DNA from: Marinobacter sp.
GTDB lineage: Bacteria > Pseudomonadota > Gammaproteobacteria > Pseudomonadales > Oleiphilaceae
Direction of reading: 5' to 3'
DNA length: 52,584 nt
Assembly (NCBI GenBank): GCA_014762755.1
Contig: JABURI010000272.1
Location: 1 to 52,584 of the forward strand
Position 1 is the stretch's first letter. Each line of letters starts with the position of its first letter. The translations under genes were made by a program, and so were the position numbers. Below are positions 1-52,584 of this stretch, piece by piece. The notes under the pieces are model-generated. The model made no database searches. It saw nothing but the letters and a program-made list of their open reading frames with translations, and was not told the origin of the DNA.

Positions 1-7
1 TTCCCAT
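1..7 (-). CDS. Start of a gene running off the left edge (possibly fabI)
   Basis: Only the first seven bases of a minus-strand reading frame are in the window: ATG GGA A. A good ribosome binding site (GGGAG) sits 8 bases upstream of the ATG, so it is a credible start. In Pseudomonas the gene next to the yej transporter on this side is fabI (enoyl-ACP reductase), whose protein begins Met-Gly. That is the only basis for the guess. With two and a third codons the identity cannot be shown. Confidence 0.3.
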
Positions 8-72
8 GGGTGTGTCTCCCTGTGTTCCTGATTTTCGAGCATTATCCCTGACCGTGCATCCGGGAGTAACGC

Positions 73-1689
73 TCAATTGGTCGTAGTGGTGGGTTCATTG
101 TTGGTCTGGTAGAACAACGCCGCGTTTAGCAGTTCCTGTGTGTACCGCTGCTTTGGTGACCGGAATATGTCAGCCGCATCACCGTACTCGACAATCTCGC
201 CATGCTGGAGTACCAACAGCTTGTGACTCAGGGCGCGGACAACGGCCAGATCGTGACTGATGAAAATATAGCTTAGACCATAACGGGACTGGATATCCCG
301 CAATAGCTGGATAACCTGTTTCTGCACTGTGCGGTCCAGCGCTGAGGTGGGTTCGTCGAGAATGATCAGGTCTGGTTGCAACACCAGGGCCCGGGCGATG
401 GCAATGCGTTGGCGCTGCCCGCCGGAGAATTCGTGGGGATAGCGGTGCCTGGCTTCCGGATCCAGACCCACGTCGGTGAGGGCCCGTATCACCTGCTGCT
501 CGTGATCGTCCTTGCCTTCGGGATCGTGGATTTCCAGGCCTTCGCCCACGATTTCGGCGATGGACATGCGCGGGCTGAGGCTCCCGAAGGGATCCTGGAA
601 GACAATCTGGATACGTTTCCGATAGGGTCGGAACTCCTTCTGATTCAGGCCGGACAGCTCGTCGCCGCCAAGCCTGAACCGGCCCGTACTGGCCGTGAGT
701 TTGAGCAGGGCATGGCCGATAGTGGTCTTGCCGCTGCCACTTTCGCCCACAATGCCCAGGGTCTGGCCCCTGGACAGTTCGAAACTGGCTTGCTGCACGG
801 CGGGGAAGTATTCCCGAACCTTGCCGAACAGGGATTTCTTGATTGGAAAGCGAACATCCAGGTCGCTGACACTGAGCAATATCTCGCTCGCCCCCTCTGC
901 TGGCAGGGGAGCTTCCGGGGGTTCGGCGTCCAGCAGCTTGCGGGTATAGCTGTGCTCCGGCTGGTCAAACAACCGGGCGGTTTCGGCATGCTCCACCAGG
1001 CGCCCCTGTTCCATAACCACCACCCGGTCGGCGTAGCGCCGGACAATACTGAGGTCGTGGGTGATCAGCAGGATAGCCATGCCCAGCTTTTTCTGGAGGC
1101 TTTTGAGCAGTTCCAGAACCTGCTTCTGGACCGTGACATCGAGAGCGGTAGTGGGCTCATCGGCAATCAACAGGTCCGGCTCGTTGGCCAGGGCCATGGC
1201 GATCATTACCCGCTGCTTCTGGCCGCCAGAGAGCTGGTGGGGATAGCTCTTGAGCCGGGATTCGGGGTTCTTGATGCCAACCAGGTGAAGCAATTCGATC
1301 GTCCGTTCCCGGGCCTGCTTCTCCCGCATACCCTTGTGCAGCGCGAGGGTCTCGCCAATCTGCTTCTCCACCGTGTGCAGGGGGTTGAGCGAAGTCATGG
1401 GCTCCTGGAAGATCATGCTTATCTCGCGACCCCGGATCTGACGCAAACGTTTGTCACTTGCGTTCAGCAGGTTCTCACCCCGGAAATGGATCTCGCCTGA
1501 GGGATAGCTGGCGTGCCGGGCATCGAGCAAACGCAGGACCGAGAGCGCCGAAATGGACTTGCCGGAGCCGCTTTCGCCGACCAGAGCAATGGTTTCTCCC
1601 TGGCGCACGGAAAAGGACAGCGACTCCACCACCGGCGGTGCCTGGTCAAACGAAATGGAAAGGTTGGAAATCTGCAGCAGCTCGCTCAT
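73..1689 (-). CDS. yejF: ABC transporter, fused duplicated ATP-binding protein (YejF)
   Basis: Energises import of oligopeptides (in E. coli also microcin C) through the YejABEF system; cytoplasmic side of the inner membrane. The 538-aa protein has two complete ATPase halves in tandem, each with a Walker A (GESGSGKS and GESGSGKT), a signature (LSGGQKQR and FSGGQRQR) and a Walker B ([12 protein letters not shown] and [12 protein letters not shown]). This is the usual fused form of the family. A start 16 codons upstream is open, but the ATG at 1689 lies one base after the yejE stop and gives the normal N-terminus, [14 protein letters not shown]. Last gene of the mltD-yejABEF run. Confidence 0.93.
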
Positions 1690-1690
1690 A

Positions 1691-2713
1691 TCAACTCTTT
1701 CTGGGATCGAAGGCATCGCGGACAGCTTCACCCACAAACACCAGCAGGGTCAGCATTACCGAGAGGGACACGAAGGCGGAAATACCAAGCCATGGCGCAT
1801 GCAGGTTGGCCTTGCCCTGCGCAATCAGTTCCCCCAGAGACGGGGATCCTGAGGGCAGCCCGAAACCGAGGAAGTCCAGGGAGGTCAGGCCGGTGATCGC
1901 CCCGGTCAGGATGAAAGGCAGGAAGGTGAGTGTCGCAACCATGGCATTGGGCAGGATATGCCGGAACATGATCTTGCGGTTTTCCAGGCCAAGCGCCCGG
2001 GCGGCCCGGACGTACTCGAAGTTACGGGCCCGCAGGAATTCCGCACGCACCACATCCACCAGCCCCATCCAGCTGAACAGCAGCATGATACCGAGCAACC
2101 ACCAGAAGTTGGGCTGAACGATACTGGAGAGGATGATCAGCAGGTACAGAACCGGCAGCCCGGACCAGACTTCGATAAAGCGCTGGCCCAACAGATCCAC
2201 CTTGCCACCATAGTAGCCCTGGATGGCACCCACCACGACGCCAACGACACAGCTGGCCAGGGTCAGGGTCAGGCCGAACAGCACCGAAATCCGGAAGCCG
2301 TAGATGACCCGCGCCGCCACGTCCCGGCCCTGATCATCGGTGCCGAGCCAGTTTTCGGGGCTTGGTGGCGCCGGAGAGGGGATTTCAAGATCGTAGTTGA
2401 TGGTGTCATAGCTGAAGCGGATCGGCGGCCAGACGAGCCAGCCGTTGGCGCGGATCTCGTCGGCAATAAAGGGATCCCGGTAATCCGCCTCGGTGGGCAG
2501 GAAGCCACCAAAGGTTTCCTCGGGTACCGACTCAACCACCGGAAAATAGAGCTCGCTGTTATAGGAAACAACGAGGGGCTTGTCATTGGCGATGACTTCG
2601 GCAAGCAGCGACAGGCCGAAAAGCACCAGGAACATCCACAGGGACCAGTAACCGCGGCGGTTCTTGCGGAAATTGCGCAGTCGCCTTTGCTGGATCGGGG
2701 TCAGGGTCTTCAT
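1691..2713 (-). CDS. yejE: ABC transporter permease (YejE)
   Basis: Inner-membrane permease of the peptide importer, pairing with YejB. The 340-aa protein has an N-terminal membrane segment (about residues 24-42) and a periplasmic stretch, then the binding-protein-dependent permease domain. The EAA-type loop is seen around RAARALGLENRKIMFRHIL, which contacts the ATPase. It lies 2 bases after yejB and 1 base before yejF, so the three are surely cotranscribed. The N-terminal periplasmic insert before GTDDQGRD is typical of YejE compared with DppC/OppC. Confidence 0.93.
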   Translation of the reverse strand: MKTLTPIQQRRLRNFRKNRRGYWSLWMFLVLFGLSLLAEVIANDKPLVVSYNSELYFPVVESVPEETFGGFLPTEADYRDPFIADEIRANGWLVWPPIRFSYDTINYDLEIPSPAPPSPENWLGTDDQGRDVAARVIYGFRISVLFGLTLTLASCVVGVVVGAIQGYYGGKVDLLGQRFIEVWSGLPVLYLLIILSSIVQPNFWWLLGIMLLFSWMGLVDVVRAEFLRARNFEYVRAARALGLENRKIMFRHILPNAMVATLTFLPFILTGAITGLTSLDFLGFGLPSGSPSLGELIAQGKANLHAPWLGISAFVSLSVMLTLLVFVGEAVRDAFDPRKS

Positions 2714-2715
2714 GC

Positions 2716-3801
2716 TCAGGCGCCCTCCCGGCTCTCGAAGTCGATGCGGGGATCTACCAGAACATAGGTGATGTCGCTGATCAGTTTCAGTATCAATCCC
2801 ATCAAGGTAAAGATATAGAGGGTCCCGAAGATCACCGGATAATCCCGGTTCAGGGCGGCTTCGAAGCCCAGAAGCCCCAGGCCGTCCAGGGAGAAAATGA
2901 CCTCGATCAGCAGCGAGCCGGTAAAGAACAGGGCGACCAGCACGCCGGGCAGGCTGGCGATGACAATCAGCATCGCGTTACGGAACACATGGCCGTACAG
3001 CACCTGTTTCTCATCCAGACCCTTTGCCCGGGCCGTCACCACGTACTGTTTGCTGATTTCATCCAGGAATGAGTTCTTGGTAAGCAGGGTCAGGGTGGCA
3101 AAACCGCCAATAACGTTGGCCGTTACTGGCAGCGCCAGGTGCCAGAAGTAGTCGCCAATCTTCTGGTACCACGTCAGTTCATCGAAGTTGGAAGAGGTCA
3201 GCCCCCGCAGCGGGAACCAGTCGAAATAACTGCCGCCGGCGAACAGGACGATCAGCAGAATCGCAAACAGGAAGCCCGGGATGGCATACCCGATCACAAT
3301 GGCCGAGCTGCTCCAGACATCAAAGCGGGAGCCGTCGGTCACTGCCTTGCGGATACCCAGGGGAATGGATATGAAGTAGATGATCAGGGTGGACCAGAGC
3401 CCGAGCGAAATGGAAACCGGCATCTTGTCCAGAATCAGCTCGATCACGCTGCGTTCCCGGAAGAAAGAGTCCCCGAAATCGAAGGTGGCGTAGTCGCCGA
3501 GCATCTTGAAGAAACGTTCGTGGGCCGGTTTGTCGAAGCCGTACATGACCTCGATTTCCTTCAGAAGCTCGTCGGGTATGCCCCGGGAACTGCGGCTGTC
3601 ACCGGAACCGGTGGCGACTTCGCCTCCGGTATCGCCACCGGCGGCGCGGGCCAGGGCGCTGCCGCCGTGGCCCTCCATTTCAGCAATGAGCTGTTCAACG
3701 GGGCCGCCCGGTGCGGCCTGCACAATCACAAAGTTGAGCAGCATGATCCCGATCAGCGTCGGAATGATCAGCGCCAGGCGTCTGAGGATGTAAATGCCCA
3801 T
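2716..3801 (-). CDS. yejB: ABC transporter permease (YejB)
   Basis: Second permease of the Yej peptide importer, inner membrane. 361 aa, starting [19 protein letters not shown], the standard DppB/OppB-type N-terminal membrane helix. The C-terminal permease domain holds the EAA-type loop near [19 protein letters not shown]. Between them is a glycine- and serine-rich stretch (about residues 44-72) that is longer than in DppB. It follows yejA after 46 bases and precedes yejE by 2 bases. Confidence 0.93.
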
Positions 3802-3847
3802 CTAGCGGAGGATTCCTTCCGTTACTACTTGGGTCATGGAAGCTGGA

Positions 3848-5671
3848 TCAGGGTTTGGCCCACCAGTTGTTCAGGTCGATGCCATTCTTCGGTGTGACCT
3901 CCGGGCGCTCCAGATGGTTCCAGTAGGCCACCCGGTCCTTGCGCAGGTGCCAGTGCGGGATCACGTAATGGCCATGGAGCAGGACCCGGTCCAGGGCGCG
4001 TACCCTCTGGACCAGCTCTTCCCGGCTGGGTGCCTGGATCACCATATTCACCAATTCGTCGACCACCGGATTCTGAACGCCCATGTAGTTGCGGGAGCCG
4101 GTGACGTTGGCGGTCGAGGAGTGCCAGTACTCCCGCTGTTCGTTACCCGGCGAATCGGACTGGGGCATGACCTGGGTGATCATGTCGTAATCGAACTCGC
4201 GCACCCGCTGGATGTACTGGTTGCTGTCGACCAGGCGAACAGTCACGTCGATGCCCAGCTTGGCGAGGTTGTTCTTGAAGGGCAATACAATGCGCTCGAA
4301 GCTCTTCTGGAACAGGAGAATCTCGAAGGCGAGGGGTTCTCCCGTTTCCGTGTGCACCATCTTGCCATCCTTGATGGCGTAACCCGCCGAACGAAGCAGC
4401 TGCAAGGCCGTGTGGAGGTTTTCTCGAAGGCCCTGCTGGCCCTCTGTAGTGGGGGGCGCGTATTCCTCGGTGAACACATCGTCGCTCAACCGGTCCCGGT
4501 ACTGGTCAAGTATTTCCAGTTCGCGGCCCTGGGGCAGGCCGTCGGAAGCCAACTCGCTGTTCTCGAAATAGCTGGACGTTCGGGTGTACTGGCCAAAGAA
4601 CAGGTTCTTGTTCGCCCACTCGAAGTCAAAGCCATAGGCAAGGGCTTCCCGCACCCTGGGATCGCTGAAGATCGATTTACGGGTGTTGAAAACGAAGCCC
4701 TGCATGCCGGACGGGCGATGGTGTTCGATGGCTTCCTTGATCACCGAGCCGTCCTGGAACATGGGGCCGGTGTAGGCAGTCGCCCAGTTCTTGGCCGAGG
4801 ATTCCAGACGGAAATCGAAGCTGCCCGCCTTGAACGCTTCCAGGGCGACGGTGTCGTCGGTGTAGTAATCGTAGCGGATTTGCTCAAAGTTGAAGCGGCC
4901 TTTGCGTACCCCGAGGTCTTTGGCCCAGTAATCGTCAAGAAGTTCGTACGTGATTGAGCGGCCGGCCTCAAAACCGCCGATACGGTAGGGGCCACTGCCA
5001 ACGGGCGGGGTGAGGCCATTCTTGCCAAATTCCCGGTCCGCCCAGTAATGAGCCGGGAGAATGGGCATCTGACCGATGATCAGGGGCAGCTCGTGGTTGG
5101 TGGTATCACCGAAGTTGAAACGGACCCGGCTCGGGCTCTCGATGACCACCTCTTTCACATCAGCGTAGTAGTTCCGATAGAACGGATGCCCCTTGGTGGT
5201 CAGGATCTCGAAGGAGAACTTCACATCCTCGGCGGTAATGGGCTCGCCATCGCTGAAGCGAGCCTCCTCGCGCAGGTTGTAGACCACATAGCTCCGGTCT
5301 TCGGGTGTCTCCAGGGATTCTGCGATGAGCCCGTAGGCAGAGAAGGGCTCATCGTCGGAGGATTCCAGAAGGGTATCGTACAGATAAGTGCTGATACCGG
5401 CTGCCGCAACACCGCGGATGTCGAATGGGTTGAACGAGTCAAAGCCGTTGGCCACCACCGCCATCTTCAGGGTGCCGCCCTTGGGCGCGTCCGGATTGAC
5501 GTAGTCAAAGCTGGAAAACCCCTCCGGGTATTTCGGCTCACCATGCATGGCAATGCCGTGTTGTGGCTGGAGGTTTTCCCCTTCCTCGGCGGCCTGGGTT
5601 ACCGGGGCCGCCAGGAGGGACAAGGATGCAACGATGGAGGTGAGGTACGAGGCTTTCCGTGTTCTTGTCAT
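3848..5671 (-). CDS. yejA: Periplasmic peptide-binding protein (YejA)
   Basis: Family 5 extracellular solute-binding protein that delivers peptides to YejBE in the periplasm. 607 aa with a clear Sec signal peptide (positive MTRTRK, hydrophobic core, cleavage likely after ...PVTQA). Family hallmarks visible are the mature start GIAMHGEPKYPEGFSSFDYV, the APKGGTLK turn and the FSDGEPITAEDVKFSFE block. It begins 7 bases after the mltD stop, so murein hydrolase and peptide importer are probably cotranscribed. This would fit recycling of peptides from wall turnover, which is an inference. Confidence 0.93.
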   Translation of the reverse strand: MTRTRKASYLTSIVASLSLLAAPVTQAAEEGENLQPQHGIAMHGEPKYPEGFSSFDYVNPDAPKGGTLKMAVVANGFDSFNPFDIRGVAAAGISTYLYDTLLESSDDEPFSAYGLIAESLETPEDRSYVVYNLREEARFSDGEPITAEDVKFSFEILTTKGHPFYRNYYADVKEVVIESPSRVRFNFGDTTNHELPLIIGQMPILPAHYWADREFGKNGLTPPVGSGPYRIGGFEAGRSITYELLDDYWAKDLGVRKGRFNFEQIRYDYYTDDTVALEAFKAGSFDFRLESSAKNWATAYTGPMFQDGSVIKEAIEHHRPSGMQGFVFNTRKSIFSDPRVREALAYGFDFEWANKNLFFGQYTRTSSYFENSELASDGLPQGRELEILDQYRDRLSDDVFTEEYAPPTTEGQQGLRENLHTALQLLRSAGYAIKDGKMVHTETGEPLAFEILLFQKSFERIVLPFKNNLAKLGIDVTVRLVDSNQYIQRVREFDYDMITQVMPQSDSPGNEQREYWHSSTANVTGSRNYMGVQNPVVDELVNMVIQAPSREELVQRVRALDRVLLHGHYVIPHWHLRKDRVAYWNHLERPEVTPKNGIDLNNWWAKP

Positions 5672-5678
5672 AGTTCGT

Positions 5679-7373
5679 TTACGGACTGTTACGAATGTCC
5701 ACGTAGAGTACCAGACTTTGCCCGGGTTGGAGATAACGTGATTTATTCAGGTCGTTCCAGCTTGCGATGTCATTCACGTTCACCGAGAAACGGTTGGCGA
5801 TGGCGTAGAGCGAATCGCCTTTGCGAACCCGGTAACCTACCTTGCGGACCATGGCTTTGCCCCGGGCACTGTTGGACGCCAGGACTGTCGGCTGACTGGT
5901 TTTGGACCAGATCACGAGTTGCTTGCCGGGAATCAGCGGATCGCCCGGTGCCATGCCGTTCCATGCAGCTACCTCACGGACGGAGACCCGGTGTTCCCGG
6001 GCAATATCCCAGAAGGTGTCGCCGCGGCGTACCGTGTATTGGACCCGATTACCGTCACGCTTTCGTTCCTGTTTGCGCTCGAGTCGCTGGGAAGCACTGA
6101 GCGCGTAGGCATCCGAACCACGGGAAGCGGACGGGATCAGGAGGTTCTGGCCGATGCGGATCAGGTCGGAGTTGAGCTTGTTGACCTGCTGGATCACGGA
6201 GGTTGTGGTGTTGAACTTGCGGGCAATGGTGATCAGGCTGTCACCGGACCGCACACTGTAATTCTGCCAGGAAACCCGTTGGTCGACCGGGAAGTTTGCC
6301 AGTGCCGTGCGGAAGGTCTCGGCGTTGTCGACCGGGACCAGCAAGCGGTGTGGCCCGTCAGGATTGGTGGCCCAGCGGTTGTAGGACGGGTTCAGCAGGT
6401 AGATCTCATCAATATCGACGCCTGCCAGTTCAGCGGCCTGGGCCAGATCCAGCTGTGAACCTGTCTCGACCACCTCGAAATACGGGGTGTCCTCCAGCGG
6501 CGGCAGGGTGACGCCGTAGTCCTCCGGCTTATCGAAGATCTTGGCGAGGGCGATCAGCTTGGGAACGTAGTGCCGGGTTTCACGGGGCAGGTTCAGGGAC
6601 CAGAAATCGGTTGGCCGGTTGGCCTTTCGGTTGCGCCGCATGGCACTGGATACGGTACCGCCGCCACTGTTGTAGGCGGCCAGCGCCAGGGTGTAATCCC
6701 CGTCGAACCGCTCGGTCAGACGTTCGAGGTAGCGCAACGCTGCGTCAGTTGCGGCGACGATGTCGCGGCGGTCGTCATGCCACCAGCTCTGGGTCAGGCC
6801 GAAATACTTGCCGGTCGAAGGAATGAACTGCCAGATGCCCGCCGCCCGGCCGTGGGAGTAGGCAAAGGGATCAAACGCACTTTCCACCACCGGCAGCAAC
6901 GCAAACTCGGTGGGGAGACCGCGCTTCTCGGTCTCGTTGAGTATGTAATGCAGGTACCGGCTGCCCCGGTCAACGACCCGATCAATGTATTTCGGATGGC
7001 TGGCGTACCAGTTCAGCTGATCCCGGACCCGCTCATTGTCCACCTCGTGATCCAGGGCAAAACCCTGGCGGAGGCGGTTCCAGAGATCCCGTTCCTTTTC
7101 GCCTTCGTCGGACTGCTGTTCGGGGTTGTTCAGCTTCTCCCGGGCTTCCCGGGCTGTGGCCTGAAGGTCGGGCGCAATCGCATCATCCAGAGGCTCGTCG
7201 GAGGTGGCGTCAGCGCTCTTGCCGGCCTCTACGGCGCTTTTCAGGTCTTCATCGCCGGTTGCCACGGTGACCTGTTGGGATTCCAGCGGGTCGGTGGATG
7301 AGGGGGAAAATGTGGAGCAACCAGTGCTCAGGGCACCGGCAAGAAGCAGAAGCGAGAATCGGTTGACCGACAT
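5679..7373 (-). CDS. mltD: Membrane-bound lytic murein transglycosylase D
   Basis: Cleaves the MurNAc-GlcNAc bond of peptidoglycan to leave 1,6-anhydro ends; outer-membrane lipoprotein facing the periplasm. About 564 aa. The N-terminal signal ends in a lipobox (LSTGC). The SLT domain holds the catalytic Glu in LLPVVESAFDP and the GIWQFIPSTG and ALAAYNSGGG motifs. Three C-terminal LysM repeats follow (YSVRSGDS, YTVRRGDT, YRVRKGDS), which bind glycan. The ATG at 7373 has better ribosome binding site spacing than the ATG at 7379. First gene of the block that continues into yejABEF. Confidence 0.93.
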   Translation of the reverse strand: MSVNRFSLLLLAGALSTGCSTFSPSSTDPLESQQVTVATGDEDLKSAVEAGKSADATSDEPLDDAIAPDLQATAREAREKLNNPEQQSDEGEKERDLWNRLRQGFALDHEVDNERVRDQLNWYASHPKYIDRVVDRGSRYLHYILNETEKRGLPTEFALLPVVESAFDPFAYSHGRAAGIWQFIPSTGKYFGLTQSWWHDDRRDIVAATDAALRYLERLTERFDGDYTLALAAYNSGGGTVSSAMRRNRKANRPTDFWSLNLPRETRHYVPKLIALAKIFDKPEDYGVTLPPLEDTPYFEVVETGSQLDLAQAAELAGVDIDEIYLLNPSYNRWATNPDGPHRLLVPVDNAETFRTALANFPVDQRVSWQNYSVRSGDSLITIARKFNTTTSVIQQVNKLNSDLIRIGQNLLIPSASRGSDAYALSASQRLERKQERKRDGNRVQYTVRRGDTFWDIAREHRVSVREVAAWNGMAPGDPLIPGKQLVIWSKTSQPTVLASNSARGKAMVRKVGYRVRKGDSLYAIANRFSVNVNDIASWNDLNKSRYLQPGQSLVLYVDIRNSP

Positions 7374-7538
7374 AAGCATTTCCGGATCAGGGCATTGACC
7401 AGATCATACCTTGGAAAATCTGGCCTGATGAATGGGTTGGGTCACAAAAGTGAAACCGATTCTATGAGAGCGGTTTTCCGGGGGTCAAGAAACAGCTCGT
7501 TACGATGAGGATAGGGAATGTGAACGTGGGGTGAAAAT

Positions 7539-7616
7539 GGGGTCAGAAGAAAGTGTTCTTCAGACCCCTGGGGGGGAGGTTAGCGTGGGGTCTGATGAAC
7601 TCGTTCATCTGACCCC
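7539..7616. repeat. Pair of 30-bp palindromic repeats (REP-like), oppositely oriented
   Basis: Two hairpins lie between mltD and gloB. The first (7539-7568) has arms GGGGTCAGAAGAA and TTCTTCAGACCCC, with an A:A mismatch at arm position 7. The second (7587-7616) has arms GGGGTCTGATGAAC and GTTCATCTGACCCC, with a T:T mismatch at the same place. The opposite mismatch bases mean opposite orientation. The same two types recur at 15743-15884. The layout matches REP/BIME elements moved by RAYT transposases, but no RAYT gene is in the window. Confidence 0.8.
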
Positions 7617-7638
7617 GTCTTGGACGACTTCACCCAAT

Positions 7639-8433
7639 TTAAAAATTATCCTTGCCATGCCGAATGGCCGCAAAAATGGCATTCTCCGAATCCGCAGGCA
7701 GTCCATTCTGCGCACAATAATTCCGGGCAGCGTCCACAACCACCGGATCGTCCCACCGGAGGAAAGGGTTCAGGCGCTTCTCATCGCCCAGCATCGACGG
7801 CACTGTGGGTTCACCCGCGTCACGGGCTTTTTGGCACTGCTCCTCAAAGGCTTTGAGGCCCTCATCCCTGGGCAGCCAGCTGCGGGCGAACCGGAGATTG
7901 GCCAGGGTATACTCGTGGGCGCAGTAGACCGCGGTTTTTTCCGGCAGGTTACGCAGGGTCTGCAACGATTGCCGCATCTGTTCGGGGGTGCCCTCGAACA
8001 GCCGTCCGCAGCCGCAGACAAACAGGGTGTCACCGCAGAAGAGCACCGGGCGCCCGTTGACCTCGACGTCCGTAAAGTAGGCGATATGGTCCAGGGTGTG
8101 GCCCGGCACCCCCAGAACCTGGAAGGTGATCGACTCCCAGACCACCTCATCACCCGGGTGGACGACGTTGGTGGCGCCCTTGAAGGGGGATTCCGCGGGG
8201 CCGGTTACCCGGCAATCCGGGTGCGTCTTGACCAGATCCTTGATACCGCCAACATGGTCCGGGTGGTGATGGGTGACCAGAATCGTGTCCAGGGTAAGGC
8301 CCTGTGCGGAGAGGTGCTCCTCCACAGGCACTGCCTGGCCGGGGTCAACAATCAACGCTTTGCCGGTGTCGGAGTCAGCCAGGCACCAGATGTAGTTGTC
8401 ATTGAACGCAGGAATTGCGGAAATGGTCAGCAT
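7639..8433 (-). CDS. gloB: Hydroxyacylglutathione hydrolase (glyoxalase II)
   Basis: Hydrolyses S-D-lactoylglutathione to D-lactate and glutathione, the second step of methylglyoxal detoxification; cytoplasmic. 264 aa, metallo-beta-lactamase fold. The zinc motif [10 protein letters not shown] lies near residue 54, further metal histidines are in [10 protein letters not shown] and a metal Asp in [18 protein letters not shown]. The C-terminal domain has the family's [12 protein letters not shown] and NPFLRWDD motifs. The ATG at 8433 gives the standard start [16 protein letters not shown]; a longer open frame upstream is not conserved. Divergent from the methyltransferase gene, as in E. coli and Pseudomonas. 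Confidence 0.95.
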
Positions 8434-8532
8434 AGGGCCCCACATGTGTTCGTAGAATGTGACTGTTATGATAGAGCAATACATCTGTGGCCCCAACCTG
8501 GTGGCTGAAACGGGACGGCGGGAGGCAGAGCA

Positions 8533-9333
8533 GTGGTCAGATCCGGCAGCATTGACTATCCGGCAAGGCATGAGAATTTCGAGCGCTGGTTCCAGTCCCC
8601 GCTTGGTCGTGCGTTACTGGCGGACCAGCGCCGGTTCTGCGATTACGAACTGGGCAACCTGATCGGTGCCCGGCAGCTGCAGATAGGTGTCAGTCACCGG
8701 CTGCCGCTGGCCACGGGAACCGATTTCGCGCAGAAAATCATGACCACGCCGCGTTGGTTTCCCCACATGCCCGAGGGTGTCGCAGTATGCGACGCCGATG
8801 AGTTGCCTTTCCCGTCGGATTCCATGGATCTGGTTATCCTGCACCATACTCCTGACTTCTCCCCGTACCCGCATCAAGTGCTCAGGGAATCCGCCCGGGT
8901 CTTGCGGGGAGAGGGGACCATCGTTCTGCTCGGTTTCAATCCGATCAGCCTTTGGGGTCTTCGCAGACTCATGTCCCGGCAACAGGAAGGCCCCTGGGGC
9001 GGCCGGTTCCTGCTGCGGCGGCGGATGGAGGACTGGCTCCGGCTGCTTGGATTCAGCGTCGAAACCTCGGTGACCCGGTTTCTGCGGTTTCCCATGCAGC
9101 GCTCGGGCAGGCATAGCTATCGCTGGATTGATACCCGGCTGGCGGGCAATCGTTTCCTGCCTCTTGGCGCCTATTACTGTATCCTTGCCAAAAAACGGGT
9201 TTATGGCCGGATTCCGAGGCAGCCGGCCTGGCGCAAGAGCAAGGTCATTGCCATGCCGGGAACAGGCACGGTTGGCGCCTCCCGGGTCTGCTACCGCAGC
9301 CCTGGCGGCGGAAACCCCGAGGGTCAGGATTAA
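8533..9333 (+). CDS. SAM-dependent methyltransferase, YafS-like
   Basis: Class I methyltransferase of unknown substrate. 266 aa; the SAM-binding part includes [19 protein letters not shown] and the following [26 protein letters not shown]. The usual first glycine loop is degenerate here ([14 protein letters not shown]). The gene order gloB / this gene / rnhA / dnaQ is the same as gloB-yafS-rnhA-dnaQ in E. coli and PA1813-PA1816 in P. aeruginosa, so orthology to YafS is likely. Function in those organisms is also not settled. Confidence 0.85.
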
Positions 9334-9352
9334 CGACGATTCAGGAGCATCA

Positions 9353-9796
9353 ATGTCGGATAAGGTTATTCTCTACACCGATGGAGCCTGCAAGGGTAAC
9401 CCCGGCCGTGGAGGTTGGGGTGTGGTGCTTCGTTACGGCGACGCCAAAAAGACCATACACGGCGGGGAGCTGCACACCACCAACAACCGCATGGAACTGA
9501 TGGCGGCCATACGGGGGCTGAAGGCGCTCAAACGCCCCTGCGATGTGGAGCTCTATACCGACTCCCAGTATGTCCGCAAGGGCATCACCGAATGGATGGC
9601 CGGTTGGAAACGCAATGGCTGGAAAACCGCAGCGAAAAAACCGGTCAAGAATGACGACCTGTGGCGTGAACTGGATGCGGAAACCGCCAGGCACCGAGTC
9701 AACTGGCATTGGGTGAAGGGCCATGCCGGCGTACCCGATAACGAACTGGCAGACGAACTGGCAAACCGCGGCGTAGCGGAATTGAGTGAAGCATGA
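9353..9796 (+). CDS. rnhA: Ribonuclease HI
   Basis: Degrades the RNA strand of RNA-DNA hybrids; cytoplasmic. 147 aa. Catalytic residues are visible: Asp10 in [11 protein letters not shown], the Glu in NNRMELMA, the Asp in YTDSQYV, and the last Asp in [14 protein letters not shown] much longer upstream extension is open, but the ATG at 9353 follows an AGGAG and matches the E. coli start. The stop overlaps the dnaQ start by 4 bases (ATGA), so the two are translationally coupled. Confidence 0.96.
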
Positions 9797-10503
9797 GACA
9801 AATCGTACTGGATACCGAAACCACCGGCATCGATCCCAACGAAGGGCACCGGATCATTGAAATCGGCTGCGTTGAAGTGGTCGAGCGAGAGCTGACCGGC
9901 CGGAACTACCACGTCTATATCAACCCCGAGCGGGAGGTGGAGGCCGAGGCCATCACGGTTCACGGCATCACCAACGAATTCCTGGCCGACAAGCCGAAAT
10001 TCGCCGAAATTGCCGAGGAATTCTTCGAGTTCATCAAGGGCGCCGAACTGGTTATCCATAACGCCGCGTTCGACGTGGGCTTCATGGATTCCGAATTTGC
10101 TCGCCTGAAACCGGTCCGCAAGACCGCAGACCACTGCGGCATCGTTGATTCGCTGGCGATTGCCCGTGCCAAACACCCGGGCCAGAAAAACAGCCTCGAC
10201 GCCTTGTGCAAGCGCTACGGGGTGGATAACAGCAACCGGGAACTCCACGGCGCACTGCTGGATGCCGAGATCCTGGCCGATGTCTACCTGATGATGACCG
10301 GTGGCCAGACCGCGCTGTCCCTGGATGCAGGCTCGGAGGACGGCGGGGCAACCGGTGGTATCCGTCGACTCAAGGGCGACCGCCCCAGACTGGCCGTGGT
10401 GAAGGCTTCCGGTGAAGAGGCGAGTGCCCATGACGAGTTCATCGATATGCTGGACAAACAGTCCGGGCAGAGTCTGTGGAGCAAGCTCGAACAGGCGGAA
10501 TGA
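9793..10503 (+). CDS. dnaQ: DNA polymerase III epsilon subunit (proofreading exonuclease)
   Basis: 3'-5' exonuclease that proofreads for the replicative polymerase. 236 aa. The DEDDh motifs are present: ExoI DTETTG near residue 7, ExoII around [11 protein letters not shown], and Exo[13 protein letters not shown]. The C-terminal tail should bind the alpha subunit. In E. coli rnhA and dnaQ have overlapping divergent promoters; here they are in the same direction and overlap by 4 bases. Confidence 0.96.
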
Positions 10504-10544
10504 GAACTGGGTCAGCGTGTACCAATTGTTACACTCCGCCTTTG

Positions 10545-10572
10545 TTGAGCAACATGAGTTTTGTGTTATAAG
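10545..10572 (+). promoter_or_regulatory. Candidate sigma-70 promoter for fimL
   Basis: TTGAGC (10545-10550), a 16-base spacer, then TATAAG (10567-10572). It lies about 150 bases before the fimL ATG in a 217-base gap, the only sizeable gap in this plus-strand run. The spacer is one base short of ideal and no start-site data exist. Confidence 0.4.
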
Positions 10573-10720
10573 TAATGATAAGTTCGCCAGTTTTTTGCGA
10601 ACAGAGAACTGGTCGGTCAGGGTGTAACCGATCTATAACAACAAAGTCCGGTACCTGGTTGCCGGGCTGAATGTCAGGCACGGGACGCGGTAGTCTCCGC
10701 AAATCAGACAGGAAGCGTTT

Positions 10721-12427
10721 ATGGTTCAATCGTCTCTGGCGACGAAATCGCAGTCGTTTGATCTGGTCAAGAGTGAGATAGAGCAGACCATCAAACAGGT
10801 AGAATCCAGCCTTGAGCGTTTCCAGGAAAATCGCGAGAGCGGTGAAGACCTCCAGAACTGCGTCGACTACCTGAACCAGTTACGGGGTATCTTCATCCTT
10901 GTTGAGCTTCGTGGCGGCACACTTCTGTGCCAGGAAGCGGTTGCCATGGCCAATGACGTTCCCGTCGGTGCCAATGACGACAAGAACATTCTCCTGACTA
11001 CCCTCAATAGTGCCCTCTTTATCCTGCGTCGATACGTGGAGTACTACCACCAGCAGCGCGAGGATCATCCGGAGTTGTTGCTGCCGGTCATCAACGATCT
11101 GCGCGAAGCCCGGCGTGAAAAGCCCTACCCGGAATCCTGTTTCTTTGATGTGGACGTCAAGGAACGTCCGGATTTCTGCTCGGATCTCAACCCGGGTACC
11201 TTCGAGGGTAATGAAGCGGATTACGAGGTGATGGCCCGGCGGATGCGGCTGACCTTCCAGGTGGCTTTGCTGGGCGTGTTGCGGGATCGCAATGATGTCG
11301 TCAGCAAGAAGCTGTTCGGCCGTGCAGCCCGCGGATTCGCGCGGCTATGCCAGGGGGCGCCCATGGGGCAGATGTGGTGTTTGCTGGGAATCGTGGCAGA
11401 CACCATGCTGGATCGGGCCATGATCTTCACCAAGGCCCGCAAACGCATGTTCATGCGCGTAGAGCGGTACGCCCGTGAAGTGGTGTATGTGGGCAAGGTG
11501 GCAACGACCAAGGATGCGCCGGATTCACTGATCCGGGATCTGATCTACATGCTTTACCGCAGCGGGTCCGCCAATCCGGAAGTCACACGCATTCTTTCGG
11601 CTTATCGCCTGGCGCCGGCGGAATTCCCCGACTCCATGCTGGAGGCCCATGCCCGACGCCTGTATGGGCCGGGCAGTGATGTGCTCAAGTCCCTGTCGGA
11701 CGCGTTACAGGACGAGCTCAACCAGCTCAAGGACAAGCTCGACATCATCGAGCGTGGAATCGAGCCGGATCTGGCGGAGCTGTCGTCGATTGCCGATGCC
11801 CTCGAGCGCCTTGCCAACACACTGCTGATGCTGGATCTCAACAAGCTTGCCGGCATTTCCCGTGATGAAGCGGCCAAGCTCCGCAAGTGGGAAGAAGACA
11901 ACCGCCTGCCGGGCGACGACGAACTTTACCGCCTGGCCGACTCCGTTCTGGGCGTTGAGGACGCGGTGATGCAGATTGTCACTCGCGGCATTACCTCGGA
12001 GACCGATGCCCTGGCCGGAAGCCGGCGCAACCGGGATGAGTCGGTCTACCTTCAGGAAGCAATGTTCGTGGTGGCAGATGAGGCCAGGAGTGCATTGACC
12101 CTGGCCAAACGTGCCATCACGGCATTCATTGAATCGGATTACGACAAGCTGCACCTGGCCAACCTGCCGGCGACCCTGCACAGCATCTGGGGCGGCCTGC
12201 AAATGGTGAACGATCCGGGTGCTGCCGGCGTCCTCAAGCGTGTGGCTGCTTCAATCCAGGACCGACTCCTGGATGCCCGCGAGGCGCCGGCTCATCAGGT
12301 GCTTGAAGCGCTTGCGGATGCTTTAACGTCGCTTGAGTATTACATCGAGAGCATCGGGAAGCGGGAAGACCGCAATCCCGATCTGCTCAAGCTGGCAGAA
12401 TCCTCCCTCGAAGATGTTGGTTTGTAA
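10721..12427 (+). CDS. fimL: FimL-like scaffold protein (ChpA N-terminus homologue)
   Basis: In P. aeruginosa FimL links the type IV pilus chemosensory (Pil-Chp) system to cAMP production and twitching. This protein (568 aa, close to FimL) is all-helical and resembles the N-terminal part of the ChpA kinase, e.g. SEIEQTIKQVESSLERF and EDLQNCVDYLNQLRGIF, followed by a second Hpt-like repeat. I see no clear Hpt phospho-acceptor motif, as expected for a scaffold rather than a relay protein. Location just after rnhA-dnaQ also matches Pseudomonas. The start at 10721 has an AGGA 6-9 bases upstream. The name rests on remembered similarity and synteny. Confidence 0.75.
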   Translation: MVQSSLATKSQSFDLVKSEIEQTIKQVESSLERFQENRESGEDLQNCVDYLNQLRGIFILVELRGGTLLCQEAVAMANDVPVGANDDKNILLTTLNSALFILRRYVEYYHQQREDHPELLLPVINDLREARREKPYPESCFFDVDVKERPDFCSDLNPGTFEGNEADYEVMARRMRLTFQVALLGVLRDRNDVVSKKLFGRAARGFARLCQGAPMGQMWCLLGIVADTMLDRAMIFTKARKRMFMRVERYAREVVYVGKVATTKDAPDSLIRDLIYMLYRSGSANPEVTRILSAYRLAPAEFPDSMLEAHARRLYGPGSDVLKSLSDALQDELNQLKDKLDIIERGIEPDLAELSSIADALERLANTLLMLDLNKLAGISRDEAAKLRKWEEDNRLPGDDELYRLADSVLGVEDAVMQIVTRGITSETDALAGSRRNRDESVYLQEAMFVVADEARSALTLAKRAITAFIESDYDKLHLANLPATLHSIWGGLQMVNDPGAAGVLKRVAASIQDRLLDAREAPAHQVLEALADALTSLEYYIESIGKREDRNPDLLKLAESSLEDVGL

Positions 12428-12432
12428 TCACC

Positions 12433-13080
12433 ATGTCCCATGAGCTCGCAACCATCGTACTGGCGGTCGTCGGCGCAGTGCTGGTGATTGCGAGCCTCCT
12501 GTTTTTCCTCCGCCCGCGCTGGTTACTCGGCTGGCTCAAGGGCATGGCCGTGCTCTCGGTACTGGTGATCGGTATCTATACCCTGGTCATCGCCGTCAAC
12601 CTGTTGGGCTACCAATCCCTGGAAGGGATGAAATCCGTTGCTACTGTCTCCACCCAGCGGCAGGGGGAGCAGCTATGGGTCGTGACGTTGCAGACCGGAG
12701 AAGGGGCACCGGTCATCCAGTCGGTGAGAGGCGATCAGTGGCAACTGGACGCCCGGATCATCCGCTTTGCAGGCCCGATTCGCTGGCTGGGAGTTGCGCC
12801 GGGCTACCGGTTGGAGCGACTGAGTGGCCGTTATACCTCGCTTGAGAACGAACAGAGCATGCCCAGAACGGTGATCGGGCTGAGCGAACAGAAGTGGCCC
12901 GATCTCTGGGAGCTGGACCGGCAGTTCAATCTGCCGTTTGTGGAAGGGGTCTATGGTAATGCGACCTTCATGCCCATGCGTGACGGCGCCTTGTTCGATG
13001 TCCGGCTGTCAGCGTCAGGGCTGGTGGCGACGCCCCAGAACGAAGCGGCACGGCAAGCGGTGCAACTCTGGGATGAGTAA
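12433..13080 (+). CDS. Inner-membrane protein of unknown function
   Basis: 215 aa. Two membrane helices lie near the N-terminus (about residues 5-27 and 36-60), separated by a short positively charged turn (RPRWLLGWLKG). They are followed by a roughly 150-residue soluble domain with predicted beta strands and no cysteines. It starts 5 bases after fimL, so is probably cotranscribed and may act with it. I do not recognise a named family and see no catalytic motif. Confidence 0.75.
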   Translation: MSHELATIVLAVVGAVLVIASLLFFLRPRWLLGWLKGMAVLSVLVIGIYTLVIAVNLLGYQSLEGMKSVATVSTQRQGEQLWVVTLQTGEGAPVIQSVRGDQWQLDARIIRFAGPIRWLGVAPGYRLERLSGRYTSLENEQSMPRTVIGLSEQKWPDLWELDRQFNLPFVEGVYGNATFMPMRDGALFDVRLSASGLVATPQNEAARQAVQLWDE

Positions 13081-13097
13081 GCTGAACATCCGGGCAT

Positions 13098-13128
13098 AAA
13101 AAAACCTGCGCTGAGCGCAGGTTTTTTT
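13098..13128. terminator. Bidirectional intrinsic terminator
   Basis: A perfect hairpin with arms AAAACCTGCGC and GCGCAGGTTTT and loop TGA, flanked by an A-run on the left and seven Ts on the right. It sits between two convergent genes (12433-13080 plus and 13143-13457 minus) and can stop transcripts from both. Confidence 0.92.
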
Positions 13129-13142
13129 GTGAGCGGGGCGGT

Positions 13143-13457
13143 TCAGCCCATGTTGAACAGCTCGCCCAGCTTGGTTGCCAGCATCATGTCGCCTTCGGCG
13201 CGCAGCTGACCAGCCATGAACGCCTGCATGCCGTCGGTTTCGCCGGAAACGATGCCCTGTAGGGTGTCGGAGTTCATGATCAGGGTCACGGAAGGGTCTT
13301 CGTGAGAGCCTTCGTGCAGCTTGCAGAAGCCGTCGTTGATGGCCAGGTGGTAGTTCTTGTCGTCCTCAATGTCGAACTGGAACACCAGGTCGAGGCCTTG
13401 AGCTGCGTCTGCGTTGAAATTCTGTTCGAGTTTTTCAAATACCTGAGCTACAGACAT
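13143..13457 (-). CDS. SCP2 sterol-binding domain protein
   Basis: Small stand-alone SCP2 fold, expected to bind lipids or fatty acyl chains in the cytoplasm; the ligand is unknown. 104 aa, with the family pattern VFQFDIEDDKNYHLAI...DPSVTLIMNSDTLQGI and a C-terminal MAGQLRAEGDMMLATKL block. A 100-codon upstream extension is open but lacks family similarity; the ATG at 13457 gives the normal start MSVAQVFEKLEQNF. Convergent with the membrane-protein gene and divergent from sohB. Confidence 0.88.
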   Translation of the reverse strand: MSVAQVFEKLEQNFNADAAQGLDLVFQFDIEDDKNYHLAINDGFCKLHEGSHEDPSVTLIMNSDTLQGIVSGETDGMQAFMAGQLRAEGDMMLATKLGELFNMG

Positions 13458-13640
13458 TATCTTGCCCTTCTGAATAGTTGTCTTGTCTTGGCGAAGCCGA
13501 TCTCGCAATTCGACTTTATGGTCAGCAGAGGGTTGTGTCAAGCTCGATCGAACGCTTGTTTTAATTTTTTTGCTCCGCTTATCAGTGTTAATTCGGTAAG
13601 TTACACTCTCGTCTTTGCATAACCATTTGGAGAAGCCATT

Positions 13641-14705
13641 TTGGAGTTCCTGACAGAATACGGCCTGTTCCTGGCGAAGGTCGTGACCTTCGTGGTTGCC
13701 GCACTCGTGATTATTTCCGTCATTATCTCTGCCGCCCAGAAGGAGCGAGAAGATCATGAAGGTGAGGGCGAGTTGAGAATCCGGAAACTCAACGAAAAAT
13801 ACCAGAAGTTGCGGGAAACCATTCAGGCGCGGCTGATGGATGACGGCGAGCGAAAGGCCTTTCTGAAGGCGCGCAAAAAGGAAGACAAGGCCGAGAAAAA
13901 GGCCGCAAAAGGCAGGGCGAAGAGTGGGCCCGAAGAGCCGGAACCCCGCTCGAGAGTGTATGTGCTCGATTTTGACGGTGATATCAAGGCCAGCGATACC
14001 GATCAGCTGCGCCGTTCGATCTCAGCGGTACTGAGTGTTGCCAAGCCGGAGCAGGACGAGGTGGTCATTCGGCTGGAAAGTGGTGGCGGACTGGTGCATT
14101 CCTATGGTCTTGCAGCGGCCCAGCTGGACCGGATTCGCAGCAAGGGCATTCCGTTGACGGCCTGTGTCGACAAGGTGGCTGCCAGCGGCGGCTATATGAT
14201 GGCCTGCGTTGCTGACCGGATCGTCGCCTCGCCCTTTGCGATTCTCGGCTCCATCGGTGTGGTGGCCCAGTTGCCCAACTTCCATCGTTTCCTCAAGAAA
14301 AATGACGTGGATTTTGAAGTGCTGACTGCCGGTGAGCACAAGCGGACCATGACCATCTTTGGCGAGAACACCGAGAAAGGCCGTCAGAAATTCCTGGAGG
14401 ACCTCGAGGATACCCATGGGCTGTTCAAGGAGTACGTCACCGAGCGCCGGCCCAGAGTCGATATTGCCAAGGTGGCCAACGGTGATATCTGGTTTGGCAA
14501 ACGGGCCCTGGACGTCAATCTGATCGACGAAATCAAGACCTCCGACGAATATCTCATTGAGGCATGCGATCGTGCCGACGTAGTGTCAGTAACATACCAG
14601 CGCAAGCGAACACTTCCGGAGAAATTGGGCCTGGCCACCAGTGCCGCCCTGGAGCACACGGTTTGGCGGGTGCTCAGTGCCTTCCGGAACCAGAAAATGC
14701 AGTAG
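13641..14705 (+). CDS. sohB: Inner-membrane serine peptidase SohB
   Basis: S49-family signal-peptide peptidase homologue anchored in the inner membrane with its active site in the periplasm. 354 aa: an N-terminal helix (about residues 8-31), a charged lysine-rich linker (about 35-100), then the protease domain. The catalytic Ser is about 182 in VAASGGYMMA and the Lys about 234 in GEHKRTMTIFG, the S49 Ser-Lys dyad. Translation starts at a TTG (13641) preceded by GGAG at a good distance. No in-frame ATG fits the N-terminal anchor. Confidence 0.92.
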   Translation: MEFLTEYGLFLAKVVTFVVAALVIISVIISAAQKEREDHEGEGELRIRKLNEKYQKLRETIQARLMDDGERKAFLKARKKEDKAEKKAAKGRAKSGPEEPEPRSRVYVLDFDGDIKASDTDQLRRSISAVLSVAKPEQDEVVIRLESGGGLVHSYGLAAAQLDRIRSKGIPLTACVDKVAASGGYMMACVADRIVASPFAILGSIGVVAQLPNFHRFLKKNDVDFEVLTAGEHKRTMTIFGENTEKGRQKFLEDLEDTHGLFKEYVTERRPRVDIAKVANGDIWFGKRALDVNLIDEIKTSDEYLIEACDRADVVSVTYQRKRTLPEKLGLATSAALEHTVWRVLSAFRNQKMQ

Positions 14706-14728
14706 CTGACAACAAACGGGGTAACACC

Positions 14729-15727
14729 ATGACAACGAACAGCGAATTCAAAGCCTGGCGAGTGGAAGAGAAGGATGGCGAGTACCAGGGTAGCGAACAG
14801 ACACTCAGCACCGCCGACCTGCCCGATGGTGAGGTGCTGATCCGCGTCAGTCACTCCTCACTGAACTACAAGGACGCGTTGTCTGCCTCCGGCAACAAGG
14901 GTGTTACCCGCTCGTTTCCCCACACGCCGGGCATTGATGCTGCGGGTGAGGTGGTGGAATCGGCAACCGGCGAGCCGGCGGTAGGCAGCCAGGTGATTGT
15001 GACCGGGTATGATCTTGGTATGAATACCGATGGCGGCTTCGGTGAGTACATCCGTGTGCCGGCCGCATGGTGCGTGCCGATGCCCTCAGGTTGGGATGCC
15101 CGTACTGCCATGATCTATGGCACCGCCGGCCTGACTGCAGGCCTGTGCGTCCAGAAACTGCTCCGTATGGGTGCCAGCCCCGAGCAGGGCAAAGTAGCTG
15201 TCAGTGGGGCCTCTGGCGCCGTCGGTAGCGTGGCTGTGGAGCTGCTGGCCAACCTGGGCTTTGACGTTGTGGCGATCAGCGGCAAGGCCGATCATGCCGA
15301 TGGCCTGAAAGCGTTGGGCGCCAGTGAAGTGGTAGGCCGTGAAGCCCTGGCGGAAGAAAAGAAACCGCTGCTCAAGCCGGTCTTTGCCAATGCGGTGGAT
15401 ACCGTGGGTGGCACACCTCTCGCGGAATTGCTCAAGCAGATCCAGCCGGGTGGCTCAGTGTCTTGCTGCGGCCTGGTGGCCGGCCCTCAGCTGCCGACGA
15501 CTGTGTTGCCGTTCATTCTTCGTGGTGTGAATTTGCTGGGTGTGGATTCGGTGGAGATTCCCCTGGTGGACAAGCAGTCAGTGTGGGAGAAGTTTGCCGG
15601 CGAGTGGAAATGTCCGAAGACAGAAGCCTCAGCCCGTGATATTGGCCGTGCGGAGCTGGATGAGGCGCTGAAGGCGTTTCTGAAGGGGGCGTCTGCCGGC
15701 AAGATTGTGTTGGATCATAGTCGGTGA
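14729..15727 (+). CDS. acuI: Acryloyl-CoA reductase / YhdH-family NADPH quinone oxidoreductase
   Basis: Zinc-independent medium-chain dehydrogenase; the AcuI/YhdH group reduces acryloyl-CoA to propionyl-CoA with NADPH, relevant in marine bacteria for DMSP and 3-hydroxypropionate metabolism. 332 aa. N-terminal GroES-like part with SLNYKDALSASGNKGVTR and PGIDAAGEVVE, then a Rossmann domain with VSGASGAVGSVAVELLANLG. The ATG at 14729, 23 bases after sohB, gives the family start. The exact physiological substrate cannot be read from sequence. Confidence 0.88.
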   Translation: MTTNSEFKAWRVEEKDGEYQGSEQTLSTADLPDGEVLIRVSHSSLNYKDALSASGNKGVTRSFPHTPGIDAAGEVVESATGEPAVGSQVIVTGYDLGMNTDGGFGEYIRVPAAWCVPMPSGWDARTAMIYGTAGLTAGLCVQKLLRMGASPEQGKVAVSGASGAVGSVAVELLANLGFDVVAISGKADHADGLKALGASEVVGREALAEEKKPLLKPVFANAVDTVGGTPLAELLKQIQPGGSVSCCGLVAGPQLPTTVLPFILRGVNLLGVDSVEIPLVDKQSVWEKFAGEWKCPKTEASARDIGRAELDEALKAFLKGASAGKIVLDHSR

Positions 15728-15742
15728 GGTAAGCGCCAAGCA

Positions 15743-15884
15743 GGGGTCAGAAGAAGGCTTTCTTCAGACCCCGGAGCGTGAAAATGGGGTCTGATGAACT
15801 TGTTCATCTGACCCCATCTTCAACCAAACTCCCCAATCACCCAGCCCCACTCAGGGGTCTGATGAACTCCGTTCATCTGACCCC
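15743..15884. repeat. Cluster of three palindromic repeats (REP-like)
   Basis: Three hairpins between the convergent genes acuI and DUF934: 15743-15772 (A-type, arms GGGGTCAGAAGAA / TTCTTCAGACCCC), 15786-15815 and 15854-15884 (T-type, arms GGGGTCTGATGAAC / GTTCATCTGACCCC; the last has a one-base-longer loop). They are near-identical to the pair at 7539-7616 and in the same A-then-T order. The second and third belong to a 68-bp tandem duplication described separately. Confidence 0.85.
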
Positions 15885-15917
15885 ATCTTCCGCCAAACTC
15901 CAAATCACCCAGCCCGC
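15786..15917. repeat. 68-bp tandem duplication including the 3' end of the DUF934 gene
   Basis: Unit 1 begins at 15786 and unit 2 at 15854. Both contain the T-type palindrome, then ATCTTC, CCAAACTCC and AATCACCCAGCCC. In unit 2 the TCACCCAGC part is the stop codon and last two codons (Ala-Gly) of the minus-strand DUF934 gene, so unit 1 appears to carry a copied gene end. The spacers between shared blocks differ by a few bases, so the copy is not recent. Confidence 0.75.
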
Positions 15918-16411
15918 CGCCGAAACAGCGGCAAATCCGTATCCGTCGCCGCCTGATAGCCCTGGCTGAAGAAGTTCAGGCAAGTGGCCGCATGGTTGAT
16001 GTCCTTGTCCGGACGCAGGGCATAGGAATCAAACCCGCACCGCTTCATGAACTGCAGCTGGTCAAGCAGCACATCCCCGATGGCCCGCAGCTCGTTCCGG
16101 TAACCAAACCGCTCCCGCAACAACCTGGCAATGCTATAGCCACGGCCATCCACGAAGCGCGGGAAATTCACCCCAATCAACGGCAATTCATTGACCCTGT
16201 CGGCAATGATTTCCGGCTCGTCATGGCTATCAAACCAGACGCCGATCTGATCATTACCCGCAAAATGCTCATATCCCGCCAGCCACAGGTCGGCCGGAAT
16301 CAGCGCCGGCTGGTCTGACGGTATGGCCAGGGACTCGCCTTCCTCCGGGCGCGGAACCACCACCCAGTTGTCCTGACGGATAGTGCCGTCTGCGTTGATT
16401 ACATCAGGCAT
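15905..16411 (-). CDS. DUF934 protein, sulfite reduction accessory
   Basis: DUF934 proteins are encoded next to assimilatory sulfite reductase in many proteobacteria and are thought to help it, possibly in place of the NADPH flavoprotein subunit; the mechanism is not known to me. 168 aa. Family motifs include FPRFVDGRGYSIARLLRERFGY and the tail CLNFFSQGYQ. The ATG at 16411 overlaps the end of the upstream reductase gene by 8 bases, indicating translational coupling. Its last codons lie inside the palindromic repeat unit. Confidence 0.88.
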   Translation of the reverse strand: MPDVINADGTIRQDNWVVVPRPEEGESLAIPSDQPALIPADLWLAGYEHFAGNDQIGVWFDSHDEPEIIADRVNELPLIGVNFPRFVDGRGYSIARLLRERFGYRNELRAIGDVLLDQLQFMKRCGFDSYALRPDKDINHAATCLNFFSQGYQAATDTDLPLFRRRAG

Positions 16412-18056
16412 AGACCCGCTCCTTGAATGGTTTGATACCAATGCGACGATAGGTGTCGAGGAACTCTTCCTCTTCGGTACGCTGGTCGACATAGACATCA
16501 ATGATTTTCGCGATAACCTCCGGCATGTCCTCCCGGGCAAACGAAGGCCCGAGAATCTTGCCGATATCGGCGTCATGGTGGGAAGAGCCGCCCAGGCTGA
16601 CCTGGTAGAACTCCTCGCCTTTCTTGTCGACACCCAGAACACCAATGTTGCCGACGTGGTGGTGACCGCAGGCATTCATGCAGCCAGAGATGTTCAGATC
16701 GATGTTGCCCAGATCGTAGAGATAATCCAGATCATCGAACCGCCGCTGGATAGCCTCGGCCACCGGGATGGATTTGGCATTCGCCAGGGCGCAGTAGTCA
16801 CCACCCGGGCAGCAGATGATGTCGGTCAGGGTATTCAGGTTGGCGGTCCCAAAGCCCATGGGGGTAATCGTCTCCCAGAGTTCCAGCAGCCGGTCCTGGC
16901 GAACATCGGCCAGCACCACGTTCTGATGGTGGGTGACCCTGACCTCTCCGAAGCTGTACTCGTCCGCCAGATCGGCAATTTGCTCCAGCTGCTGATCGGT
17001 GACATCCCCCGGCGGTGTGCCGGTCTTTTTCAGGGTCAGGGTGACAATGGCATAACCCGGCTTCTTGTGGACATCCACGTTGTGGCTGAGCCACTGGTCG
17101 AAGCCGCGGTTCTCGAAGCGCTGTCGCGCCAGCAGATCCATGGCGTTTTCCAGGGCCTCGTAAGGCGGTTCGGTAAAGAACCCCTTCATCCGTTCAATGG
17201 CGTCCGGCGTCAGGCGGGTGGGGGAGTCCTTGATGTGGGCCCATTCCGCTTCCACTTTCTCGGCGAAGCCTTCCGGCGTGAGCGCCTTGACCAGTATCTT
17301 GATCCGGGCCTTGAACTTGTTGTCCCGCCGGCCATAGCGGTTGTAGACCCGCAGCACCGCCTCAAGGTAGGTGAGCAGATCCAGTTCCGGCAGGAAGTCA
17401 CGGATCACCGGACCCACCATGGGTGTCCGGCCGAGACCGCCGCCCACGTGGACGCGGAAACCGAGTTCGCCGGCGTCGTTGCGCACCATCTGCAGGCCGA
17501 TATCGTGGATGCGGATCGCCGCGCGGTCGGTTTTTTCCGAGGCGTTTACCGCTACCTTGAATTTTCGGGGCAGAAACGCGAATTCCGGATGGAACGTCGA
17601 CCACTGGCGGATGATTTCGCAATAGGGCCGGGGATCTGCAATCTCGTCAGCCTGCACGCCGGAAAACTGGTCGGTGGTGGTGTTCCGGATGCAGTTGCCA
17701 CTGGTCTGGTTGGCGTGCATTTCCACTTCCGCCAGGTCGGCCAGGATGTCAGGAACATCTTCCAGGGCCGGCCAGTTGAGCTGGACGTTCTGGCGGGTGG
17801 TGAAATGGGCGTAGCCCTTGTCGTAATCCCGGGTGATACGGGCGAGACGACGCAACTGATCCGAGCGCAGCATGCCATAGGGCACGCAGATCCTCAGCAT
17901 CGGGGCGTGCCGCTGGACATAGAGTCCGTTCTGCAAGCGCAACGGAAGGAATTCTTCCTCGCTGAGTTCGCCCGCCAGGGCCCGTCGGGTCTGATCCCTG
18001 AACTGGGCCACCCGTTCCGCTGCCATTTGCCGGTCGTGTTCGTCGTATACGTACAT
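16404..18056 (-). CDS. cysI: Sulfite reductase (nitrite/sulfite reductase, CysI type)
   Basis: Reduces sulfite to sulfide in cysteine synthesis; cytoplasmic siroheme and [4Fe-4S] enzyme. 550 aa with two ferredoxin-like half domains (YAHFTTRQNVQLNW and EVRVTHHQNVVLADV). The C-terminal cluster and siroheme cysteines appear in CCPGGDYCALAN and ISGCMNACGHHHVG. Pairing with DUF934 rather than cysJ suggests electrons from a source other than a CysJ flavoprotein. The 195 bases upstream are AT-rich, as expected for a regulated promoter; I see no convincing CysB site. Confidence 0.9.
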   Translation of the reverse strand: MYVYDEHDRQMAAERVAQFRDQTRRALAGELSEEEFLPLRLQNGLYVQRHAPMLRICVPYGMLRSDQLRRLARITRDYDKGYAHFTTRQNVQLNWPALEDVPDILADLAEVEMHANQTSGNCIRNTTTDQFSGVQADEIADPRPYCEIIRQWSTFHPEFAFLPRKFKVAVNASEKTDRAAIRIHDIGLQMVRNDAGELGFRVHVGGGLGRTPMVGPVIRDFLPELDLLTYLEAVLRVYNRYGRRDNKFKARIKILVKALTPEGFAEKVEAEWAHIKDSPTRLTPDAIERMKGFFTEPPYEALENAMDLLARQRFENRGFDQWLSHNVDVHKKPGYAIVTLTLKKTGTPPGDVTDQQLEQIADLADEYSFGEVRVTHHQNVVLADVRQDRLLELWETITPMGFGTANLNTLTDIICCPGGDYCALANAKSIPVAEAIQRRFDDLDYLYDLGNIDLNISGCMNACGHHHVGNIGVLGVDKKGEEFYQVSLGGSSHHDADIGKILGPSFAREDMPEVIAKIIDVYVDQRTEEEEFLDTYRRIGIKPFKERVYA

Positions 18057-18138
18057 AGGGGTAATGTCCTGCCTCTTATATCTGGATGGCAGGATATCAC
18101 CAGGTTTTTATTTCCAAAATGATTATTTCAAAATATGT

Positions 18139-18157
18139 TTATCGATTCAGGCGATAA
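18139..18157. promoter_or_regulatory. Inverted repeat between cysI and the 34-aa gene
   Basis: TTATCG (18139-18144) and CGATAA (18152-18157) form a perfect 6-bp inverted repeat with a 7-base spacer, in the AT-rich divergent gap. Size and symmetry fit a dimeric regulator site. I cannot assign the regulator. Confidence 0.3.
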
Positions 18158-18251
18158 GTGCGCGGCACGCAGGCTGGACGAATATCAATTTCCTGCTTAA
18201 CTGAAGAGATATAAACAACAACCATTAAAAAGTAGGGAAGGGGGTGCTTCC

Positions 18252-18356
18252 ATGAAGAAAAGCATGCGTTCAGACAGTCAGGCGGATGCCATCGCTGCGG
18301 TTCTGGTCGTGGTACTGGTGGTCGCGTTCGCCGTTGTCTGGGTCTCGGGCCAATAG
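18252..18356 (+). CDS. 34-residue single-helix membrane protein
   Basis: A 34-codon gene with ATG at 18252 and TAG at 18354, preceded by GGAAGGGGG about 8 bases upstream. The product starts MKKSMRSDSQADAIAAV, a charged head, followed by a hydrophobic helix of about 18 residues (AVLVVVLVVAFAVVWV) and a short tail ending SGQ. This is the build of a small inner-membrane protein with its N-terminus in the cytoplasm. It lies in the cysI-metH interval, divergent from cysI, and its stop is one base from the end of the convergent DUF2970 gene. Function unknown. Confidence 0.6.
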   Translation: MKKSMRSDSQADAIAAVLVVVLVVAFAVVWVSGQ

Positions 18357-18357
18357 A

Positions 18358-18597
18358 CTACTGGTTGGCAAGCACGGCCTGCACCACCAGAATCAGCCCA
18401 CCCACGAAGGCCGCGGTAAACAGTAGTCCTGCAATGATGTAGGGCCACGGACCGTGGCTGGAGAAATCCTCCTGCCGGCGCTTGTCGGACTGAACTCCGA
18501 AAGCGCCGGCCAGGATGCTTTGCATTATTTTCAAAACGCCCGGTGAGCCCGATTTCCGATCTTTCTTTTTGCTTTGATTGTCGGTGGTGTCGGTCAT
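18358..18597 (-). CDS. DUF2970 small membrane protein
   Basis: 79 aa. A charged N-terminus rich in Lys, Asp and Ser (1-20) precedes the family core, ILAGAFGVQSDKRRQEDF, and one C-terminal membrane helix (about 53-75). DUF2970 proteins have no known role. The gene begins 18 bases after the metH stop and is probably cotranscribed with it. Confidence 0.85.
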   Translation of the reverse strand: MTDTTDNQSKKKDRKSGSPGVLKIMQSILAGAFGVQSDKRRQEDFSSHGPWPYIIAGLLFTAAFVGGLILVVQAVLANQ

Positions 18598-18615
18598 TGC
18601 GTCCCTTGTCTCCGT

Positions 18616-22314
<3,699 letters not shown>

Positions 22315-22473
22315 AGGGAAATCTTCCGGGTGTCGTGGCTAACGTCGTATTTCAGTCAATGGCGCGGGATCATAGCAAAAATGCGGGATTCCGTCTTAGT
22401 CCGAATGATCAATATCAAGAGCCGCATGACCTGCGCTCGAAGCAGGAATTCATACGGGAAATTCATTACCTGA

Positions 22474-22500
22474 TTAAATCCCGACTATTTTACTTGGTCT
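22474..22500 (+). promoter_or_regulatory. Possible IscR-type site upstream of nfuA
   Basis: An imperfect palindrome around CCCGACTATTTTACTTGG (22480-22497) lies about 25 bases before a TAAAAT (-10-like, 22523-22528) and 60 bases before the nfuA ATG. Its left half matches the CCCGACTA half-site of IscR type 1 boxes; the right half is weaker. Iron-sulfur control would suit nfuA. This is a by-eye match only. Confidence 0.25.
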
Positions 22501-22558
22501 TTCATGTTCCCGCGAACTCTCTTAAAATAGGAATCAAACTTCCAAACGGGTAGGAAAC

Positions 22559-23146
22559 ATGGCATTGGTTACTGTCACAGATTCCGCGAGAGACTACCTC
22601 GCGCAACTCATTGAAAAGCAGGACGTAGAAGGCATGGGCGTACGGATCTTCGTCACCCAGCCCGGCACCAAAAATGCCGAGACCTGCCTGGCTTACTGCC
22701 CGCCCAATGAAGTGGTTCCAACGGACGAGCAACTGGATCTGGGCAAGTTCACCCTGTATCTGGATCATAACTCAGTTCCGTTCCTGGAAGAGGCCTACGT
22801 CGATTACTCCAAGGACCAGATGGGCGGCCAGCTGACCATCAAGGCTCCGAACGCCAAGGTGCCCAAGATCGACGATGACGCGCCTCTGCCAGATCGCGTG
22901 AACTACGTGCTGGCCTCCGAGATCAATCCGAACCTCGCGGCCCACGGCGGTGATGTCTCGCTAGTCGAGATCGTCGACGAATCCGTTGCCGTCCTGCGTT
23001 TCGGTGGCGGCTGCCAGGGCTGCTCAGCGGTCAGCCTGACCCTCAAGCAGGGTGTTGAGACTACCCTTAAAGAGCGAGTGCCGGAGATTACGGCCGTGCG
23101 TGACGTAACAGATCACTCCTACACCGAAAACGCTTACTACCAGTAA
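22559..23146 (+). CDS. nfuA: Iron-sulfur cluster carrier NfuA
   Basis: Carries [4Fe-4S] clusters to target enzymes under stress; cytoplasmic. 195 aa: an N-terminal degenerate A-type domain (about 1-100) and a C-terminal NifU-like domain with the cluster-binding CxxC (Cys152 and Cys155 in [11 protein letters not shown]). The length and domain pair match E. coli NfuA. Stand-alone plus-strand gene, divergent from metH, followed by a hairpin. Confidence 0.95.
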
Positions 23147-23158
23147 GTCGTCTCTGTG

Positions 23159-23186
23159 AACCCCGGTCGCCCGGCCGGGGTTATTT
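23159..23186 (+). terminator. Intrinsic terminator after nfuA
   Basis: Arms AACCCCGG and CCGGGGTT (23159-23182) with an 8-base loop, starting 12 bases after the nfuA stop. The following T-run is short (ATTTG), so termination may be partial. Confidence 0.6.
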
Positions 23187-23251
23187 GCTGCCGCAATTCC
23201 CCGCATTTCATGGCTTCACGGCCAATGTTGTGACATTTCAGTTACTTCATC

Positions 23252-23270
23252 ATCAGTCACACAAACTGAT
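23252..23270. promoter_or_regulatory. Inverted repeat upstream of the DUF445 gene
   Basis: ATCAGT and ACTGAT form a perfect 6-bp inverted repeat separated by 7 bases (CACACAA), about 85 bases before the gene start in a 207-base gap. It could be an operator or a leader hairpin; nothing else supports either. Confidence 0.25.
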
Positions 23271-23353
23271 ACGCCGGGCTACTACACTGTCGTCTGGCGC
23301 CTGAAAACCGAATTCTCATCGGCCTTTGGCCGCAGATTCAACCGGGGTAACTC

Positions 23354-24553
23354 TTGATCGACCTAGCACTCCTGTCTGTGCCTGTCATGGCTGCTGTCAC
23401 CGGCTGGGTGACCAACTGGCTGGCCATCCAGATGTCCTTCTATCCGGTCCGGTTTATCGGCTTCGGTGTGATTGGCTGGCAGGGTGTGATCCCCCGGAAA
23501 GCGGAAAAGATGGCCCACATCTGCATTGATCAGACCCTGCAGAAATTTGGCGATCTGAATTCGGTCTACGAAAAACTGGAGCCCCAGCGCATTGTCGAGC
23601 AGGTAATCTCACAGGTGACCCCGAGGGTGGATGAGTACATCGATGACATCATGTACGAGAACCACCCGGTGCTGTGGGACAACGTGCCCCTGTTCGTGCG
23701 CAACCGGATCTACAAGTGGGCAAGGGAAGCGTTGCCGGAACGGGTCGAGGAGCTGGTCGAGGACTTTGGCGACGACCTGGACGAACTGGTGGATCTGAAG
23801 GCTCTGCTGAGCCGGGAGCTCCAGCGCCATCCGGATCTGATGAACCGGATTTTCAAGCAGGCGGGGTCAGTAGAGCTTCAATCGGTAATCAATCTGGGCG
23901 CGATCATCGGTGGCCTGCTTGGCGCCATGCTGGTGCCACTCTGGGTCCGGTACCCCGAGCCCTGGCTGCTCCCGCTGGGCGGCTTTGCCGTTGGATTCCT
24001 GACGAACTGGCTGGCCATCAATCTGATTTTTGCTCCGGTTGAACCTCGTCGCTTCATTTTCTGGAAGGTCCAGGGGCTGTTCCTGCGTCGGCAGCCGGAG
24101 ATCAGTGATGTCTGGGCGCGACTGGTGGCAGAAGAGCTGATTACCGTCGAGCGGGTGGCCGATGCCATGATCAACGGCGCCCATGGCGACCGTACCCGGG
24201 CGATCATCCAGAAACACCTGCGGCCACTGCTGGACAGCTCGCCGGTCATGAAGCTGACGGCTCAGGTCTCGGTCGGCGTCACCGGCTACACCGAGCTCAA
24301 GAAAGCGCTGTACCAGAAAGCCGTGGTGGCCACCGGGGATGTCTTCTCGGACCCGGCGTTCAATCGCGAGCGGGCGCCGGTAGTGGCACAAGTCCTGGCC
24401 GGACAGATGAAATCCCTCGGCCCCAGAGAGTTTCAGGGCATCCTGCGCCCGGCATTTCACGAGGAAGAGCTGCAGCTGATGGTCGTGGGTGGCGTATTCG
24501 GTGCTCTGGCCGGACTCATTCAGTTCCTGAGCCTGACTTACCTGGTGTTCTGA
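23354..24553 (+). CDS. DUF445 family membrane protein
   Basis: 399 aa. Hydrophobic helices lie at the N-terminus (about 3-40), the middle (about 176-222, GAIIGGLLGAMLVPLWV) and the C-terminus (about 377-399). The family repeat VTNWLAIQMSFYPV occurs near residue 20 and again as LTNWLAINLIFAPV near 215. Helical, Pro- and Arg-rich stretches lie between. DUF445 proteins have no established function. Translation begins at TTG 23354 with GGGGTAA upstream; no ATG would preserve the first helix. Confidence 0.85.
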   Translation: MIDLALLSVPVMAAVTGWVTNWLAIQMSFYPVRFIGFGVIGWQGVIPRKAEKMAHICIDQTLQKFGDLNSVYEKLEPQRIVEQVISQVTPRVDEYIDDIMYENHPVLWDNVPLFVRNRIYKWAREALPERVEELVEDFGDDLDELVDLKALLSRELQRHPDLMNRIFKQAGSVELQSVINLGAIIGGLLGAMLVPLWVRYPEPWLLPLGGFAVGFLTNWLAINLIFAPVEPRRFIFWKVQGLFLRRQPEISDVWARLVAEELITVERVADAMINGAHGDRTRAIIQKHLRPLLDSSPVMKLTAQVSVGVTGYTELKKALYQKAVVATGDVFSDPAFNRERAPVVAQVLAGQMKSLGPREFQGILRPAFHEEELQLMVVGGVFGALAGLIQFLSLTYLVF

Positions 24554-24562
24554 GGCCCTTTG

Positions 24563-24889
24563 TTACAGGCAGTTGGTCGGGCGGGGCAGTCCGGCGATGC
24601 GGCAAGCGGTCTTGGCGGGTGTGCCCGGGAACAACTGCATCAGATAAATGCTGTTGCCTTTTTCCTCCCCGAAAGCTTCTTTCACCGCCTTGACGAAGAG
24701 TCGGTTCGAGGGCGGCGAGACTTCATGCTCTTTATAAAAGTCTCTCAGGAACTCTATAATTTCCCAGTGATTGTCCGATAACTCAATGGCGTCCTCGGCA
24801 GCAATTGTCTCTGCCACCTGCGGCGTCCAGGCCGAGGCATCCTCCAGGAAACCCTCGTTATTTCTTCGCGGGATTTGATGCTCACTCAT
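24563..24889 (-). CDS. tusE: TusE/DsrC-type sulfur carrier
   Basis: Accepts persulfide sulfur from TusBCD and passes it to MnmA for 2-thiouridine in tRNA. 108 aa, DsrC fold. The C-terminal arm carries Cys107 (penultimate) and also Cys96, 11 residues apart, in ACRIAGLPRPTNCL. E. coli TusE, as I recall it, has only the last cysteine, while DsrC of sulfur oxidisers has both at this spacing. No dsrAB is in the window, so a tRNA role remains most likely. Starts 3 bases after tusB; last gene of tusDCBE. Confidence 0.9.
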   Translation of the reverse strand: MSEHQIPRRNNEGFLEDASAWTPQVAETIAAEDAIELSDNHWEIIEFLRDFYKEHEVSPPSNRLFVKAVKEAFGEEKGNSIYLMQLFPGTPAKTACRIAGLPRPTNCL

Positions 24890-24892
24890 GGT

Positions 24893-25174
24893 TTACCAAC
24901 TGATTACCTGTTGTGCGCGGGTGGTCAGCTCGACCATGGCGTCATAGTCGACGGTTTCAACTGTTCCGGACTGATTGCCCACTCCCCGTGCAGCCAGATC
25001 CGCGTCCAGGGCGAGGAGCTTCCCGGAAGCACTGGCGGAGGCGGCAACAAGCCCCAGGACGCCGTTTTCGATCAGCAGCACAGTATCTTCCGGACCGGCC
25101 ACCGTCAGGCAGCGGGTAAATCTCGGATGCTCCGGGGATTTGTTGAGTATGTGCAGGGTCTTTATCTCGGTCAT
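24893..25174 (-). CDS. tusB: TusB/DsrH-type sulfur relay subunit
   Basis: Part of the TusBCD hexamer that relays sulfur from TusA to TusE. 93 aa. The N-terminus LHILNKSP and the LLIENGV block are family features. Cys22 (RFTRCLTVA) sits where DsrH of Allochromatium has its conserved Cys; E. coli TusB lacks it, to my recollection. An upstream extension is open, but the ATG at 25174, 4 bases after the tusC stop, gives the family start. Confidence 0.88.
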   Translation of the reverse strand: MTEIKTLHILNKSPEHPRFTRCLTVAGPEDTVLLIENGVLGLVAASASASGKLLALDADLAARGVGNQSGTVETVDYDAMVELTTRAQQVISW

Positions 25175-25178
25175 GTTC

Positions 25179-25529
25179 TTATCCGGCAAAGGCGGTGTGG
25201 CTGTAGCCTGCAAAAAGCTGGGGATCTGTTCGGACCAGGGTGACACTATCCAGCAAATGCCCGGGCTCGAGCCCGTAGCGATTGCAGTCGTCACTGTCGG
25301 CAAGCAGGGCTTCCACGCCAAAGATGGGAGCGGCAGCGAGATTCTTCTCCACTGATTTCTGGCGGACTGTTCCGGGCTCCTGTCCCTTTCGAAGCCAGTT
25401 CACGCCGGCGCCGCAGAACAGCAGCGATACCGGTTGGTCGAACGCGGCAAGAGAAAACGCCATATCCAGGGCTTCCCGGCCGGCCCAGCCACCGTAGGGA
25501 GGTTGGTCGATGACAATCAGCGTGCTCAT
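25179..25529 (-). CDS. tusC: TusC/DsrF-type sulfur relay subunit
   Basis: Structural subunit of the TusBCD complex, cytoplasmic. 116 aa. Family features are the start IDQPPYGGWAGREALDMAF, the FCGAGVNWLRKGQ segment and the central KSVEKNLAAAPIFGVEAL block. Starts 2 bases after the tusD stop and ends 4 bases before tusB, so the genes are cotranscribed. Confidence 0.9.
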   Translation of the reverse strand: MSTLIVIDQPPYGGWAGREALDMAFSLAAFDQPVSLLFCGAGVNWLRKGQEPGTVRQKSVEKNLAAAPIFGVEALLADSDDCNRYGLEPGHLLDSVTLVRTDPQLFAGYSHTAFAG

Positions 25530-25531
25530 GG

Positions 25532-25948
25532 TCAGTCGCTCCCGTGAAAATAGACGGTTCGTGAGGATGCCATCCGGCCCTCAACCCATTCACCCAGTCC
25601 TGCGATGATAAAGGGCGTCAGGAGATTGCTGGCGGAGAGCTCGTAACGTTTCTGCTCGCCTTCGTCCACCAGCCCGCGCCTCAGCGCCGAGGCAATGCAG
25701 GCCACGCCCGCAATGCAGTGTTTTTCAAGGAACGCGCTCCATTCCCGGGGCCAGTGAGGCTCATCGGAAGGTGGCGAGGCCAGGGCGGAGGCAAGGTGCA
25801 CGCCGTCGCCGTACAGGAATACCCGGTCCACGCGGTGGCCCGCTTTGATGGCGGCCTCGGCGAAGTTCAGGGCGCTCTGGGGCGCCTGGGAGCTGTATGG
25901 GGCTCCGGTGATTACGATCGTAAAGGAGAACGGGCTGGAATCCTGCAT
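25532..25948 (-). CDS. tusD: TusD/DsrE-type sulfur relay subunit
   Basis: Catalytic subunit of TusBCD; its cysteine takes the persulfide. 138 aa. The active Cys is Cys84 in GVACIASALRRGL, equivalent to Cys78 of DsrE/TusD; the N-terminal FTIVITGAPYSSQAPQSAL is typical. First gene of tusDCBE, 90 bases after the yccA-like gene with a terminator between them, so it needs its own promoter in that gap; I do not see a strong one. Confidence 0.9.
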   Translation of the reverse strand: MQDSSPFSFTIVITGAPYSSQAPQSALNFAEAAIKAGHRVDRVFLYGDGVHLASALASPPSDEPHWPREWSAFLEKHCIAGVACIASALRRGLVDEGEQKRYELSASNLLTPFIIAGLGEWVEGRMASSRTVYFHGSD

Positions 25949-25984
25949 GACTGGTACCGTATTAATCGCGGTTTCAGTTTACTC

Positions 25985-26014
25985 AAAGTAAAAGCCCCGG
26001 CAAGGCCGGGGCTT
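25985..26014 (-). terminator. Intrinsic terminator of the yccA-like gene
   Basis: Read on the minus strand: AAGCCCCGGC, loop CTT, GCCGGGGCTT, then TTACTTT. A 10-bp GC-rich stem lies 24 bases after the gene's stop and separates it from tusD. Confidence 0.85.
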
Positions 26015-26038
26015 CGACAAACCTGATTTCAGATGCGA

Positions 26039-26737
26039 TCAGTCTTCGCCGCTGAACGCAGCCAGAAGGTGCAGCAGGCTGACAAACAGGTTGTAGATGG
26101 AGACGTACAGACCCACGGTAGCGATGATGTAGTTCCGCTCGCCGCCCTTGATGATCTGACTGGTCTCGAACAGGATCATGATCGAGGCGAAAATGGTGAA
26201 GCCTGCAGACACCGCCAGGTGCAGGGCAGAGCTTTCCATGATGAACGCCAGAACCATGGCACCGATCAGCACGAATGCACCAGCGGTCAGGAAGCTGGAC
26301 ATGAAGCTGAAGTCCTTCTTGGTGATGATCGCGGTTGCGGACAGACCAACGAAGGCGACAGCAGTCAGTGTCAGCGCCTGGGCGACGATCTGGGACGCAC
26401 CTGCGGCCACGAAAGCACCGATGATCGGGCCAAGGGTGTAACCCATGAAGCCGGTCAGGGCGAAGGTGGTCACAATGCCCCAGGGGCTGTTCTTCAGTTT
26501 ATAGGTGGCAAACAGAAGACCGATGTAGCCCACAATAGTGATCAGGAAGCCCGGATGGGTTCCGTTCATGTTCAGGAATGCGGTCAGGGCCGAGAAGGCC
26601 AGGGTCATGCCCAGGAGCATGTAGGTGTTGCGCAGCACATTCATTGCATCCGCGCTGATGCCAGTAGTCGCTCGCTCAGCCTGAGGCGCGGAATAGGCAC
26701 CCTGCTGGTTCTGAGCGCCGAATCTTCTGTTTTCCAT
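26039..26737 (-). CDS. yccA: Bax inhibitor-1 / YccA family membrane protein
   Basis: Seven-helix inner-membrane protein; E. coli YccA restrains the FtsH protease. 232 aa, about 30 hydrophilic residues then seven hydrophobic segments and the family's acidic C-terminal region (LHLLAAFSGED). The ATG at 26737 has GGAG 6 bases upstream; the ATG at 26743 directly abuts that GGAG. In E. coli yccA is also next to tusE, which supports the name, although the family has several paralogues. Confidence 0.82.
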   Translation of the reverse strand: MENRRFGAQNQQGAYSAPQAERATTGISADAMNVLRNTYMLLGMTLAFSALTAFLNMNGTHPGFLITIVGYIGLLFATYKLKNSPWGIVTTFALTGFMGYTLGPIIGAFVAAGASQIVAQALTLTAVAFVGLSATAIITKKDFSFMSSFLTAGAFVLIGAMVLAFIMESSALHLAVSAGFTIFASIMILFETSQIIKGGERNYIIATVGLYVSIYNLFVSLLHLLAAFSGED

Positions 26738-26885
26738 TGTCATCTCCGTTTGTGTAACGACTGGATACTGTCCCCAATCATAATGTCGAATACGCAACTT
26801 TCAATCATTTACGACAATAAAGTGCTCCGCGGATTCCATTAAACCCCGTTAATGTTGAAAAGTGCGGCGGGATTTATGCAGGGCG

Positions 26886-26913
26886 TTGACAGCACAGGCA
26901 ATTCCGGTATCAT
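26886..26913 (+). promoter_or_regulatory. Sigma-70 promoter of tRNA-Ser
   Basis: Consensus TTGACA (26886-26891), 16-base spacer, TATCAT (26908-26913), followed by a GC-rich discriminator. It lies 37 bases before the mature tRNA 5' end, as usual for stable RNA genes. Confidence 0.85.
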
Positions 26914-26950
26914 GCACCTCGCTGTCGCAACGGCAGCAATGGTTTTGAAA

Positions 26951-27041
26951 GGTGGGCTGGCAGAGTGGCTGAATGCAGCGGTCTTGAAAACCGCCGACGG
27001 TTAGTAGCCGTCCCGGGGTTCGAATCCCTGGCCCACCGCCA
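26951..27041 (+). tRNA. tRNA-Ser (anticodon UGA)
   Basis: A 91-nt class II tRNA with encoded CCA. The acceptor arms GGTGGGC and GCCCACC pair fully. The anticodon loop CTTGAAA is closed by GCGGT/ACCGC and gives anticodon TGA. A long variable arm (GACGG/CCGTC) follows, and the T arm holds GGTTCGAATCC. Reads UCA and related serine codons. Confidence 0.97.
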
Positions 27042-27112
27042 TTTTTCTCCGGTTTTCACCGAAATTCCCCGTATATTCTGTCTTTTCCAGCATCCCTGCT
27101 GATTTTCGCTCG

Positions 27113-27889
27113 TTATTGGTTCTGTCTGTCAGGCCGGTAACCAAGCTGGCGTGAAATATCCTCTCCCGCGCGTTTCAGTTCTGCGATCCATTCATCTTTG
27201 CGACGCTCGATAGGCGCCGAAACCGATAGCCCGGCACTCACGTTTCCGGAGCGGTCATAGATGAGCACGCCGATACAGCCCACGCCGATCTCGGCTTCCT
27301 CATTGTCGAGAGCGTAACCCTGGCGCATGCTCTTCAGGCACTCTTCCTCCAGTTCCGGCAGCGACGACAGTGTGTTCCGGGTATAGGCCGGCAAGTTGGT
27401 CCGGTTTGCATAGGCCTGAATGGCTTCCTCTCCTGCCAGCCCCAGCATCAGTTTGCCTACCGCTGTCACGTGTAATGGGGCGCGGCTTCCCACTATCTGG
27501 TTTACATGCATCATCCGGTTCGGGGTGACCTTCTCGAAGTAGATCACGACATCGCCCTCGCGGATGGTGAGGTTGATGGTTTCTCCCAATTGCTTACAAA
27601 GGGCTTCCATATAGGGCAGTGACACAGCTCGCAGATCAATGTCTGTGTGGAGGCGGTTGCCCAGCTGCAGTAGCCGCTGACCTAACCGGTAATCGCCGTT
27701 GGAATCCCGCTCGACAAAGCGATTGCTGATTAACGAATGCAGGATTCGATAGGCGGTGGAGGGCGCAAGCCCGGTGTCGGCGCTCAGGGTTTTCAGTTTT
27801 ACCGGCTTTGAGTACCTGGAGATGGCTTCCATGAGCATGGCTGCCCGGTCGATTACCTGGATTCTCGATTCCGTTTTCGTGTCCATCAT
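27113..27889 (-). CDS. bhcR: IclR-family regulator of the beta-hydroxyaspartate cycle (BhcR-like)
   Basis: 258 aa: an N-terminal winged helix (about 12-75, RAAMLMEAISRYSKPVKL and LAPSTAYRILHSLI) and a C-terminal ligand-binding domain (about 90-250, with the IclR-family EEAEIGVGCIGVLIYDRSG). Divergent from bhcA across a 295-base gap, the arrangement described in Paracoccus, where BhcR responds to glyoxylate. Two similar 15-bp palindromes in the gap are likely binding sites, one overlapping its own -35 region, which suggests autoregulation. The assignment rests on family and position. The start may be 27889 or 27886. Confidence 0.85.
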   Translation of the reverse strand: MMDTKTESRIQVIDRAAMLMEAISRYSKPVKLKTLSADTGLAPSTAYRILHSLISNRFVERDSNGDYRLGQRLLQLGNRLHTDIDLRAVSLPYMEALCKQLGETINLTIREGDVVIYFEKVTPNRMMHVNQIVGSRAPLHVTAVGKLMLGLAGEEAIQAYANRTNLPAYTRNTLSSLPELEEECLKSMRQGYALDNEEAEIGVGCIGVLIYDRSGNVSAGLSVSAPIERRKDEWIAELKRAGEDISRQLGYRPDRQNQ

Positions 27890-27943
27890 GAAATGGTTTT
27901 GTCCCTTTGGGCAACGACGGTTTGCTGGAAATTTATGCCGCTT

Positions 27944-27972
27944 ATTTTGTCATATGGAGGCAGTTTCCACAA
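27944..27972 (-). promoter_or_regulatory. Candidate bhcR promoter
   Basis: On the minus strand TTGTGG (27972-27967), 17 bases, CAAAAT (27949-27944), 55 bases before the bhcR start. Both boxes are only moderate matches. The -35 lies inside palindrome 1. Confidence 0.35.
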
Positions 27973-27979
27973 TACGGAA
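27965..27979. promoter_or_regulatory. Candidate BhcR operator 1
   Basis: TTCCACAATACGGAA, an inverted repeat TTCC(A)...(C)GGAA. Read on the other strand it matches operator 2 at 13 of 15 positions. Located about 76 bases before bhcR, overlapping its putative -35 box. Size and symmetry fit IclR-family sites. Confidence 0.6.
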
Positions 27980-28060
27980 TGAGTCGTTAGCTATTTATGT
28001 TGGATTTAAATTACTGAAAATCTGGTAGAAAAAAACAAAGCAAATGTTATTCGCTGAATA

Positions 28061-28075
28061 TTCCATAATGTGGAA
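28061..28075. promoter_or_regulatory. Candidate BhcR operator 2
   Basis: TTCCATAATGTGGAA with perfect 5-bp arms TTCCA/TGGAA, 109 bases before the bhcA ATG. The rest of the 27890-28184 gap is AT-rich and contains no open frame I would support. Confidence 0.6.
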
Positions 28076-28184
28076 TCTTTGCGGATTGCGCAAATTTTGG
28101 TCCGCTCCTACGGTGGATTCGTGGGCGGCAAGCAGCAATGCAGACCCCACCACCGGACATAAATACAAGAACGGAGTGGAATCA

Positions 28185-29354
28185 ATGTCGGATCAGAATC
28201 CCGTTTTCATACCCGGCCCCACCAACATCCCTGACCGGTTGCGTTCTGCAATGCAGCTTCAGACGCGCGACCACCGCGCCCCGGATTTCGTGGAAACCCT
28301 TGGCCCGGTGTTGCACCAGTGCAAATCGGTCTTCGGCACCGCTGATGGAGAGGTGTTTATTTTCCCCGCAAGCGGTACCGGCGGCTGGGAGGCTGCAATC
28401 TGCAACACGCTGTCGCCGGGTGACAGGGTTTTGGTTGCCAGGTATGGAATGTTTTCCCAGCGCTGGATTGATTTGTGCCGCCGGCACGGGCTGGAGGTTG
28501 AAGTTATTGAATGCACCTGGGGCAGCGGTGCGCCGGCGGACTGGTTTGAGGAATTGCTCCGGGCTGATACGGGGCACGAGATCAAGGCCCTGCTGGTCAC
28601 TCATAACGAAACCGCCACGGGTGTGAAGAGCGATATCGCTGCTGTGCGAAACGCTCTGGACAGCGCCTCCCATCCGGCCATGTTGTTTGTCGACTGCGTC
28701 AGTTCGCTGGCGTCTATGCCGTTTGCCATGGACGACTGGGGTGTGGATGTAGCGGTCGCCGGTTCGCAGAAGGGCTTCATGCTCACCACCGGTCTGGCCA
28801 TCCTCGGTGTCAGCCAAAAGGCGCTGACTGCCATGGAGAGCGCAACTCTGCCACGGGCCTTCTTCGATTTTCAGGCAATGCGCGCGGCGAATGAGCAGGG
28901 CGGTTATCCCTACACGCCACCGTTGCAGCTGATTCATGGTCTCCGGGAAAGCCTGCGCATGCTGTTCGAGGAAGGCCTGGACAATGTTTATGCCCGGCAT
29001 TACCGGCTTGCGGAGGGCGTTCGCTGTGCCGTGCGGGCCTGGGGGCTGGAGCTTTGTGCACGGTCTCCGGACCTCTATTCCGACACCGTCAGCGCAATCC
29101 GGGTGCCTAAAGGCTTTGACAGTAATGCGCTTACCGATCACGCCTTTGCCAAATACGGGGTCTCTTTCGGTGTCGGGCTGGGGGAAATGAACGGCGACGC
29201 CTTCCGGATTGGTCATCTGGGATCTCTTACCGATGTCATGGTGCTCTCCGGCCTGGCAACGATCGAGATGGCAATGGCGGATCTGGACTATCCGATCGAT
29301 CTGGGGGCCGGTGTGCGCGCTGCCCAGGATTATTTCCGCAAGACAGCAAGCTGA
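28185..29354 (+). CDS. bhcA: Aspartate-glyoxylate aminotransferase (BhcA)
   Basis: In the beta-hydroxyaspartate cycle it aminates glyoxylate to glycine using aspartate as donor. 389 aa, class V PLP aminotransferase of the serine-glyoxylate/alanine-glyoxylate group. The start FIPGPTNIPDRLRSAM, the PASGTGGWEAA loop, LFVDCVSSLAS with the cofactor Asp170, and PLP Lys196 in VAGSQKGFM are visible. By itself it could be called serine-glyoxylate aminotransferase; the three following genes make the BhcA assignment. The ATG at 28185 has GGAGTGGA upstream. First gene of the operon. Confidence 0.88.
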   Translation: MSDQNPVFIPGPTNIPDRLRSAMQLQTRDHRAPDFVETLGPVLHQCKSVFGTADGEVFIFPASGTGGWEAAICNTLSPGDRVLVARYGMFSQRWIDLCRRHGLEVEVIECTWGSGAPADWFEELLRADTGHEIKALLVTHNETATGVKSDIAAVRNALDSASHPAMLFVDCVSSLASMPFAMDDWGVDVAVAGSQKGFMLTTGLAILGVSQKALTAMESATLPRAFFDFQAMRAANEQGGYPYTPPLQLIHGLRESLRMLFEEGLDNVYARHYRLAEGVRCAVRAWGLELCARSPDLYSDTVSAIRVPKGFDSNALTDHAFAKYGVSFGVGLGEMNGDAFRIGHLGSLTDVMVLSGLATIEMAMADLDYPIDLGAGVRAAQDYFRKTAS

Positions 29355-29373
29355 CGAGTCGGCGAGGTATACC

Positions 29374-30336
29374 ATGAACGATCAAATCCAACAGATACCC
29401 ACTTTTGAGGACGCGCTGGCCGCCAGGGAGCGCATAGAGCCGTACATCCATCGTACGCCGGTTCTGACCTCCCGGTTCCTCAACGAGCTGACCGGGGCCG
29501 AGCTGTTCTTCAAATGTGAGAACTTTCAGAAGGCCGGCGCATTCAAGGTGCGGGGTGCCTGCAACGCGGTTTTCGGGCTGAGCGAGGCCCAGGCGCGGGT
29601 TGGTGTGGCCACCCATTCGTCCGGTAACCACGCGTTGTCCCTGTCCTATGCGGCTGGCCAGCGGGGTATCCCGGTGACCGTCGTCATGCCGCATACGGCA
29701 CCGCGAGCGAAGAAAGAGGCGGTGCTGGGCTACGGCGGCACCATTGTTGAGTGTGAGCCCTCAACCAGTTCGCGTGAGGCGGTTTTTGCCGAGGTGGTGG
29801 CGCAATCCGGTGCGGACTTTGTTCACCCCTACAACGATCCGCGGGTAATAGCCGGCCAGGCCACTTGCTCCATGGAGCTGAATGAGCAGGTGCCGGGCCT
29901 GGAGGCGGTTATAGCGCCAATCGGCGGCGGAGGCATGATATCGGGCACTTGCCTGACGCTGTCCAATGTGGCGCCGGATGTGGCGATTTATGCCGCCGAG
30001 CCGCTCAATGCGGACGATGCAGCCCGATCCTTCAGGGCAGGTCACATCATTGCGGACGATGCGCCGGACACCGTCGCTGACGGCCTGAAAGTCCCTTTGA
30101 AAGAACTTACCTGGCACTTCGTGCGCAATCACGTATCGGACATCCTGACCGCCAGTGAGGAAGAGATTGTCGATGCCATGAAACTGATCTGGAAGCGAAT
30201 GAAGATTGTCATGGAACCGAGTTCTGCCGTGCCCCTGGCAACCATTCTGAAGAACCCCGAGCTGTTCCGTGGCAAGCGGGTCGGCGTGATCATAACCGGC
30301 GGCAATGTGGACCTGGACGCGCTTCCCTGGACCTGA
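29374..30336 (+). CDS. bhcB: Beta-hydroxyaspartate dehydratase (BhcB)
   Basis: Removes water from (2R,3S)-beta-hydroxyaspartate to give iminosuccinate. 320 aa, fold-type II PLP enzyme of the threonine dehydratase/serine racemase group. Lys58 in AGAFKVRGA should bind PLP; the phosphate loop is PIGGGGMISG; SSGNHALSLSYAA is the substrate loop. There is no C-terminal ACT domain, so it is not the isoleucine-pathway IlvA. It starts 19 bases after bhcA. Confidence 0.88.
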   Translation: MNDQIQQIPTFEDALAARERIEPYIHRTPVLTSRFLNELTGAELFFKCENFQKAGAFKVRGACNAVFGLSEAQARVGVATHSSGNHALSLSYAAGQRGIPVTVVMPHTAPRAKKEAVLGYGGTIVECEPSTSSREAVFAEVVAQSGADFVHPYNDPRVIAGQATCSMELNEQVPGLEAVIAPIGGGGMISGTCLTLSNVAPDVAIYAAEPLNADDAARSFRAGHIIADDAPDTVADGLKVPLKELTWHFVRNHVSDILTASEEEIVDAMKLIWKRMKIVMEPSSAVPLATILKNPELFRGKRVGVIITGGNVDLDALPWT

Positions 30337-30361
30337 ATAACAATCAACGAGGATATCGGTA

Positions 30362-31531
30362 ATGACCAACATGAACCTGAAAACCACTGACGGCCTGGAA
30401 GTGGGCTACGACATTCCGGCAGCGATTGGCATGGATGAAAGCGAAATACAAACCCCCTGCCTGGTGCTGGATCTGGACGCATTGGAATACAACATCAAGA
30501 AAATGGGCGAGTACGCCAAGGCCCACGGCATGCGCCACAGAATTCACGGCAAGATGCACAAGTCAGTGGATATCGCCCGACTGCAGGAACAACTCGGTGG
30601 CGCCGTCGGAGTGTGTTGTCAGAAGGTTTCTGAGGCGGAGGTCTTTGCCCGGGGCGGCATCAAGGACATCCTGGTATCCAACCAGGTCCGGGACCCCGGC
30701 AAAATCGACCGGCTCGCCCGGATCCCGAAGCTGGGCTCAAGGACCATTGTCTGTGTAGACGACTCTGACAACGTCCCGGAGCTGTCGGCGGCCGCTCAGC
30801 GTCATAACACTCAACTGGACTGCTTTGTGGAAATTGATTGCGGGGCCGGGCGCTGCGGTGTCACCACGACGGAGGAGTTAGTCGGTATTGCCAAGGCAAT
30901 CGACGAAGCAGCGAACCTCCGGTTCGCCGGAATCCAGGCATACCAGGGGGCGATGCAGCACATGACCTCCTATGAGGAACGCAAGGCCAAACTGGATGCC
31001 GCGATAGCAATGGTCCGTGAGGCGGTCGCCGCGCTGAAGGAGGTCGGTCTTGAGCCGGAACTGGTGTCCGGCGGGGGAACCGGCTCCTACTATTTCGAGA
31101 GCAATTCGGGCGTTTATAACGAGCTCCAGTGTGGTTCCTACGCCTTTATGGACGCGGACTACGGTCGAATCCAGGACAAGGAGGGCAACCGAATTGACCA
31201 GGGTGAATGGCGAAACGCATTGTTCATCCTGACCAGCGTCATGAGCCACGCCAAGTCCGACAAGGCAATTTGCGACGCCGGCCTCAAGGCCCAGTCGGTG
31301 GACAGCGGTCTGCCGTTCATCTTCGGACGGGACGATGTGGAATACATCAAGTGCTCGGACGAACACGGGGTCATTGCCGATCCCCAGGGCGTTCTGGCCA
31401 TCAACGAAAAGCTGAAACTCGTGCCGGGTCACTGTGATCCCACCTGTAACGTTCACGACTGGTACGTGGGGGTGCGCAACGGCAAAGTCGAAACCCTGTG
31501 GCCCGTCAGCGCCCGCGGCAAGGCTTTCTGA
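30362..31531 (+). CDS. bhcC: Beta-hydroxyaspartate aldolase (BhcC)
   Basis: Joins glycine and glyoxylate to (2R,3S)-beta-hydroxyaspartate, the carbon-carbon bond-forming step. 389 aa, alanine-racemase-fold PLP enzyme like D-threonine aldolase. The PLP Lys is about 64 in RIHGKMHKS; the metal-binding pair is likely His357 and Asp359 in PGHCDPTCNVHDW; VSGGGTGSYYF binds the cofactor phosphate. It follows bhcB after 25 bases with GAGGATA as ribosome site. D-threonine aldolase is the alternative reading of the protein alone. Confidence 0.9.
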   Translation: MTNMNLKTTDGLEVGYDIPAAIGMDESEIQTPCLVLDLDALEYNIKKMGEYAKAHGMRHRIHGKMHKSVDIARLQEQLGGAVGVCCQKVSEAEVFARGGIKDILVSNQVRDPGKIDRLARIPKLGSRTIVCVDDSDNVPELSAAAQRHNTQLDCFVEIDCGAGRCGVTTTEELVGIAKAIDEAANLRFAGIQAYQGAMQHMTSYEERKAKLDAAIAMVREAVAALKEVGLEPELVSGGGTGSYYFESNSGVYNELQCGSYAFMDADYGRIQDKEGNRIDQGEWRNALFILTSVMSHAKSDKAICDAGLKAQSVDSGLPFIFGRDDVEYIKCSDEHGVIADPQGVLAINEKLKLVPGHCDPTCNVHDWYVGVRNGKVETLWPVSARGKAF

Positions 31532-31541
31532 GGAGGTTACG

Positions 31542-32546
31542 ATGGAGACACCAGTAAACGTGAGTCAAACCGGCCATCAGGTAACTGTGGTTCCGGAAGA
31601 GGCGTGCCAGGCGGTAATCGGGCGAAAACAGGCCTTCGAGGCAGTCGAGGCGGTGTTCGCGTCCATGGCAAGCGGGTCCGCCCGCAATTTCCCGGTGGTC
31701 AGGGAGGCGATTGGTCATGCCGATGCCCTCTATGGATTCAAGTCCGGATTTGATCGGGCGGGTATGGTCCTTGGCGTGAAGTCCGGGGGTTACTGGCCGG
31801 GCAATGTCCAGAGAGGGCTGACCAATCACCAGTCAACGGTCGTGCTGTTTGACCCCGATACCGGCCGATTGGCAGCGCTGGTCGGCGGCAACTACCTGAC
31901 TGCGGTCCGGACAGCGGCGGCGTCGGCGGTATCGATTGCTCATCTGGCGCGAAAGGATGCGAGGGTCCTGGGCATGGTGGGCGCTGGCCACCAGTCCACG
32001 TTTCAGCTCAGAGCAGCGCTTGAACAGCGTAACTTTGATCAGGTGGTCGGCTGGAATCGTAATCCGGAAAGCCTTGCGCGACTGGCGGCAGTGTGTGAGG
32101 AGCAGGGTGTGCCTTTCGAGGCCGTTTCATTGCCGGACCTTGGCGCCCGGTCCGATGTGATCATCACGATCACCTCGGCGTTTGAACCGCTGTTGATGTC
32201 TGAATGGGTCAAGCCGGGTACCCACATTGCGTGCATGGGCACAGACACGAAGGGTAAGCAGGAGGTTGATCCTATGCTGTATTCCCGGGCAGCGATCTTC
32301 ACCGACGAAGTCGCCCAGGCCACCAGTATTGGTGAATCCCAGCATGCGGCGGCAACCGGAATTCTGGCTCCAGAACGGATCGTCGCCATTGGGGATGTGA
32401 TCAACGGAAAACACCCGGGGCGCAGCGCAGAGCAGGACATTACCCTTTTTGACGGTACCGGGGTCGGTCTGCAGGATCTGGCAGTTGCATCGATGGCGGC
32501 GAAGCTGGCGGGCGCAGAGGGATTGGTGGAGCGGTTTGTTCTGTAG
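31542..32546 (+). CDS. bhcD: Iminosuccinate reductase (BhcD)
   Basis: Reduces iminosuccinate to L-aspartate with NADH, closing the cycle. 334 aa, ornithine cyclodeaminase/mu-crystallin family. Rossmann loop GMVGAGHQSTFQLRA near residue 147; family blocks VGGNYLTAVRTAAASAV and GTHIACMGTDTKGKQEV. The ATG at 31542 follows a strong AGGAGG, 10 bases after bhcC; an open frame extends upstream inside bhcC but is not credible. Last gene of bhcABCD. Alone it could be called an ornithine cyclodeaminase-like protein. Confidence 0.9.
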   Translation: METPVNVSQTGHQVTVVPEEACQAVIGRKQAFEAVEAVFASMASGSARNFPVVREAIGHADALYGFKSGFDRAGMVLGVKSGGYWPGNVQRGLTNHQSTVVLFDPDTGRLAALVGGNYLTAVRTAAASAVSIAHLARKDARVLGMVGAGHQSTFQLRAALEQRNFDQVVGWNRNPESLARLAAVCEEQGVPFEAVSLPDLGARSDVIITITSAFEPLLMSEWVKPGTHIACMGTDTKGKQEVDPMLYSRAAIFTDEVAQATSIGESQHAAATGILAPERIVAIGDVINGKHPGRSAEQDITLFDGTGVGLQDLAVASMAAKLAGAEGLVERFVL

Positions 32547-32624
32547 GCGACCCCGGGTATCTGCTTACTGGGGTTGCACTCAAGCGGCCCCCATAATGGG
32601 ATCAGTAGCAAACCAGGAGGAATT

Positions 32625-32855
32625 ATGCCTGATACCAGATCCAACAATGTTTCCGGACGCAAAGATCGAAAGTTCGCCGTCTCGGCAAACCGTGGCCAGG
32701 CCAGCCACCGGATCCGTTATGTGGAGACCGGGGGCGCACTGGTCGATACAGAGGAGTGCACTTTCTGTCAGTCGGTCCCGGATCTGCAGGACAGCGAGAA
32801 GGAAAAGACGGCCAGAGCCGAACCGGACTCCGACCGCCAGAAGTCATCTGACTGA
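32625..32855 (+). CDS. Small hydrophilic CxxC protein, unknown
   Basis: 76 aa with an excellent ribosome site (AGGAGG, 6 bases before the ATG at 32625). Highly charged and probably partly disordered, with one CxxC motif (ECTFCQ, about residue 45) that could bind metal or act in redox. No membrane helix or signal. It is 78 bases after bhcD and may be read from the bhc transcript or alone; it ends close to hemH in convergent orientation. I do not recognise a family. Confidence 0.6.
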   Translation: MPDTRSNNVSGRKDRKFAVSANRGQASHRIRYVETGGALVDTEECTFCQSVPDLQDSEKEKTARAEPDSDRQKSSD

Positions 32856-32875
32856 TCGTTGATACGGCGGATTCC

Positions 32876-33985
32876 TCAGAGGGATCTGCCGGGGTAGGCC
32901 ATTTCTTTCTGCTGGTCCGCCCGTTTCTGCCTGAGAGCCAGACTCTCCGGCTCGTTGGTCGGAATCTGCCAGCCTGCAAGATTGTCCTCGATCAGCTTGA
33001 CCAGCGCCTCGATGTGGCCCGGTGTCGCATTGAGAGCCGGAATGTAACTGAAGCCCTCACCACCGGCCTCCATGAAATACTCGCGGTTTTCCTCGTTGAT
33101 TTCCTCGATCGTCTCCAGGCAATCAGAAGAGAATCCGGGGCAGAACACATCGATCGATTTGACGCCCTTGCCAGGAAGCGATTTCAGGGTCTCATCCGTG
33201 TAAGGCTTGAGCCATTCCTCGCGCCCGAACCGGGACTGGAAGGTGGTCATGTAGTCTTCGGATGACAGCCCGAGGCGCTCCGCGAGCAGGCGTGAGGTCT
33301 TGTGGCACTCGCAGTGGTACGGGTCGCCTTTAAGAAGATATTTCAGCGGCACCCCGTGGTAGGACAGGATCAACTTGTCCTTGCGGCCATGGTTGGCCCA
33401 GTGCGCCTCGATATGCCGGGCCATCGCCTCGATATAGGGCGGGTAGTCCGGATAATGTGAGACAAAGCGCAGATCCGGCAGCCACCGGCGTTTGGTGAAG
33501 TCCTTGGCCACCGCATCGAATGTCGAGGCGGAAGTGGAGGCCGAGTACTGGGGGTAGAGCGGCAGGACCAGGAGCTTGCGCACGCCCTGTTCCTGCATTT
33601 CATCCAGCACCTTGCTGATGGACGGGTTGCCATAGCGCATGGCGAATCCGACCACAACATTCGGCCCGTACTTCTGCTTCAGCGCCTCGCGGATCCCTTC
33701 CGCCTGTTTGGCGGTGTGCAGAAGCAGGGGAGAGCCCTCTGCTTCCCACACACTGGCGTAGGCTTCGGCGCTGCGCTTCGGACGGATACGCAGGATGATG
33801 CCGTTCAGAATCAGCCACCACAGGGGGCGGGGAACCTCCACCACCCTGGGATCCCAGAGGAACTCCGCCAGATAGCGTCGAAGGGCTGAGGTGGTGGGGG
33901 CGTCCGGGGTGCCAAGGTTGGTCACCAGTACGCCCAGCCGTTCGGGCTGGTTGTGGCTGAAATTCTCTGAGCTTTTGTATTTCAT
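32876..33985 (-). CDS. hemH: Ferrochelatase
   Basis: Inserts ferrous iron into protoporphyrin IX, the last step of heme synthesis; membrane-associated cytoplasmic enzyme. 369 aa, close to other gammaproteobacterial HemH. Motifs: VLVTNLGTPDAPT at the start, GSPLLLHT, the catalytic His in LILSYHGVP, and the C-terminal PGFSSDCLETIEEI with its Glu residues. Single gene, convergent with the small CxxC gene. Confidence 0.96.
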   Translation of the reverse strand: MKYKSSENFSHNQPERLGVLVTNLGTPDAPTTSALRRYLAEFLWDPRVVEVPRPLWWLILNGIILRIRPKRSAEAYASVWEAEGSPLLLHTAKQAEGIREALKQKYGPNVVVGFAMRYGNPSISKVLDEMQEQGVRKLLVLPLYPQYSASTSASTFDAVAKDFTKRRWLPDLRFVSHYPDYPPYIEAMARHIEAHWANHGRKDKLILSYHGVPLKYLLKGDPYHCECHKTSRLLAERLGLSSEDYMTTFQSRFGREEWLKPYTDETLKSLPGKGVKSIDVFCPGFSSDCLETIEEINEENREYFMEAGGEGFSYIPALNATPGHIEALVKLIEDNLAGWQIPTNEPESLALRQKRADQQKEMAYPGRSL

Positions 33986-34021
33986 TCAAATCGGTCCCTG
34001 GTCTGGTTTATGGACGGGTGG

Positions 34022-34453
34022 CTACCCCTTGTTCTGTGCCTGCTGCGCCATCCTCGGGGCGAGGCCACTGATGTCATAGCCAGCGTTACGGGCCTTGGTG
34101 AAAATCTCCTGGGCCGGGTTGGAGCGGGCAGCGCTCAGTGCCCAGAGGATCGTGCAGCGGGTGCCGGAGCGGCAGAAAGCCAATACGGGTTTCGCCGCCT
34201 CCCGGATCATTGGGGCAAAACGGTCCACGTCTTCATCCGTGATGTTGCCGGACTCCACCGGCATGTAGACCCACTCAAGGCCGTTTTCCTTTGCCGCAGC
34301 CTCAATATCTGCCATTGACGGCTGGCCGGGCTCCTCGTGGTCGGGGCGGTTGGCGACCAGGGTCTTGAAGCCCAGGCGGGCCGCCTCGGCCACCTCTTCC
34401 ACGCGGATCTGAGGCGCTACGGAAATGGTGTCGTCAATCTTTCGGATATCCAT
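34022..34453 (-). CDS. DUF442 / TIGR01244 family phosphatase-like protein
   Basis: 143 aa, resembling the phosphatase-like domain of Blh, often encoded with YeeE transporters and persulfide dioxygenases. The active-site loop is FCRSGTRC (Cys at about 98), like the P-loop of cysteine phosphatases and some sulfurtransferases; the conserved start is DDTISVAPQI. The ATG at 34453 follows GGAGG. It lies 45 bases after two YeeE-type genes in the same direction. A role in reactive sulfur handling is inferred from the neighbours. Confidence 0.82.
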   Translation of the reverse strand: MDIRKIDDTISVAPQIRVEEVAEAARLGFKTLVANRPDHEEPGQPSMADIEAAAKENGLEWVYMPVESGNITDEDVDRFAPMIREAAKPVLAFCRSGTRCTILWALSAARSNPAQEIFTKARNAGYDISGLAPRMAQQAQNKG

Positions 34454-34498
34454 GGAGTACCTCCGCAATCTTGGTGGGGCTAAATTACCAGAAATCGA

Positions 34499-34924
34499 TC
34501 AGGCTTTTGCCCGGTTCCGCTCAATTAATTCGAAAATCACCATACCGGAGACCATCGAGGCCACAAAAACGGCCGCTTTGATCTCGCCGGCGCCCAGGGC
34601 AACGATGCCAGGCCCCGGGCAGATGCCGGCAATGCCCCAGCCGACACCGAACATCAGGCTGCCAATGACCAGCCGCTTGTCGATGTGGTTGTGGGACGGA
34701 ATCTTCATGTTGAAGCCCAGGAACGACAGGGTCCGGCGACGGGCGACGGCAAACGCCACCACGCCTACGATGATGGCGCCACCCATGACGAAGGCCAGGG
34801 ACGGGTCCCAGAGGCCGGCAATATCAAGGAAGCCCAGGACCTTTTCCGGGTTTGCCATGCCGGAGACGATCAGGCCAAAACCGAAAATCAGGCCGGCGAA
34901 CAGGGATGCAAGGGAATACTTCAT
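34499..34924 (-). CDS. YeeE/YedE-type transporter, half 2
   Basis: 141 aa with four hydrophobic segments. It carries one of the conserved Cys motifs of the YeeE/TsuA thiosulfate transporters, GWGIAGICPGPG (about residues 99-110). Together with the upstream gene it makes the two-protein version of the roughly 350-aa YeeE channel. Starts 6 bases after its partner. Transported species (thiosulfate, sulfite or persulfide) is unknown. Confidence 0.85.
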   Translation of the reverse strand: MKYSLASLFAGLIFGFGLIVSGMANPEKVLGFLDIAGLWDPSLAFVMGGAIIVGVVAFAVARRRTLSFLGFNMKIPSHNHIDKRLVIGSLMFGVGWGIAGICPGPGIVALGAGEIKAAVFVASMVSGMVIFELIERNRAKA

Positions 34925-34930
34925 ACTCGA

Positions 34931-35368
34931 TCAGACTCCAAGCACGTGGCGGATAACGAACACAGTGATAAAACCCGTTGCCATGAAGCTCAGGGTGGCG
35001 ACCAGGGACCGCAGGGACAGACGAGACAAGCCGCAGACACCATGACCACTGGTGCAACCGGACCCGTACCGGGTGCCGATGCCGACCAGCAGACCGGCGA
35101 TGATCAGGGCAGGGTAACCAGCGTTGATTTCGATGGCGGGCATATCACCGGCCAGCAGCCAGACCGCCGGAGCACCAAGCAGACCCAGCATGAACGCTAT
35201 CCGCCAGGCGATATCACCTGTGAGGGGTGTCAGAAGGCCACCCAGGATACCGCTGATGCCCGCGATTCGGCCGTTGAGCAACAGAAAGCTGGCCGCTGCC
35301 AGGCCAACCAGAATACCGCCGGCCAGAGCCGACCAGGGAGTGAAATTACTCCAGGCAATCTCGATCAT
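34931..35368 (-). CDS. YeeE/YedE-type transporter, half 1
   Basis: 145 aa, four hydrophobic segments, with the other YeeE signature, [15 protein letters not shown] (about residues 105-119), whose Cys should bind the sulfur anion. Start at 35368 preceded by GGAG. First gene of a minus-strand run half 1 - half 2 - DUF442 protein. No ArsR/BigR-type regulator gene lies beside it, unlike the Xylella cluster of this kind. Confidence 0.85.
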
Positions 35369-35436
35369 TGACTACTCCGTGAAGACAGGACTTTAGTTAC
35401 AGGAATAAGCTTATAATGGCAGGCAATAATACCACG

Positions 35437-35463
35437 AAAAAAGCCCGGCAAGGGATGCCGGGC
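35437..35463 (-). terminator. Orphan intrinsic terminator on the minus strand
   Basis: On the minus strand GCCCGGCA, loop TCCCT, TGCCGGGC, then TTTTTT. An 8-bp GC stem with a six-T tail. No protein gene lies upstream of it on this strand (the next is the plus-strand phasin), so it should end a short RNA. Confidence 0.85.
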
Positions 35464-35528
35464 AGAGGCGTGCGAGTAGTATCCATGAAAGACTTCCAGA
35501 CAAACCGGCATCAGCAGGGATACCGGTA
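35437..35528 (-). ncRNA. Candidate small RNA, about 92 nt
   Basis: Read on the minus strand: TTGAAG (35562-35557), 16 bases, AATACT (35540-35535), then a likely start near 35528. The first 24 nt (35527-35504) form a 9-bp stem, ACCGGTATC with GATGCCGGT, around loop CCTGCT. A single T-G pair is a wobble on this strand but would be A-C on the other. A roughly 40-nt linker follows and then the terminator with its T tail. This is the plan of a typical Hfq-type sRNA. The 35369-35715 gap otherwise contains only flanking promoters. Confidence 0.4.
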
Positions 35529-35715
35529 TGCTGAAGTATTGACCATATTTTGAACACTTCAAGCGAGAGCCCTTTTCGTTTGAAAACATTTTTTCATATC
35601 GAATGCGTGTTTATACTGCGGCCTTTCCCTGTGCGGGTTTCAGCGCCACTGCAATCCCGCCGGGGGTGTAATACAATAGGGACCTGAAGCGAAATTTCCA
35701 CCCCGAGGTTGATAA

Positions 35716-36132
35716 ATGTCAGACGAAAAATCCCCCAAGCCGGAGACCGACGCGCAGCTAGCTGCCAAAATCAAGGGTTCTGCCCGGCAGATCTGGCTGG
35801 CGGGGCTGGGTGCTTACACCAAGGCCGAAGAAGACACCGGCCGGTTTTTCGAGCGTCTGGTGCAGGAAGGCGAGCAGCTGGAAAGCAAAACCCGCGGTGT
35901 GGTCGGCAAGCAGATCAAATCAGTGGAGGATCGGGTCGAAGGTGTTCGTGAACGGGCGACGGGAACCTGGGACAAGCTCGAGAACATGTTTGATGAACGG
36001 GTGTCCGGTGCCTTGCGTCGCCTCGGCATCCACCGTCGTGAAGAAATCGAGGCGTTGGAGCGGCGCATCGAGATCCTGGAAACAGAGCTGAATCGTCTCC
36101 GCAATCGTTCCGGGAGTGACGAGGAAGAATAG
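35716..36132 (+). CDS. Phasin family protein (PHA granule-associated)
   Basis: Coats polyhydroxyalkanoate granules. 138 aa, helical. The phasin core is QIWLAGLGAYTKAEEDTGRFFERLVQEG (about 26-53), then an amphipathic region and a C-terminal coiled coil (EEIEALERRIEILETELNRL). It lacks the AAKPA-type lysine/alanine tail of PhaF and so resembles PhaI in size. A TATACT-like -10 box at 35612-35617 could drive it. Convergent with the PhaD-like regulator. Confidence 0.88.
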   Translation: MSDEKSPKPETDAQLAAKIKGSARQIWLAGLGAYTKAEEDTGRFFERLVQEGEQLESKTRGVVGKQIKSVEDRVEGVRERATGTWDKLENMFDERVSGALRRLGIHRREEIEALERRIEILETELNRLRNRSGSDEEE

Positions 36133-36143
36133 TCCGAAGCAGG

Positions 36144-36773
36144 TCAGAGGTAGTCCCGGCTCATCAGCCGGACTTCGTCCCGCTCACCGGGCGCGAGGTA
36201 GGGCAGGACCAGGTGCATCATCTGGTAAACCCCTCGGCCCGGATCCACAGATTCCCGATCCTCAAGATGGGACAGCGTGTCGAAACTGCTCCAGTAACAG
36301 GCGGTTAGCGTTAACTGTTCACACAACGACTGAAGTTCTTCCCCGTCAATTTCCATCATCCCCTGGCGCCGGAAGCTTTCGCAGATGACCTGGAAGGCGG
36401 CGGTCTTCTTTTTCAGCAGACGCTTGAACCTTGATTGCAGTTGATCGTAGCGCGACAGCACATTGACCAGATCCTGGTAGAGGAAGCGGTAGCGAGCAAC
36501 GGTCTCGAACATCAGGTGAAGGAAGAAGCCGTTCTGATCGAGGCTGATTTCAACGTCTTCCGGCACCGCCAGCAGGTCCAGCATTTCCGCCTCGAACCTG
36601 CCAAACAGCTCCTCGACGATGTCACCCTTGCTCTTGAAGTGGTAATAGAGATTGCCCGGGCTGATCTCCAGTTCGTCGGAGATCAGCAAGGTGGTCACGT
36701 TGGGCTCCCCGACGCAGTTGAACAGCGCCAGGCTGGTGTCGAGGATGCGGTCGCGGGTTTTGATTTTTTTCAT
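36144..36773 (-). CDS. TetR-family regulator, PhaD-like
   Basis: 209 aa. N-terminal helix-turn-helix, TRDRILDTSLALFNCVGEPN...LEISPGNLYYHFKSKGDIV, very like PhaD, the activator of PHA genes in Pseudomonas; C-terminal helical ligand domain. The convergent phasin gene 11 bases away supports a role in PHA metabolism. Begins 18 bases after the exonuclease III gene and may be cotranscribed with it. Its ligand and targets are not visible here. Confidence 0.85.
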   Translation of the reverse strand: MKKIKTRDRILDTSLALFNCVGEPNVTTLLISDELEISPGNLYYHFKSKGDIVEELFGRFEAEMLDLLAVPEDVEISLDQNGFFLHLMFETVARYRFLYQDLVNVLSRYDQLQSRFKRLLKKKTAAFQVICESFRRQGMMEIDGEELQSLCEQLTLTACYWSSFDTLSHLEDRESVDPGRGVYQMMHLVLPYLAPGERDEVRLMSRDYL

Positions 36774-36791
36774 GTCGCGCCCGGCCGCGCC

Positions 36792-37604
36792 TCAGAGATC
36801 GAAACTGGCCCAGACCGGACAATGGTCCGAGGGCCGTTCCATGGCGCGAATGTCGTAGGAAACCCCGGCTGTACGGGCCTTGGGCAGCAGGCTGTCGCTG
36901 GCCATGATCAGGTCAATGCGCAGGCCACGTTTCGGATCCCGTTCGAAACCGCGGCTGCGGTAATCAAACCAGCTGAAGGTGTTGTCCTCTTCCGGGTGCA
37001 GGTAGCGGAACACGTCGGTATAGCCGCGCTGCTCCACCTGGCCGAGCCATTCCCGCTCCTCGGGCAGGAAGCTGGTCTTGCCGGTACGCAGCCAGCGCTT
37101 GGCGTTGTCGGCCCCGATTCCGATGTCCCGATCAGTGGGTGAGATGTTCATGTCGCCCATCACCAGCACATGGCCGCCTTCCTGTTTCAACTCGTCCAGG
37201 TACCGCATCAGGTCGGCGTAGAACTTCTCCTTGGCCGGAAACTTCACCGGGTGGTCGCGGTTCTCGCCCTGGGGGAAGTAGCCGTTGATGACGGTCAGCT
37301 TTTCGCCATTGAAGGTGAACTGGCCGGTGATCAGCCGGCGCTGGGAGTCCTCGCCGTCCCACGGGTACCCCTTGAGTACGCTTTCGGGTTCTTCCTTCGA
37401 CATGAGGGCCACGCCATAGTGGGTTTTCTGGCCGTGGAAATGGACCCGATAACCCAGCTTATGAATCTCCTCCACCGGAAAATTCTCATCCTGCACCTTG
37501 GTTTCCTGGAGCCCGATCACGTCCGGGTTCAGGTCCCTGATAACGGCTTCAAGCTGGTGCAGACGGGTGCGAATACTGTTGACGTTGAAGGATACAAACA
37601 TCAT
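36792..37604 (-). CDS. xthA: Exodeoxyribonuclease III
   Basis: Mg-dependent AP endonuclease and 3'-5' exonuclease of base-excision repair. 270 aa, endonuclease/exonuclease/phosphatase fold. Motifs: FVSFNVNSIRTRL, GLQETKVQDENFP with the catalytic Glu, NGYFPQGENRD, VMGDMNISPTDRDIG, and the closing SDHCPVWA with the catalytic Asp-His. Length is that of E. coli XthA. The ATG at 37604 has GGAG at 12 bases; the next codon is also ATG. Confidence 0.95.
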   Translation of the reverse strand: MMFVSFNVNSIRTRLHQLEAVIRDLNPDVIGLQETKVQDENFPVEEIHKLGYRVHFHGQKTHYGVALMSKEEPESVLKGYPWDGEDSQRRLITGQFTFNGEKLTVINGYFPQGENRDHPVKFPAKEKFYADLMRYLDELKQEGGHVLVMGDMNISPTDRDIGIGADNAKRWLRTGKTSFLPEEREWLGQVEQRGYTDVFRYLHPEEDNTFSWFDYRSRGFERDPKRGLRIDLIMASDSLLPKARTAGVSYDIRAMERPSDHCPVWASFDL

Positions 37605-37685
37605 GGCTGCGAAGGTCTCCGGCGTAGGTTCCGGCGGAGTTTAACATACTGGCAGGGGGTTGCTGCCTTGGCAGCACCGACAGGA

Positions 37686-38429
37686 TCAGGGAGTCAGTTC
37701 ACATTCCGGGTAACTGGCGATGTCGTAGCGAATGTGGGCCTGGTAGTTGGTATCGGAGTTCTTGCGGATGTTGGTCAGGCCCAGATAGTGGGTGAGCGCG
37801 CCCTGGCTGTTGTAGCCCAGTTGTATGGGATCGACCAGGAACCGCAGGAGCATGCTGGTGGGGCGGATCGCGACTTCCAGGTGCGCTTCCAGGTCCGGGT
37901 GGTCGCTTGGCTCAAGGATAAAACCATAGAGTTCGCCGCGGGTCGGGCCCAGGAACCGGAACTCCACCGAGCGGCCCTCCTGAAGGGCTGACCAGTTCTG
38001 GCGAACCAGGTTGTCAAAGCCGGCATCAACCACAGCGCGGCCCGCAAGGGGTACGTTGAACGCCCGGGTTTCGCCGGCAGGTGTCTGCCAGTCCACTTCT
38101 AAGAGGTCATTGCCGGGGTAGCTGATCTGCAGCGATTCATCGAATCGGGGCAGGTTGAAGCTCACTTCCGGCTGAAGAGGAGAGCGCTCATAGCGGAGTA
38201 ACTTGTCAGCAAAGGCCTCACTCTGGTCCGGCTCGCGGTACTCGACAGTGTGTTCCAGGGGACGAAACTGACCCTGACCGCATTCGCCTTCTACCTGATG
38301 GTGCTCGGTGTAGAGCACTTCACCGTTCTGCGCACGTGCCTCACCGGAGAACTGGAAGATTTTTCCGTAGCAGGCTCCGGTGGCGGCCAATAGCAGCAGG
38401 GCCAGGACAGGCCTACGGATCCCTTTCAT
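37686..38429 (-). CDS. Exported protein of unknown function, last gene of the lipid operon
   Basis: 247 aa with an N-terminal signal peptide (MKGIRRPVLALLLLAATGA). A Cys follows (TGACYG), but the preceding residues are a poor lipobox, so a periplasmic protein is more likely than a lipoprotein. The rest is predicted mainly beta, with no motif I recognise. Its ATG overlaps the DUF2878 stop by 4 bases, so it belongs to the same operon. Confidence 0.78.
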   Translation of the reverse strand: MKGIRRPVLALLLLAATGACYGKIFQFSGEARAQNGEVLYTEHHQVEGECGQGQFRPLEHTVEYREPDQSEAFADKLLRYERSPLQPEVSFNLPRFDESLQISYPGNDLLEVDWQTPAGETRAFNVPLAGRAVVDAGFDNLVRQNWSALQEGRSVEFRFLGPTRGELYGFILEPSDHPDLEAHLEVAIRPTSMLLRFLVDPIQLGYNSQGALTHYLGLTNIRKNSDTNYQAHIRYDIASYPECELTP

Positions 38430-38947
38430 CGTGCGAGCTCCGGATACAGATACCTGCGAATGAACAGCAGCAGAGGAAACACCACCAGCCAGCCCGCCGC
38501 CAATGCCAGCAGTGACAGCGTCTGGTCAGGCAGGGACACAGCACCGAGTTTGCTGGCGGACCAGTAGGCAAAGGGCCCGGCGATGGGCGCCAGGATAAAG
38601 GGCAACCAGCGATTCCGGCTGATCCAGTCCAGGGAATGACACAGGGTGGTCATAAAAATGGCCCAGATGGCTACCAGCCATGGCGGAACGACCAGCAGTT
38701 CGGCGGTCTCTGAATAGAGCACGCCGGTCTGGAACCAGAGAGTGTCCAGGGCGGCGCCGGCCACGGTACCGAAGCCGATAAACTGGAGTTCACTGAACCG
38801 TCTCTGACTGACCAGTATGAAATGCAGGACCAGAAACACGCCCACGGCCAGCACCGCCAATCGGTTCGGATACAGCACACAAAGAAGCCAGCCCGCCTGA
38901 AACAGGACGAAGTTCAGGATGTTTCGGGAGGTTTCAGAGGCAATCAT
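38426..38947 (-). CDS. DUF2878 membrane protein
   Basis: 173 aa with about five or six hydrophobic helices and the DUF2878 signature ILNFVLFQAGWLLCVL and FGTVAGAALDTLWFQTGV. This family is found almost only in operons with Cfa-like enzymes, DUF1365 and FAD oxidoreductases. The ATG at 38947 overlaps the preceding stop (ATGA); a longer frame runs back into the Cfa-like gene and is not real. Overlaps the next gene by 4 bases too. Confidence 0.87.
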   Translation of the reverse strand: MIASETSRNILNFVLFQAGWLLCVLYPNRLAVLAVGVFLVLHFILVSQRRFSELQFIGFGTVAGAALDTLWFQTGVLYSETAELLVVPPWLVAIWAIFMTTLCHSLDWISRNRWLPFILAPIAGPFAYWSASKLGAVSLPDQTLSLLALAAGWLVVFPLLLFIRRYLYPELAR

Positions 38948-40221
38948 ACGCTCAGGATGTTCGCACGCTTGTTGCCAGGCTTGGCAAACACCAACTGGGA
39001 GACGCCGATGGCCCGCTCGCTGAATCCGGCCTCGCAGTACGCGAAGTAAAAATGCCACAGGCGGCGGAATGCCTGGTCGTAACCCATCTGATCCAGGCTG
39101 TCTTTCCTGGCCATGAACCGATCACACCAGTCACGCAAAGTTCGGGCGTAATGGAAGCCGATATCCTCGGAATGGGTGAGCACCAGGTTCGAGCCGTTGC
39201 GGACCGAATCCAGGATGGCACCGAACGAGGGAATGAAGCTGCCCGGGAAGATGTAACGCTGGATGAAATCCACGTTCTTAAGGGCGCGGGTATAGCGTTG
39301 CTCGGGCATGTTGATGGCCTGCACCAGGGCCAGACCGTCGGGTTTGAGCAGGGCATTAATCTGTTCGAAATAGCTGTCCAGGAACTGCGGACCCACCGCC
39401 TCGATCATCTCGATGGAGACCAGCTTGTCGAACTGTCCTTCCAGATCCCGGTAATCGTCGAACAGCAGGGTGATGCGGTCCTCGAGCCCCTCGGCTTTGA
39501 CCCGAGCCTTCGCAAGTTCCAGCTGTTCCCGCGAGATGGTGGTCGTGGTGACGTGGCAGCCGTAGTGCTTTGCGGCGTGGATCGCAAAGCCACCCCATCC
39601 GGTGCCGATCTCGATTACCCGGTCTTCCGGGGCAAGGTCCAGTTTCCGGCAGATGGTGTCGAGCTTGTGGACCGCCGCTTCCTCCAGGGAAGCATCCTCG
39701 CGCGGATAAATGGCCGACGAGTACATCATGGTTGGGTCCAGGAAGGTTTCGAACAGGTCGTTACCCAGGTCGTAATGGGCACTGATATTCTTCCGGGAGC
39801 CTTCCTTGGTATTGCGGTTGAGCCAGTGAAGCCCTTTGAGGGCCGGCTTGGTGACCCAGCTGAAACGGTCCTCGAATTCGTTCATCCGGTCGACATTGCG
39901 GGTGAAGAAGCGCAGCAGGGACACCAGATCCGGAGTGGTCCAGTCGCCGGCCACATAGGCCTCTGCGGTACCCACTCCGCCGCCGGTGAGCAGGTCCCGC
40001 CAGGTGCTGTGGTCGTGGATGACCAGTTCAGCCGGGGCGTAACGGTTATCTCCGTCGCCAAAGACCAGGTTTTCAGCCCCCGCCTCCTTGATGGTCAACA
40101 CGCCGTGCTGGAGGACCTTGAGTTGTTGCACTACAAGTTGCCGGGCGATCCGGCTCGTCAAAGGCAGACGGACGGATCCGGCCTCTTCGCGTGTATCAAC
40201 GGATGTATTCAGGTTCTCCAT
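38944..40221 (-). CDS. Cfa-like SAM-dependent lipid methyltransferase (divergent active site)
   Basis: 425 aa, cyclopropane-fatty-acyl-phospholipid synthase family, acting on unsaturated acyl chains in membrane phospholipids. N-terminal lipid-binding domain (about 1-140), then the methyltransferase with AHYDLGNDLFETFLDPTM and SAM loop EIGTGWGGFA (about 204-213). Of the bicarbonate-binding residues of E. coli Cfa, Glu239 is kept (Glu274), but Cys139, His266 and Tyr317 align with Ser169, Gln301 and Cys366. A standard cyclopropane product is therefore doubtful. Its start overlaps the DUF1365 gene by 13 bases. Usually annotated cfa. Confidence 0.88.
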   Translation of the reverse strand: MENLNTSVDTREEAGSVRLPLTSRIARQLVVQQLKVLQHGVLTIKEAGAENLVFGDGDNRYAPAELVIHDHSTWRDLLTGGGVGTAEAYVAGDWTTPDLVSLLRFFTRNVDRMNEFEDRFSWVTKPALKGLHWLNRNTKEGSRKNISAHYDLGNDLFETFLDPTMMYSSAIYPREDASLEEAAVHKLDTICRKLDLAPEDRVIEIGTGWGGFAIHAAKHYGCHVTTTTISREQLELAKARVKAEGLEDRITLLFDDYRDLEGQFDKLVSIEMIEAVGPQFLDSYFEQINALLKPDGLALVQAINMPEQRYTRALKNVDFIQRYIFPGSFIPSFGAILDSVRNGSNLVLTHSEDIGFHYARTLRDWCDRFMARKDSLDQMGYDQAFRRLWHFYFAYCEAGFSERAIGVSQLVFAKPGNKRANILSV

Positions 40222-41093
40222 GAGCTTACCCTTCCACCAGAGCTGTTCAGGTCATTGCCGTTGGTCACGTCCAGTCCGGCATCTTCAGTCCCCCGGCGGT
40301 AGGCCGGGTCCTCTCCGGACAGCTTGTCCGGGTGGGTGTAGAACGGCGCGCCTTTGAGTTTCAGGCGCAGTGCGTTCCAGTAGATGCCAGCGACCACCTT
40401 GATCGCTTCGACCGGAAAACGGCGCAGGCTTCTGTGCAATTCTTTACGAGTGAGAGGGGTGCGCTGGACCACCAGGGTGGCATCAAAATGTTTGTGCTGT
40501 TCCTGGAGCACGTTCATGTGGATCCGCATCTCCGGGCCCCGGAAACTGAAGGTCCATTGGTACTCCTGGTCCATGCCATTGAACGGCGATACGTGGAAGC
40601 GCTTGGAGAAGCCGAAACGCTCGGTTCGCCAGCCCGCGTTGTTGGCTTGTGCCCCGGTGGTCTCCAGGCAGTAGACGTGACGTTCGTGCCAAGGCGTGTT
40701 GGTAATCTGTGCCACGATCACCCGGGGCACTGCCCCTTCAGCCGGGTCATCCCCATGCTGGTAGCAGAAATAGAAGCTGACCGGATTGAACACATACCCG
40801 AAGTATCGGGGATGGGTGATCAACTCTACGGTGCCATCCGGATACCAGCCCGTTGCGTCCCTGACGTAATCACGGACGGCCGCAGACAGGTTCCGGACTT
40901 CCGGGCGGAAGTAATCGTCCCGACGCAGGGACATCCAGTTGAATCGCTCCAGGGAGAAGAACCGGCTGATGGCGGTGATCCTGTTCCACTCGTCCACATC
41001 GAGCGCCAGCATCCCGGTGCCATACTCGAAGGCATGGCCAATGGGCTGCACTCTGCGATGTCGTACGGAGCCCTCAAGCCACTGGCTGGCCAT
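40209..41093 (-). CDS. DUF1365 family protein
   Basis: 294 aa. Family motifs: RHRRVQPIGHAFEY at the start, HPRYFGYVFNPVSFYFC in the middle and FHVSPFNGMDQEYQW. DUF1365 proteins are encoded with Cfa-like enzymes; in Rhodobacter sphaeroides the linked genes are needed for the singlet-oxygen response through ChrR, as I recall. Biochemistry unknown. Starts 2 bases after the FAD oxidoreductase stop. Confidence 0.88.
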   Translation of the reverse strand: MASQWLEGSVRHRRVQPIGHAFEYGTGMLALDVDEWNRITAISRFFSLERFNWMSLRRDDYFRPEVRNLSAAVRDYVRDATGWYPDGTVELITHPRYFGYVFNPVSFYFCYQHGDDPAEGAVPRVIVAQITNTPWHERHVYCLETTGAQANNAGWRTERFGFSKRFHVSPFNGMDQEYQWTFSFRGPEMRIHMNVLQEQHKHFDATLVVQRTPLTRKELHRSLRRFPVEAIKVVAGIYWNALRLKLKGAPFYTHPDKLSGEDPAYRRGTEDAGLDVTNGNDLNSSGGRVSSWRT

Positions 41094-41095
41094 AC

Positions 41096-42361
41096 TCAGA
41101 TCTCCATCCCGAAATCACTCAGTACCCGAACCGCGCTGCGGACACCGTCCTCGTGGAAGCCGTTGAACCAGTAAGCTCCGCAGAAATGGCTGCGGTTACG
41201 GTTGCCGATTTCCCCGTAGCGCTGCTGCGCGGCAACCGCCTCCAGGGTGAACACCGGGTGGGCGTACTCGAAGCGCTTGATAACCTTGGCCGGATCGATG
41301 TCCTGGCTACGGTTGAGGGTCACGCAGAAGGTTTCCCGGGCTTCGTGGAAATTCTGCAGGATGTTCATGTTGTAGGTGACGGATACCGGCTGGGTGCTGT
41401 GTTGCGGAATGAAGTAGTTCCATGCCGCCCAGGCCAATCGGTTGGAAGGCAGCAGGCTGCTGTCAGTGTGCAGCACCACATCGTTATTCTGGTAGGCGAT
41501 GGCACCCAGGACATCCCGCTCCTGATCGGTCGGGTCGGCCAGCATCGCCAGCGCCTGGTCGCTGTGGCAGGCCAGGACGACCTGGTCGAATTCATGGCTC
41601 TGGCCGTTCACTTCGACGGTCACGCCGTTCTCATGCCGGTGCACCGAGCCGACCGGACTGTTCAGATGGGTGCGGTCGCCGATCCGCTCCATCATCTTCT
41701 TCACGTATTCGGCGGAGCCGCCACTGATCACCCGCCAGGTCGGCCGGTCATCCACGGACAGCATGCCGTGGTTGTTGAAGAACTGCAGGAAGAACCGGAT
41801 CGGGAACTGCTCGAGAACAATCTCGGGCGCCGACCAGATCGCCGCACCCATGGGTACGATGTAGTAGTTGCGGAAGTACCGGGAGTAGCCGTTGCGGTTC
41901 AGGTATTCGCCCAGGGTCTCGGCGTCGGTGATGTTGCCTTCGGACAGATCTGCCCGGGTTTCCCGGTTGAACCGAAGGATCTCCCGGATCATGCGCAGGA
42001 ACGGCAGGTTCAACAGGCTCTTGCGCTGGGCAAACAGAGTGTTGAGGCTGGTGCCGTTGTACTGCAGCCCGGTGGAGGAACAATCCACGCTGAAACTCAT
42101 GTCACTGACTTCCGAGGCAACCCCCAGTCGATCCATGAGTTTGATGAAGTTCGGGTAGGTCCAGTCGTTATAGACGATGAAGCCGGTATTCACCGGCCAG
42201 GTGCGGCCGCCGGATTCCACCTGCTCGGTGTTGGTGTGGCCACCGGCATAGTTGCCGGCTTCAAACAGCTGAACATCGTGTTTCTCCGCAAGCTTCCAGG
42301 CCGCGGTGAGGCCGGAGACGCCGGCCCCAATGACAGCAATACGCTGACGTTCGTTGGTCAT
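41096..42361 (-). CDS. FAD-dependent oxidoreductase (amine oxidase-like)
   Basis: 421 aa. N-terminal FAD-binding loop IAVIGAGVSGLTAAWKLAE with the acidic LFEAGNYAGGHTNT, and a C-terminal flavin region. It belongs to the COG2907 type of predicted NAD/FAD-binding proteins that travel with DUF1365 and Cfa-like genes. It may oxidise or desaturate the modified acyl chain; that is inference. Its ATG overlaps the SDR stop by 4 bases. Confidence 0.88.
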   Translation of the reverse strand: MTNERQRIAVIGAGVSGLTAAWKLAEKHDVQLFEAGNYAGGHTNTEQVESGGRTWPVNTGFIVYNDWTYPNFIKLMDRLGVASEVSDMSFSVDCSSTGLQYNGTSLNTLFAQRKSLLNLPFLRMIREILRFNRETRADLSEGNITDAETLGEYLNRNGYSRYFRNYYIVPMGAAIWSAPEIVLEQFPIRFFLQFFNNHGMLSVDDRPTWRVISGGSAEYVKKMMERIGDRTHLNSPVGSVHRHENGVTVEVNGQSHEFDQVVLACHSDQALAMLADPTDQERDVLGAIAYQNNDVVLHTDSSLLPSNRLAWAAWNYFIPQHSTQPVSVTYNMNILQNFHEARETFCVTLNRSQDIDPAKVIKRFEYAHPVFTLEAVAAQQRYGEIGNRNRSHFCGAYWFNGFHEDGVRSAVRVLSDFGMEI

Positions 42362-43158
42362 TCGGTTGTTTCCTGTTGATCAGTGCTCTTGCGCGCCATG
42401 TTGGCGGCCATGCGGTCAACCAGCGCCCCGGGCAGCGCGCCCAGGATCTTCAGCGTCCAGGTGAACCGTTTTGGAAAGGCAATCTCGTTATGGCCCTTGG
42501 CGAGGCCGCTGACGATACGCTCGGCCGCGTCCTCCGCGGAAATCTGGAAGGGCATGGGGAAATCGTTGCGGTCGGTGAGCGGTGTTTTCACGAAGCCGGG
42601 CGACACCACCACCACATCAATGCCCTCGGCGGCCAGGTCGGCCCGGAGCGAGTGGGCAAAATAACTCAGTGCAGCCTTGGAGGCCCCGTAACCCTCCGCC
42701 CGGCCGAAAGGGAACCACCAGGCGGAAGAGCTGACGATCACCAGTGTGGCCGGCCGGCCCTTTGCCCGGGTCCGGCGCAGTGCGGGCAGGGCGATGTCCA
42801 GCGAACGGGCCGTCCCGAGCACATTGGTTACAATGTTCGCTTCGATCACGTCACTGCTGTACCGGCCGATCTCCAGATATTCGCAGGTCCCGGCGTTCAG
42901 GATTGCCATATCCAGCGGCCTGGCAGAATCCAGATCACCGGCGATGGCGGCCAGGTCTTCCTTGCTCGTGGTGTCGGCCACGGCTGGTGTGATCCGCTCG
43001 GGCGCCAGTTCGCGCAGCTGTTCCAGCGCCTCGGCCCGGCGCCCGGTGACCACCAGGTGGTGCCCGCCACGGGCGAGGGATCGGGTCAGTGCCTCGCCAA
43101 TTCCGGAGCTGGCGCCGGTTATCCAGATGTTGGACGGTCCCTGCAATCGCGTACTCAT
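42358..43158 (-). CDS. Short-chain dehydrogenase/reductase
   Basis: 266 aa, NAD(P)-dependent Rossmann enzyme. Cofactor loop ITGASSGIGEALTRSLA; NAG motif in AILNAGTCEY; catalytic Ser in VIVSSSAWWFPFGRAEGYGASKAAL, where Tyr and Lys are in YGASK; the PGFVKTPLT loop follows. Substrate unknown, presumably an oxidised lipid intermediate given the operon. Overlaps its neighbours by 4 bases on both sides. Confidence 0.9.
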   Translation of the reverse strand: MSTRLQGPSNIWITGASSGIGEALTRSLARGGHHLVVTGRRAEALEQLRELAPERITPAVADTTSKEDLAAIAGDLDSARPLDMAILNAGTCEYLEIGRYSSDVIEANIVTNVLGTARSLDIALPALRRTRAKGRPATLVIVSSSAWWFPFGRAEGYGASKAALSYFAHSLRADLAAEGIDVVVVSPGFVKTPLTDRNDFPMPFQISAEDAAERIVSGLAKGHNEIAFPKRFTWTLKILGALPGALVDRMAANMARKSTDQQETTE

Positions 43159-43622
43159 CCCGCTTGTCCTTTTATCCAGCGAACAATCCTTCCCAACGCC
43201 GGGAGGTTCTCGTAAAGCAATTGGCCGGCATCAAAGTAGTCCCGGTGAAAGCTGACCCGGCCGTCTTCGATCTCCAGGTGGCTGATGCCATCCACCGAGA
43301 TTTCACGACCACCCCGGATCCGCTTGTGACGGAGTTTCATGACCCAGGGCAGGGCGACCGAGGAACCGTTGGTAACCGCAGATCCGAACTCGAACCGGCA
43401 GGAGATGACGTTCCTGTAGGCACCGGCAAAGTAGTGAGTGAGTTCATCGAGGCCGGCAACCTGGCCAAAGGGGTCCTGAAACCGGATGTTCTCACTGTAA
43501 ACCTCCTGGAGCTTGTTCAGGTTTCCCTTGTCCAGCTCGTTGAACAATGCCTTGAAGTGTTCGATGGTCGCCGGAACGGCCGAATTCTTAACGCCTACTT
43601 CAATCGCCGAGGCTGTGGTCAT
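43155..43622 (-). CDS. NTF2-like / SnoaL-fold protein
   Basis: 155 aa, small cone-shaped fold (IEHFKALFNELDKGNLNKLQEVYSE...IRFQDPFG). Family members are isomerases, cyclases or binding proteins for hydrophobic ligands. The ATG at 43622 overlaps the desaturase stop by 4 bases (ATGA); a longer frame inside the desaturase gene is not supported. A role in the lipid pathway is inferred from the operon only. Confidence 0.86.
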   Translation of the reverse strand: MTTASAIEVGVKNSAVPATIEHFKALFNELDKGNLNKLQEVYSENIRFQDPFGQVAGLDELTHYFAGAYRNVISCRFEFGSAVTNGSSVALPWVMKLRHKRIRGGREISVDGISHLEIEDGRVSFHRDYFDAGQLLYENLPALGRIVRWIKGQAG

Positions 43623-44575
43623 GACTGCTTCCTCCTCATTGCATCGAGCTTGCGGGTTTCCTCCTGTATATGCTGCGGTATCGGGTTCAGATCCCAGATA
43701 ATGCCGAGTCGGGACAGCAACCACAGCCCGTACCAGGTAATGTCGATCTCGTACCAGCGAAAACCCTGCCGGACCGACTGGGGCCAGCGATGGTGATTGT
43801 TGTGCCAGCCTTCGCCCAGGGTGATCAGGGCCAGCCAGAAGTTGTTGCGGCTGTCGTCGTTGGTGTCGAAGCGGCGTTTGCCCCAGACGTGGGACAGCGA
43901 ATTGATCGAGACGGTGGCGTGGAACAGCATCACGGTCGAGATGAAGAAGCCCCACACCAGCAACTGCAGACCGTTGGTTCCGAGGGAAGGTGCGAAAGCC
44001 GCCAGAGCCTCACCGAGTGCGTAGATGGCCACGGCCGCCCCCGCCGGCACGAGCGAGTCGAAACGGTTGATGAAGCGAAGCTCCGGGAACTTCAGCCAGT
44101 CGCGCACCCGGCGCTCATCCATGGCAAAGCCCGCATCGCAGGTAAACCAGCCCACGTGAGACCACCAGAAGCCCCCGTGATGGGGAGAATGCAGGTCCTC
44201 CTCCCGGTCGGAATGCTGGTGGTGATGGCGGTGATGCGCGGCCCACCAGAGCGGGCCACGTTGTGCGGCGCTGGCACCCAGTAAACCGAAAATGAACTGG
44301 GCCGGGCGGCTGGTCTTGAAGGTTTTGTGGGCAAAGTAGCGGTGGTAGAAGCCTGTGATGGCAAACATGCGGATCAGGAAAAAGGCCACGGCAAATCCGA
44401 CGGCGAAGGCACTCGCGCCGGTGTAAAATGCCAGCAGGCATACCAGATGCAGCATTATGAACGGCACTACCCGGATAAAATTGAAGGAGCGGGAGCTCGT
44501 GTCGATGTGATCCGAACCTGCGTCGGAGTCGAACCACCTCAGAATGTTTATAAACCAGTGTTGCACTCGGGTCAT
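43619..44575 (-). CDS. Fatty acid desaturase (acyl-CoA delta-9 type)
   Basis: Introduces a cis double bond into acyl chains using oxygen; integral di-iron membrane enzyme. 318 aa with the three histidine boxes HRYFAHK (about 77-83), HRHHHQHSD (about 115) and HNNHH (about 259) and four hydrophobic segments. First gene of the eight-gene minus-strand operon, so it could supply the unsaturated chain for the Cfa-like enzyme. The divergent gap to the next gene is about 106 bases. Confidence 0.92.
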   Translation of the reverse strand: MTRVQHWFINILRWFDSDAGSDHIDTSSRSFNFIRVVPFIMLHLVCLLAFYTGASAFAVGFAVAFFLIRMFAITGFYHRYFAHKTFKTSRPAQFIFGLLGASAAQRGPLWWAAHHRHHHQHSDREEDLHSPHHGGFWWSHVGWFTCDAGFAMDERRVRDWLKFPELRFINRFDSLVPAGAAVAIYALGEALAAFAPSLGTNGLQLLVWGFFISTVMLFHATVSINSLSHVWGKRRFDTNDDSRNNFWLALITLGEGWHNNHHRWPQSVRQGFRWYEIDITWYGLWLLSRLGIIWDLNPIPQHIQEETRKLDAMRRKQS

Positions 44576-44644
44576 ACCCTGATTGCCCTTCTACTTCTGT
44601 GTGAAACCAGGTTGGCGAAGCATCGCTCAACGCTCGATGGGTTT

Positions 44645-44671
44645 TACGTAATCGTTACTCAAATTGGATGC
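44645..44671 (-). promoter_or_regulatory. Candidate ECF-type promoter of the lipid operon
   Basis: On the minus strand GCATCC (44671-44666), 17 bases, CGTA (44648-44645), about 70 bases before the desaturase start. This resembles promoters read by RpoE/ChrR-type ECF sigma factors (TGATCC and a CGTA-like -10). The same stretch has a perfect palindrome GTAATCGTTAC (44648-44658). Weak evidence. Confidence 0.25.
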
Positions 44672-44681
44672 ACCAGACACG

Positions 44682-45695
44682 ATGTTCAATGAAGCACCCG
44701 ACAGACACCTTATACGCCGTATTGCCGTCATCGGTTCAGGGATTGCAGGGCTGACCACCGCGATTTTACTCAAGGAACAGGGCCATTCGGTGACCGTGTT
44801 CGAGAAGAGTCGCGGCCCCGGCGGCCGGCTGGCGGCGAAGCGGGTTCCGGGAGGCTCCGCCGATATCGGCGCCCAGTATTTCACGGCCAGAAATCCGGCT
44901 TTTCTGGACTTCCTGACCCGGTACGCGGGGGACGACAGTTTCACACGCTGGCCGGGCCGCCTGGTTTTTCAGCACCAGGACGGAAGCCGCGAGCCTTTCC
45001 CGGAGGAAGCGCGGTACGTCGGAACGCCCCGCATGACAGCCATCACCAGGGCGCTTTCCGCCCACGTTGAACTGGTCGCCGAGACCCGCATTGAAAGAAT
45101 GGCCCGTAAAGACAGTCAGTGGGAACTCGTCGATACCGGTGGCGTCATGGTGGGCCGCTTCGACCGGGTGGTTGTGACCGCACCGCCGGCCCAGGCCAGA
45201 GACCTGTTGCAGGCCAGTGCCCTGGGTGAGGTTGCCGGCAGGCTGGACCGTCCGGTATCCGTCGTGGCGCCCTGTTGGGCGGTGGCGGCGCATTTCAGCG
45301 AGCCCCTGGATCCCGGATTTGATGGCATCCGGTGCCAGCATCCGGTGCTGTATTGGGTTGCCAACAATTCCAGCAAGCCGGGCCGCGACGATTCCGGGCA
45401 ATGGTGGGTGCTCCACGGCAACGCGGATTGGACGAAAGCTCATGTGGATGCGTCTCCGGAGCAGGTGGGTGCCGAGCTTGTGAAGGCGTTCCGGGAACTC
45501 GTCGGCACTCAGGCGCAGCCGGACAATCTGGTACCCCACCGCTGGCTCTACGCCCGCTCCGGCGGTGACGATTTCCCGGGCCACCTTTGGTTCGGAGAGT
45601 TGGGCATCGGCCTGGCCGGAGACTGGCTTGATGGTGGCCGGGTCGAGGGCGCCTTCAACAGTGCCAGCGGGCTGGTGGAAGTCATGGAGGCCTGA
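44682..45695 (+). CDS. NAD(P)/FAD-dependent oxidoreductase (COG3380, renalase-like)
   Basis: 337 aa. FAD loop RIAVIGSGIAGLTTAILLKE with FEKSRGPGGRLAAKRVPGG, the COG3380 hallmark, followed by GAQYFTARN. The C-terminal AGDWLDGGRVEGAFNSA binds the flavin. Relatives are often linked with photolyase and the Cfa/DUF1365 genes. Divergent from the lipid operon, so likely co-regulated. A TTG at 44664 would add six residues; the ATG at 44682 is preferred though its ribosome site is weak. Ends 6 bases from the convergent HD gene. Confidence 0.85.
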   Translation: MFNEAPDRHLIRRIAVIGSGIAGLTTAILLKEQGHSVTVFEKSRGPGGRLAAKRVPGGSADIGAQYFTARNPAFLDFLTRYAGDDSFTRWPGRLVFQHQDGSREPFPEEARYVGTPRMTAITRALSAHVELVAETRIERMARKDSQWELVDTGGVMVGRFDRVVVTAPPAQARDLLQASALGEVAGRLDRPVSVVAPCWAVAAHFSEPLDPGFDGIRCQHPVLYWVANNSSKPGRDDSGQWWVLHGNADWTKAHVDASPEQVGAELVKAFRELVGTQAQPDNLVPHRWLYARSGGDDFPGHLWFGELGIGLAGDWLDGGRVEGAFNSASGLVEVMEA

Positions 45696-45700
45696 ACCGG

Positions 45701-47185
45701 CTATTCGGTCATCCCCTCGGCCGGCCCGAGGGTGGCGCCCGGCCGGGTATAGAAATGGGTGATGGTGCCGTCGCTGAACTTGCTGAAGAACGCACTTACC
45801 TCGGTAATCTTGCGCAGTGACCGGGTCCGGTTGATGGGATCGCGCACCAGCACCTTGATGCCGTTGAAATTGTCCTGGATGTTGGAGAACCGGGCGCGCA
45901 TGGAGCAGGTCACCACGTGGGCCGGGTTCAACCCCAGCTCCCGGGCCAGCCACTCGCTGTGGCGGGCAATTCCCTTTTCACTGAGATCCTCCCGGGTGTC
46001 CAGGTGGTCGAGCTTCACCCGGTTCACGATGCAGAACGAGTAACTCTGGGGGTTCTGACGCGCGACCTTGCGGAAGGCCTCCCAGAAGAAACTGTCGGTA
46101 AGCTCGGCGAAAAAGCGCATATCGCTGAGGCAGATGTCGATCCACTCGAAGTTTTCCTGATCTTCCAGCACTTCATTGATGGCTTCCCGCAGCAGCCAGT
46201 CAAACCCCAGCGCGGTCTTGTGCGCATAGACTTTCCGGTACATCTGGTGCCGGCTGTAGACAAAGTCTTCCAGCGCCCCGAGGCCTTTGTGGGTAATGGC
46301 AAGGCCCAGCCAGGGCTCGGATACATCCCAACCGAACCGGAAATTGGTCAGCAAGTGATCCAGGTTCAGGCCGCCGATGGTGACGGAGGAATGGAAGCCG
46401 TCCCGCAGCATGTAGTCGGCACGATCGGCGTCGATCTCTCCGGACACGATGGAGGAGAGCAGGTCCATGACCAGCCCGGGAATGTTCTCGTCCGGCATGG
46501 AGCCGGATCCGGCCTCGTCTCCGGCAATGAAGTTCCAGAAGGTCTCTGCGTGGCGCCGGAAGGTCTCACTGGGCCGCACGTCGGTGGTTTCCATAATGCC
46601 GATCACATCCCGGCGGTCCAGCCCCGCACTCTCGAGATCGACGGCGGACAGCACTTCATGGGCAACCCGTACCGAGTAGTGTTCGTGCTCAAGCTCTTCG
46701 GGCTCCTCACTGTGGTATTGCGAGAAATCCACGCCGGTCCAGAGATTGCGGAACCGGTCCGGCCGGGACATCAGTTCGCGAATGCGTCGGGCCTGGGTGA
46801 ACTGATGGGAAAAACTGGAGTGGCCGCTGTCGTGCAGCAGGCAGCCAAGGCGAATGGTCTTGGCCAGATAGTCGATGGCATCGAGCTGGCTCAGCGTGAG
46901 GTCGGTCTGTTCGCTCAGCTGGCGTTCCCGCAGATAGGCATCGATCATCGAGCGGAACATGCGGGTGCCCACGTGCATTACGCCGACACTGTGGAGGAAG
47001 CGGGAGTGGGTGGCGCCGGGGAACACCAGGCTCAGAATGTCGTTCTGGCAGATATTGCGCAGGCGCTGGAACAGGGGATGGTCGATGACCTGGATCTCGT
47101 GTCGGTATAAGGGAATCCCGCCGTGAACCGGATCCATGATCAGCTTGTCATAAGCCCCGAGTAAATCGTTTACCGCACGTCTCAT
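45701..47185 (-). CDS. HD-domain phosphohydrolase
   Basis: 494 aa, related to dGTPase/SAMHD1-type HD enzymes. The metal motif is spread over HSRFLHSVGVMHVG, LLHDSGHSSFSH (the HD pair) and the Asp in GEIDADRADYMLRDG. The N-terminal DPVHGGIPLYRHEIQVIDHP is typical of this subgroup. Substrate (a nucleotide is likely) is not proven. The second ATG at 47185 has GGGGAG 10 bases upstream, better than the ATG at 47203. Confidence 0.85.
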   Translation of the reverse strand: MRRAVNDLLGAYDKLIMDPVHGGIPLYRHEIQVIDHPLFQRLRNICQNDILSLVFPGATHSRFLHSVGVMHVGTRMFRSMIDAYLRERQLSEQTDLTLSQLDAIDYLAKTIRLGCLLHDSGHSSFSHQFTQARRIRELMSRPDRFRNLWTGVDFSQYHSEEPEELEHEHYSVRVAHEVLSAVDLESAGLDRRDVIGIMETTDVRPSETFRRHAETFWNFIAGDEAGSGSMPDENIPGLVMDLLSSIVSGEIDADRADYMLRDGFHSSVTIGGLNLDHLLTNFRFGWDVSEPWLGLAITHKGLGALEDFVYSRHQMYRKVYAHKTALGFDWLLREAINEVLEDQENFEWIDICLSDMRFFAELTDSFFWEAFRKVARQNPQSYSFCIVNRVKLDHLDTREDLSEKGIARHSEWLARELGLNPAHVVTCSMRARFSNIQDNFNGIKVLVRDPINRTRSLRKITEVSAFFSKFSDGTITHFYTRPGATLGPAEGMTE

Positions 47186-47299
47186 GGTCAGGATTCTCCC
47201 CATTTCGTGAAACTGGCCTTGTTATATCACAGGGTCGTGCCAGAATAGGCTTTATCAAGCCAATTTATCGTTTATCGATGGTAGTTTAGGGCAACAGCC

Positions 47300-48508
47300 A
47301 TGGCATCGCGCACCGAGCGCATTCTGATTATTGACGCCGATGAAAAGGCCCGGGCCGACCTCTCCCGATACCTAGAGGCGCGCGGTTTCTACGTGACCGG
47401 CTTTCCCGACGTGGCTGCAGCCAAGAGCCTGTTTGACGATAACACTCCGGATGTCATCTTTGCAGATCTGGATCCCGGGGCCATCCGGGATCTGGCCAGC
47501 AGGCTGGAGGAATCGGAAACATTCACGCCGATTGTCGCCTGTTCCAGCACCGAATCAAGTGCCGCTGTCGTCAATGCGCTCCGTGCGGGTGCTGCGGACG
47601 TCGTGCTGAAGCCGTGCAGCGATGACAAGGGTGCCCTGGACGATGTGATCGGAAAGCTGCTCGACCGCGTCAGGGTGAATCGGCTCAATCAGCTCTACCG
47701 CCAGGAACTGGAAGAGGCGAACCGGGATCTGCGGGACGGCATTGCCGAGCTCCGCGCCGACCAGAGGGCAGGGCGCAAGGTCCAGCTGCGGATGCTGCCG
47801 GACCGGGAGCAGATGATGGGCGGGTTGCATGTGGACCACCTGATCAAGCCCTCCCTGTACCTCAGCGGTGACTTCCTCGACTATTTCCGCATTTCCGACG
47901 ATAAATTGCTGGTCTACATCGCCGATGTGTCCGGCCACGGCGCAAGTTCGGCCTTCGTGACCGTGCTGCTCAAGAACCTGACCAATCGGTTGCAGCGTAA
48001 TCTCCGGCGACAATCCAGCGATGACATTCTTTACCCCGAGCGCTTCCTGGAGCGCATCAACTCGGAGTTGCTCGATACCGGTCTGGGTAAGCATGTGACG
48101 GTTTTTGTGGGCATCATCTCCGAATCCGAGCACAAGCTCAGGTATGCGGTCGGGGCCCATTTCCCGATGCCGATCCTGTCCTTTGAGGGTGGCAGTACCA
48201 ACTTCCTGGAGGGAAGCGGGCTGCCCGTGGGGCTGTTTGAGGAGCCCCGGTGGGAGGTCTATGAGGTGGCGCTCGACAAACCGTTCAGGCTTCTGCTGTT
48301 TTCCGATGGCATTCTCGAAGTGATCAAGGCCAAATCCCTTGATGAAAAGGAGAAGACGCTACTTGAACTCGTGTCAGGAGGTAGTCACACTATCGCATCC
48401 CTCAACGAGGCGCTGAGTCTGGACGGCATGACAGAACTTCCGGACGATATCGCTATCGTATCGGTAACTGATACCATAAAAAGGTCAGGCAGCACGTCCC
48501 CTAAATAG
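47300..48508 (+). CDS. Response regulator with PP2C (SpoIIE-type) phosphatase output
   Basis: 402 aa. Receiver domain (about 6-118): acidic pair in IIDADE, phospho-acceptor Asp56 in VIFADLD, Lys104 in VVLKPC. Then a coiled-coil linker (about 125-160) and a PP2C domain (about 180-395) with metal Asp residues in SGDFLDYF, ADVSGHG and LPDDIAIV. It should dephosphorylate the STAS protein encoded next, like HsbR with HsbA in Pseudomonas. No matching sensor kinase or anti-sigma kinase gene is nearby. Confidence 0.9.
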   Translation: MASRTERILIIDADEKARADLSRYLEARGFYVTGFPDVAAAKSLFDDNTPDVIFADLDPGAIRDLASRLEESETFTPIVACSSTESSAAVVNALRAGAADVVLKPCSDDKGALDDVIGKLLDRVRVNRLNQLYRQELEEANRDLRDGIAELRADQRAGRKVQLRMLPDREQMMGGLHVDHLIKPSLYLSGDFLDYFRISDDKLLVYIADVSGHGASSAFVTVLLKNLTNRLQRNLRRQSSDDILYPERFLERINSELLDTGLGKHVTVFVGIISESEHKLRYAVGAHFPMPILSFEGGSTNFLEGSGLPVGLFEEPRWEVYEVALDKPFRLLLFSDGILEVIKAKSLDEKEKTLLELVSGGSHTIASLNEALSLDGMTELPDDIAIVSVTDTIKRSGSTSPK

Positions 48509-48522
48509 TGGCAGTGTGAAAG

Positions 48523-49014
48523 ATGGCTGGTTACAAGATCCTGCAAGCTGAGCAACAGGGCATTTATGTCCTAAAGTTTATTGGTGAAATCCGGCTGAAC
48601 CTGTGTTCGACGCTGGACAATCTCGTTGAGTCAATTACCCAGGATCCTCAGTTCAAGACGGTGGTGATCGATCTGACCGAGACCGAGATCATCGACAGCA
48701 CCACCCTCGGTCTGCTGGCCAAGATCGCCATGGCAGCCCAGAAACAGAGCAATTTCCTGCCGACGCTGATTTCCACCAATCCTGACATTACCCGCATCAT
48801 TACCTCCATGGGGTTCGACAAGATCTTCATCATTGTCCGGGAACCCGCCTCCCGTATTGAGGAGCTGGAAGAAATTCCGGTTCTCAAAGCCAGCGAACAA
48901 CAGGTTCGCGACAAGGTTCTCGACGCCCACAAAGTGCTGATGGGCATGAACCGGAAGAACCGGGAAGAGTTCAAGAATCTGGTGCGTGCTCTGGAATGCG
49001 AAGAGCACGGCTGA
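48523..49014 (+). CDS. STAS-domain anti-sigma factor antagonist (HsbA-like)
   Basis: 163 aa. STAS core about 1-105; the phosphorylation Ser is in ETEIIDSTTLGLLAKIA (about residue 61). A C-terminal helical extension of about 55 residues (VRDKVLDAHKVLMGMNRKN) is longer than in SpoIIAA and resembles HsbA. Starts 14 bases after the phosphatase gene. Together they form two parts of a partner-switching module; in Pseudomonas HsbA binds FlgM and affects motility versus biofilm. The exact partner here is unknown. Confidence 0.88.
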   Translation: MAGYKILQAEQQGIYVLKFIGEIRLNLCSTLDNLVESITQDPQFKTVVIDLTETEIIDSTTLGLLAKIAMAAQKQSNFLPTLISTNPDITRIITSMGFDKIFIIVREPASRIEELEEIPVLKASEQQVRDKVLDAHKVLMGMNRKNREEFKNLVRALECEEHG

Positions 49015-49037
49015 GCCGATAACAACACGGAATGACT

Positions 49038-50105
49038 ATGTCTGATACCAACGCGTCCCGCGATTCAGGGGCCCAGAACCCACCACATGACGTTGCAGTA
49101 CTGGGGGGTGGCAGTTTCGGAACCGCCATGACCAAGGTGCTGGGTGAAAATGGCCACCGGGTACATTTCTGGATGCGGGACGAAGGCCAGGCCGACGAGA
49201 TCCGGAAAACGGGCATCAACAGCCGCTATATGCCCGGCGTCAAACTGGAAGGCGATATCGAGCCCACGACTGATCTGGCCGCTGCGGTCAGCAAAGCCGA
49301 GGTGGTCTTTGTCGCGATTCCGAGCAAGGCCTTTCGGGCTGTTATCCGGGAGCACAGTAACGACTTCCGCGATGGCCAGATTGTGGTCAGTCTCACCAAG
49401 GGCATCGAAGAGCACGGCTTCAAGCTGATGAGCGAGATCCTTCAGGAAGAAATTCCCCGTTGCCAGATCGGCGTACTGAGTGGCCCGAACCTGGCGGCAG
49501 AGATCGCCGCCCGGGACCTGACCGCCACGGTGATTGCCGCCAAGGATCCGGATGTGCGCCGCACCGTTCAGGATCTGCTCGGCTGCGAGTACTTCCGGGT
49601 GTACGCCAACGTCGATGTCTATGGTGTGGAGCTCGCCGGAGCGCTGAAGAACATCTATGCCATCGTCGCAGGCCTGGCCTCGGCACTGGATATGGGCGAA
49701 AACGCCAAGGCCATGCTGATTACCCGCGGGCTGGCGGAAATGAGCCGTTTTGCCGTCAGCCTCGGCGCCAATCCCATGACCTTCATGGGCCTGGCCGGCG
49801 TGGGCGATCTGATCGTGACCTGTACGTCCTCCAAGAGCCGAAACTTCCGTGTTGGCTATGCGGTCGGCAAGGGCCAGAACCTGGATGAAGCCGTCAAGGA
49901 GCTGGGTCAGGTGGCCGAGGGCATCTACACCCTGAAGCTGGTCAAGGAAAAGTCCGAATCCATCGGCATCTATATGCCGCTGGTGCGCGGGCTCTACGAG
50001 ATCCTCTATGGCACAGCGTCAATCAAGGCAGTGATCAATAGCCTGATGATGGCTGTCCAGAATTCCGATGTGGAGTTTATCCTGCCACGCACCATCAGCC
50101 AGTAA
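49038..50105 (+). CDS. gpsA: Glycerol-3-phosphate dehydrogenase [NAD(P)+]
   Basis: Makes sn-glycerol 3-phosphate from dihydroxyacetone phosphate for phospholipid synthesis; cytoplasmic. 355 aa. NAD loop VAVLGGGSFGTAMTKVLGENG; LSGPNLAAEIA; the catalytic Lys in ELAGALKNIYAIVAGLA; and GLAGVGDLIVTCTS. The ATG at 49038 has GGA 6 bases upstream; an ATG two codons earlier (49032) abuts it. The roughly 14-residue N-terminal extension is slightly longer than usual. Confidence 0.95.
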   Translation: MSDTNASRDSGAQNPPHDVAVLGGGSFGTAMTKVLGENGHRVHFWMRDEGQADEIRKTGINSRYMPGVKLEGDIEPTTDLAAAVSKAEVVFVAIPSKAFRAVIREHSNDFRDGQIVVSLTKGIEEHGFKLMSEILQEEIPRCQIGVLSGPNLAAEIAARDLTATVIAAKDPDVRRTVQDLLGCEYFRVYANVDVYGVELAGALKNIYAIVAGLASALDMGENAKAMLITRGLAEMSRFAVSLGANPMTFMGLAGVGDLIVTCTSSKSRNFRVGYAVGKGQNLDEAVKELGQVAEGIYTLKLVKEKSESIGIYMPLVRGLYEILYGTASIKAVINSLMMAVQNSDVEFILPRTISQ

Positions 50106-50126
50106 CCGGAAGGATCGGAGGTTCCC

Positions 50127-50576
50127 GTGCAACTGATCATCATGCGCCACGGCGAAGCCGGGTGGCACACCCTGGACCAGGAACGGGAACTGACGGAAGC
50201 GGGCCGGGAAGGGGTCGGGGCGGTCGCCCATCGCATTGCCGAATCCCCCTGGCGGCCGTCAATGATCTGGAGCAGCCCCTATGTCCGGGCCCGGCAGACC
50301 GCTGGCATCATGTCGGAAATCCTTAACTGCCGGATCGATGAAAAAGACTTCATAACCCCTGATGACGATCCGGGCGCCTGCCTGGATGCCCTGCTGGAAG
50401 TGCGGGAATCGCGGTTACTGATTGTTTCCCACATGCCGTTTGTCGGCAGCCTGTCGACCCTGTTGGTGGACGGCCATCGTCGTGGCATTCCGTTCATGAC
50501 GGCCCAGGCGGTCTGCCTGGACATGCCGGTGGTCGGGCCGGGTTGTGCGGACTTGAAAGCCCAGTTTTTGCCCTGA
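50127..50576 (+). CDS. sixA: Phosphohistidine phosphatase SixA
   Basis: Removes phosphate from histidine residues, in E. coli of the nitrogen PTS protein NPr or of ArcB. 149 aa, phosphoglycerate-mutase fold with the catalytic RHG in LIIMRHGEAGW and the second His in VSHMPFVGSL. Translation starts at GTG 50127 with GGAG 6 bases upstream; the first ATG would cut into the RHG strand. Follows gpsA after 21 bases. Confidence 0.9.
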   Translation: MQLIIMRHGEAGWHTLDQERELTEAGREGVGAVAHRIAESPWRPSMIWSSPYVRARQTAGIMSEILNCRIDEKDFITPDDDPGACLDALLEVRESRLLIVSHMPFVGSLSTLLVDGHRRGIPFMTAQAVCLDMPVVGPGCADLKAQFLP

Positions 50577-50613
50577 TCTTACCCACAAACACTTTCTGAC
50601 TTCGGAAGTACCC

Positions 50614-51510
50614 ATGTACAGCTTTCCTATCGACTATGTCGAGCCGGTGTTTCGGCCACCGAGTGAGGCCAAATCCCTGATTCTGCCGGTGACCAACGGC
50701 TGCTCCTGGAACAAGTGCACCTTCTGTGAGATGTACACCCAGCCACAGAAGAAGTTCCGGGCCCGAAAGCCGGAGGACATCCGCAGGGACATCGAGAATG
50801 CAGCAAAGACCCTGGGCGGCGTCCGACGGGTGTTCCTGGCGGACGGTGATGCCATGGTCCTGCCAACGCGGCGTTTGCTCGAGATCCTGGGCGATCTCAA
50901 GGCCGCGTTCCCGGATCTTCAGCGGGTATCCAGCTACTGCCTGCCGCGGAATCTTGCGAAGAAGAGTGTTGAAGAGCTGGCGGAACTCCGGGAGGCCGGG
51001 CTTGCCATCCTGTATGTCGGCATGGAGTCCGGCGATGACGAGGTGCTGCGCCGGGTCAACAAGGGCGAGACCTGGGAGTCCACCCGGTCGGCGCTGGTGA
51101 AGATCCGGGAAGCGGGACTGACCAGTTCCGTGATGGTGTTGAATGGTCTGGGCGGCGAAGTCCTGTCCCGGCAGCACGCCATCAACACGGCGCTGCTCTG
51201 CAACGAAACCCAGCCGGACTATCTGTCGACCCTGGTGGTGAGCTTTCCCCAGGGCGAAGAACGATTCCGGGCCGGCTTCGGTGATGATTTTGTCCCCCTG
51301 TCCCAGCAGGGATTGTTCGAGGAGATCCGCCTGTTCCTTGAGCACCTTGAACTGGAGAAGACCGTGTTCCGGAGTGATCACGCCTCCAACTACCTGGTGC
51401 TCAAAGGTATTCTCGGCCGCGATAAGCCGAAGCTGCTGGACCAGGTGAACCTCGCCATCAGCAACCCCGGCGCCGCGCCGCTGCGGGCAGAATGGATGCG
51501 TGGACTCTAG
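50614..51510 (+). CDS. Radical SAM protein of unknown substrate
   Basis: 298 aa. The cluster motif CSWNKCTFC (CxxxCxxC, about residues 30-38) is near the N-terminus; an AdoMet-binding glycine region and a TIM-barrel pattern follow (VFLADGDAMVLPT, ILYVGMESGDDEVLRRVNKG), which resembles the coproporphyrinogen oxidase-like / Elp3-like group. The C-terminal 90 residues hold no extra cysteine cluster. Substrate unknown. Follows sixA after 37 bases. Confidence 0.88.
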   Translation: MYSFPIDYVEPVFRPPSEAKSLILPVTNGCSWNKCTFCEMYTQPQKKFRARKPEDIRRDIENAAKTLGGVRRVFLADGDAMVLPTRRLLEILGDLKAAFPDLQRVSSYCLPRNLAKKSVEELAELREAGLAILYVGMESGDDEVLRRVNKGETWESTRSALVKIREAGLTSSVMVLNGLGGEVLSRQHAINTALLCNETQPDYLSTLVVSFPQGEERFRAGFGDDFVPLSQQGLFEEIRLFLEHLELEKTVFRSDHASNYLVLKGILGRDKPKLLDQVNLAISNPGAAPLRAEWMRGL

Positions 51511-51523
51511 GAGGCACTGAGCC

Positions 51524-52090
51524 ATGAGCAAGAATCCCGAAACCTTCGCCCAAGAAGTCGAGGAAACCGTCAAGAAACCGGGACTCCCGCCGCTGGATCA
51601 GTGGCATCCGGAGCTGTCCGGGGACATGGACATGGTGATCCGCCGGGACGGCCAGTGGATCTTCAAGGGCGAGCCCCTCGGCCGGGAGGCTATTGTCCGT
51701 CTGTTCTCCACCATCCTCAGGCGCGAGGAGGACGGCGAGTTCTACCTGGTGACGCCGGTGGAAAAATGGCGGATTCAGGTCGAGGATACGCCGTTGCTGG
51801 CTCATACCCTGGAAGCGCATGGCGCCGGCGATAATCAGGTGCTGACCCTCACCACCAACGTCGGCGAGACACTGGAAATCAGTGACGAGCATCCCCTGGA
51901 AGTGGGCCAGTATCCGGATTCCGGCGAGCCGCGGCCTGTGATCGAAGTCCGCCACGGGGTCGAGGCGCGAATTGTCACGGCCGCCTTCTACGAGCTGGCG
52001 GACCTTGTCGTCGAGCAAGAACAGGCTGGCGAAACCGTTTACGGCGTCATGAGTCACGGAAAATTCTGGAAAATCGGGCAGGGCGGTTGA
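51524..52090 (+). CDS. DUF1285 family protein
   Basis: 188 aa. DUF1285 core: GDMDMVIRRDGQWIFKGEPLGREAIVRLFSTIL followed by GEFYLVTPVEKWRIQVEDTPL. The fold known for this family is two small beta domains, with no assigned function. Starts 13 bases after the radical SAM gene with GGAGG upstream, so probably cotranscribed. Confidence 0.88.
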   Translation: MSKNPETFAQEVEETVKKPGLPPLDQWHPELSGDMDMVIRRDGQWIFKGEPLGREAIVRLFSTILRREEDGEFYLVTPVEKWRIQVEDTPLLAHTLEAHGAGDNQVLTLTTNVGETLEISDEHPLEVGQYPDSGEPRPVIEVRHGVEARIVTAAFYELADLVVEQEQAGETVYGVMSHGKFWKIGQGG

Positions 52091-52291
52091 AAACGAGCGC
52101 CTTGCCCCCATCAAACACGGTAGAAAACGCATCCTGTCACTTGTTAAACTGTGTTTTCTTACTTGTTATCGAGCCTGGCTCTCTAACGAGGCCCGGTGGT
52201 CGTTAGTCCCTCTGTGCAGTCCGGCTGTCCATGATCACTTTCGATTGCCTTAATTCATAAATGCAGTCATTGCGACACGCAAGGAGATAAA

Positions 52292-52584
52292 ATGGCCCAA
52301 CCTCGTGTTGTTACCATTCATTACACCCTCACCAACGACCAGGGCGAGCAACTCGACTCTTCCCGTGTAGAAGGTCGTGAGCCGCTGACTTACCTGGAAG
52401 GCGCACAGAACATCATCGGTGGTCTGGAAAGCGCGCTGAACGAGAAGAACTCTGGCGATCAGGTGAAGGTTTCCGTTGAGCCTGCAGAAGGTTACGGCGA
52501 AGTAAACGAAGAACTGATCCAGCCGGTTCCCCGCTCTGCCTTCGAAGGCGTTGACACCATCGAGCCGGGAATGCAGTTCCAGGC
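52292..52584 (+). CDS. slyD: FKBP-type peptidyl-prolyl isomerase SlyD, 3' end outside the window
   Basis: Folding helper and metallochaperone. Only the first 97 codons are present. The visible part matches the SlyD/FkpA-like FKBP core with its insert-in-flap domain: VVTIHYTLTNDQGEQLDSS, PLTYLEGAQNIIGGLESAL, and VSVEPAEGYGEVNEELIQPV. The His-rich metal tail that would separate SlyD from other short FKBPs lies beyond the edge. The ATG at 52292 follows AAGGAG. The 201-base gap before it should hold its promoter. Confidence 0.85.
   Translation, partial: MAQPRVVTIHYTLTNDQGEQLDSSRVEGREPLTYLEGAQNIIGGLESALNEKNSGDQVKVSVEPAEGYGEVNEELIQPVPRSAFEGVDTIEPGMQFQ

Follow-up and report, generated by a model that had tools for sequence, protein, structure and literature searches.

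A probable beta-hydroxyaspartate cycle operon in Marinobacter beside an IclR-family regulator not recognisable as BhcR

Introduction

The locus described here raises two questions: whether a Marinobacter genome carries a complete and working beta-hydroxyaspartate cycle (BHAC), and whether the regulator divergent from its genes is the BhcR known from Paracoccus. Glycolate, which algae release as a major carbon compound, is recycled by the BHAC without loss of CO2, and the cycle has been put to use in metabolic engineering (PMC11323563). Since the cycle has already been published for Gammaproteobacteria (PMC11323563) and NCBI names for its enzymes exist, the enzyme core is not new in kind. Control of the cycle has, in the literature that we found, been worked out only in Paracoccus. 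The DNA analyzed here (the window, by which we mean the whole stretch of 52,584 nucleotides) comes from a Marinobacter draft genome with a completeness of 82%, in agreement with an original prediction, made from the letters alone, that had placed a complete bhcR-bhcABCD cluster in a gammaproteobacterial host.

Results

A complete set of cycle enzymes

Five open genes occupy positions 27113-32546, an IclR-type gene on the minus strand and bhcA to bhcD on the plus strand:

27113..27889, minus strand: R, an IclR-family regulator oriented divergently to bhcA and not recognisable as BhcR (Pfam IclR_C and HTH_IclR)
28185..29354, plus strand: bhcA, L-aspartate--glyoxylate aminotransferase (NF045640, 704 bits against a cut-off of 650; PLP Lys196)
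29374..30336, plus strand: bhcB, beta-hydroxyaspartate dehydratase (NF045641, 593 bits against a cut-off of 550; PLP Lys58)
30362..31531, plus strand: bhcC, 3-hydroxy-D-aspartate aldolase (NF045642, 766 bits against a cut-off of 690; PLP Lys64)
31542..32546, plus strand: bhcD, iminosuccinate reductase (NF045643, 561 bits against a cut-off of 500; Rossmann loop)

The bhcABCD reading frames (28185-32546) are all open and run in the order A-B-C-D. All four proteins exceed the NCBI curated equivalog cut-offs, which bears out the predicted complete bhcABCD and rules out a chance run of paralogues. The published gene order with a divergent IclR-type gene, also part of the original prediction, is confirmed by the coordinates and by comparison of loci. 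Lys196 of BhcA, Lys58 of BhcB and Lys64 of BhcC stand where they had been predicted, and the predicted intact loop of BhcD is found as GMVGAG, starting at residue 144; by analogy with the enzyme families, we take these to be the PLP lysines and the Rossmann loop, respectively. Searched by sequence, the nearest solved structure is a D-3-hydroxyaspartate aldolase for BhcC (6qkb, E 1.4e-209) and an iminosuccinate reductase for BhcD (6rqa, E 4.9e-124), while the nearest structures for BhcA and BhcB are less specific, a serine--glyoxylate aminotransferase and serine racemases. The expectation that automated annotation would split the cluster into four unrelated names holds for one older record (CP021184) but not for current NCBI models, which name all four enzymes, and many plasmid records already carry these names. 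From their sequences, the genes probably form a complete and working BHAC operon.

The bhcR-bhcABCD cluster of Paracoccus denitrificans shares with the window all four enzymes, their order and a divergent IclR-family gene, and a related P. pantotrophus locus (L054) is 63% (A), 76% (B), 79% (C) and 62% (D) identical to the window. The Marinobacter operon differs from the Paracoccus cluster in lying beside a tRNA-Ser, in its putative operator motif and in its regulator, which is 29% identical to that of L054 and falls under the BhcR cut-off. The BHAC clusters of families f15 and f30 likewise share enzymes, gene order and a divergent IclR-type gene with the window. A tree of the concatenated enzymes puts the window in one group with Marinobacter, Marinobacterium lacunae, f30 and f35 (97/97), separate from both an alphaproteobacterial and an f15 group; this tree was built without G124, G050, G466 (bhcD in two pieces) and L056 (a P. 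pantotrophus plasmid locus with no bhcA match).

A regulator outside the BhcR model

Regulator R is a clear member of the IclR family, with scores of 48.9 for HTH_IclR (gathering score 22) and 145.3 for IclR_C (gathering score 24). The original prediction had called it bhcR, a name that the protein does not sustain: it scores 167.1 bits on the BhcR equivalog NF045644, whose cut-off is 350, and its identity to BhcR, IclR, AllR and KdgR alike is 27-29%. BhcR is nevertheless the top-scoring NCBIfam model for R, though under its cut-off. Four relatives from the lineage of R score 153-163 bits, so that the scan gives 153-167 bits for five R-type proteins versus 311-420 for six BhcR-type proteins. 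The cut-off itself is passed by four of these six; the other two, f15 regulators with 311 and 315 bits, group with BhcR in the tree yet miss it, whereas the f30 regulators pass (370-383 bits). In a comparison with two f30 loci, identity to the window is 72-74% for A, 85-86% for B, 74% for C and 66-68% for D, that is 66-86% for the enzymes, and 29% for the regulator.

The binding pocket of Paracoccus BhcR consists of Gly160, Ile161, Asp212, Ser239 and Ser241 in IclR numbering (PMC11323563, Table 1). R has Ala160 and Val161 and keeps Asp212, Ser239 and Ser241. These last three also belong to the glyoxylate/pyruvate pocket of E. coli IclR and AllR, members of the same family that are 27-28% identical to R and have Gly and Ala at 160 and 161. 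A free IclR-family tree places BhcR with IclR/AllR and f36 proteins (88/80) and the R lineage separately; an AU test with R and BhcR constrained to one clade did not reject the constraint (p-AU 0.1). The regulator trees were built without the G124 and Sinorhizobium pieces, which were too short, and the final tree also without the Bacillus row. R thus seems to belong to an IclR lineage other than that of BhcR.

A predicted operator pair

Two putative operators lie in the gap of 295 bp between R and bhcA (27890-28184):

27965..27979, plus strand: putative operator 1, TTCCACAATACGGAA, R-proximal, at a conserved position in R-bhcA gaps
28061..28075, plus strand: putative operator 2, TTCCATAATGTGGAA, bhcA-proximal, 96 bp from operator 1

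The pair recurs in all nine R-bhcA gaps examined, with a spacing of 93-96 bp. In the window's genome a relaxed form of the motif occurs only at these two places, and across 14 scanned genomes 13 of its 17 occurrences fall in R-bhcA gaps, the motif having been predicted from conservation among these same loci, which are mostly close relatives. At one mismatch or fewer it is absent from all seven BhcR-type gaps compared, one of which matches at two mismatches. A search for a sigma-70-like promoter in 27800-28250 found none. Judging by this conservation, R probably binds the two palindromes.

A likely source of glyoxylate

In the 82%-complete genome of the window we did not see glcD and glcE, with only a weak GlcD-like match. 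A genome devoid of glycolate oxidase, as this match might suggest, was rejected because contig C40 ends in glcF and contig C57 begins with the glcC side: the operon is broken at two contig ends, and glcD and glcE probably fall in the gap between them. The three genes glcD, glcE and glcF stand side by side in all five other Marinobacter genomes checked, four of which are bhc carriers. GlcD-like matches at E 1e-60 occur in 123 of 124 Marinobacter genomes, none of them above the curated cut-off, and in two carriers, G026 and G124, some 20 kb separate glcD from bhc. Uptake of labelled glycolate has been described for a Marinobacter strain (PMC10499878). The predicted link to glycolate is plausible, given glcF in the assembly and glcDEF in four other Marinobacter carriers. 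Glyoxylate carboligase exceeds its cut-off in 8 of the 124 genomes, none a bhcC carrier, a lack of overlap that is unremarkable at such numbers.

Patchy distribution and a tRNA-Ser site

At E 1e-100, bhcC is carried by 8 of 124 Marinobacter genomes, the window's own included, and has no match in the other 116. The comparison of wide stretches took in each of the seven further Marinobacter carriers and 11 of the 14 order-level matches besides the window's own (all but G262, G433 and G483); one named-genome scan yielded three loci only. The operon is patchy in Marinobacter and occupies several locations. In the window it is flanked by:

26951..27041, plus strand: tRNA-Ser(TGA), one flank of the insertion site (ARAGORN)
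32625..32855, plus strand: conserved small ORF of 76 aa, the other flank, with relatives at the site in other genomes

The tRNA-Ser site was seen empty, with the regulator only, and occupied, and the cluster was found in at least two other locations. In five congeners the tRNA-Ser stands beside hemH with neither the regulator nor bhc genes between them; relatives of the small ORF are present at the site in three of these five empty genomes, as well as in genomes that have the cluster or just the regulator. We infer that the operon entered as a cassette, between the tRNA-Ser and the small gene adjoining hemH. No attachment repeat is claimed, since no sequence of at least 10 bases is common to the tRNA and positions 32401-32900.

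In three Marinobacter genomes the regulator occupies the tRNA-Ser site and bhcC is missing. In these regulator-only genomes, R differs from the window's R at 54-56% of four-fold sites, and the flanking genes yccA, hemH, tetR and duf445 at 13-33% (in G119, hemH and tetR only); for R of G140 and G122 the difference is 27-29%. Allele exchange or a separate gain, rather than simple loss of bhcABCD, is only suggested by these values, since one flanking gene, duf445 of G122, itself reaches 51%.

Discussion

Our results favor a working bhc operon that was gained as a cassette, is fed by GlcDEF and is governed by an IclR-family regulator other than BhcR through two predicted palindromes, and we hold this explanation as a whole to be likely. 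The order of the BHAC steps is established. With enzyme identity assigned by family models, BhcA would transaminate glyoxylate with aspartate as the amino donor, yielding glycine and oxaloacetate; BhcC would join this glycine with a second glyoxylate to form 3-hydroxyaspartate, which BhcB would dehydrate to iminosuccinate and BhcD would reduce to aspartate. These steps would together turn two glyoxylate into one oxaloacetate with no loss of CO2, the overall conversion described for the cycle (PMC11323563). The glyoxylate would most likely derive from glycolate via GlcDEF, and the conservation of the two palindromes suggests that the divergent regulator controls the operon through them.

R could conceivably be a genuine orthologue of BhcR whose sequence changed very rapidly in the lineage leading to Marinobacter and Marinobacterium, in which case the locus would be an ordinary bhcR-bhcABCD cluster. 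The shared divergent position, the best-scoring NCBIfam model, the three retained positions of the five that bind oxygen in the pocket and the outcome of the AU test all fit such a history. We nonetheless consider it unlikely: R is no closer to BhcR than to IclR, AllR or KdgR, the free tree sets BhcR apart from its lineage, the adjoining enzymes are far less diverged across the same split, and the operator motif is not shared with the BhcR-type gaps at the stricter threshold.

The operon might also work mainly on glyoxylate from other sources, such as purines, or in detoxifying glyoxylate or hydroxyaspartate, rather than in growth on glycolate. A Leisingera cluster sits among purine-degradation genes, a regulator of the R lineage in G490 follows a Bmp-type ABC transporter, and most Marinobacter genomes lack bhcC even though glcD-like matches are widespread. 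Set against the glcF gene in the window's own assembly, the proximity of glcD to bhc in two carriers and the glycolate uptake mentioned above, this role appears rather unlikely as the principal one. A decaying or silent import is very improbable. In G124, one of the eight Marinobacter carriers, bhcA is missing from the locus and bhcB is reduced to its last third, and the three genomes with the regulator at the site and no bhcC would also agree with decay, but in the window the genes are open and score above their cut-offs, and the six other carriers that have an R-bhcA gap show conserved operators and enzymes.

We tentatively raise a further possibility, about which we remain doubtful: that the BHAC of Marinobacter and Marinobacterium was rewired, in that a separate IclR lineage, with a pair of operators of its own spaced by about 95 bp, replaced BhcR and responds to a signal other than, or besides, glyoxylate. 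The R lineage may serve to coordinate further inputs from C2 compounds or purines, since it also occurs where bhcC is missing: behind the Bmp-type transporter of G490 and by itself at the tRNA-Ser site of three Marinobacter genomes. With its different regulator and a compact pair of predicted operators, this gammaproteobacterial cassette would offer an independent system in which to study the inducing signal of the BHAC, and R together with this pair is a candidate sensor part.

Results

The five genes of the bhc locus lie at the positions originally predicted, and the PLP lysines and Rossmann loop claimed for their products were all found in the window proteins. The features discussed here are:

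27113-27889, minus strand: divergent regulator gene
27965-27979: putative palindromic operator between regulator and bhcA
28061-28075: putative palindromic operator between regulator and bhcA
28185-32546, plus strand: bhcA, bhcB, bhcC and bhcD
32625-32855: small ORF of 76 residues with a CxxC motif (TEECTFCQSVPDL), adjoining hemH

BhcA, BhcB, BhcC and BhcD each score above the cut-off of the curated NCBI equivalog model and make up a complete, ordinary bhc set, carried on contig C90 of a draft genome that is 82% complete. The solved chain closest to BhcC is the D-3-hydroxyaspartate aldolase 6qkb, and that closest to BhcD is the iminosuccinate reductase 6rqa, both Paracoccus enzymes; those closest to BhcA and BhcB are broader relatives, namely a serine--glyoxylate aminotransferase and serine racemases. 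Judged by sequence, the four proteins would catalyze the corresponding steps of the beta-hydroxyaspartate cycle.

The regulator is an IclR-family protein, and its proposed match to bhcR was not supported: it scores 167 bits on the BhcR model, against a cut-off of 350, with 153-163 bits for four relatives from its lineage. Six regulators adjoining other bhc clusters reach 311-420 bits, four of them above the cut-off and two, from one family of the same order (f15), below it. Identity of the window regulator to Leisingera BhcR is 29%, close to that with IclR (27%), AllR (28%) and KdgR (28%). Two loci from a further family of the order (f30) have regulators that pass as BhcR; their enzymes share 66-86% identity with those of the window but their regulators only 29%, and it is mainly because of this contrast that we place the window regulator in a probable non-BhcR lineage. 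Of the five oxygen-contacting pocket residues given for IclR and BhcR in PMC11323563, three are retained and two altered. The pocket glycine is kept in the bhc-linked regulator copy of Marinobacterium lacunae; this species also has another copy, not linked to bhc. A free tree joins the BhcR-type, IclR/AllR and f36-family proteins (88/80) and separates the Marinobacter type (100/100); a tree constrained to join the latter and BhcR in one group is not rejected (p-AU 0.1), and the program warns about long branches.

A motif built from the two palindromes matches the window five times at two mismatches or fewer (0.35 expected; in 100 shuffles the count always stayed below five), four of these matches being the palindromes themselves counted on both strands. 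The looser TTCC-N7-GGAA is not rare, with 2 found and 1.18 expected. The pair is conserved in all nine intervals examined between a Marinobacter-type regulator and bhcA (differing from the strict motif at no more than three positions, or from the relaxed motif at no more than one), including those of M. lacunae and G203, a genome of another family (f2), and its spacing is 93-96 bp. Among seven equivalent gaps of the BhcR type, no match has fewer than two mismatches and a single gap matches at two; three regulator-only Marinobacter genomes show a single site, at two mismatches. Over 14 genomes the relaxed motif occurs at 17 places, 13 of them inside gaps of the Marinobacter type, and both places in the window's own genome are the two palindromes; since the motif was derived from these same loci, the counts describe its specificity and are no proof of binding. 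A reversed-motif control over the 14 genomes gave one match, in G490.

In that genome, which lacks bhcC, a Bmp-type ABC transporter lies upstream of an orphan regulator belonging to the Marinobacter-type lineage (L151 2445-9017), and a purine or nucleoside link is possible. On a 5.3-kb contig of G203 (L153), bhcA alone accompanies the operator pair and a regulator that is truncated where the contig ends; this BhcA is above the curated cut-off. No bhcB-D was found on that contig, and the genome, which is 87% complete, has no bhcC.

Occurrence of the cluster is patchy and spread over several sites. BhcC is above the cut-off in 8 of 124 Marinobacter genomes, the window's among them; across an order-wide sample of 390 genomes, 15 have matches at E 1e-100 or better, 13 of them above the cut-off, in 5 of 142 genera. 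In three carriers (the window's genome, G122 and G140) the cluster sits between tRNA-Ser(TGA) and the small ORF. In five genomes (G009, G012, G023, G028 and G112) the tRNA adjoins hemH, and no regulator or bhc gene separates the two; the small ORF was found in three of these and is conserved both with and without the cluster. The site looks like an insertion hotspot because two further genomes hold other inserts there: in G001 these separate hemH from the tRNA and include a phage-type integrase (L115 2710-4011), and in G131 they follow the tRNA and include a HEPN/RES-domain protein (L114 6807-8027), hemH lying outside the stretch. In G002, G087 and G119, whose genomes lack bhcC, the regulator occupies the tRNA-Ser site, the 5-kb contig of G119 stopping short of the tRNA.

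The remaining five carriers have the cluster near eutBC (G026, G103, G124) or near hypF (G096, G100). At the G124 locus (L041 8348-9180) bhcA is missing, along with the first two thirds of bhcB and the beginning of the regulator gene, while bhcC and bhcD are still open; these losses look like one deletion. Elsewhere in the window, positions 15738-15901 hold a short repeat with inverted and direct copies (e.g. GTTCATCTGACCCCATCTT), and it looks like a dispersed REP-type element because a related stretch has more than 50 short matches elsewhere in the genome.

Discussion

The cycle has already been described in Alpha- and Gammaproteobacteria, as stated in PMC11323563, which cites an earlier Nature 2019 paper. 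Not all marine gammaproteobacteria carry it, an example being Alteromonas EZ55, in which the authors of PMC9723591 did not find it. The concern that automated annotation would split the cluster into unrelated names applies to CP021184, an older record (serine--glyoxylate aminotransferase, serine/threonine dehydratase, alanine racemase, ornithine cyclodeaminase), but NCBI models name all four enzymes, and many of the plasmid entries listed bear these names. In the plasmid collection, 135 records contain a BhcC relative at E 1e-60; they come from a number of alphaproteobacterial genera and from some others. The cluster was probably gained horizontally.

Glycolate is probably the source of glyoxylate for the cycle. 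Uptake of labelled glycolate by a Marinobacter strain is reported in PMC10499878. Searching 124 Marinobacter genomes for the GlcD family gave matches at E 1e-60 or better in 123, none above the curated cut-off. Four carriers (G140, G026, G124, G096) and G087, which has the regulator but no bhcC, encode a GlcD sharing 59-62% identity with that of E. coli; glcE and glcF come next, and a glcC-like gene is close by. The G140 GlcF scores 664 on its model, against a cut-off of 333. The GlcD-like protein seen in the window's genome is a weaker match only. Its glcD and glcE probably fall in a gap between contigs, since contig C40 terminates in glcF and contig C57 starts with the glcC side.

In a limited check of the literature, none of the titles listed deals with how the cycle is controlled in organisms other than Paracoccus. 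Weighed against a constrained grouping with BhcR that the AU test leaves standing, the BhcR score, the identity contrast, the pocket and the free tree make it probable, and only probable, that the window regulator represents a different IclR lineage that replaced BhcR. We infer that it would regulate the bhc operon. The regulator and its predicted operators constitute a variant of the locus that merits a short experimental study.
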